Below, in pieces: positions 1 through 39,305 of a stretch of 39,305 nt of DNA. Both the position numbers and the translations under genes were made by a program. This DNA comes from a virus. The notes below the pieces were generated by a model. That model was not told where the DNA came from and searched no databases. It saw only the letters and a list, made by a program, of their open reading frames with translations. Location: the IMG/VR virus record IMGVR_UViG_3300014914_000013, positions 1 through 39,305 of that record; one strand, written 5' to 3'. The stretch's first letter is position 1, and the number at the start of each line of letters is the position of its first letter.

Positions 1-56
1 AGAGTTTTAAGAGTTTTAAGAGTTTTAAGAGTTTTAAGAGTTTTAAGAGTTTTAAG
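1..56. repeat. Terminal 9-bp tandem repeat, left copy
   Basis: Six uninterrupted copies of GAGTTTTAA fill positions 2-55. The whole 56 bases recur exactly at 39250-39305, so the window ends overlap and the molecule is circular, circularly permuted or terminally redundant. The true copy number is unknown, because an assembler would break or collapse at such a repeat. The unit is AT-rich and could act as origin iterons or an unwinding element. Confidence 0.95.
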
Positions 57-63
57 GCGATTC

Positions 64-173
64 TGTCTCAACATGTAATGGTTTCTTTTTGGATTGTGCG
101 ACATAATCGGGACTGTCTTATATTTAGTATCTAATTTGAGACATGTCTCATATTAAAGAGCTAATTTGAGACA
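64..173. promoter_or_regulatory. Cluster of TGTCTCA / TGAGACA half-sites (operator-like)
   Basis: TGTCTCA is at 64-70, a perfect 14-bp palindrome TGAGACATGTCTCA at 137-150, and TGAGACA again at 167-173; TGTCTTA at 114-120 is a one-mismatch half-site. The 13-mer CTAATTTGAGACA occurs at 131-143 and 161-173, exactly 30 bp apart, close to three helical turns. This pattern fits cooperative binding of a dimeric regulator or initiator. The Cro-like proteins encoded elsewhere are candidate ligands, by inference only. Confidence 0.55.
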
Positions 174-215
174 CTATAGTAATTATGAAACACAGTTCTA
201 TTAAGTTACCTCATT

Positions 216-411
216 CCCCCCCCCCTATAACCGTGTAAGTATTACCCATTTATTTATAAAACATCGGTCGAACTTTTAAAAACGGCGGTTTAAGGCGGCT
301 TAATCGACTAAACAGTGTTATACCTCCATCGCGCGCTCAAAATGCGCCATACGGGCTATCACGCATGATTGAGCGAATCTGACACACCGGGCATAGGGGG
401 GGGGTGGGGGG
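216..411. other. Complementary C10 and G9/G6 homopolymer runs
   Basis: Ten cytosines lie at 216-225, nine guanines at 396-404, then T and six more guanines to 411. The runs can pair with each other on one strand or form G-quadruplex-type structures, and they bracket the inverted repeat at 334-375. Homopolymer length is error-prone in assemblies. Confidence 0.6.
334..375. repeat. Bipartite inverted repeat
   Basis: CGCTCAA (334-340) plus ATGCG (342-346) are matched by CGCAT (362-366) plus TTGAGCG (369-375), giving a two-part stem around a 15-base loop. It could be a protein-binding site, a cruciform or part of a packaging signal upstream of the terminase genes. No T-tract follows, so it is not an obvious terminator. 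Confidence 0.6.
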
Positions 412-479
412 CAAGTGTATATAATAATGCTTACGTCAAAATAATATTGCCCAATACCATAACATACTAATCACAATAC

Positions 480-509
480 TTGACATAAAAGGGGGGAGCA
501 ATATATAAT
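480..509 (+). promoter_or_regulatory. Consensus sigma70-type promoter of the structural operon
   Basis: TTGACA at 480-485 and TATAAT at 504-509 are separated by 18 bp. Both boxes match consensus. The last two bases of the -10 box are part of an ATG at 508, so a transcript starting near 516 would lack that ATG; translation would then begin at the ATG at 532. The promoter faces the terminase genes and probably drives the rightward operon. Confidence 0.75.
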
Positions 510-531
510 GGGGAGAAGGGTGGTGAGGATA

Positions 532-732
532 ATGCAAGCGACATTATATGAAGCATTATTTGATAAAAAGGTAGTGAATGTATTTGAGCATGATGGGTGG
601 GTATTAATCAGATTTGAAGATGGTATTCAGTTGGCAGTCTGGGACGGATTTGTTGAAACTTGTTGTATGGATGAAGGAGATGAAAACTATTTATGCAAAA
701 TATTTAATAAGAATAGAATCGGAGAGGGGTGA
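532..732 (+). CDS. Small hypothetical protein, first gene of the rightward operon
   Basis: A 66-residue product with no family I recognise. The middle (HDGWVLIRFEDGIQLAVWDGF) reads like a small beta-sheet domain, and the C-terminal third holds three cysteines. An ATG at 508 would add eight residues and has a G-rich stretch before it, but it overlaps the -10 hexamer of the promoter at 480-509. The ATG at 532 is therefore preferred; it is preceded by a G-rich site in GGTGGTGAGG. The next gene starts 4 bp after the stop, so the two are probably co-translated. Confidence 0.6.
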   Translation: MQATLYEALFDKKVVNVFEHDGWVLIRFEDGIQLAVWDGFVETCCMDEGDENYLCKIFNKNRIGEG

Positions 733-736
733 CGAG

Positions 737-892
737 ATGGAGGAAAAGCAAGTGAAGGACATGATATTTTGCTCGCAACGATTTGTAAATGCGGCGACGG
801 GATTATTATTTGTCAGCAAGAGGCGTTTGGAAATGCGGGAGTGGTATGCGGAGTATGCGGCGAGGGGAGGCGGGGAGAAAAACGGCGAGTGA
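737..892 (+). CDS. Small hypothetical protein
   Basis: A 51-residue product, not recognised. It starts at an ATG behind GGAGAGGGGT, 4 bp after the previous stop; an in-frame ATG at 614 would overlap the previous gene heavily and lacks such a site. The sequence is mildly basic in the middle and ends in a Gly/Glu-rich tail. Its place just before the terminase genes is the only functional hint. Confidence 0.55.
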   Translation: MEEKQVKDMIFCSQRFVNAATGLLFVSKRRLEMREWYAEYAARGGGEKNGE

Positions 893-923
893 GGCTATTG
901 AAGGGGAAAGTGAGGGATAATGC

Positions 924-1583
924 ATGACAGGTAAGAAAAAAGAGAGACAGCCTGAAAGAGTGCTTAGTAGCAGGATGGCGGGGGCGCGGTGTTCACTTAG
1001 GAAGGGGAGTGTCCCGCCTGTAGAGAAGATGGATATGGACATGTTGAGGAAACTGACTGGGAAGACGGAGTTTACGAAAGAAGAACTTGGAGAGTTGCAA
1101 TTTTTAGTGGATGTGAAGAATGGGGCGAAGAAACTAAGCAATACAGTAATGAAAGAACGAGCGGGAGAAGAAACGGTATTACGGTTTCTTGAAGTGATGA
1201 ACAGATGGGAGCGATTCTGGCAGTTTCTACTTTCGTGGGGAGAAGTGTATACGAAAACGATGTTGAACACCGTGTTGGAGAAAGCGGTGACGGAACTGGC
1301 GAGCAGGGACTTCAGCAAAGAGAATACTTTTAGTTTGACAAACATAGTGAAGATACTGGCAGTGGCGGGTAAGCAGCAGACGAACGCGATATTTCAGATT
1401 AATATCGGAGCGAAGACAGCGAATGAAGTGGACAGTGCTATAGATAATATCAAGGACATGCTGTCGAACAGCCCGGTATTATTGAAAGAGATTGGGAGAA
1501 TGGAAGTAGGGAAAACCGGTGGGATTGTAAAAGAGGGGGAAAGCGACGATGTAGTAGATGTCAATGACCCCGGCAGCGATTGA
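924..1583 (+). CDS. Putative terminase small subunit
   Basis: A 219-residue, mostly helical and charged protein directly upstream of, and overlapping by 26 bp, the large terminase gene. That is the usual position of the small terminase subunit, which recognises viral DNA and starts packaging. The N-terminal 35 residues are very basic (KKKERQPER and further Arg/Lys), the middle holds long predicted helices, and the tail is acidic (DDVVDVNDPGSD). I see no clear helix-turn-helix signature, so the call rests on position, size and composition. GTGAGGGA upstream serves as ribosome-binding site. Confidence 0.6.
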   Translation: MTGKKKERQPERVLSSRMAGARCSLRKGSVPPVEKMDMDMLRKLTGKTEFTKEELGELQFLVDVKNGAKKLSNTVMKERAGEETVLRFLEVMNRWERFWQFLLSWGEVYTKTMLNTVLEKAVTELASRDFSKENTFSLTNIVKILAVAGKQQTNAIFQINIGAKTANEVDSAIDNIKDMLSNSPVLLKEIGRMEVGKTGGIVKEGESDDVVDVNDPGSD

Positions 1584-3111
1584 GAATTTTTTACGTTCAA
1601 TACCGAAAGAGAACGTACTTGAACTTGAAAGACAGCTTATGTCTTTGGAAGATTCAAGAGAGAAGTACGCATTAATCCACTATCGACCTCACGCAAAACA
1701 AGCCATATTTGACAAGCTTTTTCAAAGCCATATTGAAACCTTTATGTTCGGCGGTAATGGTTCAGGCAAGACCATACACGGCGCGAAAACTACGGCGTGT
1801 TACTTGCTTGGAGAAGACCCAAGCGGCACTACATCAAACGATCTGTACCCCAAACCTGAGCGGATGCACACGGGCAGGAAAATATTTACGCAGGGCTATT
1901 TTGGCTGTACCCGGATAGACAAGGGCATTAAAATTATAAAGCAAGATTTGATACCTTTATTGCCAGAAGGTTTTATAACAAAGAAACCGAGCATCAACGA
2001 CCCAACACTTGAAACTAAATTGGGAACCGGACTGACCATCATGTCGTATAAAGCGGATGATGAGCAGTGGCAGTCCGATTCTCTTGATTTTGTGTGGTTT
2101 GACGAGCAGCCGCCGTATGCGAAGTATAAGGAGGCTCTCTCGCGGATTTTGCGGCGCAAAGGCAGGGTGTGGTGTACCATGACTCCCATCTACGCCAAAA
2201 GCGCATGGACGTATTGGGAGATTGTGAGGAACAAGAGAGGGAACCCTAACTGCTCGTATGTCACTGTCGATATTATGGATAACGATTATCTCGATGATGA
2301 AATCAAGCAGAATTACATCACTTCGTATAAAGGGACAAAAGAAGAACAAGCACGGCTCCACGGCAAGCATACGCTGATGATGGGCGTAATTCACGCCGAC
2401 CAGTGGAAGCCCGATAAGCATGTTATTGAACCGTTTGAATTAAATGACCCGATAGTCCGTGAAGAATTTGAACTCGTGCGTGTCATGGACTTGCATCCTC
2501 GTAACCCGAATGTGTGCCAGTGGTTCCTCGTGCGTCGTGCGCCTAAACCTGTGATTTATCAAATAAAAGAATTGTCAATGAAAGGCGTTCATATTAAATT
2601 ATTCGGCGAAAACGTAAAACGAATCACTGAAGAAATCGGCATGATTCCCAAAGTAACGATTATCGACACCCCTGACGCAAGAGATGAAAATCAGCTTGGA
2701 ACATCACTACGAATGGAGTTGGCAAAAATCAAGGAAAATGGTAAATCAATGTCGGGAATCCCCGCGAACAGGAGCATAATGAGCGGTATCATGCGCTTCG
2801 GAGAATATCTTGAACAGGACAGATTTATGATATTCAAGGACAGTGTTGATAAGGCCAGTAATGTTGAAGAAGACACGGTTTTCTCCATCGAAAGCTACAG
2901 GTGGGATGAATGGAAAGGCAGTAACGCAGATGAAAAAGAGCCGAAAGAAAAACCGATAGGAGAAGATGACCACTGGGTAAGAAATTGTCACTATTTATGC
3001 CTGTGGATGCCCGCTCTGAAAGAAGACCTTGACAATAATACGCTCAAGGGGGTTGACAACAATGCTGTTTGCCGTTATGATAGCCCCATACGCAACTATC
3101 AAATGTGTTGA
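1558..3111 (+). CDS. terL: Terminase large subunit (packaging ATPase/nuclease)
   Basis: A 517-residue packaging motor. The N-terminal ATPase carries Walker A GGNGSGKT at residues 65-72 and a Walker B-type strand LDFVWFDE at about 176-183. The C-terminal half has the acidic residues expected of the RNase H-like nuclease: an Asp in RVMDLHPRNP, one in TIIDTPDAR and a late DDHWVRNCHYL motif. It would translocate DNA into the prohead through the portal and cut concatemers. The start overlaps the upstream gene by 26 bp; a second ATG six bases later is a near-equal alternative. The 3' end holds a promoter-like sequence at 3053-3081. Confidence 0.95.
   Translation: MSMTPAAIENFLRSIPKENVLELERQLMSLEDSREKYALIHYRPHAKQAIFDKLFQSHIETFMFGGNGSGKTIHGAKTTACYLLGEDPSGTTSNDLYPKPERMHTGRKIFTQGYFGCTRIDKGIKIIKQDLIPLLPEGFITKKPSINDPTLETKLGTGLTIMSYKADDEQWQSDSLDFVWFDEQPPYAKYKEALSRILRRKGRVWCTMTPIYAKSAWTYWEIVRNKRGNPNCSYVTVDIMDNDYLDDEIKQNYITSYKGTKEEQARLHGKHTLMMGVIHADQWKPDKHVIEPFELNDPIVREEFELVRVMDLHPRNPNVCQWFLVRRAPKPVIYQIKELSMKGVHIKLFGENVKRITEEIGMIPKVTIIDTPDARDENQLGTSLRMELAKIKENGKSMSGIPANRSIMSGIMRFGEYLEQDRFMIFKDSVDKASNVEEDTVFSIESYRWDEWKGSNADEKEPKEKPIGEDDHWVRNCHYLCLWMPALKEDLDNNTLKGVDNNAVCRYDSPIRNYQMC
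3053..3081 (+). promoter_or_regulatory. Possible internal promoter at the 3' end of terL
   Basis: TTGACA (3053-3058) and TATGAT (3076-3081) are separated by 17 bp, 11 of 12 consensus positions. It lies inside the end of the terminase gene and faces the small gene at 3123 and the portal gene. It could raise head-gene expression over terminase. Being within coding sequence, a chance match cannot be excluded. Confidence 0.5.
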
Positions 3112-3122
3112 AGGAGTACGAT

Positions 3123-3326
3123 ATGGCAAGGAAAGCAAAGAAAACTGACGAGATTAATGAATCGTTCGAGGAGAAACACCTGAAAATCGTGGCGAAATTG
3201 CAGGAATTACGAAGCAAAGAAGTGCCATGTGACTCGCACGACAAAAAACAGTTCTCAATCAAGATGCGTGGGCGTGTGGAAGGACTCGATGAAGCAATCC
3301 GCGAAGTATCCGTAATGAAGCTTTAA
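3123..3326 (+). CDS. Small hypothetical protein between terminase and portal
   Basis: A 67-residue basic, helical protein, not recognised; the stretch EKHLKIVAKLQELRSKE reads as an amphipathic helix. The ATG at 3123 is chosen because AAGGAG (3111-3116) sits six bases upstream; an upstream ATG at 3105 would lie before that site. It fills the 15-bp to 230-bp gap between terL and the portal gene and is surely co-transcribed with them. Confidence 0.7.
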   Translation: MARKAKKTDEINESFEEKHLKIVAKLQELRSKEVPCDSHDKKQFSIKMRGRVEGLDEAIREVSVMKL

Positions 3327-3340
3327 TGAAGGAATGAACC

Positions 3341-5230
3341 ATGGCAAAAACGCTTCCGAAAAAATCCGCGAAGCATAACCCCTCTGCCGGAATCGGCATA
3401 AACTTTCTTGAACATTTTGTTGACGATAAAAAGGATGAAGTCTGTAAAAGGCTAATCCGCGACTTTGAAGTTTCTCGTGACTGGCGGCAACCTTATCGTG
3501 ACCGCTGGATTGAAAATTATCAGCTTTATCGGATGTATTCAAAATATTATGAGAACCGCCCAAAATGGCAATCCGGCGTGTTTATTGGAATAGGCACGCA
3601 GATGGTTGAGACGGTTCACCCCCGGCTCACATCGGCAATATATGATACCCCGCCTGTGTGGATGGCGCACCCTGAAAGCCCGAAATATCGCAAAGCCGCG
3701 CAAATGACTGAACAATTACTTGAAGTCCGGGTACAGGCAACCGGCTTATTCTACGAACATTTTCAGACATTTAAGGAAATGCTCATATATGGGACAGCCT
3801 TTCAGGGAATTAATTACGTTGTTGACGACACTTACGAGGGAACAAAGTGGACGGCAACCGATCTCTTTGATATGTACCCCGACCCGGCTCACTCGGACGT
3901 AAGGGATATGCGGTATCTGATTCGCCGCCACGTATATCATGTTTCCGAATTGTATGAGCTTGAGCGGCAGGGCATTATTCAAGACCTTGATGTGAAAAAG
4001 ATTAAAGACCGGCGCGGCACGAATAATTATATCGCGCATCTTGACCGGCTGCGTACAATCGGCTTCGGAAATTCAATCAATGAAATGGACGATTATCACG
4101 AAGTCCTTGAATATTGGGGAAAATATTACGACCGGGATACCGAGACTGAATTTGATATATGTGCAATGATTGTTGATCGGAACTTGTTTGTTAAGTTTGA
4201 TGAGAACCCATACAGGATACCAAATGAAACAGAAGGGTTCTATTATGCGCTGAAACCTTTTGTGAAGTTTCTCGATACACCAGTACCGCATGAGACCTAC
4301 GGGGTGAGCATCATTGACATGGTAAAATCTCTGAATTATGAGATAAACGACCGCAGAAACATGATCAATGATGCCATGCAATATGCGCTTGCACCTGTTT
4401 ATCTGGCCTACGAGCAGGGGCTGGATGATATTAACGACATTACAATCGCGCCGGGTACGATTATAAAAGCAAACTATATGGGTGGCGCTGACCCGATTAA
4501 GCCGCTCCAAAAAGATTTGGGATTCATGCACGGCTACAACGATATGGAAGCGATGAAGCAGGAAGCACGTGACGAAACAGGAGTGCAACATGCTGTCAGT
4601 GGCTCGGAGGGGAATATAAGAAAAACAGCTACAGAAGCCCTTACGCTGGCGCAGGAGGGCAGCTTGAGGATAAAGCCCCGAATACAAATGATAGGACACT
4701 CTCTTGAGCAACAGGGCGAAATGACGTTCCTCATGGAAAGGCAATTTACAGATACCGAAGTGCTTCTTCAAGTATTTGAAAATGATAAAGTGAAGGCCTT
4801 CGCCAAAGTTACACCCACACAACTTGAGTTCAGGGGCGCGTTCCGCCTACATGCCTCCTCGTTGCATGGCTTGAAAGCGCTCACCGCGCAGCAGCGCATG
4901 GAGTTTGCGAATGTTGCTATGGGGCTACCCGGCGCAGAGGAAATAGTTGACTGGCGCGTTATGTTAAAACTCATTGCGGAAGCACTGGAAATAAAGGACT
5001 CGAATCTGATCGTTGAAGAAAAAGCCCCGGAGCCTGTTCAGCCACAGGGCGTACCAGACCTGTCTGTATTGCAGGGCGGTATGGCTCCCGGAGGTATGCC
5101 GGGTGCGGGACAAATAATGCCGCCCGCGCCCCCGCCGCCCGATATGGGGATGCAGCCTACAATGTCGCCGATTGATGAGGAACTGGCGGCATTGCAGTCA
5201 CAAATACAGTCGGATATACAAAGCATATAA
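3341..5230 (+). CDS. Portal protein (head-tail connector)
   Basis: A 629-residue protein in the position of the portal, the dodecameric ring through which DNA enters and leaves the head. Features typical of podovirus/P22-type portals include the early DWRQPYRDRWIENYQLYR region, a long conserved core with SIIDMVKSLNYEINDRRN near residue 320, and a helical barrel-like region before the end. The last 65 residues are rich in Pro, Met, Gly and Gln, and probably flexible. AAGGA precedes the ATG. Assignment is by sequence pattern and position between terminase and scaffold/capsid genes. Confidence 0.85.
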   Translation: MAKTLPKKSAKHNPSAGIGINFLEHFVDDKKDEVCKRLIRDFEVSRDWRQPYRDRWIENYQLYRMYSKYYENRPKWQSGVFIGIGTQMVETVHPRLTSAIYDTPPVWMAHPESPKYRKAAQMTEQLLEVRVQATGLFYEHFQTFKEMLIYGTAFQGINYVVDDTYEGTKWTATDLFDMYPDPAHSDVRDMRYLIRRHVYHVSELYELERQGIIQDLDVKKIKDRRGTNNYIAHLDRLRTIGFGNSINEMDDYHEVLEYWGKYYDRDTETEFDICAMIVDRNLFVKFDENPYRIPNETEGFYYALKPFVKFLDTPVPHETYGVSIIDMVKSLNYEINDRRNMINDAMQYALAPVYLAYEQGLDDINDITIAPGTIIKANYMGGADPIKPLQKDLGFMHGYNDMEAMKQEARDETGVQHAVSGSEGNIRKTATEALTLAQEGSLRIKPRIQMIGHSLEQQGEMTFLMERQFTDTEVLLQVFENDKVKAFAKVTPTQLEFRGAFRLHASSLHGLKALTAQQRMEFANVAMGLPGAEEIVDWRVMLKLIAEALEIKDSNLIVEEKAPEPVQPQGVPDLSVLQGGMAPGGMPGAGQIMPPAPPPPDMGMQPTMSPIDEELAALQSQIQSDIQSI

Positions 5231-5247
5231 CGAAAAGGAGAAAGAAA

Positions 5248-5505
5248 ATGGTAAAAGCATCAGACATGTTTGCACAGCCCTTTACGAGAAAAGGGAAAGA
5301 AGTTGAAGACGAAAAGCCCGATGTTGAAATGGAGGAGACAATCACGGAACCCGGTGTCGATTACACTGATAAGATCGCGTTAATCCCCCCGGAAACAATG
5401 CCGGATGTTCTTGCCGCGGCCTTTGAACTTATGACCCCGGACGAAGTTGACGATGTTCTTGCCGAGTTTTCCGACATGGGCGCCGCCGCGCCAGCAGGGG
5501 GCTAA
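5248..5505 (+). CDS. Hypothetical acidic protein
   Basis: An 85-residue, strongly acidic product with an Ala/Gly-rich end (MGAAAPAGG). A ribosome-binding site AAAAGGAGAAAG stands before the ATG. The C-terminal half (MPDVLAAAFELMTPDEVDDV) looks helical. It lies between portal and scaffold and is probably a head-assembly accessory factor, but I do not recognise a family. Confidence 0.7.
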   Translation: MVKASDMFAQPFTRKGKEVEDEKPDVEMEETITEPGVDYTDKIALIPPETMPDVLAAAFELMTPDEVDDVLAEFSDMGAAAPAGG

Positions 5506-5517
5506 GGTGCTTCCCGT

Positions 5518-5856
5518 ATGAGTCTGGAGAAAATCAAAGGCGAACTTGCGAAGATTGAAGGGCGGCTAAAAGCAATCGCCGCGCTCGATACTCCAGAGTT
5601 CAAAGAGGGATTTGCCCTTGTCACAGAGTATATTGAGGCAATACTGAAAACCATTGCTGAAAGCGCAAGCAGCGTCGGCGGGAAAGACATGAATCACACG
5701 TTTCTCAACGGGCAGCAGACAGCGTACCGGAACTCAATTAACGTGCCGGAAGACATTAAAGGCCGGCTGAAACAGCGGCATTTGGCAGTACAAAAGAAGT
5801 TGCAAGAGGAGCAATCAATAGAAATAGAAACCGAGCTTTTAAAGATGGAAAAATAA
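5518..5856 (+). CDS. Hypothetical helical protein
   Basis: A 112-residue product made mostly of charged helices, with a possible coiled coil at the N-terminus (LEKIKGELAKIEGRLKAIAA) and another near the end (KRHLAVQKKLQEE-like region). It sits 12 bp after the preceding gene and 18 bp before the scaffold gene. No family is recognised; a head-assembly role is inferred from position only. Confidence 0.7.
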   Translation: MSLEKIKGELAKIEGRLKAIAALDTPEFKEGFALVTEYIEAILKTIAESASSVGGKDMNHTFLNGQQTAYRNSINVPEDIKGRLKQRHLAVQKKLQEEQSIEIETELLKMEK

Positions 5857-5874
5857 TTTTAGGAGGATAGTTCT

Positions 5875-6720
5875 ATGTCAATGGATTTCTTGAACACGGA
5901 CGCAAGCCCTGACGATCTGGAGGGAGAACCTTCAACGGCCCCGCTGGATGAAGAAGGACAACTTGACCCCGACGTTGAAGATGACACTACGACAGCAGAT
6001 GAGGAAACTGAGGTTGACCCGCTTGAAGGAACAAAATACAGGGATGTAGCAGCCGTTCTCAAATCCAACGAGAATCTTGAGCGTAAGTTGACGGAATTAG
6101 CAGAATACAACAAGCGCATGAGTGAGTGGATAATGGAGAATCAGCAGCAACACACTCCTGAAAGGAACCTGTCGCCCGAACAGGCAAGCTCGGATAACGA
6201 TGAGTTTCTGAACAATTTTCTTGAAGACGGGAAAAAGACCTTATCCGGCATGACACGTGAACAAATTCAGCAATATATGGATGCTGTACAATTGCACAGT
6301 GACATGGTACGGAACTCAACTGAAGCGGCTCAACATGCGCTTTTTGACGAGATTCCCGACTTAACCGAGGAAATGCTGAATGATGCGAAACCCGAAATGT
6401 TAAAAATTCCACTTTTCAAAAATGCGTTAGACTCATTGACAGCGCAGGCAGTGGGAGAACATGGATGGGATGAAAAATCTCTCACAAAGTACCAGACTGA
6501 AGTACTTGTTGAGGCGTATTATGCACAACTCGGACGGAAAGCAGGTCGGATAATTCAGACCAACAAGATCAAAGCGCAGAGAGAAGCCAAAAAGAACTAC
6601 CGAAAAAAACACAAGGCGCGTGGCGTCGATCCCAAGTCGAAACGGGATATGACCCAAGCAGGAAAGGCTGTTGCGGATAACGCGGACTTTATGCGGAACT
6701 TGGCAGGCGCGGCGCGATAA
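5875..6720 (+). CDS. Scaffolding protein
   Basis: A 281-residue protein immediately upstream of the capsid gene, where phages encode the scaffold that templates prohead assembly. The first 50 residues are strongly acidic (Asp/Glu with Thr/Ser), a coiled-coil-like helix follows (LKSNENLERKLTELAEYNKR), and residues about 235-262 form a very basic segment (KKNYRKKHKARG). Basic C-terminal ends in scaffolds bind the capsid protein. AGGAGGATAG gives a strong ribosome-binding site. Confidence 0.8.
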   Translation: MSMDFLNTDASPDDLEGEPSTAPLDEEGQLDPDVEDDTTTADEETEVDPLEGTKYRDVAAVLKSNENLERKLTELAEYNKRMSEWIMENQQQHTPERNLSPEQASSDNDEFLNNFLEDGKKTLSGMTREQIQQYMDAVQLHSDMVRNSTEAAQHALFDEIPDLTEEMLNDAKPEMLKIPLFKNALDSLTAQAVGEHGWDEKSLTKYQTEVLVEAYYAQLGRKAGRIIQTNKIKAQREAKKNYRKKHKARGVDPKSKRDMTQAGKAVADNADFMRNLAGAAR

Positions 6721-6735
6721 AAAAAGGAGAGTACG

Positions 6736-8016
6736 ATGGCTGTTCAAGGACAACGAACTACAAAATATGACGGCGCGGTTTTAGGAGGCCGGATTGTACG
6801 CGATGTGGCAGACGGCATTACGAATGTCGAATCCAACATGAAAAACAGTGAGTCGCCCGGCTTTACCATTCTCAAGGACAAAATAGGCGGCACGCGGGAA
6901 GTCGATAATCCCAAGTACGAGGTTACCGAAGACAGTTTCAATACTCGGCGCGATAACGTGGCGACGGCAGGCGCATCGGCGGCGGCAACAACCATTCCGG
7001 TGCAGAACAGTTTCGGGAATTGGGTACGTGCCGGGTCGCTCTTTTACGTTGCGGACACAGGCGAAGTGATACTCGCCGGGGCGGTTGCTTCGACTTCGCT
7101 CACATCATGTGTAAGAAACGTCGGCGGCGCGATAACAGGCGCGGGCGCAACCACGGCTGAAGGTGACGGGCTTGCTCTCACAGCGGCAAGTCAACTCATT
7201 CACATTGCCGATACGTTCCCGGAAGGGACATACGCGCCCAGTGCAATATCGAGGCAGACAAACCAGTCGTACAACTACACACAGATCGAGAAGACGACCT
7301 GTGACATTTCGGGCACGCTCGAAAATACCAAGTTGTACGGAGAGCAGGAAAAGGCTTATCAGCGATGGAAAGCCGGTGTCGAGCACAAAAGAAAGATCGA
7401 GTTCACATTGTTCTTCGGAGCGCGATCAGAAAGACAGGATACTACGAGTGGACACGCGCGTCGCACCACGGCGGGTCTCTTTCAGCACATCAAAGGCAAT
7501 ATCCATGACATTTCAGGCACAGGCGGTGTTCTCACAGCGCGTGAACTTGAAGCGTGGATTGAAATGTTGGCTGAAAATCCCGGTTCCGGCGTCAAGCATG
7601 TTTTCTGCTCGACAAAGTTTCATCAGGCTGCAAGCAACATCCTCAAAAACTTTGTACGCATAGACAGCGCGAAAAAGCGGCTCGGATTCGGAATGGATGA
7701 ATACGAATCAGCAGGCATTACGCTCCGCTTCGTGCCGCATAGGAAAGTTTTCGGGCAAAACGCCACGCTGGTAGGAACCGCTCTTGCGGTGGACATGGAC
7801 TTTGTGAGATACGTTTACTTGAAAAACCGTGACACAAAGTTCTATGAACACATCGAGAATATCGACAACAGCAACGGCTATGACGGCTCAAAAGACTTGT
7901 GGCAGACGGAGTACGGGTTCGAGATTCGCGGACATGCACTGGACAACCCCAACATTGCCGCGACAAACGAGTTCCGTTCCGTTCACGGCAAGCTGACGGG
8001 CTTCACAACGTATTAA
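6736..8016 (+). CDS. Major capsid protein, SU10/DUF5309 type
   Basis: A 426-residue HK97-fold-type capsid subunit. The middle part (IEFTLFFGARSERQ, followed by RRTTAGLFQHIKGN) and the arrangement of later beta-rich segments resemble the SU10-like major capsid family (DUF5309). It follows the scaffold by 15 bp with AAAAAGGAGAG before the ATG, and is followed by a hairpin terminator, as expected for the most highly expressed virion gene. A beta-rich, Gly/Ala/Thr-rich insertion at about residues 75-150 is probably a surface domain. Confidence 0.9.
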   Translation: MAVQGQRTTKYDGAVLGGRIVRDVADGITNVESNMKNSESPGFTILKDKIGGTREVDNPKYEVTEDSFNTRRDNVATAGASAAATTIPVQNSFGNWVRAGSLFYVADTGEVILAGAVASTSLTSCVRNVGGAITGAGATTAEGDGLALTAASQLIHIADTFPEGTYAPSAISRQTNQSYNYTQIEKTTCDISGTLENTKLYGEQEKAYQRWKAGVEHKRKIEFTLFFGARSERQDTTSGHARRTTAGLFQHIKGNIHDISGTGGVLTARELEAWIEMLAENPGSGVKHVFCSTKFHQAASNILKNFVRIDSAKKRLGFGMDEYESAGITLRFVPHRKVFGQNATLVGTALAVDMDFVRYVYLKNRDTKFYEHIENIDNSNGYDGSKDLWQTEYGFEIRGHALDNPNIAATNEFRSVHGKLTGFTTY

Positions 8017-8025
8017 GGAAATCAG

Positions 8026-8060
8026 GAGCGGGAGAGGGACTTCCTCTCCCGCTCTACTTT
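8026..8060 (+). terminator. Hairpin terminator or attenuator behind the capsid gene
   Basis: GAGCGGGAGAGG (8026-8037) pairs perfectly over 12 bp with 8043-8054 around a five-base loop and is followed by TACTTT. The stem is strong but the T-tract is short, so partial read-through is likely. Placed 10 bp after the capsid stop, it would lower transcription of the tail genes relative to capsid. Confidence 0.75.
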
Positions 8061-8074
8061 GAAAGGGGAGACAA

Positions 8075-8488
8075 ATGATATTCAGGCTGACAAACGCATG
8101 TGATACGGTATTCGTACTACAACCGAGCTTTGAATCGCGCGACATAGGCTACGGCGGTCGTCAATCACAGAGGTATAAGGAGTTGGGCGAAGACCTGAAC
8201 GGTTTTGCCGTTATGATGAATCCGGCATATTCGCCTGATGCTGACCCGCGCTTGAGAGATGACCCGGAAAAGATGAAATGGGTTAAGGACATGCTCATCA
8301 ATCATCCGCAGAACGGTAAAGCATTTCAGGAGTTCAAGCCCGAAGAACAGGATACCGTGGTTAAGGCGGGTGAGTTGCAGAACTTGCGCAAGAAGGCAGC
8401 GGCTTATGATGAATTGAAAGCACCGAAACAGCGCGGACGGCCTCCGAAAGAGAAAGAAGAAGCTGATGCAGCAGCAGTTGCCGGTTGA
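8075..8488 (+). CDS. Hypothetical head-completion-region protein with AT-hook-like tail
   Basis: A 137-residue charged protein. The C-terminus has KQRGRPPKEKEE, an AT-hook-like RGRP motif, then an Ala-rich tail. GAAAGGGGAGA precedes the ATG. The N-terminal sixty residues could be a small beta domain. It overlaps the next gene by 23 bp, which implies coupled translation. Head-tail joining or DNA contact is possible, but no family is recognised. Confidence 0.65.
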   Translation: MIFRLTNACDTVFVLQPSFESRDIGYGGRQSQRYKELGEDLNGFAVMMNPAYSPDADPRLRDDPEKMKWVKDMLINHPQNGKAFQEFKPEEQDTVVKAGELQNLRKKAAAYDELKAPKQRGRPPKEKEEADAAAVAG

Positions 8489-9398
8489 TGCCGAATACTG
8501 GATGTCGCCCGAAAACTATTTTGTGACTGAAGAAGAAGCAAAAGGGTTGCGGGTAAAAAATTCAGTTGCATATCATTCTGTTCTCCCACAATGGCTTGAA
8601 AATATGCAGGCGAACCTGCCCGTTGCCGAACAGCATGAATCGGTTACCTCATTATTTGGAAAGTGGCAGGATGAGAAATGCATAGTCTGCGGAGCGGGAG
8701 GATCAATAAAAGGAAAAAGTAAATATATCAGAGAAGCGCAGATCGGCGGATGGCGGGTAATTGCCGTAGACCGTATACACGGTTATTTGAAATCAGCCGG
8801 AATCGTTCCAGATTATACTGTTTCATCCGACCAGAGTAAGCGCGTTCTCGATTTTCTTTACAAGGTGAAAAAGAACGACAAGCTGATTCTCGACATGAAG
8901 ATGAATCCCGAAGTCGTTGAAAAACTTTCGTGGAAGCCAAGCCGTCTTTTTTTCTACATTCCCTGCAATCCGTTCAGCGATACGACGGTGAAGTGTTTCA
9001 AAGAATATCCCCGGAAGTATTTTGGACTGCGGGCGAATTACGTTGTAGGCAGTTTTGCAACAGATGTTGCGATCTTCATGGGTTGTCGGAAAATCGTTCT
9101 TATCGGGCATGATCTCGGGTGGCGGACAGAAGAAGCTATTGATACGATTTATAAAATTCGTCCCGCAGTCGGGGGTTTTACGCAGAAATTCACCCATCTC
9201 AAAAAGCAAGAGATTAATGAGCAAACAAAGAAAATCGAATGGGATGATTTTTATACGATTGATGCTTTTCTCGGATGTGCGGACGGAATGAAGCGGTATT
9301 TGAAATGGCACCCCAAAGTGGAATTTGTCAACTCCAGTGGAGGGCTGCTGACGTTTTTCAAAAATATGCCTTTTGAAAAGGCTCTTGAGGAGGAATGA
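8466..9398 (+). CDS. MptE-like / DUF115 (motility-accessory-factor-type) enzyme
   Basis: A 310-residue soluble protein matching the DUF115 / 6-hydroxymethylpterin pyrophosphokinase MptE-like fold by motif: CIVCGAGGS at residues 72-80, VIAVD at 98-102, AGIVPDYTVSSD at 111-122, and NYVVGSFATDVAIFMG followed by KIVLIGHDLGW between about 191 and 219. Relatives are pterin kinases and the Maf factors that put nonulosonic acids on flagellin. Among phage structural genes it might modify a virion protein or bind a nucleotide-sugar. The family call is good; the substrate is unknown. Its start overlaps the previous gene by 23 bp. Confidence 0.75.
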   Translation: MQQQLPVDAEYWMSPENYFVTEEEAKGLRVKNSVAYHSVLPQWLENMQANLPVAEQHESVTSLFGKWQDEKCIVCGAGGSIKGKSKYIREAQIGGWRVIAVDRIHGYLKSAGIVPDYTVSSDQSKRVLDFLYKVKKNDKLILDMKMNPEVVEKLSWKPSRLFFYIPCNPFSDTTVKCFKEYPRKYFGLRANYVVGSFATDVAIFMGCRKIVLIGHDLGWRTEEAIDTIYKIRPAVGGFTQKFTHLKKQEINEQTKKIEWDDFYTIDAFLGCADGMKRYLKWHPKVEFVNSSGGLLTFFKNMPFEKALEEE

Positions 9399-9401
9399 AT
9401 C

Positions 9402-9686
9402 ATGGCAAACGCAATACTTACAAAAAAACGATCATTCATGGAGTTTTTAGCAGATCAGGAAAACAAACTGCAACTCCAGACAGTAGATGTAGCCACGACC
9501 ACAACTACGGTTGTGACGACTGACTTCGGTTATATTGATGGTGTGCTTGTGTCGTGGGCGAGTAAGCCGACAACCACGGGCAATCTTGAAGGCAAACGAA
9601 ATGTTTCGGATGTAACCAAATTCGATGTAACGAATGATGGCGGCAGCGGGAACGGAACCGCCCTATGTCTCGTATGGGGCAAATAA
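9402..9686 (+). CDS. Hypothetical virion-associated protein
   Basis: A 94-residue Thr/Val-rich product (VATTTTTVVTTDFGYIDGV) with a beta-rich, small-domain look and a Gly/Asn loop near the end. It follows the DUF115 gene by 3 bp behind GAGGAGGAA. Together with the next gene it may form decoration or head-fibre parts, inferred from composition and position. No family is recognised. Confidence 0.7.
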   Translation: MANAILTKKRSFMEFLADQENKLQLQTVDVATTTTTVVTTDFGYIDGVLVSWASKPTTTGNLEGKRNVSDVTKFDVTNDGGSGNGTALCLVWGK

Positions 9687-9698
9687 GGAGAGTGCGAC

Positions 9699-10085
9699 AT
9701 GATAGATAGATATAACGTTCTTGCCAGAAATTTCAATGGCTCGGAAGACTGTGCTGATGATGCAACACTCACGGTTGCTTTCAAAAATAGTGATGGTGAC
9801 GGAAGCACCGCAAAGAGGGTACAGGTTCGCATAACAGCGGACGATCCGGCATGGGACGGGAAAGTGCATTACAAGTATTTCGCGTCGCGTGACCCGGCAA
9901 TACCCGCAGCCGCGCCTGTGACCACTGATAACTTCTTCTTGTATGTTGGAGAATCGGAACTGGAGATACCCGCATTTACGGGACAGATACAGTTTCTTAA
10001 TAAAGATGCTGTTGGCGCGGTAGGAATCCGGGTATACATTGATGCGTTCAGCGATGAAGATATTTCAGGCACGACCATGACGTAA
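9699..10085 (+). CDS. Hypothetical beta-rich virion-associated protein
   Basis: A 128-residue product with alternating hydrophobic and polar residues suggesting a beta-sandwich (VQVRITADDPAWDGKVHYKY, FFLYVGESELEIPAF). AAGGAG lies before the ATG. It stands just upstream of the large fibre gene and is probably a capsid- or fibre-associated structural protein, by context only. Confidence 0.7.
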   Translation: MIDRYNVLARNFNGSEDCADDATLTVAFKNSDGDGSTAKRVQVRITADDPAWDGKVHYKYFASRDPAIPAAAPVTTDNFFLYVGESELEIPAFTGQIQFLNKDAVGAVGIRVYIDAFSDEDISGTTMT

Positions 10086-10099
10086 TAAGGAGTATTGAT

Positions 10100-12247
10100 A
10101 TGAATACACGACCAAGCCCGAAATGGATGGCGTTCTGGCTGTCGATGACCATTATTGTGATGCTTGTGGCTTATCATCCGGAAATACTCATCGGACAGGT
10201 GGGTGGCGGTGGCATTACCCGATGGCGGCACTCACATAAAACCGGAGATCATACAGGCGGCATACAGACGAATCAGGACTTGTCCACGACATTAACCGCA
10301 ACTCCTACACAGCCGACTTTTCTTGTGGAGAATGATACGGGCAACGTGTATGCCAGCGGCACGTTTTTTGGTGATGGAAGTGGTTTAACGGGACTTCCAG
10401 CTTCCGCGACACCCACATTGCAAGCTGTTACCGACGCAGGAAACAGCACGACTAATGAAATTATATTCGCTTCAGGAACGTCGGGAGGCGGTTTTGGAAG
10501 CACAGGGCTTTCGCTTACTACCACAGGCGACGCTGTAGGAGACGGCTATGCATCCTTTACAACGTATTTCGGTGATGGTTCAAACCTAACAGGCATTTTA
10601 TCTGCAACATCGACCTTACAGGAAGTTACCGACGCGGGGAACACTACCACGAACTGGATTCAGATACAGAATGACCTGTTCGCCAGCGGGAGTGCGCACC
10701 TCGGCGGCGGTTTCGGCTCAACAGGTTGCTCGGTTAATGACTTCAATGGACGGCTCCAATGTGACGGGAATGTGGAGACACAAGGCTCGTATGGCGGTGG
10801 TGGTTGCAGATTAGGCACGCATCTGCAATGCGACGGTAGTATATGGGCATCGGGAACTTACTATGGTGACGGCAGCGGGCTGACGGGACTGATCTCAACT
10901 TCTACGCTTCAGGATGCGCTCGACAACGGCAACACGGGGGCGCTGACCGCTGATGACACAATGGAACTGACGGGCACGAGCACGTACCGAACTTTGATTG
11001 TGGATCACGGGTTGGGAAACGGGAATGCCCTCGAAATTGATAATAGCGGTTCAGGAGATTCCATTTCCATAAAGGATGATGGCGTAGAGTTATTTTATAT
11101 CACATATAATGGCGAGATTAACGCCACGAAAACATTCACGTCGCGTCATGCATTATCATCAATAAAAGATTATGCTTTTGAGGTTCACAATCCGTCATAT
11201 TTTCGTGAGGGCGGCAATCCTTCAATGTCGATAGGCGGGCGGTCATTGTATAATGGTTCGATGGGATTGCGCTATGAAGACCCGACAAGTGCCACGAGTC
11301 GTAATTATGGCGTATTTCTCGTAACCAATACCTCAAGTTCAGACGCGAGAAACATCTATACATCACGCTCTAATTCCAGCGGGGCGAATGTTGAATTTAT
11401 AAACGGCAATCCCGTAGCAAGAATGTATAAGAACACCAGTTCCGGCACTGTTCTTGAGATAGAGAATATGAATAGTAATATTGCATTGGAAATTAATTAT
11501 ATCGGTGGTGCATATGCCCAGTCAAACACCGGGTTGCTCGATATTGACACAGGACAGCGACAGGGCGACATCGTGCATATTGATTATTCGACATACGATC
11601 AGGCCGCTGAGGCAGCGCCTACAATGTTTGCGCTGACTTCGGATTGGGTAGTGACCACCGCTAATAAAAGCTATGACATGTATGGCGCGATTTTTGATAT
11701 AAATATTGAAGACGATTTCACAGCAACATCCCCGACAGGAATTAATACTCGGCAGGTATTTGACATTGATGTAGACAGTTCAAGTGAGGGAATGTTGTTT
11801 GAAATTGACAGTTCCGGCAGTGGCGGAATAATGGATTTAACCGAAACGAATACCGGCTCGGCGAGTGATACGGTGATAATTTCAAACGCCGGAACGGGTT
11901 ATTCAACGACATGGGAAGACGCGGGGGTTGCTGTTCTTTCCGTTGAGCCGGACGGAGACATCCTCGACCGGACAGGTTCTTATTACTACATGCGTGGCGA
12001 AACAACGACGCCGGCACGTATGGAGTACGGGCGCGATACGGTCACGAGCGCGTCCACGGGCAGTGTGACGTTCGCAAACGCTTTCAGCGCGACACCGACG
12101 GTGACATGTACGTTTGAAAAGAATCAGGTCGCCGCGTCGGGCGCGTCATGCTGGACATACTCAACCGGGGTGAGTTCATTCGTATGGGAACTCTCCGGGA
12201 CAATGGCTTCCGGCACAGTCGGTTGGACAGCGGTAGGGAGTAATTAA
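10100..12247 (+). CDS. Tail-fibre-like protein with N-terminal hydrophobic anchor
   Basis: A 715-residue Gly/Ser/Thr-rich protein. Residues about 10-29 (MAFWLSMTIIVMLVAYHPEI) form an unbroken hydrophobic segment after a short basic start, like an uncleaved signal or anchor. The next 250 residues repeat two fibre modules: GDGSGLTGL-type (three copies) and TLQxVTDAGN-type (three copies). The C-terminus, from about residue 645, has the TGSVTFANAFSATPTVTCTF pattern seen in fibre-tip domains, probably receptor-binding. It would be trimeric. A membrane anchor on a fibre is odd, because virion fibres are assembled in the cytoplasm. Confidence 0.8.
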   Translation: MNTRPSPKWMAFWLSMTIIVMLVAYHPEILIGQVGGGGITRWRHSHKTGDHTGGIQTNQDLSTTLTATPTQPTFLVENDTGNVYASGTFFGDGSGLTGLPASATPTLQAVTDAGNSTTNEIIFASGTSGGGFGSTGLSLTTTGDAVGDGYASFTTYFGDGSNLTGILSATSTLQEVTDAGNTTTNWIQIQNDLFASGSAHLGGGFGSTGCSVNDFNGRLQCDGNVETQGSYGGGGCRLGTHLQCDGSIWASGTYYGDGSGLTGLISTSTLQDALDNGNTGALTADDTMELTGTSTYRTLIVDHGLGNGNALEIDNSGSGDSISIKDDGVELFYITYNGEINATKTFTSRHALSSIKDYAFEVHNPSYFREGGNPSMSIGGRSLYNGSMGLRYEDPTSATSRNYGVFLVTNTSSSDARNIYTSRSNSSGANVEFINGNPVARMYKNTSSGTVLEIENMNSNIALEINYIGGAYAQSNTGLLDIDTGQRQGDIVHIDYSTYDQAAEAAPTMFALTSDWVVTTANKSYDMYGAIFDINIEDDFTATSPTGINTRQVFDIDVDSSSEGMLFEIDSSGSGGIMDLTETNTGSASDTVIISNAGTGYSTTWEDAGVAVLSVEPDGDILDRTGSYYYMRGETTTPARMEYGRDTVTSASTGSVTFANAFSATPTVTCTFEKNQVAASGASCWTYSTGVSSFVWELSGTMASGTVGWTAVGSN

Positions 12248-12475
12248 ATGTCAGACATGAAAATAGATGATCTTATCATTAACGATAAAATCAATATTGC
12301 TGATGGCAGATTATATATCCGTATATTGGCACAGGCCAGAGAGCCAAAACCCGGAACAGGAGATTATGAATGCGATGAGGGTGAATTGCTTATCTGGGTT
12401 GATACGAGCACGCTCAATAAAACATACCTTGTTACGAATATCAAGGGTAAAATCTCAACTTGGGAATCGGCCTGA
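12248..12475 (+). CDS. Small fibre-associated protein
   Basis: A 75-residue product starting directly after the fibre stop codon. Its second half, EGELLIWVDTSTLNKTYL, resembles the short 'GE-IWxDT…YL' beta motif often found at fibre ends and in fibre-associated proteins. It may be a fibre-tip partner or a detached fibre domain. The ribosome-binding site AGGGAGT lies at the end of the fibre gene. Confidence 0.65.
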   Translation: MSDMKIDDLIINDKINIADGRLYIRILAQAREPKPGTGDYECDEGELLIWVDTSTLNKTYLVTNIKGKISTWESA

Positions 12476-12491
12476 TGGGAGTTGTAATAAT

Positions 12492-13085
12492 ATGAGAACG
12501 ATAATATTAGCGATTATTATTCTTCTGCTGACAGCTACGGCACAGGCTACAAGTCTAACAGTTGATGAAATCATATCCGATAAGACCGAGGCGAAGTATT
12601 TCCTGATGGGACCAAAAATCAATGCGACAACGGGCGACTACACGCCGCCGATACTTGCGGCAACTGATAGTCTGTATGCAATCGCTTTTGACAACATTGG
12701 GGACGGTATGTATTTCAGCATTGGGAATCCTTATGACTATGCAACAGGTGATATTACAATTCAAGTTGTTCTCCTACAGACAGATACGAGTACTACTTCG
12801 CGTGAATCTCGATGGGAACTCTCATATAACTGTGGCTATGTAGGTGATGTGGTTGGAACTGATACTGAAGACGGAACGTTGGACAGCGGCGACATCGTAC
12901 AGCCGAATACACGTTGGGACACGTATGATTATACATTTACTCTCCCCATTGCTGATATTCAGTACAACATGGGGTGTGGCATGGTTTTATCTCGACAGGC
13001 TATTAATGATGGGACGGAAGCGGTGAATCCGGCCTTAATCTGGATTGTACAGCATTATACAGGGTGGACAGTGAATCAGAATTAA
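12492..13085 (+). CDS. Secreted hypothetical protein with signal peptide
   Basis: A 197-residue product whose start MRTIILAIIILLLTATAQATS is a clear Sec-type signal peptide with a probable cleavage after AQA near residue 18. The rest is beta-rich and Asp/Thr/Tyr-rich with two cysteines far apart. The ATG at 12492 is chosen because it begins exactly at the signal peptide and has GGGAGTTG upstream; an in-frame start at 12267 would overlap the preceding gene in another frame. Lying among fibre genes, it may be a periplasmic or surface protein made during infection. No family is recognised. Confidence 0.7.
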   Translation: MRTIILAIIILLLTATAQATSLTVDEIISDKTEAKYFLMGPKINATTGDYTPPILAATDSLYAIAFDNIGDGMYFSIGNPYDYATGDITIQVVLLQTDTSTTSRESRWELSYNCGYVGDVVGTDTEDGTLDSGDIVQPNTRWDTYDYTFTLPIADIQYNMGCGMVLSRQAINDGTEAVNPALIWIVQHYTGWTVNQN

Positions 13086-13096
13086 GGAAGTGACTC

Positions 13097-13921
13097 ATGG
13101 CATACACACGCTCACAGATAATTTCACAAGCGCGTTCGTTATTGCGTGAGCCAGTAGACGGCAGATTTTATGTGGACGACCCGGAAATGTATGATTGGCT
13201 TGATGGTGCTCTCAAGGAAATACTCCGCAAAGTAAACTGGATTAAAAAGAATCTTACATTTCTTGGGAATGACGCAACTTATTATCTTTCAGCACTTGGT
13301 ACGACTCCGAAATATTACAAATTCCCGGCAGACTTTATGATGCTCGATCCGAATTTTGGAGTAAATATCAATGGTATCCGGCAGCGGGGAACGAGTGACA
13401 AGGAAGTTGATTTATTTCAGCAGAAAGCGTTGGCAGGAACGAATGATGATGCTGACCGGACAGTAACGATTGACGACTATTTCAGTGAATCGTACAACGG
13501 AGACATAAATCATTATGTACTAAATCGTTATATTGACGATGCAACTTATGGGAATGGTTATGTGATGTGGTTCCTAAACAGTCCGGAGGCTTCGGACACT
13601 ATCACATTACGTTATATTCCTTTCCCTGAACAGTTGGCAACCGCTGGAGCAACCTCACACATTCCACAGCAGTTTCAGGAACTTCAATCTTTGGGGCTGG
13701 CAAAAAGAGCGGTAATGAAAAAGTTTCTGGTTGGGCGAGTCACACAAGCCTATGTTGCCGAATTAAAAAATGAATACAAAGAGCAGATGTCTGAATTTGA
13801 AAAATATTTACGCAGCGCGGCACCGGACAAACGGCCTACAATCAAAACAGCACGACAGGTTTTTGGAATGTACAATTCCAGCGCGTATAGCAAGTGTGTC
13901 AATTATGCAAATAGGTCATAA
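13097..13921 (+). CDS. Head-tail adaptor (tail tubular protein A-like)
   Basis: A 274-residue protein with the layout of adaptor proteins that dock under the portal in short-tailed phages: an N-terminal helical part (MAYTRSQIISQARSLLRE … YDWLDGALKEILRKV), a central beta region, and a long C-terminal helix (FLVGRVTQAYVAELKNEYKE). It directly precedes the propeller-like nozzle candidate, the same order as T7 gp11-gp12. Assigned by pattern and position. Confidence 0.7.
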   Translation: MAYTRSQIISQARSLLREPVDGRFYVDDPEMYDWLDGALKEILRKVNWIKKNLTFLGNDATYYLSALGTTPKYYKFPADFMMLDPNFGVNINGIRQRGTSDKEVDLFQQKALAGTNDDADRTVTIDDYFSESYNGDINHYVLNRYIDDATYGNGYVMWFLNSPEASDTITLRYIPFPEQLATAGATSHIPQQFQELQSLGLAKRAVMKKFLVGRVTQAYVAELKNEYKEQMSEFEKYLRSAAPDKRPTIKTARQVFGMYNSSAYSKCVNYANRS

Positions 13922-13924
13922 AAC

Positions 13925-15778
13925 ATGGCACGTTTTCACACAAAACGGAAAGACAAATTCTATGGTTTGAATTGGGCTTCGCCGCGCTATGCGACGGACG
14001 CGAGAGATCATGATGAGTCCTGTGATATTGAGAATATAAAGCTACATGCGAACGGCAAGCCGCATGTACGGTTGGGTCGTACGGTGCAGGGCAGCGTGAC
14101 GGCGGGTGAAATAATCCATACGTTGGGTTGGTATAAAGATTCCTCGAATATCGATAACCTCATAATCGGCGCGTACAACAAAATATATAAGGACGCGGGG
14201 GCGGGCGGTAGCCCGTCTTTAATCACGTCATTGCTCGTTGATGCCCAAAAGGGCAGCATTGCGAAGTATGGAAAGCACATGATGTATGTGGACGGAAGCA
14301 ACGGGAATTACAAATATGATGGGACAAACTGGTTGAAACTCGGCATAGCCGCTCCCGGTGCCGCGCCTACAGTGGCTGTAAACGCCGCAGCAGGCAATTT
14401 GAACGGCACATACATATATCGGTATGTCTACGTCTATAAAAACGGCTCTCTCGGCTATGAATCTGAATCACGATGGAGCGAATACAGCGCGGAAGTTGTA
14501 CCGGCGAACGAGCAGGTGGACGTTGATGTGGTGGCCTCGACTGACTCGCAGGTAACAAATATCAGGATATACAGAATCTCAAGTGTCTCGGTTGAATGGA
14601 GAATGGTGGTCGAATTGGCGAACACCACGGCGACGTACACGGACAATATTGCTGAAGACAGTCTCGGAGACGAGATAAACTATCCGTATGAAGGCGAACC
14701 CCTCGACAAAGACTTAAATCCTGTTATGTTGGATGGAATCATACAGTGGCGTGATAGATTGTGGGGATGGGATGAAAGTTACTTATACTTCACGCGAGAA
14801 GGATACCCGGAGAAGTGGATAAATGACACGACAACACTGGTGCAGCCGTTCAATATTGCTCCGAGTACCGGGGAAAAGATTGTAGCGGCAATACCATTTA
14901 AGAACCTGATAGTGGTTTTCACTGATGATGATATGTTCCTCGTGACCGGAGATGCAGAGCCGTTCAGGGTAATTGACTACAGGAACAATCTCGGATGTGT
15001 CGCGCCTCGTAGTCCGGCGGTATGTGACGGTCGGCTATTCTGGTTATCGAAGGACGGAGTTCAGGCATGGGACGGCGTGGGGAAGCCCGTATGGATTTCA
15101 GAGCCGATTGATACAGATTATGAGGGCAACGGGCGTGGCCTGCTCGATACTCCCGTTGTGATGTTGCATGGCGCGGTCGGGAATTATGTGATTTCGGATA
15201 ATGCGTACTGGCTTTCAGTGCCGTTCGCCGGGGGCGCGTCGAATACCCGGACATTTACTTTTGACCTGAAGGTTGCCGGGGTAACACGGTTGTCGGCATG
15301 GAACGTCAACAATTTTGGTTATGTGGACGCCGTGGTTTCGCCGGACAGGGACTTTTACACCGGGGAGTACAGTAATGATTACATCCTTGAACTGACAGGC
15401 ACACAGGACAAGGGAACGGACGTCACGGCTTTCCTTGAAACACGGCACACAGATTATGGCTCGGATATGTTAGACAAAGAATTTTATGAGCTTGACGCGA
15501 CCGGGTACACGTCGGGAGACCCGATAGAGTTCCAGACAATCGTTGACCTGGGGGCGATAACCGATCCTGTGTTTCTGACTTCAGGCGGTGCGAAGTGGGG
15601 AACCGCAATATGGGGAACCTCAAAGTGGGGTGGAGTACCGATACTAAGATATACAAATTCATACCCGCAGGAAATATGCGGGACAACTTTCGGATATAAA
15701 ATCATCTTTAATAAAAATGCCTATTTCAATAGCTTTGAAGTTGTATTTCAGGCAATGGAGAGGATGTACACAACATGA
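13925..15778 (+). CDS. Tail nozzle / tail hub protein (tail tubular protein B-like)
   Basis: A 617-residue beta-rich protein with repeated blade-like segments such as GKHMMYVDGSNGNYKYDG, WRDRLWGWDESYLYFTREG and FKNLIVVFTDDDMFLVTG, typical of propeller-like nozzle proteins that close the short tail. It follows the adaptor by 3 bp and its last codon overlaps the next gene by four bases. Near residues 560-570 two short GTAIWGTSKWGG-like units stand in tandem. Confidence 0.75.
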   Translation: MARFHTKRKDKFYGLNWASPRYATDARDHDESCDIENIKLHANGKPHVRLGRTVQGSVTAGEIIHTLGWYKDSSNIDNLIIGAYNKIYKDAGAGGSPSLITSLLVDAQKGSIAKYGKHMMYVDGSNGNYKYDGTNWLKLGIAAPGAAPTVAVNAAAGNLNGTYIYRYVYVYKNGSLGYESESRWSEYSAEVVPANEQVDVDVVASTDSQVTNIRIYRISSVSVEWRMVVELANTTATYTDNIAEDSLGDEINYPYEGEPLDKDLNPVMLDGIIQWRDRLWGWDESYLYFTREGYPEKWINDTTTLVQPFNIAPSTGEKIVAAIPFKNLIVVFTDDDMFLVTGDAEPFRVIDYRNNLGCVAPRSPAVCDGRLFWLSKDGVQAWDGVGKPVWISEPIDTDYEGNGRGLLDTPVVMLHGAVGNYVISDNAYWLSVPFAGGASNTRTFTFDLKVAGVTRLSAWNVNNFGYVDAVVSPDRDFYTGEYSNDYILELTGTQDKGTDVTAFLETRHTDYGSDMLDKEFYELDATGYTSGDPIEFQTIVDLGAITDPVFLTSGGAKWGTAIWGTSKWGGVPILRYTNSYPQEICGTTFGYKIIFNKNAYFNSFEVVFQAMERMYTT

Positions 15779-16695
15779 ACAAACTACAGAAAATGATAGC
15801 GACTTTGGTACTTGCTGTGATGATGATGATGGTGACTGTCCCGGCAGAGGGCGCGCCGCTTTCAGGCTTATACTCGTTCGCCACGGGTACGGCTATACTC
15901 GCGGGTGAGATGAATTATAACTTAAATAAGGTTATCGCCGCGGTGAACAACGTTGACGGTACACAGTTGGCGGCTAATTCAGTTACCACGAGCAAGATTG
16001 TAGACGGCACAATTCTTTCAGCGGATATGAACTGTGCGGTGGGTAGCTATTGGGACTTGATAACAGCTTGCGGCGGTGTGGATAACGCTGATGCGATGCA
16101 CACGCACAGCATGGGGGGCTTTTCAGGGACAATCAGTGCGGCACAGCATGGCGACCTGTCAGGAGCGACTTCCACCATGCACACGGCAGAGAGCGTGGTT
16201 ATTGTGGACAGCGGCGGGTATTATACTTCAACCGATGTCGAAGGAGCATTACAGGAAGCAGGCGCGGCTGTCGCCACTAGCAGTATAAGCTTTCAAGGAT
16301 ACGACTATCATGCCACTACGGCAGCTTCATGCGCCGTTACAGTCCCGGCCAATACAGCATCTAATGGATTTATCGTTACTTGGGGGGCCTTTGTGAATGA
16401 TTCTGGCGGTGCCGGTTATTATTTACCGATTCACATACAATCTACTGGCGGGGGCTATTCTTTAGATTTATCTACTGCGGGATCACAAGATGCAAGATTT
16501 CATATAAGGGGTCTTTCTGCTTTAAACACTGAGCTAGGTGATAGAACAAAATTTGTTGCTGTAAATTCAACAACAACAAGTGGAAAAGGTTTTACATTAG
16601 ATTTAACAAAGGATAATACTTTTAGCATTGGGACGGAATGGGGTGTTGGCTCAGCGGCTGGCAGTAATTTTATAATTAGCGTGGTCGCATATTAA
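15775..16695 (+). CDS. Fibre-like protein with cleavable signal peptide
   Basis: A 306-residue protein that begins with a signal peptide (basic MNKLQK, hydrophobic core LVLAVMMMMVTVP, then AEG/A near residue 26). The middle carries fibre-type motifs: HTHSMGGFSG, HGDLSG and TSTDVEGALQEAG. The C-terminal domain from about residue 165 is beta-rich and begins where base composition shifts toward A/T, suggesting exchange of a receptor-binding domain. The start overlaps the nozzle gene by four bases (ATGA). An exported fibre-like protein is unusual; a short membrane anchor used at assembly or a surface-exposed decoy are alternatives. Confidence 0.75.
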   Translation: MNKLQKMIATLVLAVMMMMVTVPAEGAPLSGLYSFATGTAILAGEMNYNLNKVIAAVNNVDGTQLAANSVTTSKIVDGTILSADMNCAVGSYWDLITACGGVDNADAMHTHSMGGFSGTISAAQHGDLSGATSTMHTAESVVIVDSGGYYTSTDVEGALQEAGAAVATSSISFQGYDYHATTAASCAVTVPANTASNGFIVTWGAFVNDSGGAGYYLPIHIQSTGGGYSLDLSTAGSQDARFHIRGLSALNTELGDRTKFVAVNSTTTSGKGFTLDLTKDNTFSIGTEWGVGSAAGSNFIISVVAY

Positions 16696-16696
16696 A

Positions 16697-17065
16697 ATGC
16701 AAACCATAACAATACAACCATTACGGGAAAAGAGTTGGAGCGCTGAAGAACGGCTGACGGCTCTTGAAAGCGCACTTCTCACGCACATCAATGATGCGGC
16801 TATGCACACGTACATTGACGGGCGCAGACAGTCTATTACTGTATCAGGAACGGAAACCAAAGTGGTTGTCTGGCAGGATTCGAGCAAAGCGATAAAGCTG
16901 TACGAGGAAACGAATCTGTACGACCCGGCAAGTCCCGCGAATTACACAGGGCGCACGTTCATGTATTATGACCAGACGGGAAAGCTGTTGAAGAGAATTG
17001 TTCATACGAATTTCGTATATTCAGGTACAGATGTTTCATACACGGTGAAGACTAAAAATGAATAA
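16697..17065 (+). CDS. Hypothetical tail-associated protein
   Basis: A 122-residue product. The N-terminal AEERLTALESALLTHINDAA resembles a short trimeric coiled coil; the rest is beta-rich (KVVVWQDSSKAIKLYEETN). It starts one base after the preceding stop and overlaps the next gene by eight bases. A fibre or tail accessory role is likely from context. Confidence 0.65.
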   Translation: MQTITIQPLREKSWSAEERLTALESALLTHINDAAMHTYIDGRRQSITVSGTETKVVVWQDSSKAIKLYEETNLYDPASPANYTGRTFMYYDQTGKLLKRIVHTNFVYSGTDVSYTVKTKNE

Positions 17066-17429
17066 GATGCTCAAAGAGCTTGAGAATGAGCGCGACGACT
17101 GGAAACATATCACAGAAGGGTTCGACGTGAGCACAGAAGAAGGCTTACGCCGATGGGGCGGAAAGGAATTGCGATGCGGCTTATGTCCGAGATACCAAAG
17201 ATATATCCACTGGAACGGGATAGACATACTGTTCTGCAAATCCTGCCCGTTGGTCATATTGACTCGCAGAACGTGCGGTCATTGGTGGGCGAAGCTGGAC
17301 ATAGAACCGGGAGAGAAAACGAAAGAGACTTCAAAAACTACTTATCTTTTTTTATTAAAAGTAATAGAGGATGTGAAACTTCATGGGCGACTTAAAGAGA
17401 CCTTTCAAAAAGGGCAGAACACTGACTAA
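17058..17429 (+). CDS. Hypothetical Cys-rich (zinc-ribbon-like) protein
   Basis: A 123-residue protein with CGLC, then CKSC about 25 residues later and a further Cys-His (TCGHWW), a set able to bind zinc. It overlaps the upstream gene by eight bases and the downstream ejection-protein gene by 47. The long overlap makes the C-terminus uncertain, but the Cys pairs and the strong coding pattern support a real gene. Function unknown. Confidence 0.6.
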   Translation: MNKMLKELENERDDWKHITEGFDVSTEEGLRRWGGKELRCGLCPRYQRYIHWNGIDILFCKSCPLVILTRRTCGHWWAKLDIEPGEKTKETSKTTYLFLLKVIEDVKLHGRLKETFQKGQNTD

Positions 17430-18534
17430 TGTTGCACAGGTGGCGGTACCTGCGTTGCTTGGCAGCCCGATAGCCGGGGCATTAGGCGGCGATCCGCTCA
17501 AGGGCGCGATATTTGGGACACTGCCAGAGTTGCCCGGTAAGATCGGGGAATTTTTCAAAACCAATGCCGGGAAAGCGGCAATGTCGATTTTCGGCAACAC
17601 TGGCGGTGACATGGGCGCGATCGGTGATCTTCTCGACAACATGGGTATCACAGGCCGTTCAAAAGACATGGTTGAGGAAATGCTTACCCTTGCGGCTCTC
17701 ACAGCGTTCAGTAACAAATTTGCAAAGGAAGCATTGAACAAAGCAAAAGAATATGAAGGAAAAGAACAACTGGCGATTGATGCACTGTTCACCGCAGCGC
17801 AGAAAATGAGTGACCCCAAAGCACTTGAGCAGACGGTGCAGGCTTCACTTGAGGATGTTGGCAAGGAATACAAACGCGCGAAGCAATCAGCAACGCATGA
17901 CCTGTATCAGCGTGGACTCGGTTTAAGGATGCCGGGAGCTACGAGCAGGCTTGAGAATGAAGAAGCGGAAGCGAGATTGCGCGCCAGACGCGATATTGAG
18001 GGCGAACAACCCATGAGGGCTTTACAAGCAAATATCGCAGCATTGAGTCCGATGCAGAATTATTCCGAACGGCTCCGAGCGGCGGCTGAAGCTGAACGCG
18101 CACTGCCTCTTGAATTTTATAAGTCGGTGAAGGAAGGAACACGTCAGAACCCGATGGATGAATATTACCGGGCGATGGCTGATTATTATAGGAACCAGAT
18201 GCCTGCGGGGATAATGCCGGGGCAGCAGGCATTGCAGGGCGGTTTGCAGAACGTACAGGAGGCAGGCGCGGCTGTAGGCGGTGGAGTTGCAGACATAATA
18301 CAACAGGCGCAGACGGCGATAAGCGATGACTACAGGAACCGGAAGGTTCAACAGGCAGGCGCGGCTGTAGGCGGTGGAGTTGCAGACATAATACAACAGG
18401 CGCAGACGGCGCAAGCGGCACAGAATATTAACCCGATTGCAGCGGGTTGGAAATCAATGATGGACAGGAAACCCAAGCCCAAAGGTCGCAAAGCGGTTGA
18501 CTACATAAAAACTCCTAAGGGGGTATTTGCATAA
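17383..18534 (+). CDS. Internal virion (ejection) protein, first of three
   Basis: A 383-residue Ala-rich, helical protein. It begins with basic GDLKRPFKKGRT and a hydrophobic Ala/Gly/Pro stretch (AVPALLGSPIAGALGG) that could insert into membranes. It is followed by two larger proteins, the second with a transglycosylase domain, matching the order of ejection-protein genes in T7- and P22-like phages. Near the C-terminus a 59-bp segment is duplicated exactly, giving two copies of QAGAAVGGGVADIIQQAQTA-type sequence. The start overlaps the previous gene. Confidence 0.7.
   Translation: MGDLKRPFKKGRTLTNVAQVAVPALLGSPIAGALGGDPLKGAIFGTLPELPGKIGEFFKTNAGKAAMSIFGNTGGDMGAIGDLLDNMGITGRSKDMVEEMLTLAALTAFSNKFAKEALNKAKEYEGKEQLAIDALFTAAQKMSDPKALEQTVQASLEDVGKEYKRAKQSATHDLYQRGLGLRMPGATSRLENEEAEARLRARRDIEGEQPMRALQANIAALSPMQNYSERLRAAAEAERALPLEFYKSVKEGTRQNPMDEYYRAMADYYRNQMPAGIMPGQQALQGGLQNVQEAGAAVGGGVADIIQQAQTAISDDYRNRKVQQAGAAVGGGVADIIQQAQTAQAAQNINPIAAGWKSMMDRKPKPKGRKAVDYIKTPKGVFA
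18260..18411 (+). repeat. 59-bp exact direct repeat inside the ejection-protein gene
   Basis: Bases 18260-18318 and 18353-18411 are identical, offset by 93 bp (31 codons), so the reading frame is kept. The identity at silent positions shows a recent in-frame duplication. The coded Ala/Gly/Gln segment is helical and low in complexity. Confidence 0.95.
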
Positions 18535-20057
18535 TGGCTTCACGATTTACAAAAGGACTTTTCCTCTTGGGAAAGAATTGGTACGATTACAAAACAAAAT
18601 CGAACATTCGAGATACAGCAGAAGAAGAAAAGATAAAGGAGTTATGGAAAACCGCAGCGCGTGAGAAGGACGAAGATGCGTTGCGGGATGCTTCACTGCG
18701 TTTAGCTAACTTAAGGGCGGCAGGGGAGAAGCAACGGCAGGGAATAGTGGGTGTGGAAGCTGAACGTGAAGCAGAAATGTTTCCACTGAAAAAAGAAGAT
18801 GTGCAGCTTGGAGTGAAGACAGCGGCACAGCAGCTGAAAGAACGTTTAGAAGACGCTAACTGGATGAAAAAGAAGAGAGAGAGAGAAGAAACAAAATTAT
18901 GGCCACAAGAAGATATTTCAGCAGATTTACGCGCCGAAAAGGGGCGAGTGGATATACGCACAGCAAGACAAAAACTTGAGGACTTAAAATATTACAATAA
19001 GAATATTCTACCTATAGAAAAAGAGAAGTTATGGTTGCAAACCGAGATAGATAAACGGGCTAATGATGTTGCCCCTTTACAGAATATGCATGATTTATTA
19101 TCGAAACAGATATATTCATTAATACAGGGTGGATATGAAGTACCTCAAAATCTATATATAGAACTGAATAACGTCAAAGATAGGATAGAAACATTGACTG
19201 TTGGTAAGCCTGCGCGTAAAGTGACGGTGCCAAGTGTGACGTATGATATGCCTTTGCTTGGTGAAATAACTATAGGAACTGATGTGAATCCATTCCATAA
19301 ACAGTTCAAAATAGCCGCAAAAACACATGGATATGACCCGGATGTTGTAACAGCTATTGTTCAGAAATATGCCAAACAATATGATTTACCGGCACAGTTA
19401 ATATGGGCGGTTATAAAACAGGAAAGCGCATTTAATCCAACTGCCGTATCTCCCAAAGGTGCTTATGGATTTATGCAGCTTATGCCAGCTACAGCCAGAG
19501 GACTGAAAGTAGATAGAAAAATTATGCTTGAGAATATTGAAGGTGGGGCAAAGCTCTTAAGAGAACTTCTTACGCGTTATGATGGAGACCTCGCGCGTAC
19601 ATTGTCTGCCTATAACGCGGGGCCTGATGCAGTTGCAAGAGCCAGTTCACCTGATGGTGTACCTAATATAAAAGAGACAAAAAATTATGTAAATAGAATA
19701 ATGAGTTCTCTTGGGCTTAACAGGGGCGACAAAGTTGCGGTTTTACAAAAAGTTCCTGAACCGCAACCGATGACAAAACGTACTAATAATAATTTGAAAT
19801 TATTAAATCCGATTGTAGAAAAAGTTGTTACTGGAAAGATGGAACCGGAAATGGCAATAAAATTGCTTGAAGCAAAAGGTATTATGGATGATGATATTTA
19901 CGAATATATATGGCATTCTTGGTACACATCTCCAGTTTCAGAAGATGAGCAATTAAAACGAGACGCGTATGAAATGATAATGATTCAAAAATCAAAACAG
20001 AAGAAACCCAAAACCAGAACTGGAACAAGCCCTGTTAAGGGAGTAGTTATAAAATGA
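18534..20057 (+). CDS. Internal virion protein with lytic transglycosylase domain
   Basis: A 507-residue protein. The N-terminal 200 residues are a long, charged helical region. Residues about 280-400 form an SLT-type lytic transglycosylase domain: AVIKQESAFNPTAVSPKGA with catalytic Glu297, then GFMQLMPATARGL and LSAYNAGPDAVARA. Ejected with the DNA, it would open peptidoglycan for the ejection channel, as T7 gp16 does. It overlaps the previous and next genes by one and four bases, so the three ejection proteins are co-translated. Confidence 0.9.
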   Translation: MASRFTKGLFLLGKNWYDYKTKSNIRDTAEEEKIKELWKTAAREKDEDALRDASLRLANLRAAGEKQRQGIVGVEAEREAEMFPLKKEDVQLGVKTAAQQLKERLEDANWMKKKREREETKLWPQEDISADLRAEKGRVDIRTARQKLEDLKYYNKNILPIEKEKLWLQTEIDKRANDVAPLQNMHDLLSKQIYSLIQGGYEVPQNLYIELNNVKDRIETLTVGKPARKVTVPSVTYDMPLLGEITIGTDVNPFHKQFKIAAKTHGYDPDVVTAIVQKYAKQYDLPAQLIWAVIKQESAFNPTAVSPKGAYGFMQLMPATARGLKVDRKIMLENIEGGAKLLRELLTRYDGDLARTLSAYNAGPDAVARASSPDGVPNIKETKNYVNRIMSSLGLNRGDKVAVLQKVPEPQPMTKRTNNNLKLLNPIVEKVVTGKMEPEMAIKLLEAKGIMDDDIYEYIWHSWYTSPVSEDEQLKRDAYEMIMIQKSKQKKPKTRTGTSPVKGVVIK

Positions 20058-23000
20058 TAGTAAACCTTGAACTAAAAGATGGGCGAACAGCAGATGTGGA
20101 TTTGACTCAATATAATCCTGCAATGGAACTGTGGGTAAATTCCAATGCCAAATATCCAGCATCTGCGATTTGGATTAAGAGAGAGGGAAAATGGCATACG
20201 CAGAAGACACCAACTGCCCCTGCGGGTGAGCCGCCTCCTGTAGACCCGCACATTGAAGCTATTGAAAAACGAGAGAAGAAAAAGAAAGAATTTAAAGACA
20301 AATTAATAGCACAATCAATGCTGGCTCCTTCTCCAAACATGCCGTTGACAATGGCAGATATAAAACGTAGGGAAAAGTGGATTAATGAATTTGACTCTGA
20401 AGAAACAAGAAAGGAGATTGATGAAATAACCAAAGAAGTAAAAGGTGAATATCTAAAAAACGTAATAAAAAACATAGCAGGCTCATTGGCTAAAGTGCCT
20501 GTATCTGCACCTGAAACGGTTATTGGTCTTGTTGAAATGCCGTATGAGATAGCACGGACAGCAATTATTGACCTTCAACGTCAGGGTGGATTGTTGGATG
20601 AGGGTTCTTTGATGGGGGAAATGGCGCGACCTCAACGCGCAGGCGAACCTCCTGTTTATACTGAACGTGGAAAAGAACTAAAACCAAGAGAAGAATTGAT
20701 AAAAGCCGCTAAAGAAAAATATGAGTATGAAGCCAGTTTGGGTGACTATGCAAAATTCATGGCATTAGATATGGCTGACATGTTGTTCAGAGATGCTTAC
20801 ACAGGTGAATGGTCAGCAGATGTATTGAGTAACACAACTAAAAGAATGAAAAAAGACCCTGTTACATGGGCATTAAATTTATTGATGATTGGAGGAATGG
20901 CTACGAAAGGTTTGAAAAGAGTAAGAGGCAGCAAGATACCGACTCGTGCGCGTGAGAAGTTAGCCGATAAGACAACGGCACGGGCGCGCATAATGGAAAA
21001 GATAGAGGCCAGAAGGGGTAGGCCTACCACAGAAGCTAAAAAGAGAGCAGAAAATTTAGAGGCTGCAATTCTCGATGAATTTAACGCAATACCCGAGAAT
21101 GTACAAAAAACAATTAAGGAAATGTCGGATATATTAGAAAGAGATGCTGAATTCAACATATGGAGGTCTGAACTTGAACAGAAAATAGCGGATATGACTG
21201 TAGGAGAAATAGGGGAAAAACCAAAAAAATTAGGCGCGGGTTGGATGGCTGAAAGCCCCAAAGATGTGGAAATGCTTGCAGCAAACCTAAGCAAACTCGT
21301 AAAAAAAGAACCCGAATTTTTTGAATTGGGAACGAAAATAACCGAGAAGGCATATAAAGATGCAATACCAGAAGATATGATTGCGCCAAAGAAGGAACTG
21401 CCGGAAGTACCTGAATACAGTCAATTCATCGAAGAAGGTATGCCGGAATACATAAAGCCTGAAAAAACGCAGGCTGAAATAATAGCAGAAATGAAAGCGG
21501 CTCCGGAGTCTGGACCCATGATTGAGGTGCCTGAAATTGGTGGCCTTGAGTCTCGTGTAAAACTCCAATACCAAAAACCAACAGTATTAAGCAAACCTTA
21601 TCGTGCTGAAAAGGTGAAAGCTCAACGTGCTTTTGAGAAGATGAAGCGCATAGAAATACAGGAAGCCGCTCAAAAAGCCGCAAGGCCAGAGGGCAGACCA
21701 CGTACTGAAATGGGGAGAAAACAGGCGAAACAGAGACTAAACGATATAAGAAATATTCAAAATGCTATTGCTTACGGGGATGAATCTTACTCAATCAAAC
21801 AGACAGGCAGCTATCGTTTCCCTGAAGGCACGGAAATGTATATGGCAGGCATAACAACTGATATGGCAAAGGCGGCTTTCAATTCTATAAAAGCACCCGC
21901 GAGAGCCGCTTCTAAAAGGATATTTAATGAGATTAAGAAAGACGCTAAGGGTTTTTCCGATTGGTATCAAAAGACAGCCTTGGCACATAAGGGCAAGAAG
22001 GCGGCTGAAACATGGCAGGATGGTTATGGTAAATTTATTTCGGACATGCTTATAGAGCTTCCGAGTGATTGGCTTGTCACAAAGGCGATGGAAAACAGTA
22101 GAACAGGAAACTTTGTAAGATGGTTCCTTGCCGATAGTGACCTTATTCCTGTTGAAATGTTGGATATGTTCAAGGAGAAAGAATTTGAGATAATATCAAA
22201 ATATGAACACCTTGAGGAAATACTGACAGACATTAAAAACGCAGATGCGGGATACATCCTGAATGAGATATATGAAGGTCGGGCGAAGCCGGATACACCA
22301 GAACTTAAAAGCCTTGTCGAGAAAATTAACGAATATCAGAGAGCAATGGGCAAGAGTGCAGAAGAGATGGGGCTGATAACAAAAGAAGCGGCGAATAGAC
22401 CGGCTACATATATTGCAACACTTTATGATATGTATGAAAGCCCCACCTTCTTTGGTGAATTATTAAGTCGGCGCATTAATCATAGCTTACGGCTTAAATA
22501 CCACAGATTTATGAAGAAGAAAGACGTACTACCTGAAGCTGAAATAATAGAGTTCAAAAAAGATATTAAAGCGATGATAAGCAAGGTCAGACGTGATAAA
22601 AACATGACATACGGTGAAAAGCAAAGCATGATAGATACATTGCAAAGAAAAGCAAACTCATTTATATCTGAAGAGTTCAGGGCTGCTCACTTGATACCAG
22701 ACTTAGGTTACAGGCTTGCAGTGGGCGATATGCAAGTTATTAATGATGTTGCCACTATGCGAATGATGAACAACATCTATCAGACAAGGGGACTCGTGCT
22801 TGAGAACATAGCCAATAAATTGGTGGATGGAGAACAGTACGGGCAATTCAAAACAAACTGGACTATTGAAAAATTGAGGGAATCAATAAATCCACGTTTC
22901 AAAGATAGCGATGTTTCAATGTTGAAGCAGGCAATAAAAACAAATGCTCCCGCTAATGAAATAGCAGGGCTTGAACAGACAATACGCAGAAGACAGAGGG

Positions 23001-24562
23001 TACTCGATTATATTGACGATGCTCTTGAAACAGGTTATTGGAAAAAACTACCTGATAACAAGCATTATGGCTCACTTGCCGGGAAACATGTGCCTGCCTA
23101 TGTGTGGGACTCTGTAAAGCTACAGGCTGAAGGTATGCCCATGGCATATCATTATATGCAAACGCTGATACGTCCGTGGAAAATTTTTAAGACAGCCTTG
23201 AACCCCGGCACACATATCAGAAACATGTCATGGAATCTGTACGCAATGTGGATGGCTGACGTATCACCCTTAGACTTTGAAGCTGTTGAGATGGCAATAA
23301 GAGCATTACGCGATCCCAAGTCACCTGAAGCTATTAAATTCAAAGAACTGAGACAAAACTTTGCGGGTGGTCAATCATCATTCTCAAAAGCTGAAATGAT
23401 GAATGAGCTTGGACATAGGCTTAAGAGTGTACAAAAAGAAAAAGCAAATAAAAATGGCACCTTATTCTCGGCTGCTGCTGATTATGTAAGGAAAGGGTAC
23501 GATGTTGGGGGGAAGGGCAAACTCAAGGCCACGGAATTGTATGCTGCTGAAGAAACTCTTGCTAAAATGACAGTTGCCATACGGCACCAGTTGCGCGGCA
23601 AAACGCCTATAGAGGCCATAAACATAGCGGAGAAGTATTTATTCAACTACAGCGACATATCAAGGGCTTTGAAGTGGTACAGGGCAATGCCGGGTGGTGC
23701 GCCGTTTGCAACTTTTTGGGCAAAGTTCTACCCGATGATTGCTGAAACGGCAATTAAGAAACCGTGGAAGATGATACCGATGTTCATGTTTCCTAAATTA
23801 ATGGAGGCCATTGCATCAGGAGTATACGGAAAAGAGAATGTGGCAGAGGCCAAGAAGCATCTTGTGCCGTGGGCACAAAATGGACTACTCGGTTTGAAGT
23901 CAGCACCACAGGTAAAAGTAAAAGATTTATGGACAGCAATAACTACAGGTCAAAAAGTAGATTCCAAAAATATAACATTCATTGACCTCACGAGTCTGAA
24001 TCCTACAGCATCACTTGAAACCGGGAGAAGCGGTATCGGTTCAGAACTGCCCATAGTGAATTGGTTCCTGTCTAACCCGCTGGCACCCGGACAAGACCCT
24101 GTTATGGGAATATTAGGTGATATACAGCGCAATCGTAAGCGGTATAATAATCAAGAGGTATGGCCAGAAACAGCGAGTGGATGGGAGAAGTACAAATATC
24201 TTGCTGACTATCTCCAAAAACAAATATTGCCATCACTAACACCGGGTATCCCCTATGTTACAGAAGGTGGATACGCCTATCATAAATTGATGGCGGCAGC
24301 AAAAAAAGAAGAAGATTATTACGGGCGACAATATAATTTCTTAGGGGCATTGCTTGATACTTTAGCATATAAAACCTATCCAATAACTGAAGAAGTGTAC
24401 GAAAGCAACGAGCGATACTTAATCGCAAAATTAAGGCGACTGCGAGGGGAATTATCATATATGCGGGATAAGAAAAAAGGCATATCAGATTGGAAGCGTG
24501 AACGAGAAATCGTCCGAATCGAACGAATGATTGAGAAAGTAGAAAAAAAGCTGGAGGAATAA
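20054..24562 (+). CDS. Giant internal virion / ejection protein
   Basis: A 1502-residue protein, the largest in the window, mostly charged helices with Lys/Glu/Ala-rich spans (residues about 60-130 and 300-530). Near residue 1040 the segment RPWKIFKTALNPGTHIRNMSW resembles large polyvalent-protein domains in phage ejection proteins. Hydrophobic stretches follow (TWALNLLMIGGMA at about 275; FATFWAKFYPMIAETA and MIPMFMFPKLMEAIASGVYG around 1220-1260). It probably enters the cell with the DNA and helps span the envelope. Its start overlaps the transglycosylase gene by four bases (ATGA). Confidence 0.8.
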   Translation: MIVNLELKDGRTADVDLTQYNPAMELWVNSNAKYPASAIWIKREGKWHTQKTPTAPAGEPPPVDPHIEAIEKREKKKKEFKDKLIAQSMLAPSPNMPLTMADIKRREKWINEFDSEETRKEIDEITKEVKGEYLKNVIKNIAGSLAKVPVSAPETVIGLVEMPYEIARTAIIDLQRQGGLLDEGSLMGEMARPQRAGEPPVYTERGKELKPREELIKAAKEKYEYEASLGDYAKFMALDMADMLFRDAYTGEWSADVLSNTTKRMKKDPVTWALNLLMIGGMATKGLKRVRGSKIPTRAREKLADKTTARARIMEKIEARRGRPTTEAKKRAENLEAAILDEFNAIPENVQKTIKEMSDILERDAEFNIWRSELEQKIADMTVGEIGEKPKKLGAGWMAESPKDVEMLAANLSKLVKKEPEFFELGTKITEKAYKDAIPEDMIAPKKELPEVPEYSQFIEEGMPEYIKPEKTQAEIIAEMKAAPESGPMIEVPEIGGLESRVKLQYQKPTVLSKPYRAEKVKAQRAFEKMKRIEIQEAAQKAARPEGRPRTEMGRKQAKQRLNDIRNIQNAIAYGDESYSIKQTGSYRFPEGTEMYMAGITTDMAKAAFNSIKAPARAASKRIFNEIKKDAKGFSDWYQKTALAHKGKKAAETWQDGYGKFISDMLIELPSDWLVTKAMENSRTGNFVRWFLADSDLIPVEMLDMFKEKEFEIISKYEHLEEILTDIKNADAGYILNEIYEGRAKPDTPELKSLVEKINEYQRAMGKSAEEMGLITKEAANRPATYIATLYDMYESPTFFGELLSRRINHSLRLKYHRFMKKKDVLPEAEIIEFKKDIKAMISKVRRDKNMTYGEKQSMIDTLQRKANSFISEEFRAAHLIPDLGYRLAVGDMQVINDVATMRMMNNIYQTRGLVLENIANKLVDGEQYGQFKTNWTIEKLRESINPRFKDSDVSMLKQAIKTNAPANEIAGLEQTIRRRQRVLDYIDDALETGYWKKLPDNKHYGSLAGKHVPAYVWDSVKLQAEGMPMAYHYMQTLIRPWKIFKTALNPGTHIRNMSWNLYAMWMADVSPLDFEAVEMAIRALRDPKSPEAIKFKELRQNFAGGQSSFSKAEMMNELGHRLKSVQKEKANKNGTLFSAAADYVRKGYDVGGKGKLKATELYAAEETLAKMTVAIRHQLRGKTPIEAINIAEKYLFNYSDISRALKWYRAMPGGAPFATFWAKFYPMIAETAIKKPWKMIPMFMFPKLMEAIASGVYGKENVAEAKKHLVPWAQNGLLGLKSAPQVKVKDLWTAITTGQKVDSKNITFIDLTSLNPTASLETGRSGIGSELPIVNWFLSNPLAPGQDPVMGILGDIQRNRKRYNNQEVWPETASGWEKYKYLADYLQKQILPSLTPGIPYVTEGGYAYHKLMAAAKKEEDYYGRQYNFLGALLDTLAYKTYPITEEVYESNERYLIAKLRRLRGELSYMRDKKKGISDWKREREIVRIERMIEKVEKKLEE

Positions 24563-24563
24563 A

Positions 24564-24779
24564 ATGAACGAAAACGGTGAAGGAACTCAAAATTATAGAT
24601 TAGACAGGATTGAAAATGTTCTCGAAAAAATACTGGAGAAATTCGAGGACATGCCCGTAAGGTGCGAAACGTACAGAGGCAATATCCATGAGCGCATAAA
24701 TAAATTGTATTTTTGGATGCTCGGCGCAGCGGGTAGCCTCATGGTAGGCATGATAATTTTGATTATGCGCGGCATATAA
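24564..24779 (+). CDS. XhlA-like small membrane protein (holin-associated)
   Basis: A 71-residue protein with a heptad-like N-terminus (YRLDRIENVLEKILEKFE), a central segment, and one C-terminal membrane helix (WMLGAAGSLMVGMIILIMRG). This is the plan of XhlA / hemolysin-type proteins encoded beside phage holins. The strong site GGAGG lies seven bases before the ATG. It could assist holin action or anchor a complex at the membrane. Confidence 0.65.
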   Translation: MNENGEGTQNYRLDRIENVLEKILEKFEDMPVRCETYRGNIHERINKLYFWMLGAAGSLMVGMIILIMRGI

Positions 24780-24961
24780 TGAATAAAATCGTTAATATAT
24801 TGTATGATTGTATCGCATGGTGTATAATGCAATTTATCCGGCGGATGTTTTATCCGCTACTGGAGGTCAGAAAAAATGGAACTACTGAAAAAGAAAACGA
24901 CGTGGGCAGGAATCTCGATGATCGTGACGGCAATCGGAAGTTACATCACAGGCACCGCTGA
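24779..24961 (+). CDS. Possible small protein overlapping the next gene
   Basis: A 60-residue frame whose ATG overlaps the previous stop (TAATG), a common coupling arrangement. The first 30 residues (VNILYDCIAWCIMQFIRRMFYPLL) are hydrophobic and could be a membrane helix. The rest runs out of frame through the 53-residue gene at 24876 and has a random look (DDRDGNRKLHHRHR). Either a real short peptide or a chance frame. Confidence 0.25.
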   Translation: MNKIVNILYDCIAWCIMQFIRRMFYPLLEVRKNGTTEKENDVGRNLDDRDGNRKLHHRHR

Positions 24962-25037
24962 ACCGATTCAGGCGATACAGGCCGCGATTGCAGGATTCGG
25001 ACTCATTTTCATGCGAGAAGCCATTCATACGAAGTAA
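24876..25037 (+). CDS. Small holin-like hydrophobic protein
   Basis: A 53-residue product, too short for many gene finders. It starts MELLKKKTTWAGISMIVTAI and ends with a second hydrophobic, Ala/Gly-rich helix, the pattern of small phage holin-like or membrane proteins annotated near endolysin genes. CTGGAGG lies nine bases before the ATG. A weak promoter-like pair, TTGTAT (24800) and TATAAT (24823), lies upstream. It is the last gene before the terminator at 25083. Confidence 0.7.
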   Translation: MELLKKKTTWAGISMIVTAIGSYITGTAEPIQAIQAAIAGFGLIFMREAIHTK

Positions 25038-25082
25038 TTAACATAGCCCTCTTTTCCCCATACCCATATTATCACAAGTCAT

Positions 25083-25110
25083 AGCCGTCCATCAAAGGAC
25101 GGCTCTTTTT
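25083..25110 (+). terminator. Rho-independent terminator of the structural operon
   Basis: AGCCGTCC (25083-25090) pairs with GGACGGCT (25097-25104) around ATCAAA, followed by CTTTTT. It closes the rightward operon 46 bp after the last gene. Confidence 0.9.
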
Positions 25111-25192
25111 CTTATTGGAGGTTTAGCGGGTTTCCTTAAATAAGGGGAGTGCTTATTGGAGGTTTAGCGGGTTTCCTTAAATAAGGGGAGTG
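25111..25192. repeat. 41-bp tandem direct repeat in the control region
   Basis: Bases 25111-25151 are repeated exactly at 25152-25192 without a gap. Each copy contains CTTATTGGAGG near its start and the near-palindrome CCTTAAATAAGG toward its end, and CTTATT/AATAAG can pair across the unit. Lying between a terminator and a regulated promoter, the two copies look like duplicated operator sites. Confidence 0.85.
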
Positions 25193-25213
25193 AATTTTTT
25201 TTTCACCTACCAC

Positions 25214-25250
25214 TTGACAGGCGTTTATTAATGAATATAATAATAAACGC
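25214..25250 (+). promoter_or_regulatory. Consensus promoter embedded in a perfect inverted repeat (operator)
   Basis: TTGACA (25214-25219) and TATAAT (25236-25241) are spaced by 16 bp. The 10-bp arms GCGTTTATTA (25221-25230) and TAATAAACGC (25241-25250) are perfect inverted copies separated by ten bases that contain most of the -10 box. A dimer bound there would block RNA polymerase. The next gene codes for a Cro-like protein, so autorepression is the simplest reading. This promoter should drive the recombination/replication operon. Confidence 0.85.
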
Positions 25251-25262
25251 AAGGAGGACATT

Positions 25263-25433
25263 ATGACAGGACGTGATTTGAAGATATTGAGGATACGGAA
25301 TCATGTAATGCAGAAGGACGTTGCACGCGAACTCGGTGTTGCACCGCAGCGAATATGTGCTGTGGAAAAGTACGATAGGGTAAGTGATAAAATGACAGCC
25401 CTTATTAAAGCGGCAATCAAAAAATTAAAATAA
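25263..25433 (+). CDS. Small Cro-like helix-turn-helix regulator
   Basis: A 56-residue protein. Residues about 5-40 form an XRE/Cro-type helix-turn-helix (LKILRIRNHVMQKDVARELG followed by VAPQRICAVEKYDR), and the C-terminal twenty residues are Lys-rich. AAGGAGG (25251-25257) is a near-perfect ribosome-binding site. It lies directly behind the operator-promoter at 25214-25250 and is probably autoregulated, controlling the operon that runs to 34242. Confidence 0.85.
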   Translation: MTGRDLKILRIRNHVMQKDVARELGVAPQRICAVEKYDRVSDKMTALIKAAIKKLK

Positions 25434-25445
25434 AAGGAGAACAAC

Positions 25446-26285
25446 ATGGAAGAAGAAAAATCATTAGCAGTAGTAAACGGTGAAGGACTCGCGCTGACAA
25501 CAGAACAGTTTGAGCAACAACTTCAGGTGGAAACCGAACGGCGCGAACTGATGGAGAAATATATTAAGGGCAATCTCAAAAAGGGTATAGATTACGACAC
25601 CATACCCGGCACAAAGAAACCCACTCTGCTAAAACCGGGAGCGGAGCGTATATGCAATCTGCTCAAGCTGCGCATGGTGTTCCGCGCGGACAAAGACACA
25701 TGGAACATGCTGTCAGCGGAGAAAAAGAAGGTGGGAACGTTCTGCTATATTTGCGAACTTATCACGCCCACAGGTGAGATTGCCGCACAAGGGAAGGGAC
25801 TTGCCTACAGTAATGAGAAAATAAACAATGTTTACAAAGACGGCGAAATCGTTGGCAGTAAACCGTGGAATATGAATACCTGTATGAAGATCGCCAAGAA
25901 ACGTGCGATGGTGGATGCGGCGCTAGCCAATGGCTTCTGCGGCCTGTCAGACCGTTTCACACAGGACATGGAGGATACGTCTAAAGAGAACCAGAACGTG
26001 GCGCAGAATGGCAGACAAGGAGGGTCAGATGGCGGCGGGGCATCGCCGAAGCAGGTGAATTATGCGAAAAGCATTGTCAAAAATAAAAAACTGGATTTAG
26101 AAACAGTGCTTAACGCCGCGAAAATTGTAAACTTAAATACCATAAGCAAAAAACAGGCCTCGATGTTGATAGATGGGCTGAACTCCGGAAAATTTGATTC
26201 ATGTGTACCGGGCGCAACTGTTGATACAGAAGATGAAGAAGACATCGACCTGAATGAAGACCCATTTGAAAAAGAAGAAGGATAA
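25446..26285 (+). CDS. Putative single-strand annealing / recombination protein
   Basis: A 279-residue protein. The core has GIDYDTIPGTKKPTLLKPGA (about residues 47-66) and, later, MNTCMKIAKKRAMVDAAL with RFTQDMED, a motif set common in phage and plasmid proteins found beside recombination genes, often considered Rad52/ERF-like annealing proteins. A Gly-rich linker leads to a small C-terminal helical domain (SPKQVNYAKSIVKNKKL … KKQASMLIDGL) and an acidic tail like those of single-strand-binding proteins. The next gene is a Rad50/RecF-like ATPase, which supports a recombination role. The family name is tentative. Confidence 0.65.
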   Translation: MEEEKSLAVVNGEGLALTTEQFEQQLQVETERRELMEKYIKGNLKKGIDYDTIPGTKKPTLLKPGAERICNLLKLRMVFRADKDTWNMLSAEKKKVGTFCYICELITPTGEIAAQGKGLAYSNEKINNVYKDGEIVGSKPWNMNTCMKIAKKRAMVDAALANGFCGLSDRFTQDMEDTSKENQNVAQNGRQGGSDGGGASPKQVNYAKSIVKNKKLDLETVLNAAKIVNLNTISKKQASMLIDGLNSGKFDSCVPGATVDTEDEEDIDLNEDPFEKEEG

Positions 26286-26306
26286 AAAAAGGGGAAAGGC
26301 GGTAGA

Positions 26307-27668
26307 ATGATTATGATTATTAACAGCTTAAAGGTGGAGAATTTCAAGAGATTGAGCAACCTTGAAATCAACACAGAGAAACAGAATGTAGTAATTCTTT
26401 CGGGGAAAAACGAGGCGGGGAAAACATCAGGACTTGATGCTATCGCCGCCGCAATCGGTGGCAAGAAGTTCTGTCCGAAAAACCCAATAAAAGACGGTGA
26501 GAACTCTGCAACAGTTGAAGTGCAGTTTGGGGCATTCACCGTCACGAGAAATTTCACACCTAAAGGCTCGACGCTTGAAGTCACGGCGAACGATGATCAC
26601 AAATTCGCTACGCCGCAGAAGATGTTGAACCTATTCGTTGGGAAACTCACTTGGAACCCCTCCGAGTGGATCGTAGACGCAAAAAACCAGATGGCAACAC
26701 TTCTGGAAGTTGTTGACTTCGATTTCAACAAGGAAGCCTTTGAGAAGGAATTAGAAGTGTCAGTCATCGACGATCCACGCAACAGTGCAATAGACGTGAT
26801 TGACCTCGCTCGCAAAGACCTGTACGCTGAACGGCGCGACATCAACCGTGACTTGAAGCAGAAACAGCTTGCGGTTAAGGAACAAGCGGAGTCGCTGCCT
26901 GTAGGATATGAGAATATTGAGGAAGTGTGCGTGGGCGACCTGATTGAAAAAGAGAAGGAGATACAGATTAACATTGATAAAAGCAAAACTCTGAAACTGG
27001 AATTGGAAGACTGTATGGGGCGGGAAGAATTGCTGTTACGCCGTGAGGAAAACTTGCTGAAAGAAGTTGAAAAAGTACAAAATGACATTGCAGAAAACAA
27101 AACAGTTATTAAAGAAATACAATCTGCGATCATGGATGCGCCGCGCGACGGAGAAGAAGAAATCGAAGCGATTCACCAGAAAATTAAAATAGCTTCTAAA
27201 ATTAACAACGTCGTGTCACAGGTACGGCAGCTTGATGCGATGAAAACGGAAGCGGACGACCTCTACACGAAGTCGGCAATTCTGTCCGTGCGCCTTGAGG
27301 CGATAGAAAACTACAAACGCGACATCATTGAAAAGGCCAACATGCCCGTAGACGGGCTTTCCATCGAGGACGGGAAACTGGTGTTCAAAGGGCAACCTAT
27401 CGAACAGGCAAGTCACGCGCGGAAACTGGAAATTGCTATTGCAATCGGCATGGCCTTAAACCCGAAGTTGCGGATCATCCGTATCACGGACGGTGAGAAG
27501 TTTGACAGCGATTCAATGGCTGTAATTGAAAAAATGGCGGATGAAAACGACTTCCAGATATGGCTTGAGATAATGGATGAAAGCGGCGAGAAGGGCTTTT
27601 TCATACAGGAGGGGGAACTGGTAACCCCTCCATTCCCGGCTGAAAACACAGAGAAAGGAGGAAAATAA
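26307..27668 (+). CDS. RecF/Rad50-like ATPase
   Basis: A 453-residue SMC-type ATPase. It starts with INSLKVENFKRLSNLEIN and Walker A GKNEAGKTS at residues 33-41. A long coiled coil runs through the middle (about 190-330). The C-terminal half has the head-type SHARKLEIAIAIGMAL helix and a strand RIIRITDGEKFDS in the Walker B/D-loop place. It lacks the zinc hook expected of a full Rad50 and has no nuclease partner next to it. It probably acts with the annealing protein in DNA repair or replication-dependent recombination. Confidence 0.8.
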   Translation: MIMIINSLKVENFKRLSNLEINTEKQNVVILSGKNEAGKTSGLDAIAAAIGGKKFCPKNPIKDGENSATVEVQFGAFTVTRNFTPKGSTLEVTANDDHKFATPQKMLNLFVGKLTWNPSEWIVDAKNQMATLLEVVDFDFNKEAFEKELEVSVIDDPRNSAIDVIDLARKDLYAERRDINRDLKQKQLAVKEQAESLPVGYENIEEVCVGDLIEKEKEIQINIDKSKTLKLELEDCMGREELLLRREENLLKEVEKVQNDIAENKTVIKEIQSAIMDAPRDGEEEIEAIHQKIKIASKINNVVSQVRQLDAMKTEADDLYTKSAILSVRLEAIENYKRDIIEKANMPVDGLSIEDGKLVFKGQPIEQASHARKLEIAIAIGMALNPKLRIIRITDGEKFDSDSMAVIEKMADENDFQIWLEIMDESGEKGFFIQEGELVTPPFPAENTEKGGK

Positions 27669-28126
27669 TGACAGCTACGGAAACGTGTAAAGCACTATCG
27701 AAGATTCTGTCAGAACAGGCGAACTGGCGGAACACCATCATCAACGCGCAGAGCGCGGTGGGCATGGCAGAACGTGTCGCGGATAGCAACGGTGACATCG
27801 ACGTACGGGAAACAGCAATGGGCTTGATGGTTCAGAACCTTCCATCTACCGACCCGCGTGTTCTCAAGTTCGCACTTGAACTTGCGGTATTGCTGTTTTA
27901 CGCTGGAGAACTGCTCGGCACAAAAACCAAAGAAAAGGAGACGACAGAGGGAGAAATTGGCTTCTACGAAGATGACACGAGTGACATTAACCCGAATCCG
28001 AACGGCGAAATGGACTTCACGACGGATGGTGAAATGCCACCGGAACCTGACTCCCTCAAAAACGGGGAAGACATCGAGGGCATGGAAATATCCGACGCAC
28101 CGCCGTTGGACGATGAAGAAGATTAA
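27668..28126 (+). CDS. Hypothetical acidic-tailed protein
   Basis: A 152-residue protein starting at an ATG that overlaps the ATPase stop (TAATG). The first 85 residues look helical; the rest is strongly acidic and rich in Asp, Glu, Asn and Pro, ending PPLDDEED. Acidic tails are common in DNA mimics and in recombination accessory proteins. No family is recognised; co-transcription with the recombination genes is clear. Confidence 0.7.
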   Translation: MTATETCKALSKILSEQANWRNTIINAQSAVGMAERVADSNGDIDVRETAMGLMVQNLPSTDPRVLKFALELAVLLFYAGELLGTKTKEKETTEGEIGFYEDDTSDINPNPNGEMDFTTDGEMPPEPDSLKNGEDIEGMEISDAPPLDDEED

Positions 28127-28130
28127 AAAA

Positions 28131-28223
28131 TCCGAATCAGGAGACTGGAAGACACCGTATTTGTTAATAGGTCAACCGTCAGAAGCATGGTCTTGTACAC
28201 GTTGTCCGAATCAGGAGACTGGA
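28131..28223 (+). repeat. 19-bp direct repeat around the tRNA-like element
   Basis: TCCGAATCAGGAGACTGGA occurs at 28131-28149 and again at 28205-28223, offset by 74 bp. The first copy starts four bases after the stop of the upstream gene, the second lies inside the tRNA-like element. The repeat may reflect insertion or partial duplication of an RNA gene. Confidence 0.85.
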
Positions 28224-28279
28224 TGACTCGTGAAAGAGGCATCAACGTGACTTGCTCGGTTCGAATCCGGGGGCGGTTG
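28173..28279 (+). ncRNA. tRNA-like structured element with enlarged core
   Basis: CTCGG-TTCGAAT-CCGGG (28255-28271) is a typical T-arm. The bases after it, GGCGGTTG (28272-28279), pair with CAACCGTC (28173-28180) as an eight-pair acceptor stem with one G-U. Inside, CACGTTG (28198-28204) and CAACGTG (28243-28249) form a seven-pair stem over 38 bases that hold a further hairpin. The span of about 105 nt is too long for an ordinary tRNA and I cannot place a good D-arm or anticodon. It could be a degenerate tRNA, one with an insertion, or a tRNA mimic. Confidence 0.4.
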
Positions 28280-28311
28280 TATGAAAAAAAGGTGGAAAAT
28301 ATTAGAAGAAT

Positions 28312-28575
28312 GTGAGAATGATTACGCTGATCATGAGCAACTATAAACAAAAAACAAAAAGCGACCTGCTTAAGTTTTGTATTAAAGCCAAATATCCAAC
28401 GACGAATGTTGTGGTGTTGCTCTATTCTACTACAGACCGTACACGATGTTATTTGAAAATGGGGAATGTGTTTCAGAAAACACTTGACAGCAACCGAGCA
28501 ACTGTGATATGGTGGGGTATGGCGAAGTCAGAAACAATCACTAAAAATCTATTGAAAAAGAAGTCGCGCAACTGA
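28312..28575 (+). CDS. Hypothetical basic protein
   Basis: An 87-residue Lys/Thr-rich product, not recognised (YKQKTKSDLLKFCIKAKYP … VIWWGMAKSETITKN). Start choice is uncertain: a GTG at 28312 and ATGs at 28318 and 28333 are all in frame and none has a strong ribosome-binding site. It lies between the tRNA-like element and the replication genes. A TTGACA at 28484 near its end might belong to a promoter for the next gene. Confidence 0.5.
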   Translation: MRMITLIMSNYKQKTKSDLLKFCIKAKYPTTNVVVLLYSTTDRTRCYLKMGNVFQKTLDSNRATVIWWGMAKSETITKNLLKKKSRN

Positions 28576-28631
28576 CATTCTGGCTTCGCCGCTACTGTCA
28601 TTGCACGGCTTCTCTTTGAAGGGATTTTTTC

Positions 28632-29402
28632 ATGGCTGAAAGACGAATGATTTCTAAGAGCATATCAACATCTAAGAAGTTCGGAACACTCGGAAGCGAT
28701 CTCTCAAGGCTGTTGTTTTTAATGATAATTCCACACACGGATGACTTCGGCAGACTTGATGGAGACACATATACAATCAAGCATCAGATAATCCCCACAT
28801 TAAACAAAACAGAGAAGAACATAGAAAAAGCAATAGAGGAATTAAAGTTAGCAGGACTTATCAACACATGGGATGTATATGGACAAAGTGTGATACAGGT
28901 CACAAATTTTGACAAACATCAACAGGGACTCCACAAAAGAACAGTGTCTAAATATCCTGATGAACAAAGGGATAACGGAAGTTCCGAGAATGTCCGGGAA
29001 ATTCCGGGAAATTCCCCTCGCGCGCGCGGAACTGAACTGAAGGGAATAGAAAAGAATAGAACTGAAGAGAATAAATACTTTTGCTCGGAGCCAAAGAATG
29101 TCTCCAAGCCGTCTGCAATCTATTTTTCTTTTGAAGATGAAAAATTCCACAACATAACAAAAAAACAAATACAGTTATGGAAAGATGCTTATCCGGCTGT
29201 AGATATTTCGACAGAGATTCGACGTGCCGCCGCATGGATGGCTGCCAATCCCGCGAAAAAGAAAAAACAATGGAAACGGTTTCTAATGGGGTGGCTTAGT
29301 CGGGCGCAGGAGCGTGGCGGTACTAAAAACTACGGAGATGAAAACCCCATAAGAAAAAAAAGGGTAGGAGGAGGTTTAAAATTTGACAACACAATATTAT
29401 GA
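28632..29402 (+). CDS. Replication initiator-like protein
   Basis: A 256-residue protein with the two-domain plan of phage replication initiators. The N-terminal ninety residues resemble a winged helix (RMISKSISTSKKFGTLGSDL … FGRLDGDTYTIKHQIIPTLN). A disordered, charged linker (about 112-150) follows, and the C-terminal helical part ends KKQWKRFLMGWLSRAQERGG, as in DnaD-like/replisome-organiser proteins. The linker is coded by short repeats that may be the origin. GAAGGGA precedes the ATG. The following gene is helicase-loader-like, an arrangement like lambda O-P. Confidence 0.75.
   Translation: MAERRMISKSISTSKKFGTLGSDLSRLLFLMIIPHTDDFGRLDGDTYTIKHQIIPTLNKTEKNIEKAIEELKLAGLINTWDVYGQSVIQVTNFDKHQQGLHKRTVSKYPDEQRDNGSSENVREIPGNSPRARGTELKGIEKNRTEENKYFCSEPKNVSKPSAIYFSFEDEKFHNITKKQIQLWKDAYPAVDISTEIRRAAAWMAANPAKKKKQWKRFLMGWLSRAQERGGTKNYGDENPIRKKRVGGGLKFDNTIL
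28978..29017 (+). repeat. Four 10-bp iterons inside the initiator gene (candidate origin)
   Basis: Four contiguous related units, GAAGTTCCGA, GAATGTCCGG, GAAATTCCGG and GAAATTCCCC, fill 28978-29017. They are followed by a CGCGCGCGCG run and an A-rich stretch to about 29090 containing GAACTGAA and GAATAGAA repeats. Iterons plus an AT-rich neighbour inside the linker of the initiator gene is the lambda O arrangement. Codon-level low complexity alone could also give it. Confidence 0.5.
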
Positions 29403-30099
29403 CACACTATATGAAGCACTCGATGAAATGTCTATGCTGATCAATCGTAAGCATGTGTCGGAAGACATAGTCGATGCCTACCACAAATATTTTAAGCGAT
29501 ATCCAATAGAGCAGGTGACCGCCGCGATACAAAAATATACAGACGCACCGCCGGGCAAGGGTGGAAGAAAATATTTTCCACGAGCCGACGAACTCAAGGA
29601 AATAATCAAGAGACACCGCTATCAGCGCATGAATATATCTGTTTCAAGGTATGAGGCGGAAAACATGCGAAAACGCCTGTCGGAGGCAGGGAAGCCGCTT
29701 CTACGCGATGTTGTGGGGCAACGCATGTGTCATATTTATAACCTCGGGCGACATCACGGCATTCAGCCCAGACAGCAGCAGATATTTAATCTGCTTTCAG
29801 AGACAGCCGAAGTGTTAGACGTTGTCTTTCAGTCGTTTATACATTTTTGCCGTGACCTCGATCACTTCCCGGGGATACAGACGTTTGTGGTTGATTTTGT
29901 GCCGCAATGTGGTGTTGACGAACGTGGTCAGCTGCGCGGATTAACATTTAACGAGTGGTGTGACCGCGCAGGCGGTGTAGAAAAGAAATTTCGGGAGTTA
30001 GGTTTGTCAAACGAGATCGGATGGGACATGAAGAAAAGATACGAAAAGGGTAGATCGTCTATAGATGAATTGGCTGAAAGGAAAAGGGGAAAAACATGA
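29383..30099 (+). CDS. Helicase-loader-like replication protein with TTG start
   Basis: A 238-residue protein. The first seventy residues (ALDEMSMLINRKHVSEDIVDAY … YFPRADELKEII) match the pattern of phage helicase loader / loader-inhibitor and replication P-type proteins, in which a helical domain counts sites and reads 'FPxxxEL'. The rest is helical with no ATPase motif. Initiation at TTG is chosen because TAGGAGGAGG lies seven to eight bases before it and no in-frame ATG occurs for 15 codons. The start overlaps the initiator gene by 20 bp. Confidence 0.65.
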   Translation: MTTQYYDTLYEALDEMSMLINRKHVSEDIVDAYHKYFKRYPIEQVTAAIQKYTDAPPGKGGRKYFPRADELKEIIKRHRYQRMNISVSRYEAENMRKRLSEAGKPLLRDVVGQRMCHIYNLGRHHGIQPRQQQIFNLLSETAEVLDVVFQSFIHFCRDLDHFPGIQTFVVDFVPQCGVDERGQLRGLTFNEWCDRAGGVEKKFRELGLSNEIGWDMKKRYEKGRSSIDELAERKRGKT

Positions 30100-30518
30100 A
30101 ACAATTCACGGTTGACGACATTCTCACGCTCCGTCCGTGCGGATGGGATGGTGTGCACAATAGTAAGAACTATACGCATGAGCGACTTAATGAACTCTTC
30201 GCGGGGAGAAAGACTCTGACACTCGCGGACGTAGTTGATATGCAGGAAGTGCTGCCAGTGGACGTCGTGTGGCTTGCATGCCACATTTTCACTCCACGAC
30301 AGCGGGTGGTTTTTGCACTGAAATGTGCTGAAGATGCGGGTATAAGCGCATGGGAGGCGGCGCGTGCGGCATGGGCGGCGCGGGATGCGGCAGGGTATGC
30401 GCGGTATGCGGGGTATGCGGCGTTGGATGCGGCGTTGGATGCGGCGTTGGATGCGGCGTGGGATGCGGCAGAACGGCAGTTACTGTTCATCGCCGAGACG
30501 CTGGAGGAGGCGGAGTGA
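30096..30518 (+). CDS. Alanine-repeat 'immunity-like' protein, copy 1
   Basis: A 140-residue protein. Residues 1-85 are a conserved domain (FTVDDILTLRPCGWDGVHN … RQRVVFALKCAEDAG), followed by Ala-rich repeats (AALDAALDAALDAAWDAAE) and a short end AERQLLFIAETLEEAE. The plan matches proteins annotated as 'putative immunity protein' in phages and bacteria; their function is not established. Copy 2 lies at 32189. The ATG overlaps the previous stop (ATGA), in exactly the same GGGGAAAAACATGA context as copy 2. It is a duplicated gene on both sides of the mini-protein/amidase block. Confidence 0.7.
   Translation: MKQFTVDDILTLRPCGWDGVHNSKNYTHERLNELFAGRKTLTLADVVDMQEVLPVDVVWLACHIFTPRQRVVFALKCAEDAGISAWEAARAAWAARDAAGYARYAGYAALDAALDAALDAAWDAAERQLLFIAETLEEAE
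30417..30476 (+). repeat. 12-bp tandem coding repeat (GCG GCG TTG GAT)
   Basis: Three consecutive units of GCGGCGTTGGAT and one variant GCGGCGTGGGAT encode AALD/AAWD blocks. Tandem arrays of this type change length by slippage in steps of four residues, so copy number probably varies between relatives. Confidence 0.85.
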
Positions 30519-30679
30519 TGTCATGGGTTTGCTGTTCTGCGCTGATGAAATACGACAAGAAAATGAGCGATTCTGAATGGATTGTGTTTGTCTGCCCCGA
30601 GTGTGGGTGGCAATACAAATTTAAGAACACGGCAGAGAATCGAAAATGGATTGCCAGCGAAAGTGAGGAGGGGGAATGA
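30518..30679 (+). CDS. Cys-rich mini-protein
   Basis: A 53-residue product beginning MSWVCCSALM with a later FVCPECGWQYKF zinc-ribbon half. The ATG overlaps the previous stop (TGATG) and CTGGAGGAGG stands upstream. The CC near the start and CPEC may form one zinc site. The protein ends in an acidic tail. Function unknown. Confidence 0.7.
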   Translation: MSWVCCSALMKYDKKMSDSEWIVFVCPECGWQYKFKNTAENRKWIASESEEGE

Positions 30680-30897
30680 ACATACCCGAGCCGAATATGG
30701 AACCTCCGGAGATGGAGGAGGTGTGCGGCGGTTGTGGTGTCAATGAAAGGTCCGTATATCGAATCGTGCCGTGTCCGTATTTCGAGCGACACGGCGAATT
30801 TGAAAACGTCCACAACGGGATATGTGACGATTGTATGCCGTCGCACTGTAATGAATATAAAGAGTGCGATGATTGCGGGGAGAACATAAATGCCTGA
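30676..30897 (+). CDS. Cys-rich zinc-binding-type mini-protein
   Basis: A 73-residue protein with CGGC, a later Cys-Pro, CDDC, a Cys in SHCNEYKE and a final CDDC, enough for two zinc sites of treble-clef or zinc-ribbon type. It overlaps its neighbours by four and eight bases, so it is coupled to both. A nucleic-acid- or protein-binding adaptor role is plausible. Confidence 0.7.
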   Translation: MNIPEPNMEPPEMEEVCGGCGVNERSVYRIVPCPYFERHGEFENVHNGICDDCMPSHCNEYKECDDCGENINA

Positions 30898-31099
30898 AAT
30901 AACGGTGACTATCAAAACTAAATGCGGCGCAAAAACATGTGCGGTCAAGCGCGGTAAATTCTGTCGTTATTTGAGGTGTGATATTGTTGGGAATTGCATC
31001 TGCGCCAACCCTGTTTTCGGCGCGTCGGGAATAATATTACGTGACGAAAATCAATGGGTACAACGACATGGGGAATGCATTAAAAAATATGGGGAGTGA
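30890..31099 (+). CDS. Cys-rich mini-protein
   Basis: A 69-residue basic protein with seven cysteines (KTKCGAKTCAVKRGKFCRYL, RCDIVGNCICANP) that could bind metal. It has a good GGGGAGAAC site before the ATG and overlaps the previous gene by eight bases. It is the third consecutive Cys-rich gene; all three are unrelated by eye. Confidence 0.7.
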   Translation: MPEITVTIKTKCGAKTCAVKRGKFCRYLRCDIVGNCICANPVFGASGIILRDENQWVQRHGECIKKYGE

Positions 31100-31103
31100 T
31101 ATT

Positions 31104-32192
31104 ATGAAGACGAAAACAGACGCGTATATAATACCAGAAGCCGGAGAAAATGCAATTAGATTTTTGAAGGCAAGTCTCGGGAAGCCGGAACACCCGTACA
31201 ATGGATTTCGACACATTGTGATTACGGACGAATACGCAATGTCCACCGATGGCGCGCAGGCCTCGCTCGTCGAGCGCAGAAAATTAATCGCCGACATACC
31301 CGAAGGGCATTATATTTTGACAGCGTGGGAAGACGAATATTACGTGCTGATTCTAAATGATGAAAAATTCAGTTACCCCAGTGATAGCCTAATTAAACAG
31401 ATTGATGCGGCAACTGAATTACCGATGATAATGAGAACCCATATCCCGGCGTTGAAGGATCGTAACATATCGGGATTTTATTATAGTCTATTGACCAAAA
31501 TAAATTATCCATATGATTATGAGCGAATACGAAACATTTTACGAATAGTACGTGATGGCGACATTGACGTACATTTCGATGTTAAAAAACCAAACATATT
31601 ATTATTTAACAACACATCTAAAAACCATAGGGCTATTTTAATGGGTTTGTTCAAGGATGAGGAGGAGAGTAAATGTATGAATTTCTGGACATCAATCAAA
31701 AACGGAATCACGAACACGGTGAAATTCCACCGCAACCGTTGGCAGGATCATCAGCGGCTCGTTGCCGCGCTCGACAACGTGGAACGCCAGATTAATCGGG
31801 TAATTATCCACCACAGCGCGAGTGATAGCCGCCGTACTACGGTGCAGATGATTCGTGAATGGCATTTGCGTCGCGGCTGGCAGGACATCGGGTATCATCT
31901 GCTCATCGACTGGACTGGCGAACTGCATTACGGTCGAGAATTGCGAATTTCAGGAGCACACTGCCGAGGACACAATGAAGACAGTCTTGGTGTGTGTTGC
32001 ATTGGAAATTATGAGCAGGAAAAGCCCACTGATGCACTGCTCGACAGCCTAAGATACACGGTTGAGGGACTGTGTTGCGCTCTTAACCTCGACCCGCGCG
32101 AGGCTGTCCATGGGCACAATCATTATGCCGCGACGGCATGTCCGGGCAGGTATCTGGTGGAGGAAATGGGGAGGTGGTGGGGAAAAACATGA
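31104..32192 (+). CDS. Sliding-clamp-like domain fused to T7-type amidase
   Basis: A 362-residue open frame with two parts. Residues 1-190 resemble half of a polymerase sliding clamp (DnaN-like): HIVITDEYAMSTDGAQASLV matches the 'gyavaTDGhrl' strand and the end (PNILLFNN … HRAILMGL) matches the last clamp strand. Residues 192-362 are an N-acetylmuramoyl-L-alanine amidase of T7-lysozyme type. The join is near-exact at DEEESKC/MNFW, where TGT stands just before an ATG with its own strong ribosome-binding site. Either a true fusion exists or a stop codon was lost. GGGGAGTGA precedes the ATG at 31104. Confidence 0.65.
   Translation: MKTKTDAYIIPEAGENAIRFLKASLGKPEHPYNGFRHIVITDEYAMSTDGAQASLVERRKLIADIPEGHYILTAWEDEYYVLILNDEKFSYPSDSLIKQIDAATELPMIMRTHIPALKDRNISGFYYSLLTKINYPYDYERIRNILRIVRDGDIDVHFDVKKPNILLFNNTSKNHRAILMGLFKDEEESKCMNFWTSIKNGITNTVKFHRNRWQDHQRLVAALDNVERQINRVIIHHSASDSRRTTVQMIREWHLRRGWQDIGYHLLIDWTGELHYGRELRISGAHCRGHNEDSLGVCCIGNYEQEKPTDALLDSLRYTVEGLCCALNLDPREAVHGHNHYAATACPGRYLVEEMGRWWGKT
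31677..32192 (+). CDS. Amidase endolysin, internal start product
   Basis: A 171-residue product read in the same frame as the fusion from ATG 31677. GATGAGGAGGAG (about 31657-31667) stands ten bases upstream, one of the strongest sites in the window. The domain matches T7 lysozyme: zinc ligands His45, His147 and Cys155, Tyr73 (in IGYHL), and REWHLRRGWQD like T7 REIRQWHKEQGW. The T7 Lys128 position is Thr153. It would cut the amide bond between MurNAc and the stem peptide at lysis. If the internal start is used, the cell makes both long and short forms. Confidence 0.7.
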   Translation: MNFWTSIKNGITNTVKFHRNRWQDHQRLVAALDNVERQINRVIIHHSASDSRRTTVQMIREWHLRRGWQDIGYHLLIDWTGELHYGRELRISGAHCRGHNEDSLGVCCIGNYEQEKPTDALLDSLRYTVEGLCCALNLDPREAVHGHNHYAATACPGRYLVEEMGRWWGKT

Positions 32193-32728
32193 AACGATTC
32201 ACAATTAACGACGTTCTCACGCTCCGTCCGTGTGGATGGGATGGTGTGCACAACGGAGAGAACTATACCCGCGAAAAGCTGAACAGACTCTTCGCAGGAC
32301 GCCAGACCCTGACACTCGCCGATGTAGTTGATATGCAGGAAGTGCCACCCGCAGACGTCGTGTGGCTTGCGTGCCACATGTTCACACCACGGCAGCGGGT
32401 GGTTTTTGTACTGAAGTGCGCTGAAGATGCGGGTATAAGTGCATGGGAGGCAAAGTGGGATGCGGCGCGGGATGCGGCATGGGCGGCGCGGTATGCGGCG
32501 TTGGATGCGGCGTTGGATGCGGCGTTGGATGCGCAGTATGCGGCGTGGGATGTACGGTATGCGGCGCGGGCGGCGCGGTATGCGGCGCGGTATGCGGCGC
32601 GGGATGCGGCGTGGGATGCGGGGTATGCGGCGTGGGAGGCGGCAGGGGCGGCATGGGATGCGGCGTGGGAAGCCGCAGAACGACAGTTACTATTTATCGC
32701 CGAGACGATACTGGAGGAGGCTGGATAA
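32189..32728 (+). CDS. Alanine-repeat 'immunity-like' protein, copy 2
   Basis: A 179-residue paralogue of the product at 30096. The first 85 residues are nearly identical (FTINDVLTLRPCGWDGVHN … LKCAEDAGISAWEA) and the end AAERQLLFIAETILEEAG is shared; the Ala-rich repeat between them is about twice as long (AARDAAWAARYAALDAALDA and so on). The ATG overlaps the amidase stop by four bases. A longer upstream in-frame start at 32138 is rejected because it lies within the amidase gene and the copy 1 start matches 32189. Function unknown. Confidence 0.75.
   Translation: MKRFTINDVLTLRPCGWDGVHNGENYTREKLNRLFAGRQTLTLADVVDMQEVPPADVVWLACHMFTPRQRVVFVLKCAEDAGISAWEAKWDAARDAAWAARYAALDAALDAALDAQYAAWDVRYAARAARYAARYAARDAAWDAGYAAWEAAGAAWDAAWEAAERQLLFIAETILEEAG
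32446..32679 (+). repeat. GC-rich tandem coding repeat array in copy 2
   Basis: Twelve- and fifteen-base units of the form GCGGCG(T/C)(G/A)GGAT/GCGGTAT encode about twenty AA(W/R/L)(D/Y) blocks. The strict GCGGCG theme leaves long open frames in other frames on both strands, which are by-products of the repeat. Confidence 0.8.
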
Positions 32729-32745
32729 AAAAGAGGGGGAATAAC

Positions 32746-32925
32746 ATGAGGGAAATACTGATATTCATCACGATAACAATTTACGTCGGGCTGCTCGCCA
32801 CAGTCCTGTCCTGCACGTTCCTGCTCGGTGGGCTGACGTGTACGCTCGTAGTAGCGGCCTCGATTTTTATAGCTCACATAGTTCAGATAAACTTGAGTAA
32901 TTTGATTGGGGGTGGTGAGTGGTGA
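32746..32925 (+). CDS. Small two-helix membrane protein (holin candidate)
   Basis: A 59-residue product with hydrophobic segments at about 4-27 (ILIFITITIYVGLLATVLSC) and 29-50, a short turn between, and a short polar end. This is the size and shape of a class II holin, the pore former that releases endolysin. GAGGGGGAATAAC precedes the ATG. It lies 550 bp downstream of the amidase, with one gene between. Confidence 0.65.
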   Translation: MREILIFITITIYVGLLATVLSCTFLLGGLTCTLVVAASIFIAHIVQINLSNLIGGGEW

Positions 32926-33119
32926 TATTAAAAAAAAATGATGTGTGCATGTATGTTGATGAGGACAATGAGGATAATCTACTCGGCGAACTCGTCATTG
33001 TTGTAAAGATGTTTTGTTATAACGGAATGAATTTAGTTCTTTGCCAATATGAGGAAGACGGACAAACAATCATGCGAAATATTTGGCGTTGCGATTTAGT
33101 CAAAATTGGAGAATTATAA
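32919..33119 (+). CDS. Hypothetical small protein (GTG start)
   Basis: A 66-residue acidic, beta-rich product, not recognised (VDEDNEDNLLGELVIVVKMF … NIWRCDLVKIGEL). Two GTG codons at 32919 and 32922 are possible starts behind GGGGGTGG; no ATG fits. It overlaps the holin candidate and joins the RusA gene by TAATG. Confidence 0.6.
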   Translation: MVILKKNDVCMYVDEDNEDNLLGELVIVVKMFCYNGMNLVLCQYEEDGQTIMRNIWRCDLVKIGEL

Positions 33120-33643
33120 TGAGAGAACTGAAATTCACAGTAGCGGACACGCCGCAGCAGAAACGATCAGCGACCCCGATGGTTGTGGTTCCGAAATCGC
33201 GCAAAGGACAAACCGTTAGGTGTATTTATTGTCAGAAAAAGACTCCGGTTAAAACATTCATGGCGGCGAATCCAAAGAACGAAACCAACGCCGCGCCGTT
33301 TATATACGGTGTCCGTGGTGCCGGATGGCGCAATGAACCACTCCATACCGGCCCCGTTGCCATTTTTATCTACTTAGCCTTCCCATACCTTAAATCATGG
33401 TCTAAAAAACGCTTAGAGACGGCAGAAGATTCGCCGAAGATTACCATGCCGGACGTTGATCGGCTTGAAAATCAGTTGTTCGATTCTCTATCAGGCATTG
33501 TCTGGAAGGACGACGCGCAGATATTTTATGTGACGGCGATTAAAATTTATTCGGAGAAGCCGAGAACGGTAGTTAAAATTCAACTTTACGATGTTGGGGA
33601 ACAGATTGAAATAGGGGTTGATTATGAATGGAGGGGACAATGA
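33119..33643 (+). CDS. rusA: RusA-like Holliday junction resolvase
   Basis: A 174-residue protein with the RusA core: YLAFPYLKSWSKKRL, then MPDVDRLENQLFDSLSG (residues 110-126) and IVWKDDAQI (127-135), with acidic residues Asp112, Asp114 and Asp131/132 at the catalytic positions. RusA dimers cut Holliday junctions, here probably resolving replication or recombination intermediates before packaging. Typical RusA is about 120 residues; the first sixty here hold an unusual CIYC motif and a basic stretch. The ATG overlaps the previous stop (TAATG). Confidence 0.85.
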   Translation: MRELKFTVADTPQQKRSATPMVVVPKSRKGQTVRCIYCQKKTPVKTFMAANPKNETNAAPFIYGVRGAGWRNEPLHTGPVAIFIYLAFPYLKSWSKKRLETAEDSPKITMPDVDRLENQLFDSLSGIVWKDDAQIFYVTAIKIYSEKPRTVVKIQLYDVGEQIEIGVDYEWRGQ

Positions 33644-33990
33644 TGAGTAATGCGTATTGGATTAAATGTGACATCGACGGGAGAGGTGAGCAATGGCGAC
33701 TGGCTATTGAATCGCGGGACGAAACATATTTTGATGAAAACGACGAACCAGCAAAAACATACTGTTTTCCGATTGAAGAATATGAGGATTTTAAAGACAA
33801 TTATGAGGAACATGAGAAGATCATCATTATGACACCTGATTATTATAATGCCATCGAATATCACGCATCTGAAGTCGCTCAGTACATGTGTGATAACTGT
33901 CCGGCAACCGGATACGGCACTAAACCAAACAATAATAGTTGCAATGGTTGTCCTAATGAGGAACTAAAAAGACAATTGGAAATGGAGTGA
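33640..33990 (+). CDS. Hypothetical protein with C-terminal zinc-binding motif
   Basis: A 116-residue acidic protein. The end has CDNCP and, 17 residues later, CNGCP, a four-Cys zinc site. The start is one of three nearby ATGs (33628, 33640, 33643); GGAGGGG favours the last two, which overlap the RusA stop. The middle, EDFKDNYEEHEKIIIMTPDY, is charged and helical. No family is recognised. Confidence 0.65.
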   Translation: MMSNAYWIKCDIDGRGEQWRLAIESRDETYFDENDEPAKTYCFPIEEYEDFKDNYEEHEKIIIMTPDYYNAIEYHASEVAQYMCDNCPATGYGTKPNNNSCNGCPNEELKRQLEME

Positions 33991-33993
33991 ACA

Positions 33994-34242
33994 ATGTCTG
34001 AAAACAAAAGAAAATGGCTTGAAAAATCAGCGGCGGAGAACAGGATATATCGGATATTCAGTAAGCCGCCACACTCTGAAAAAAAGAGAAACAAGACCGA
34101 CCGACTCCGCAAAAAATTTGAATCACAAGCCCTGCAAATTGCGAAGGAACTGGATGTTACGAGCAGGGAATATGAGATGACATTGATAAAGCTTGAGGAA
34201 TCATACCAGTGGGCGAGAAGAGCGGTTGAACGACATGGCTGA
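33994..34242 (+). CDS. Hypothetical basic helical protein, last gene of the rightward operon
   Basis: An 82-residue Lys/Arg/Glu-rich helical protein (KRKWLEKSAAENRIYRIF … LEESYQWARRAVERHG). It follows the previous gene by three bases with GGAGTGAACA upstream. It ends eight bases before the terminator shared with the convergent operon. Possibly nucleic-acid-binding, inferred from charge only. Confidence 0.6.
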   Translation: MSENKRKWLEKSAAENRIYRIFSKPPHSEKKRNKTDRLRKKFESQALQIAKELDVTSREYEMTLIKLEESYQWARRAVERHG

Positions 34243-34249
34243 AGCCAAT

Positions 34250-34274
34250 AAAAAAGCCCCGGTTCGCCGGGGCT
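34250..34274 (-). terminator. Rho-independent terminator of the leftward operon
   Basis: An eight-pair stem (AGCCCCGG/CCGGGGCT, 34255-34262 and 34267-34274) with loop TTCG is flanked on the left by six adenines, a U-run on the minus-strand transcript. It ends transcription of the recombinase operon. On the plus strand the stem has no T-tract, so it may only slow read-through from the other side. Confidence 0.9.
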
Positions 34275-34304
34275 GATACTGGAAATGATTTCCCCTTGTA
34301 AATA

Positions 34305-34994
34305 TTACTTCTTTTCCGACGCTTTTTTAACCACATTTGAAACCGTCTGCGCGTACCATTGCCGACCATTCTGCTTAGTCGGTATTCCATCAGCATTGAG
34401 AACATCCGCTATCTGCTGAAATTTAAAACCGTCCTCACGCATCCGCATGATGTAGTTAATGATTCTCACTTCCTCGGCCAGCACTTTGAGTTTACCGTCG
34501 GCGGCGGCACTATAGCCATACGGGACGCACCCACCAGTTTTCCTTCCCTGCGCCTTGAGGGCTGCCAGCGCATCACGAGTCCGTTCACTAATTAGCTCCG
34601 ATTCCATTTGGGCTATCGCCGCCAATATCGTAATCACAAACCGCCCCATTGCGGATTGTGTATCAAGCGACTCATTGATGGACACTAATGCCGTGTTCGT
34701 GCCTTGCAATATTTCAAGCATTGAGTACAAATCCAATACTGAACGGGTAAATCTGTCGAGCCTCGCCACTATGAAAGCCCCTACCGCCGCGGCCTTTGTT
34801 GCTGTGAGGGCTTTTTGCAGCTCTGGCCTGTCCCGACCCTTCTTCGCTGATTTTCCCGCCTCTGTGAAGACCTGCACCAATTCTACATCATGCAGTTTAC
34901 AGTACATTTTAATCTTTTCCTGTTGCGCTTCAAGCGATAATCCGCTTTCAGCCTGTTGTTCTGATGATACTCTGATGTAGCCGATTGCGTTCAT
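34305..34994 (-). CDS. Serine recombinase (resolvase/invertase family)
   Basis: A 229-residue enzyme. Catalytic Ser10 stands in IGYIRVSS, ARLDRFTRS lies at residues 77-85, and ITILAAIAQMESELISERTR forms the long dimer helix. The C-terminal part (GGCVPYGYSAAADGKLKVL to the end) is a short version of the recombinase domain and a helix-turn-helix, smaller than in large integrases. It could resolve genome multimers, invert a segment, or integrate the phage. The start overlaps the upstream regulator by four bases, so the two form a unit. No clear recombination site is seen nearby. Confidence 0.9.
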   Translation of the reverse strand: MNAIGYIRVSSEQQAESGLSLEAQQEKIKMYCKLHDVELVQVFTEAGKSAKKGRDRPELQKALTATKAAAVGAFIVARLDRFTRSVLDLYSMLEILQGTNTALVSINESLDTQSAMGRFVITILAAIAQMESELISERTRDALAALKAQGRKTGGCVPYGYSAAADGKLKVLAEEVRIINYIMRMREDGFKFQQIADVLNADGIPTKQNGRQWYAQTVSNVVKKASEKK

Positions 34995-35233
34995 TTTTCA
35001 CCTTCTTTCAGCATCGTCCCGCAGGCCGGACACTCGACTTCAACCCCAAGCACGTTGTAAATACGCCACTTCATTACGAGCGATGGATACCGCCGCCCCT
35101 GTTCGATCATGGAAATATATGTCAGTGATGCTCCTGCCTGTTCTGCAAGTTGGGCTTGTGTAATGCCCTTGGCCGTCCGTGCTCCTTTCACCTGTTCGCC
35201 GTACATTTGCTTGTAGTCCATGACAAAATTCAT
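34991..35233 (-). CDS. XRE-family regulator with zinc-ribbon end
   Basis: An 80-residue protein with a Cro/CI-type helix-turn-helix (KGITQAQLAEQAGASLTYIS, residues about 22-41) and a C-terminal CPACGTML half zinc-ribbon. ATG 35233 is preferred over an earlier ATG at 35293 because GGAGGGGGAG lies directly before it. Coupled to the serine recombinase by a four-base overlap, it may control that operon or act at the TGTCTCA sites; the target is unknown. Confidence 0.8.
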   Translation of the reverse strand: MNFVMDYKQMYGEQVKGARTAKGITQAQLAEQAGASLTYISMIEQGRRYPSLVMKWRIYNVLGVEVECPACGTMLKEGEK

Positions 35234-35264
35234 TTCTCCCCCTCCAGTCTCTTGTGTTTCAATT

Positions 35265-35372
35265 TTAATTTTTCCATTCGTTGTATTTTTCAATCGCCCA
35301 CACTCCCGTCAAAAACAGCATGACCAGCAGGGCGATCCATATCGACGCTATTTCCATGCTAATTTTTTCCAT
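35265..35372 (-). CDS. Single-helix membrane mini-protein
   Basis: A 35-residue peptide starting MEKISMEIASIWIALLVMLF with one clear membrane helix and a charged end (EKYNEWKN). GGAAAGGGGGAGAA precedes the ATG and has the same form as the leaders of the other genes in this operon, which supports translation. The ATG at 35357 is a possible later start. Longer frames upstream are not supported. Confidence 0.6.
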   Translation of the reverse strand: MEKISMEIASIWIALLVMLFLTGVWAIEKYNEWKN

Positions 35373-35571
35373 ATTCTCCCCCTTTCCGCTCTCTCCGCGC
35401 CTTGCATGGGACACCCGCGCGGCGCGCGCGGCAGTCGAACCGACCACGCCGCAGTCGATCAATTTCATTGACACACTCAGTTAGGTAAACCGCAATGGCC
35501 GGGTTAAAGCTGTCTGGCGTGTTGTTCTCTAAAACTTCCTTGATGTGTTCCAATCGCTTTTTACTCATCAT
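35359..35571 (-). CDS. Small basic-tailed protein with FDCRAR motif
   Basis: A 70-residue product. The first forty residues are helical (KKRLEHIKEVLENN … CVNEIDRLRR), the rest is Arg-rich with GRFDCRARRAG. The same RFDCRARG element recurs in the protein at 36744-37169. The end overlaps the next downstream gene by 14 bp. GGAGGAC precedes the ATGATG start. Confidence 0.6.
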   Translation of the reverse strand: MMSKKRLEHIKEVLENNTPDSFNPAIAVYLTECVNEIDRLRRGRFDCRARRAGVPCKARRERKGGEYGKN

Positions 35572-35738
35572 AAGGCTATGTCCTCCGCCAGAAGATCGCA
35601 TGGTTTGTCTGCCATAACCCATCGCAGAGCCTCAGCCATTCCCTTTATTTCGTAATATCTGTCATCTAAATTTACTGTCTGTTCCATTTCCTCATAGATT
35701 CGCTCAATCTCGTGCCATATCTCATCTTTAGTTTTCAT
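35568..35738 (-). CDS. Small hypothetical helical protein
   Basis: A 56-residue acidic helical protein (IWHEIERIYEEMEQTVNL … MAEALRWVMADKPCD). It starts at ATG 35738 after the shared leader (hairpin plus GGAAAGAGGGAGAA); an in-frame ATG at 35798 would lie before the leader and inside the upstream gene. Its stop overlaps the next gene start. Confidence 0.65.
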   Translation of the reverse strand: MKTKDEIWHEIERIYEEMEQTVNLDDRYYEIKGMAEALRWVMADKPCDLLAEDIAL

Positions 35739-35767
35739 GTTTTCTCCCTCTTTCCGGCCGTCAGGCC
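35739..35767 (-). promoter_or_regulatory. Hairpin-SD leader, copy 1
   Basis: On the minus strand: GGCC-TGAC-GGCC hairpin (35756-35767), then GGAAAGAGGGAGAA and AAC before ATG 35738. Same form as at 37496. Confidence 0.75.
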
Positions 35768-35784
35768 TGTGTTTTTTGAAGCTA

Positions 35785-36189
35785 TTATCTGTTATCATAC
35801 GTCAGTCTTGCTGTTTCGTGCTCTAAAACAGCTTCGGTGACGTATAATACAGCCCGCTCGTACAGGTCTTTCACCTGTTCGCCGCTTGCTTCGGCTATAT
35901 TTTTAGCCGCAAAAAGCGTATTTAGAATCTCATGGTGTGTGGCGTGATTCAGGGCTTTTTTCAAAAGCTTCTCTGACGGGAGAGCATCTGCGAGAGTCCA
36001 CGCATCGGCCGCAAGCTTGCGACACATAATGCAAGTTTGCCCAAAGTTGAATATATCTTCAGCGACGGCTATGATGCTGAAGTCGTCGACGGAAGAGTTG
36101 GAAAGCAAATTGTTCAGGGTTTCCTTTGTACCATATCTGTTCATTGCAACACGCGCGTTCATCTTGCCCTCTTTTGTCATAATTTCCAT
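35785..36189 (-). CDS. Hypothetical helical protein
   Basis: A 134-residue Ala/Leu/Glu-rich helical protein with CIMC in the middle (NFGQTCIMCRKLAADAW). It begins at ATG 36189 behind the shared hairpin leader and overlaps nothing. No family is recognised. A second ATG at 36180 is close. Confidence 0.65.
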   Translation of the reverse strand: MEIMTKEGKMNARVAMNRYGTKETLNNLLSNSSVDDFSIIAVAEDIFNFGQTCIMCRKLAADAWTLADALPSEKLLKKALNHATHHEILNTLFAAKNIAEASGEQVKDLYERAVLYVTEAVLEHETARLTYDNR

Positions 36190-36220
36190 GATCTTTCCTC
36201 GTTTCCGCCCCGCTCGGGGC
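36190..36220 (-). promoter_or_regulatory. Hairpin-SD leader, copy 2
   Basis: Minus strand: GCCCCG-AG-CGGGGC hairpin (36207-36220) then GGAAACGAGGAAAGATC before ATG 36189. It is directly preceded by the 78-bp cassette at 36235-36312. Confidence 0.75.
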
Positions 36221-36234
36221 CTGTTGGTTTTTTG

Positions 36235-36312
36235 AAGCTTTTTAGGGTTTTTAACCCTTGTGGAAGCCGTGTCTTAATCGACACGGCAACCACAAAGATT
36301 AAGGACAATCAA
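36235..36312 (-). repeat. Intergenic hairpin cassette, copy A
   Basis: Identical over 78 bp to 38623-38700. The minus-strand RNA folds as a 13-pair lower stem (36251-36263 with 36290-36302), two-base internal bulges, and an eight-pair upper stem (GCCGTGTC/GACACGGC) with a six-base loop. The cassette starts at the TGA stop of the gene on its right. Three G-U pairs occur only in the minus-strand RNA, which argues that this RNA is the functional form. Confidence 0.9.
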
Positions 36313-36707
36313 TACCCGTTGGGACTGTTTTCTTTCAGCCATTCATCGAAAATATCTTCCGCGTTTTCATTGTACCATTCTACTACTCTACCCATGATAT
36401 AGCAGTAGATCGCCGCCATGCCGTTGTTCTCCCGCGGGTTCTCGCCCACTCCTGCGTATTCATAGGCCGCCTCGAGATCATTGCCGTGCAGATACCATGT
36501 TGTGTCTATCTCATGCGTGTAAATTGGCACGCTTGAGTCGACGATCTCATGGACTCCCCCGCCATAGTCAAGGTCATTATTGATGCAGGGTGGTTCGTCA
36601 GTGTCCGGGTTGTCCTCAAGATACTGCTTAAGCAGTCCTTTTACTTCCTCGACAGCCCCGTCTACACGGTCCTGCAATGTGTCTTCTACTTCAATAGTGC
36701 GTTTCAT
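36309..36707 (-). CDS. Hypothetical phage protein
   Basis: A 132-residue acidic protein with a long Tyr/Trp-rich central part (IDTTWYLHGNDLEAAYEYAG, YCYIMGRVVEWYNENAED). This pattern is known in small hypothetical proteins of many phages. It ends SPNGY at the TGA that opens cassette A, and begins behind a GC hairpin leader. Function unknown. Confidence 0.7.
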   Translation of the reverse strand: MKRTIEVEDTLQDRVDGAVEEVKGLLKQYLEDNPDTDEPPCINNDLDYGGGVHEIVDSSVPIYTHEIDTTWYLHGNDLEAAYEYAGVGENPRENNGMAAIYCYIMGRVVEWYNENAEDIFDEWLKENSPNGY

Positions 36708-36737
36708 AATTCTCCCTCTTTCCGCCCCGCTCGGGGC
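36708..36737 (-). promoter_or_regulatory. Hairpin-SD leader, copy 3
   Basis: Minus strand: GCCCCG-AG-CGGGGC hairpin (36724-36737), then GGAAAGAGGGAGAATT before ATG 36707. Confidence 0.75.
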
Positions 36738-36743
36738 TTTGTT

Positions 36744-37169
36744 TTATACCACTTTTATCTGCTTCCTGTTATTGCGCTTATATGTTCCCGGATCATCGTC
36801 ACCACGCGCCCGGCAGTCAAATCTTAAAATCTCGTGTTCATATTCACGCGCCCGTTCGATTAATCCGCTCAAGCCCTTTTTCATACTGCCCGTTATTTTG
36901 GTTCCGGCCTTTTCCAATACTTCAAATGCTTTAATCGCCCGGCGGCATTCTGCCGCTAATTTTACGAGATTCCGCCGCGCCGCCGTGTCTTGACTCAAGC
37001 CAAACTCAAGATCGAACAATTCACACTGAACCATTTCAGGTGCGAAGCGTTTCAATATTTGTCTTAATTGTGTTATTGTCATATCTCTTTTATCAATATC
37101 GTCGGCGCGTACCTGAAAACGTTCAGGTGCAACTGTTATTTCATTTATGTTCATTGTGTTTATTTTCAT
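36744..37169 (-). CDS. Hypothetical protein with FDCRARG element
   Basis: A 141-residue helical protein. The start MNINEITVAPERFQVRADD is faintly like the first strand of ParB-type domains, but no further ParB motif follows. The C-terminus has ILRFDCRARGDDDPGTYK, related to the product at 35359. ATG 37169 is chosen because AAGGG of cassette C lies eight bases upstream; an in-frame ATG at 37235 would sit inside the preceding gene's end and read through the cassette. Confidence 0.6.
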   Translation of the reverse strand: MKINTMNINEITVAPERFQVRADDIDKRDMTITQLRQILKRFAPEMVQCELFDLEFGLSQDTAARRNLVKLAAECRRAIKAFEVLEKAGTKITGSMKKGLSGLIERAREYEHEILRFDCRARGDDDPGTYKRNNRKQIKVV

Positions 37170-37173
37170 GTTC

Positions 37174-37236
37174 TTAACCCTTGTGGAAGCCGTGTCGATT
37201 AAGGCACGGCAACCATAAAGGTTAAAAACAATCAAT
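37174..37236 (-). repeat. Intergenic hairpin cassette, copy C (diverged)
   Basis: A third, diverged copy of the cassette. The lower stem is kept (37174-37186 with 37213-37225; a C-G pair replaces a G-U), and the upper stem is six pairs (GCCGTG/CACGGC) with a ten-base loop. As in the other copies it begins at the TGA of the right-hand gene (here ending PSGY) and supplies the ribosome-binding site of the left-hand gene. Confidence 0.85.
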
Positions 37237-37495
37237 ACCCGCTGGGATATAGCACGTCACCATTACCTAAATATTTGATCCTCGGCGGGTATTCGTTTTG
37301 TTCCAGAACCTGCTCCCATCTCCGGACAGTCATTTCAATGACTGTCCCCTCTTTTTCACAGTCAATTAGAGGATTCTCACACAAGTGTGAGCAGGTCTCA
37401 CACACTGTCTCCAATTCGCGCAACTCACCCGCCCTCAATGACTGTCTACCAGTCTTGTAGATCAGTACTGTTTTTTTCCCGTTTATCTTTTCCAT
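37232..37495 (-). CDS. Hypothetical Cys-containing protein
   Basis: An 87-residue protein with CETCSHLCENPLIDC, four cysteines in 15 residues, a possible metal site. The end RIKYLGNGDVLYPSGY shares the final ...GY-TGA with the product at 36309. It starts behind the hairpin-SD leader at 37496. Confidence 0.7.
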   Translation of the reverse strand: MEKINGKKTVLIYKTGRQSLRAGELRELETVCETCSHLCENPLIDCEKEGTVIEMTVRRWEQVLEQNEYPPRIKYLGNGDVLYPSGY

Positions 37496-37522
37496 GTTCT
37501 CCCTCTTTCCGGCCGTCAGGCC
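37496..37522 (-). promoter_or_regulatory. Hairpin-SD leader, copy 4
   Basis: Minus strand: GGCC-TGAC-GGCC hairpin (37511-37522), then GGAAAGAGGGAGAAC before ATG 37495. Sequence almost equal to copy 1. Confidence 0.75.
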
Positions 37523-37537
37523 TGTTGGTTAAAACTA

Positions 37538-37885
37538 TTAACATAAACTCCAGCCATAGGTTTGAGCGTAGGCGTCCGGCCAGTTGTTACACTGATCGCC
37601 GAAAACTAAATCCAAAACTTCAATTACGAGTTTTGCTTTTGTTTCAAATAAATAGTTCTCGGTGACTAAATAATGCGCCTCCGAAAAATCATACGTAGTT
37701 TCGCCGTATAATTCATGTTGTTCGCCCTGTTGAATCAGGTGTATTTCACCTCCATTCTTGCCCTTCTCTGAGCCGACCCAATTATCATCAGGTTCAAAAT
37801 CAGGACACGCCCTGTAGAGTTGCAAACTATCAAAATGGCTCATTGCCCAGTCTACTATTTTCTCTTTGTCTGCAATCTTTTCCAT
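37538..37885 (-). CDS. Hypothetical protein
   Basis: A 115-residue acidic protein (FDSLQLYRACPDFEPDDNWV … NWPDAYAQTYGWSLC). ATG 37885 is preferred to the upstream ATG at 37906, which would lie inside the leader hairpin region. No family is recognised. Confidence 0.65.
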   Translation of the reverse strand: MEKIADKEKIVDWAMSHFDSLQLYRACPDFEPDDNWVGSEKGKNGGEIHLIQQGEQHELYGETTYDFSEAHYLVTENYLFETKAKLVIEVLDLVFGDQCNNWPDAYAQTYGWSLC

Positions 37886-37914
37886 GTTCTCCCTCTTTCC
37901 GCCCATCTTGGGGC
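37886..37914 (-). promoter_or_regulatory. Hairpin-SD leader, copy 5
   Basis: Minus strand: GCCC-CAAGAT-GGGC hairpin (37901-37914), then GGAAAGAGGGAGAAC before ATG 37885. Different loop, same plan. Confidence 0.7.
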
Positions 37915-37930
37915 ATGGTTTTGTTGAAGC

Positions 37931-38578
37931 TTAATCTGCGGTTGTTTTTCCCGATTCTCTAAAAGACATCCAAGAATCGTGGATGTCCTGTGGCCTCAGC
38001 CCGCCGCGTTTTTTGAATTTGAAACGGTTCCAAGGGCCTTGGAAATTGAAAAGATCGATAATCTTTTTGCAGGCCTCACGCGATTCTTTTATTAATTCTT
38101 CGGGTAGCTTTTTCTGCGCGCAATTACGAATACTGTCGAGTGCTTGTCGAGCGCGTTCTCGAACCTCGCGAACCTCATCAGCGCGTGAACCATAAGTCTT
38201 TAAGAGACTGCCGTTAGGCTTTGTGTATGCTAACCAGTTGATGAGACTGTCCTCGGCCTGTTTTCTTATTCCTATTTTAGGCTCCGGGCGGCATGGGAAC
38301 GGCTTGAAGAAGAACTCAAGATCACAACCGCCGGCTGATACATGTGTTCCGTTGAGGCCTCCGTAATAACAGCTATGTTTCTCACATGTCTCGGCGTCTT
38401 TTACCTGTTTTTCGGCGAAGAACACTGTGGCCCTTATATCACCCAGAGCAGCTTGCGCCGCGCCATACGCTGTTTTATAGCTGCGAGTCGTGGCTGGATA
38501 TGTCCAGCCACCTTCAATCTTTATAATTGTGAATGGGGATTCTGACGATATTGTGAATTTCTCTGACAGATTTCTCAT
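37931..38578 (-). CDS. Hypothetical protein
   Basis: A 215-residue, largest non-recombinase product of the leftward operon. The first half has Trp/Tyr-rich strands and four cysteines (ETCEKHSCYYGG, GGCDLEFFF, FPCRPEP), the second half is basic and helical (REVRERARQALDSIRNCAQK). No family is recognised. It begins behind the leader at 38579-38609. Confidence 0.7.
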   Translation of the reverse strand: MRNLSEKFTISSESPFTIIKIEGGWTYPATTRSYKTAYGAAQAALGDIRATVFFAEKQVKDAETCEKHSCYYGGLNGTHVSAGGCDLEFFFKPFPCRPEPKIGIRKQAEDSLINWLAYTKPNGSLLKTYGSRADEVREVRERARQALDSIRNCAQKKLPEELIKESREACKKIIDLFNFQGPWNRFKFKKRGGLRPQDIHDSWMSFRESGKTTAD

Positions 38579-38609
38579 TATTCTCCCTCTTTCCGCCCCG
38601 CTCGGGGGC
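38579..38609 (-). promoter_or_regulatory. Hairpin-SD leader, copy 6
   Basis: Minus strand: GCCCCCG-AG-CGGGGC hairpin with one extra C (38595-38609), then GGAAAGAGGGAGAATA before ATG 38578. Directly preceded by cassette B. Confidence 0.75.
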
Positions 38610-38622
38610 TGTTGGTTTTTAA

Positions 38623-38700
38623 AAGCTTTTTAGGGTTTTTAACCCTTGTGGAAGCCGTGTCTTAATCGACACGGCAACCACAAAGATTAAGGACAATCAA
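38623..38700 (-). repeat. Intergenic hairpin cassette, copy B
   Basis: Identical to 36235-36312 over 78 bp. The similarity continues through the following leader hairpin and ribosome-binding site with few changes, so the repeated unit is about 118 bp and covers a whole intergenic region. It starts at the TGA of the 14-residue frame at 38697-38741. Confidence 0.9.
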
Positions 38701-38741
38701 GAGATGATGAAATGCTCTCCGCATTGCGGACATTCTACCAT
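38697..38741 (-). CDS. Fourteen-residue zinc-knuckle-like peptide (or gene remnant)
   Basis: The frame encodes MVECPQCGEHFIIS. Its ATG overlaps the stop of the upstream gene (ATGGTAG), a GGAGAA lies just before it, and its TGA is the one that opens cassette B, the same position where the genes before cassettes A and C end. This makes it look like a real reading frame, or the last codons of a longer zinc-ribbon gene that was deleted. Length alone makes it doubtful. Confidence 0.35.
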   Translation of the reverse strand: MVECPQCGEHFIIS

Positions 38742-39013
38742 TTCTCCATAAGATCCATCTCTATAATAATATCATTATATTCCAATTCGTCGCGCAGTGT
38801 TTCCGCCACGCGATGAAGCCATACCTCCCTCTGGCACGTCGGCGTACTGTCGAGCACGTCGTTCATCCAGCGCGTGAGCGCAAGCGGCGTGCCCTTTATA
38901 ATGGCAACGTCGCTGCCCTCGCGTTGGAGGGCGTCGAAATCTCGGCACAGCTCGCCCGCGCGTTCGGTGCCGCGCGCCCACACTACTATTTTTATTTTTT
39001 TTCCATTTTCCAT
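38735..39013 (-). CDS. Hypothetical protein, first gene of the leftward operon
   Basis: A 92-residue protein, MENGKKIKIVVWARGTERAG at the start, then CRDFDALQREGSDVAIIKGT; the beta-alpha-beta feel is weak and no family is recognised. It is the first gene after the promoter at 39067-39095 and has the leader hairpin with GGAAACGAGGGAGAAC. Confidence 0.7.
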   Translation of the reverse strand: MENGKKIKIVVWARGTERAGELCRDFDALQREGSDVAIIKGTPLALTRWMNDVLDSTPTCQREVWLHRVAETLRDELEYNDIIIEMDLMEKW

Positions 39014-39043
39014 GTTCTCCCTCGTTTCCGCCCCCCGCGGGGC
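39014..39043 (-). promoter_or_regulatory. Hairpin-SD leader, copy 7
   Basis: Minus strand: GCCCC-GCGG-GGGGC hairpin (39030-39043), then GGAAACGAGGGAGAAC before ATG 39013. The transcript from the promoter at 39067 would start about 17 bases upstream of this hairpin. Confidence 0.75.
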
Positions 39044-39066
39044 TTGTATTTGTGCTAACTATCTGT

Positions 39067-39095
39067 ATTATAACACTCGCTGTACCACGTGTCAA
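39067..39095 (-). promoter_or_regulatory. Perfect consensus promoter of the leftward operon
   Basis: On the minus strand TTGACA (39095-39090) and TATAAT (39072-39067) are spaced by 17 bp, all twelve bases consensus. A long A/T tract upstream (39096-39130) resembles an UP element. The context CACTTGACA also occurs at the 25214 promoter. Confidence 0.9.
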
Positions 39096-39178
39096 GTGTT
39101 TTTTTTTATTTTTTTTTATTTTTTTTGTTTTCCTCTATATTTCCCACGCGCGCGCGCAAGTTTTTTATTCCTTATATT

Positions 39179-39249
39179 GTAGTTGTATTTGTAGTTGTAT
39201 TTGTAGTTGTATTATGTTCTTTTAGGCTTTATTAGGCTTTTAGTATTTT
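39179..39249. repeat. AT-rich 12-bp and 10-bp iterons
   Basis: Two exact copies and one near copy of GTAGTTGTATTT lie head to tail at 39179-39214; TTAGGCTTTA and TTAGGCTTTT follow at 39222-39241. A CGCGCGCGCGC run stands at about 39147-39157. Together with the 9-bp array this gives a compact AT-rich iteron region between two divergent operons, a candidate origin. Confidence 0.8.
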
Positions 39250-39305
39250 AGAGTTTTAAGAGTTTTAAGAGTTTTAAGAGTTTTAAGAGTTTTAAGAGTT
39301 TTAAG
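39250..39305. repeat. Terminal 9-bp tandem repeat, right copy
   Basis: Identical to 1-56, six copies of GAGTTTTAA in the same phase. It shows end overlap of the window. Confidence 0.95.

Follow-up and report, generated by a model that had tools for sequence, protein, structure and literature searches.

The phage and its leftward operon

The window, by which we mean the whole stretch of 39,305 nucleotides analysed here, comes from an unclassified tailed phage; the 39.3-kb contig has repeated ends, 56 nt built from a 9-nt tandem unit. Its rightward genes encode the terminase, the portal and further virion and lysis proteins. The leftward operon, which runs from g1 (39013) to a resolvase (34305), consists of small genes of mostly unknown function and includes an XRE-type regulator, g11 (34991-35293). 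The operon is read from a single perfect sigma70-type promoter (39095-39067); other promoter-like sites in the window occur at chance level only, and none was called inside any copy of the cassette described below. The features of the operon that concern us are as follows, in the order of transcription.

39067..39095, minus strand: promoter TTGACA-17-TATAAT with TG before the second hexamer, at the head of the leftward operon
39014..39043, minus strand: leader of g1, GC hairpin and Shine-Dalgarno (SD) sequence
38735..39013, minus strand: gene g1, 92 aa; a different frame runs to the TGA of c2
38623..38700, minus strand: cassette copy c2, g1/g2 junction; identical to c1; hairpin 38639-38690
38579..38609, minus strand: leader of g2, GC hairpin and SD, after c2
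37931..38578, minus strand: gene g2, 215 aa
37886..37916, minus strand: leader of g3, GC hairpin and SD
37538..37885, minus strand: gene g3, 115 aa
37496..37522, minus strand: leader of g4, GC hairpin and SD
37232..37495, minus strand: gene g4, 87 aa; its end, PSGY and the stop, lies inside the repeat
37170..37235, minus strand: cassette copy c3, g4/g5 junction; 85% identical, loop inverted; hairpin 37174-37225
36744..37169, minus strand: gene g5, 141 aa; starts immediately after c3
36708..36737, minus strand: leader of g6, GC hairpin and SD
36309..36707, minus strand: gene g6, 132 aa; acidic, pI 4.05
36235..36312, minus strand: cassette copy c1, g6/g7 junction; hairpin 36251-36302
36190..36220, minus strand: leader of g7, GC hairpin and SD, after c1
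35785..36189, minus strand: gene g7, 134 aa
35739..35769, minus strand: leader of g8, GC hairpin and SD

A second viral contig (L005) spans the joint and is 99.3-99.96% identical to the window. Because its operon is identical except for three extra 12-nt tandem units, L005 is the same phage and was ruled out as an independent relative. These units belong to a 12-nt tandem repeat (TTGTAGTTGTAT) at 39177-39213. Two other arrays of 12-nt units (ATGCGGCGTGGG-like) lie in the rightward genes (30344-30480 and 32422-32687), each preceded by one copy of a 273-nt duplication that is 85% identical (30086 and 32179), and two identical 41-nt units, each ending in the SD-like AAGGGGAGTG, stand head-to-tail in an intergenic region at 25111-25192.

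The product of g6 is an acidic helical protein. Two weak sequence matches link it to T7 Ocr (E 0.0034 and 0.042), and a PDB fold search with its predicted model (pLDDT 91, confident) gave no significant match; g6 might be an Ocr-like protein, a weak likeness that the fold search does not back. Homologues of g6 were found in six other viral contigs and, among the genome contigs, in one metagenome-assembled genome (MAG) of the Verrucomicrobiota (L019), where repeats of the cassette kind are absent. Among these homologues the protein is conserved until about the residues preceding the final five, SPNGY.

Three copies of a cassette at gene junctions

All of c1, c2 and c3 are confined to this operon, share their orientation and sit at stop-to-start junctions; the genome contains no further copy. 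As the sequence-only reading of the locus had reported, c1 and c2 are identical, with 100% identity over 78 nt and 97% over 111 nt including the leader. The diverged third copy that it had noted is also present (85% identical), with its span now corrected from 37174-37236 to 37170-37235. Every copy does start at a TGA stop. The TGA of c1 ends g6 (PNGY) and that of c3 ends g4 (PSGY), and the homology between c1 and c3, with 13 identical nt (GGGTATTGATTGT), includes the stop codon and reaches into the end of the coding sequence, so that the cassette itself carries the stop. Three upstream frames had been said to end in this way; two of them are the genes g6 and g4, with their GY-stop ends, but the third, which ends in VECPQCGEHFIIS at the TGA of c2 (38698-38760), is out of frame with g1, which is the only ATG-started gene upstream of c2 and stops at 38735. 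This frame reads like a frameshifted gene, a relict end or a sequencing error. At the other side, the cassettes had been thought to end at the ribosome-binding site (RBS) of the next gene; c1 and c2 stop at AAGCTT, about 40 nt short of it, where the leader begins. Copy c3 extends to AACATG, the leader of g5 is gone, and the sole SD-like sequence of g5, AAGGG (37178-37182), lies within the 3' arm of the c3 stem.

Duplication of the flanking genes was ruled out as the source of the repeats, since these genes are not paralogues (best E 0.05) and therefore could not have brought the repeats along. The arrangement might be explained by homology at gene boundaries, the cassette being kept so that whole genes can be exchanged by homologous recombination with their reading frames intact, which we regard as possible but rather unlikely. 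That c1 equals c2 over 78 nt though their leaders and flanking genes differ speaks for such exchange, as do the location of the stop codon within the repeat, together with the last codons in g4 and g6, and the possible relict gene end ahead of c2.

A separate leader module

A distinct leader precedes seven leftward genes (g1-g4 and g6-g8), that is, most of the operon genes, and consists of an A-rich stretch, a GC hairpin of 4-5 bp and GGAAAGAGGGAGAA(C)ATG or a near variant. It is at the start of this leader that c1 and c2 end; c3 has none. By eye, the second pair of the leader hairpin is G-C in g4 and g8 and C-G elsewhere, a two-sided change. None of the rightward genes carries the leader (some GC stem lies upstream in 4 of 36), and a search of the viral contigs for the leader pattern returned only the same phage.

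The predicted hairpin

On the transcribed minus strand the cassette folds, as had been described, into a two-part hairpin. About 6 nt after the TGA begins a lower stem of 13 bp; a 2x2 internal loop (UU/UU) separates it from an upper stem of 8 bp, which is capped by a 6-nt loop, so that 21 pairs form in all. Compared with dinucleotide shuffles the three copies are markedly stable (z = -5.2, -6.6 and -5.4), and when all 62-nt folds of the genome are ranked by stability, they take places 1, 2 and 7 on the minus strand, c1 and c2 being at the top. A role in recombination alone would leave this strong RNA fold unexplained.

The core GCCGTGTC-N6-GACACGGC is palindromic, and with an XRE-type regulator within the operon, the cassette might be a DNA site, an operator or stoperator, to which a phage repressor, for example g11, binds. 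We consider this quite improbable, as the stem makes use of U-G pairs, its fold is more stable for the transcribed RNA strand (-35.3 vs -30.3; -31.9 vs -29.6), and the DNA palindrome is broken in c3. Better candidates for operators of g11 are a tandem pair of 30-bp palindromes (TGTCT...GAGACA), located at 114-173 beside the leftward promoter, within the control region.

In c1 and c2 there are two nearly equal folds, and an alternative 3' hairpin, GGGUUAAAAACCC, competes with the lower stem. The cassette might on this ground be a transcription terminator or attenuator, a reading that is highly improbable: no U-tract follows the stem, no terminator-like call was obtained at the hairpins, and the alternative hairpin is missing from c3. 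Comparison with Rfam gave three chance-level matches only, none covering the long hairpin and none above the gathering score.

Copy c3 differs from c1 at three stem positions, of which one turns a U-G pair into C-G and two produce mismatches. A pair change that keeps the stem had been claimed; c3 contains no two-sided change and has two broken pairs, and the covariation check on the stem, run within the window, revealed no compensation among the copies. The proposal of a repeated RNA module is therefore borne out by position, strand, fold stability and the use of U-G pairs, and not by covariation within the window. The loop of c3, UUAAUC, is the exact reverse complement of the loop of c1 and c2, GAUUAA. 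Replication errors are known to invert loops inside palindromes, and the inverted loop of c3 argues against a function of the loop sequence.

Three palindromic copies whose loop orientation varies, as with small inversions in hairpins, could also stem from a palindrome of the REP or MITE kind, either selfish or spread passively, with gene ends as its insertion sites. This origin is improbable, given that no target-site duplication is seen, that orientation and exact junction are always the same, and that no copy was found in other viruses or in 84,980 genomes, as follows.

Search for the cassette in other sequences

It had been suggested that the cassette be sought in related phages, with different genes between its copies. 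The sole other carrier found is L005, the same phage. Searching the viral contigs for the core hairpin pattern returned the same phage only, and a looser pattern added one contig (L018), which was rejected as a chance match, its hairpin being unrelated and located between structural genes. No copy of the cassette was found in the genome contigs (84,980 genomes). A blastn search of the region against phage records yielded nothing, and the cassette alone yielded one chance-level match. Queries with the terminase, the portal, g2 and g7 likewise recovered no phage but this one. As no relative among the sequences searched carries this cassette, which counts against boundary homology, a swap at the cassette cannot be shown directly.

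Gene exchange at unrelated elements in contigs with g6 homologues

Four of the contigs with g6 homologues (L007, L008, L011 and L012) contain elements that run from a stop codon to an RBS and are unrelated in sequence to the cassette. These contigs form two pairs of close relatives, L007/L008 and L011/L012, which were compared.

L007 carries four copies of another repeat, TGAGACTTGCAAGACTTG..., each spanning stop to RBS. The 1964 bp between two of these copies are missing from L008, whose blocks join in one copy, and L008 also lacks one gene that lies between two SD-ATG repeat copies. The L007 repeat has no stable fold (z = +1.7), and no stop-adjacent two-part hairpin follows the g6 homologue in L007-L010.

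In L011 and L012 the common element extends from a TAG stop to GTGAGAAAATG, and the genes differ both before and after it. After g6 a stop-adjacent hairpin is retained and the next gene is different. These two elements, each present in both contigs, are two-part hairpins of 21 and 17 pairs that stand next to the stop, ahead of SD-ATG. Between the two contigs ten pairs differ, of which 6 are double compensatory changes, 4 are one-sided and consistent, and none is broken. When equally many changes were placed at random by simulation, all pairs were kept with P about 0.0008 and 0.001, whereas in the shuffles of the covariation tool itself the observed value was reached in 66 of 500 for one of these hairpins, both being comparisons of two sequences. 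The stop-to-RBS element at 2937-3090 in L011 and 3062-3208 in L012, flanked by different genes on either side, forms several strong hairpins (z = -7.0 and -5.4) that covary between the contigs.

The other block ends in L007/L008 and L011/L012 likewise fall at stops or at SD/ATG. Together with the 1964-bp difference, they favour boundary homology, although the survival of gene-preserving swaps alone would likewise place block ends at gene borders. Recombination at such junctions has happened in related contigs, and the swaps at unrelated elements make the boundary idea plausible by analogy. What these four contigs share is thus the presence of stop-to-RBS elements where genes are swapped, hairpins being one form of such elements.

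Comparison with known junction elements

RNase III sites of the T7 type are long hairpins between genes, some 20 bp in length and interrupted by an internal loop. At the positions that we take to be the early RNase III sites of T7, the folds are repeated intergenic hairpins. The cassette resembles these R sites in that its repeated hairpins lie between operon genes, upstream of the next RBS, and in its predicted fold of 21 pairs with a 2x2 internal loop. It differs in that its internal loop is a symmetric UU/UU, and inspection of the T7 folds revealed no sequence likeness.

In Cluster K mycobacteriophages, many non-structural genes have a short repeat, SAS, where their translation starts, and some of these also have a longer imperfect inverted repeat, ESAS, just upstream of it, the function of the system being unproven (PMC3203893). 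In a similar manner, the leader repeat occurs here only at the starts of leftward, non-structural genes, and the inverted repeats c1 and c2 precede a subset of the leaders. In contrast, the 13-bp GGGATAGGAGCCC of SAS is not matched here when up to 2 mismatches are allowed, the long inverted repeat starts here at the upstream stop, and c3 replaces a leader.

In the PeSL elements of T4-type phages, which lie between small genes and have been linked to gene shuffling (as cited in PMC4503421), a stem-loop is joined to an early promoter. The cassettes are alike in being stem-loops between small genes, but do not qualify as PeSLs because no promoter is called in them. A change of genes between elements from one related phage to another was observed here only at the unrelated elements of the contigs with g6 homologues. 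On our reading the cassette would act like the junction elements SAS/ESAS, PeSL and the T7 R sites, and its sequence places it in none of them.

A possible mechanism and its implications

The reading that we favour, to which we give a little under an even chance, is that the cassette is a cis-acting RNA module, probably an RNase III site, which segments the polycistronic leftward mRNA and has been copied by recombination. On the leftward message, which is probably early, the cassette would supply the stop codon of the upstream gene, followed about 6 nt on by the two-part hairpin. The hairpin, which lacks a U-tract, is most likely cut by the host RNase III, the evident candidate enzyme, or else acts as a stable boundary in some other way; each gene would then end up on its own piece of the message, structured at both its 3' and its 5' end, much as the R sites divide the early mRNA of T7. 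Since the SD of g5 is held in the c3 hairpin, translation of g5 would need cleavage, or opening of the hairpin by ribosomes finishing g4. Cases in which an RBS stays hidden until cleavage by RNase III are known (PMC5371410), and the layout of c3 would fit this. Recombination would have carried the sequence from one junction to the others, which would account for its three occurrences, and since it is repeated, junction-to-junction recombination is a likely second effect. In favour of segmentation of the mRNA by such a module are the confinement of the copies to junctions of one operon, the non-paralogous flanking genes, the strong folds on the transcribed strand, the single promoter with no terminator-like call at the hairpins, the compensatory changes in L011/L012 and the repeated hairpins of T7. 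Against it stand the lack of covariation within the window, the two broken pairs of c3, the two-sequence basis and the shuffle result of the L011/L012 comparison, the fact that the elements of L011/L012 share no cassette sequence, and the g6 homologues of L007-L010, which no such hairpin follows.

More speculatively, and in our view rather doubtfully, the cassette may belong to a general class of RNA modules that span stop to RBS in the accessory operons of environmental phages and evolve fast, with position and structure kept and the sequence replaced. If so, each module would end one gene with its stop codon, offer a hairpin for processing and supply the signals from which the following gene starts, and the genes would be exchangeable recombination units and separate mRNA-processing units at once. 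The accessory genes of phages, including those for counter-defence, turn over fast, and how they enter an operon without wrecking its expression is rarely clear. If an element brings along a stop codon, an RNA hairpin and a start region, this would account for the swapping of genes as well as for the expression of the newcomer. The L007/L008 and L011/L012 pairs allow this idea to be tested comparatively, and such an element could mark fast-changing gene cassettes in unclassified phages.
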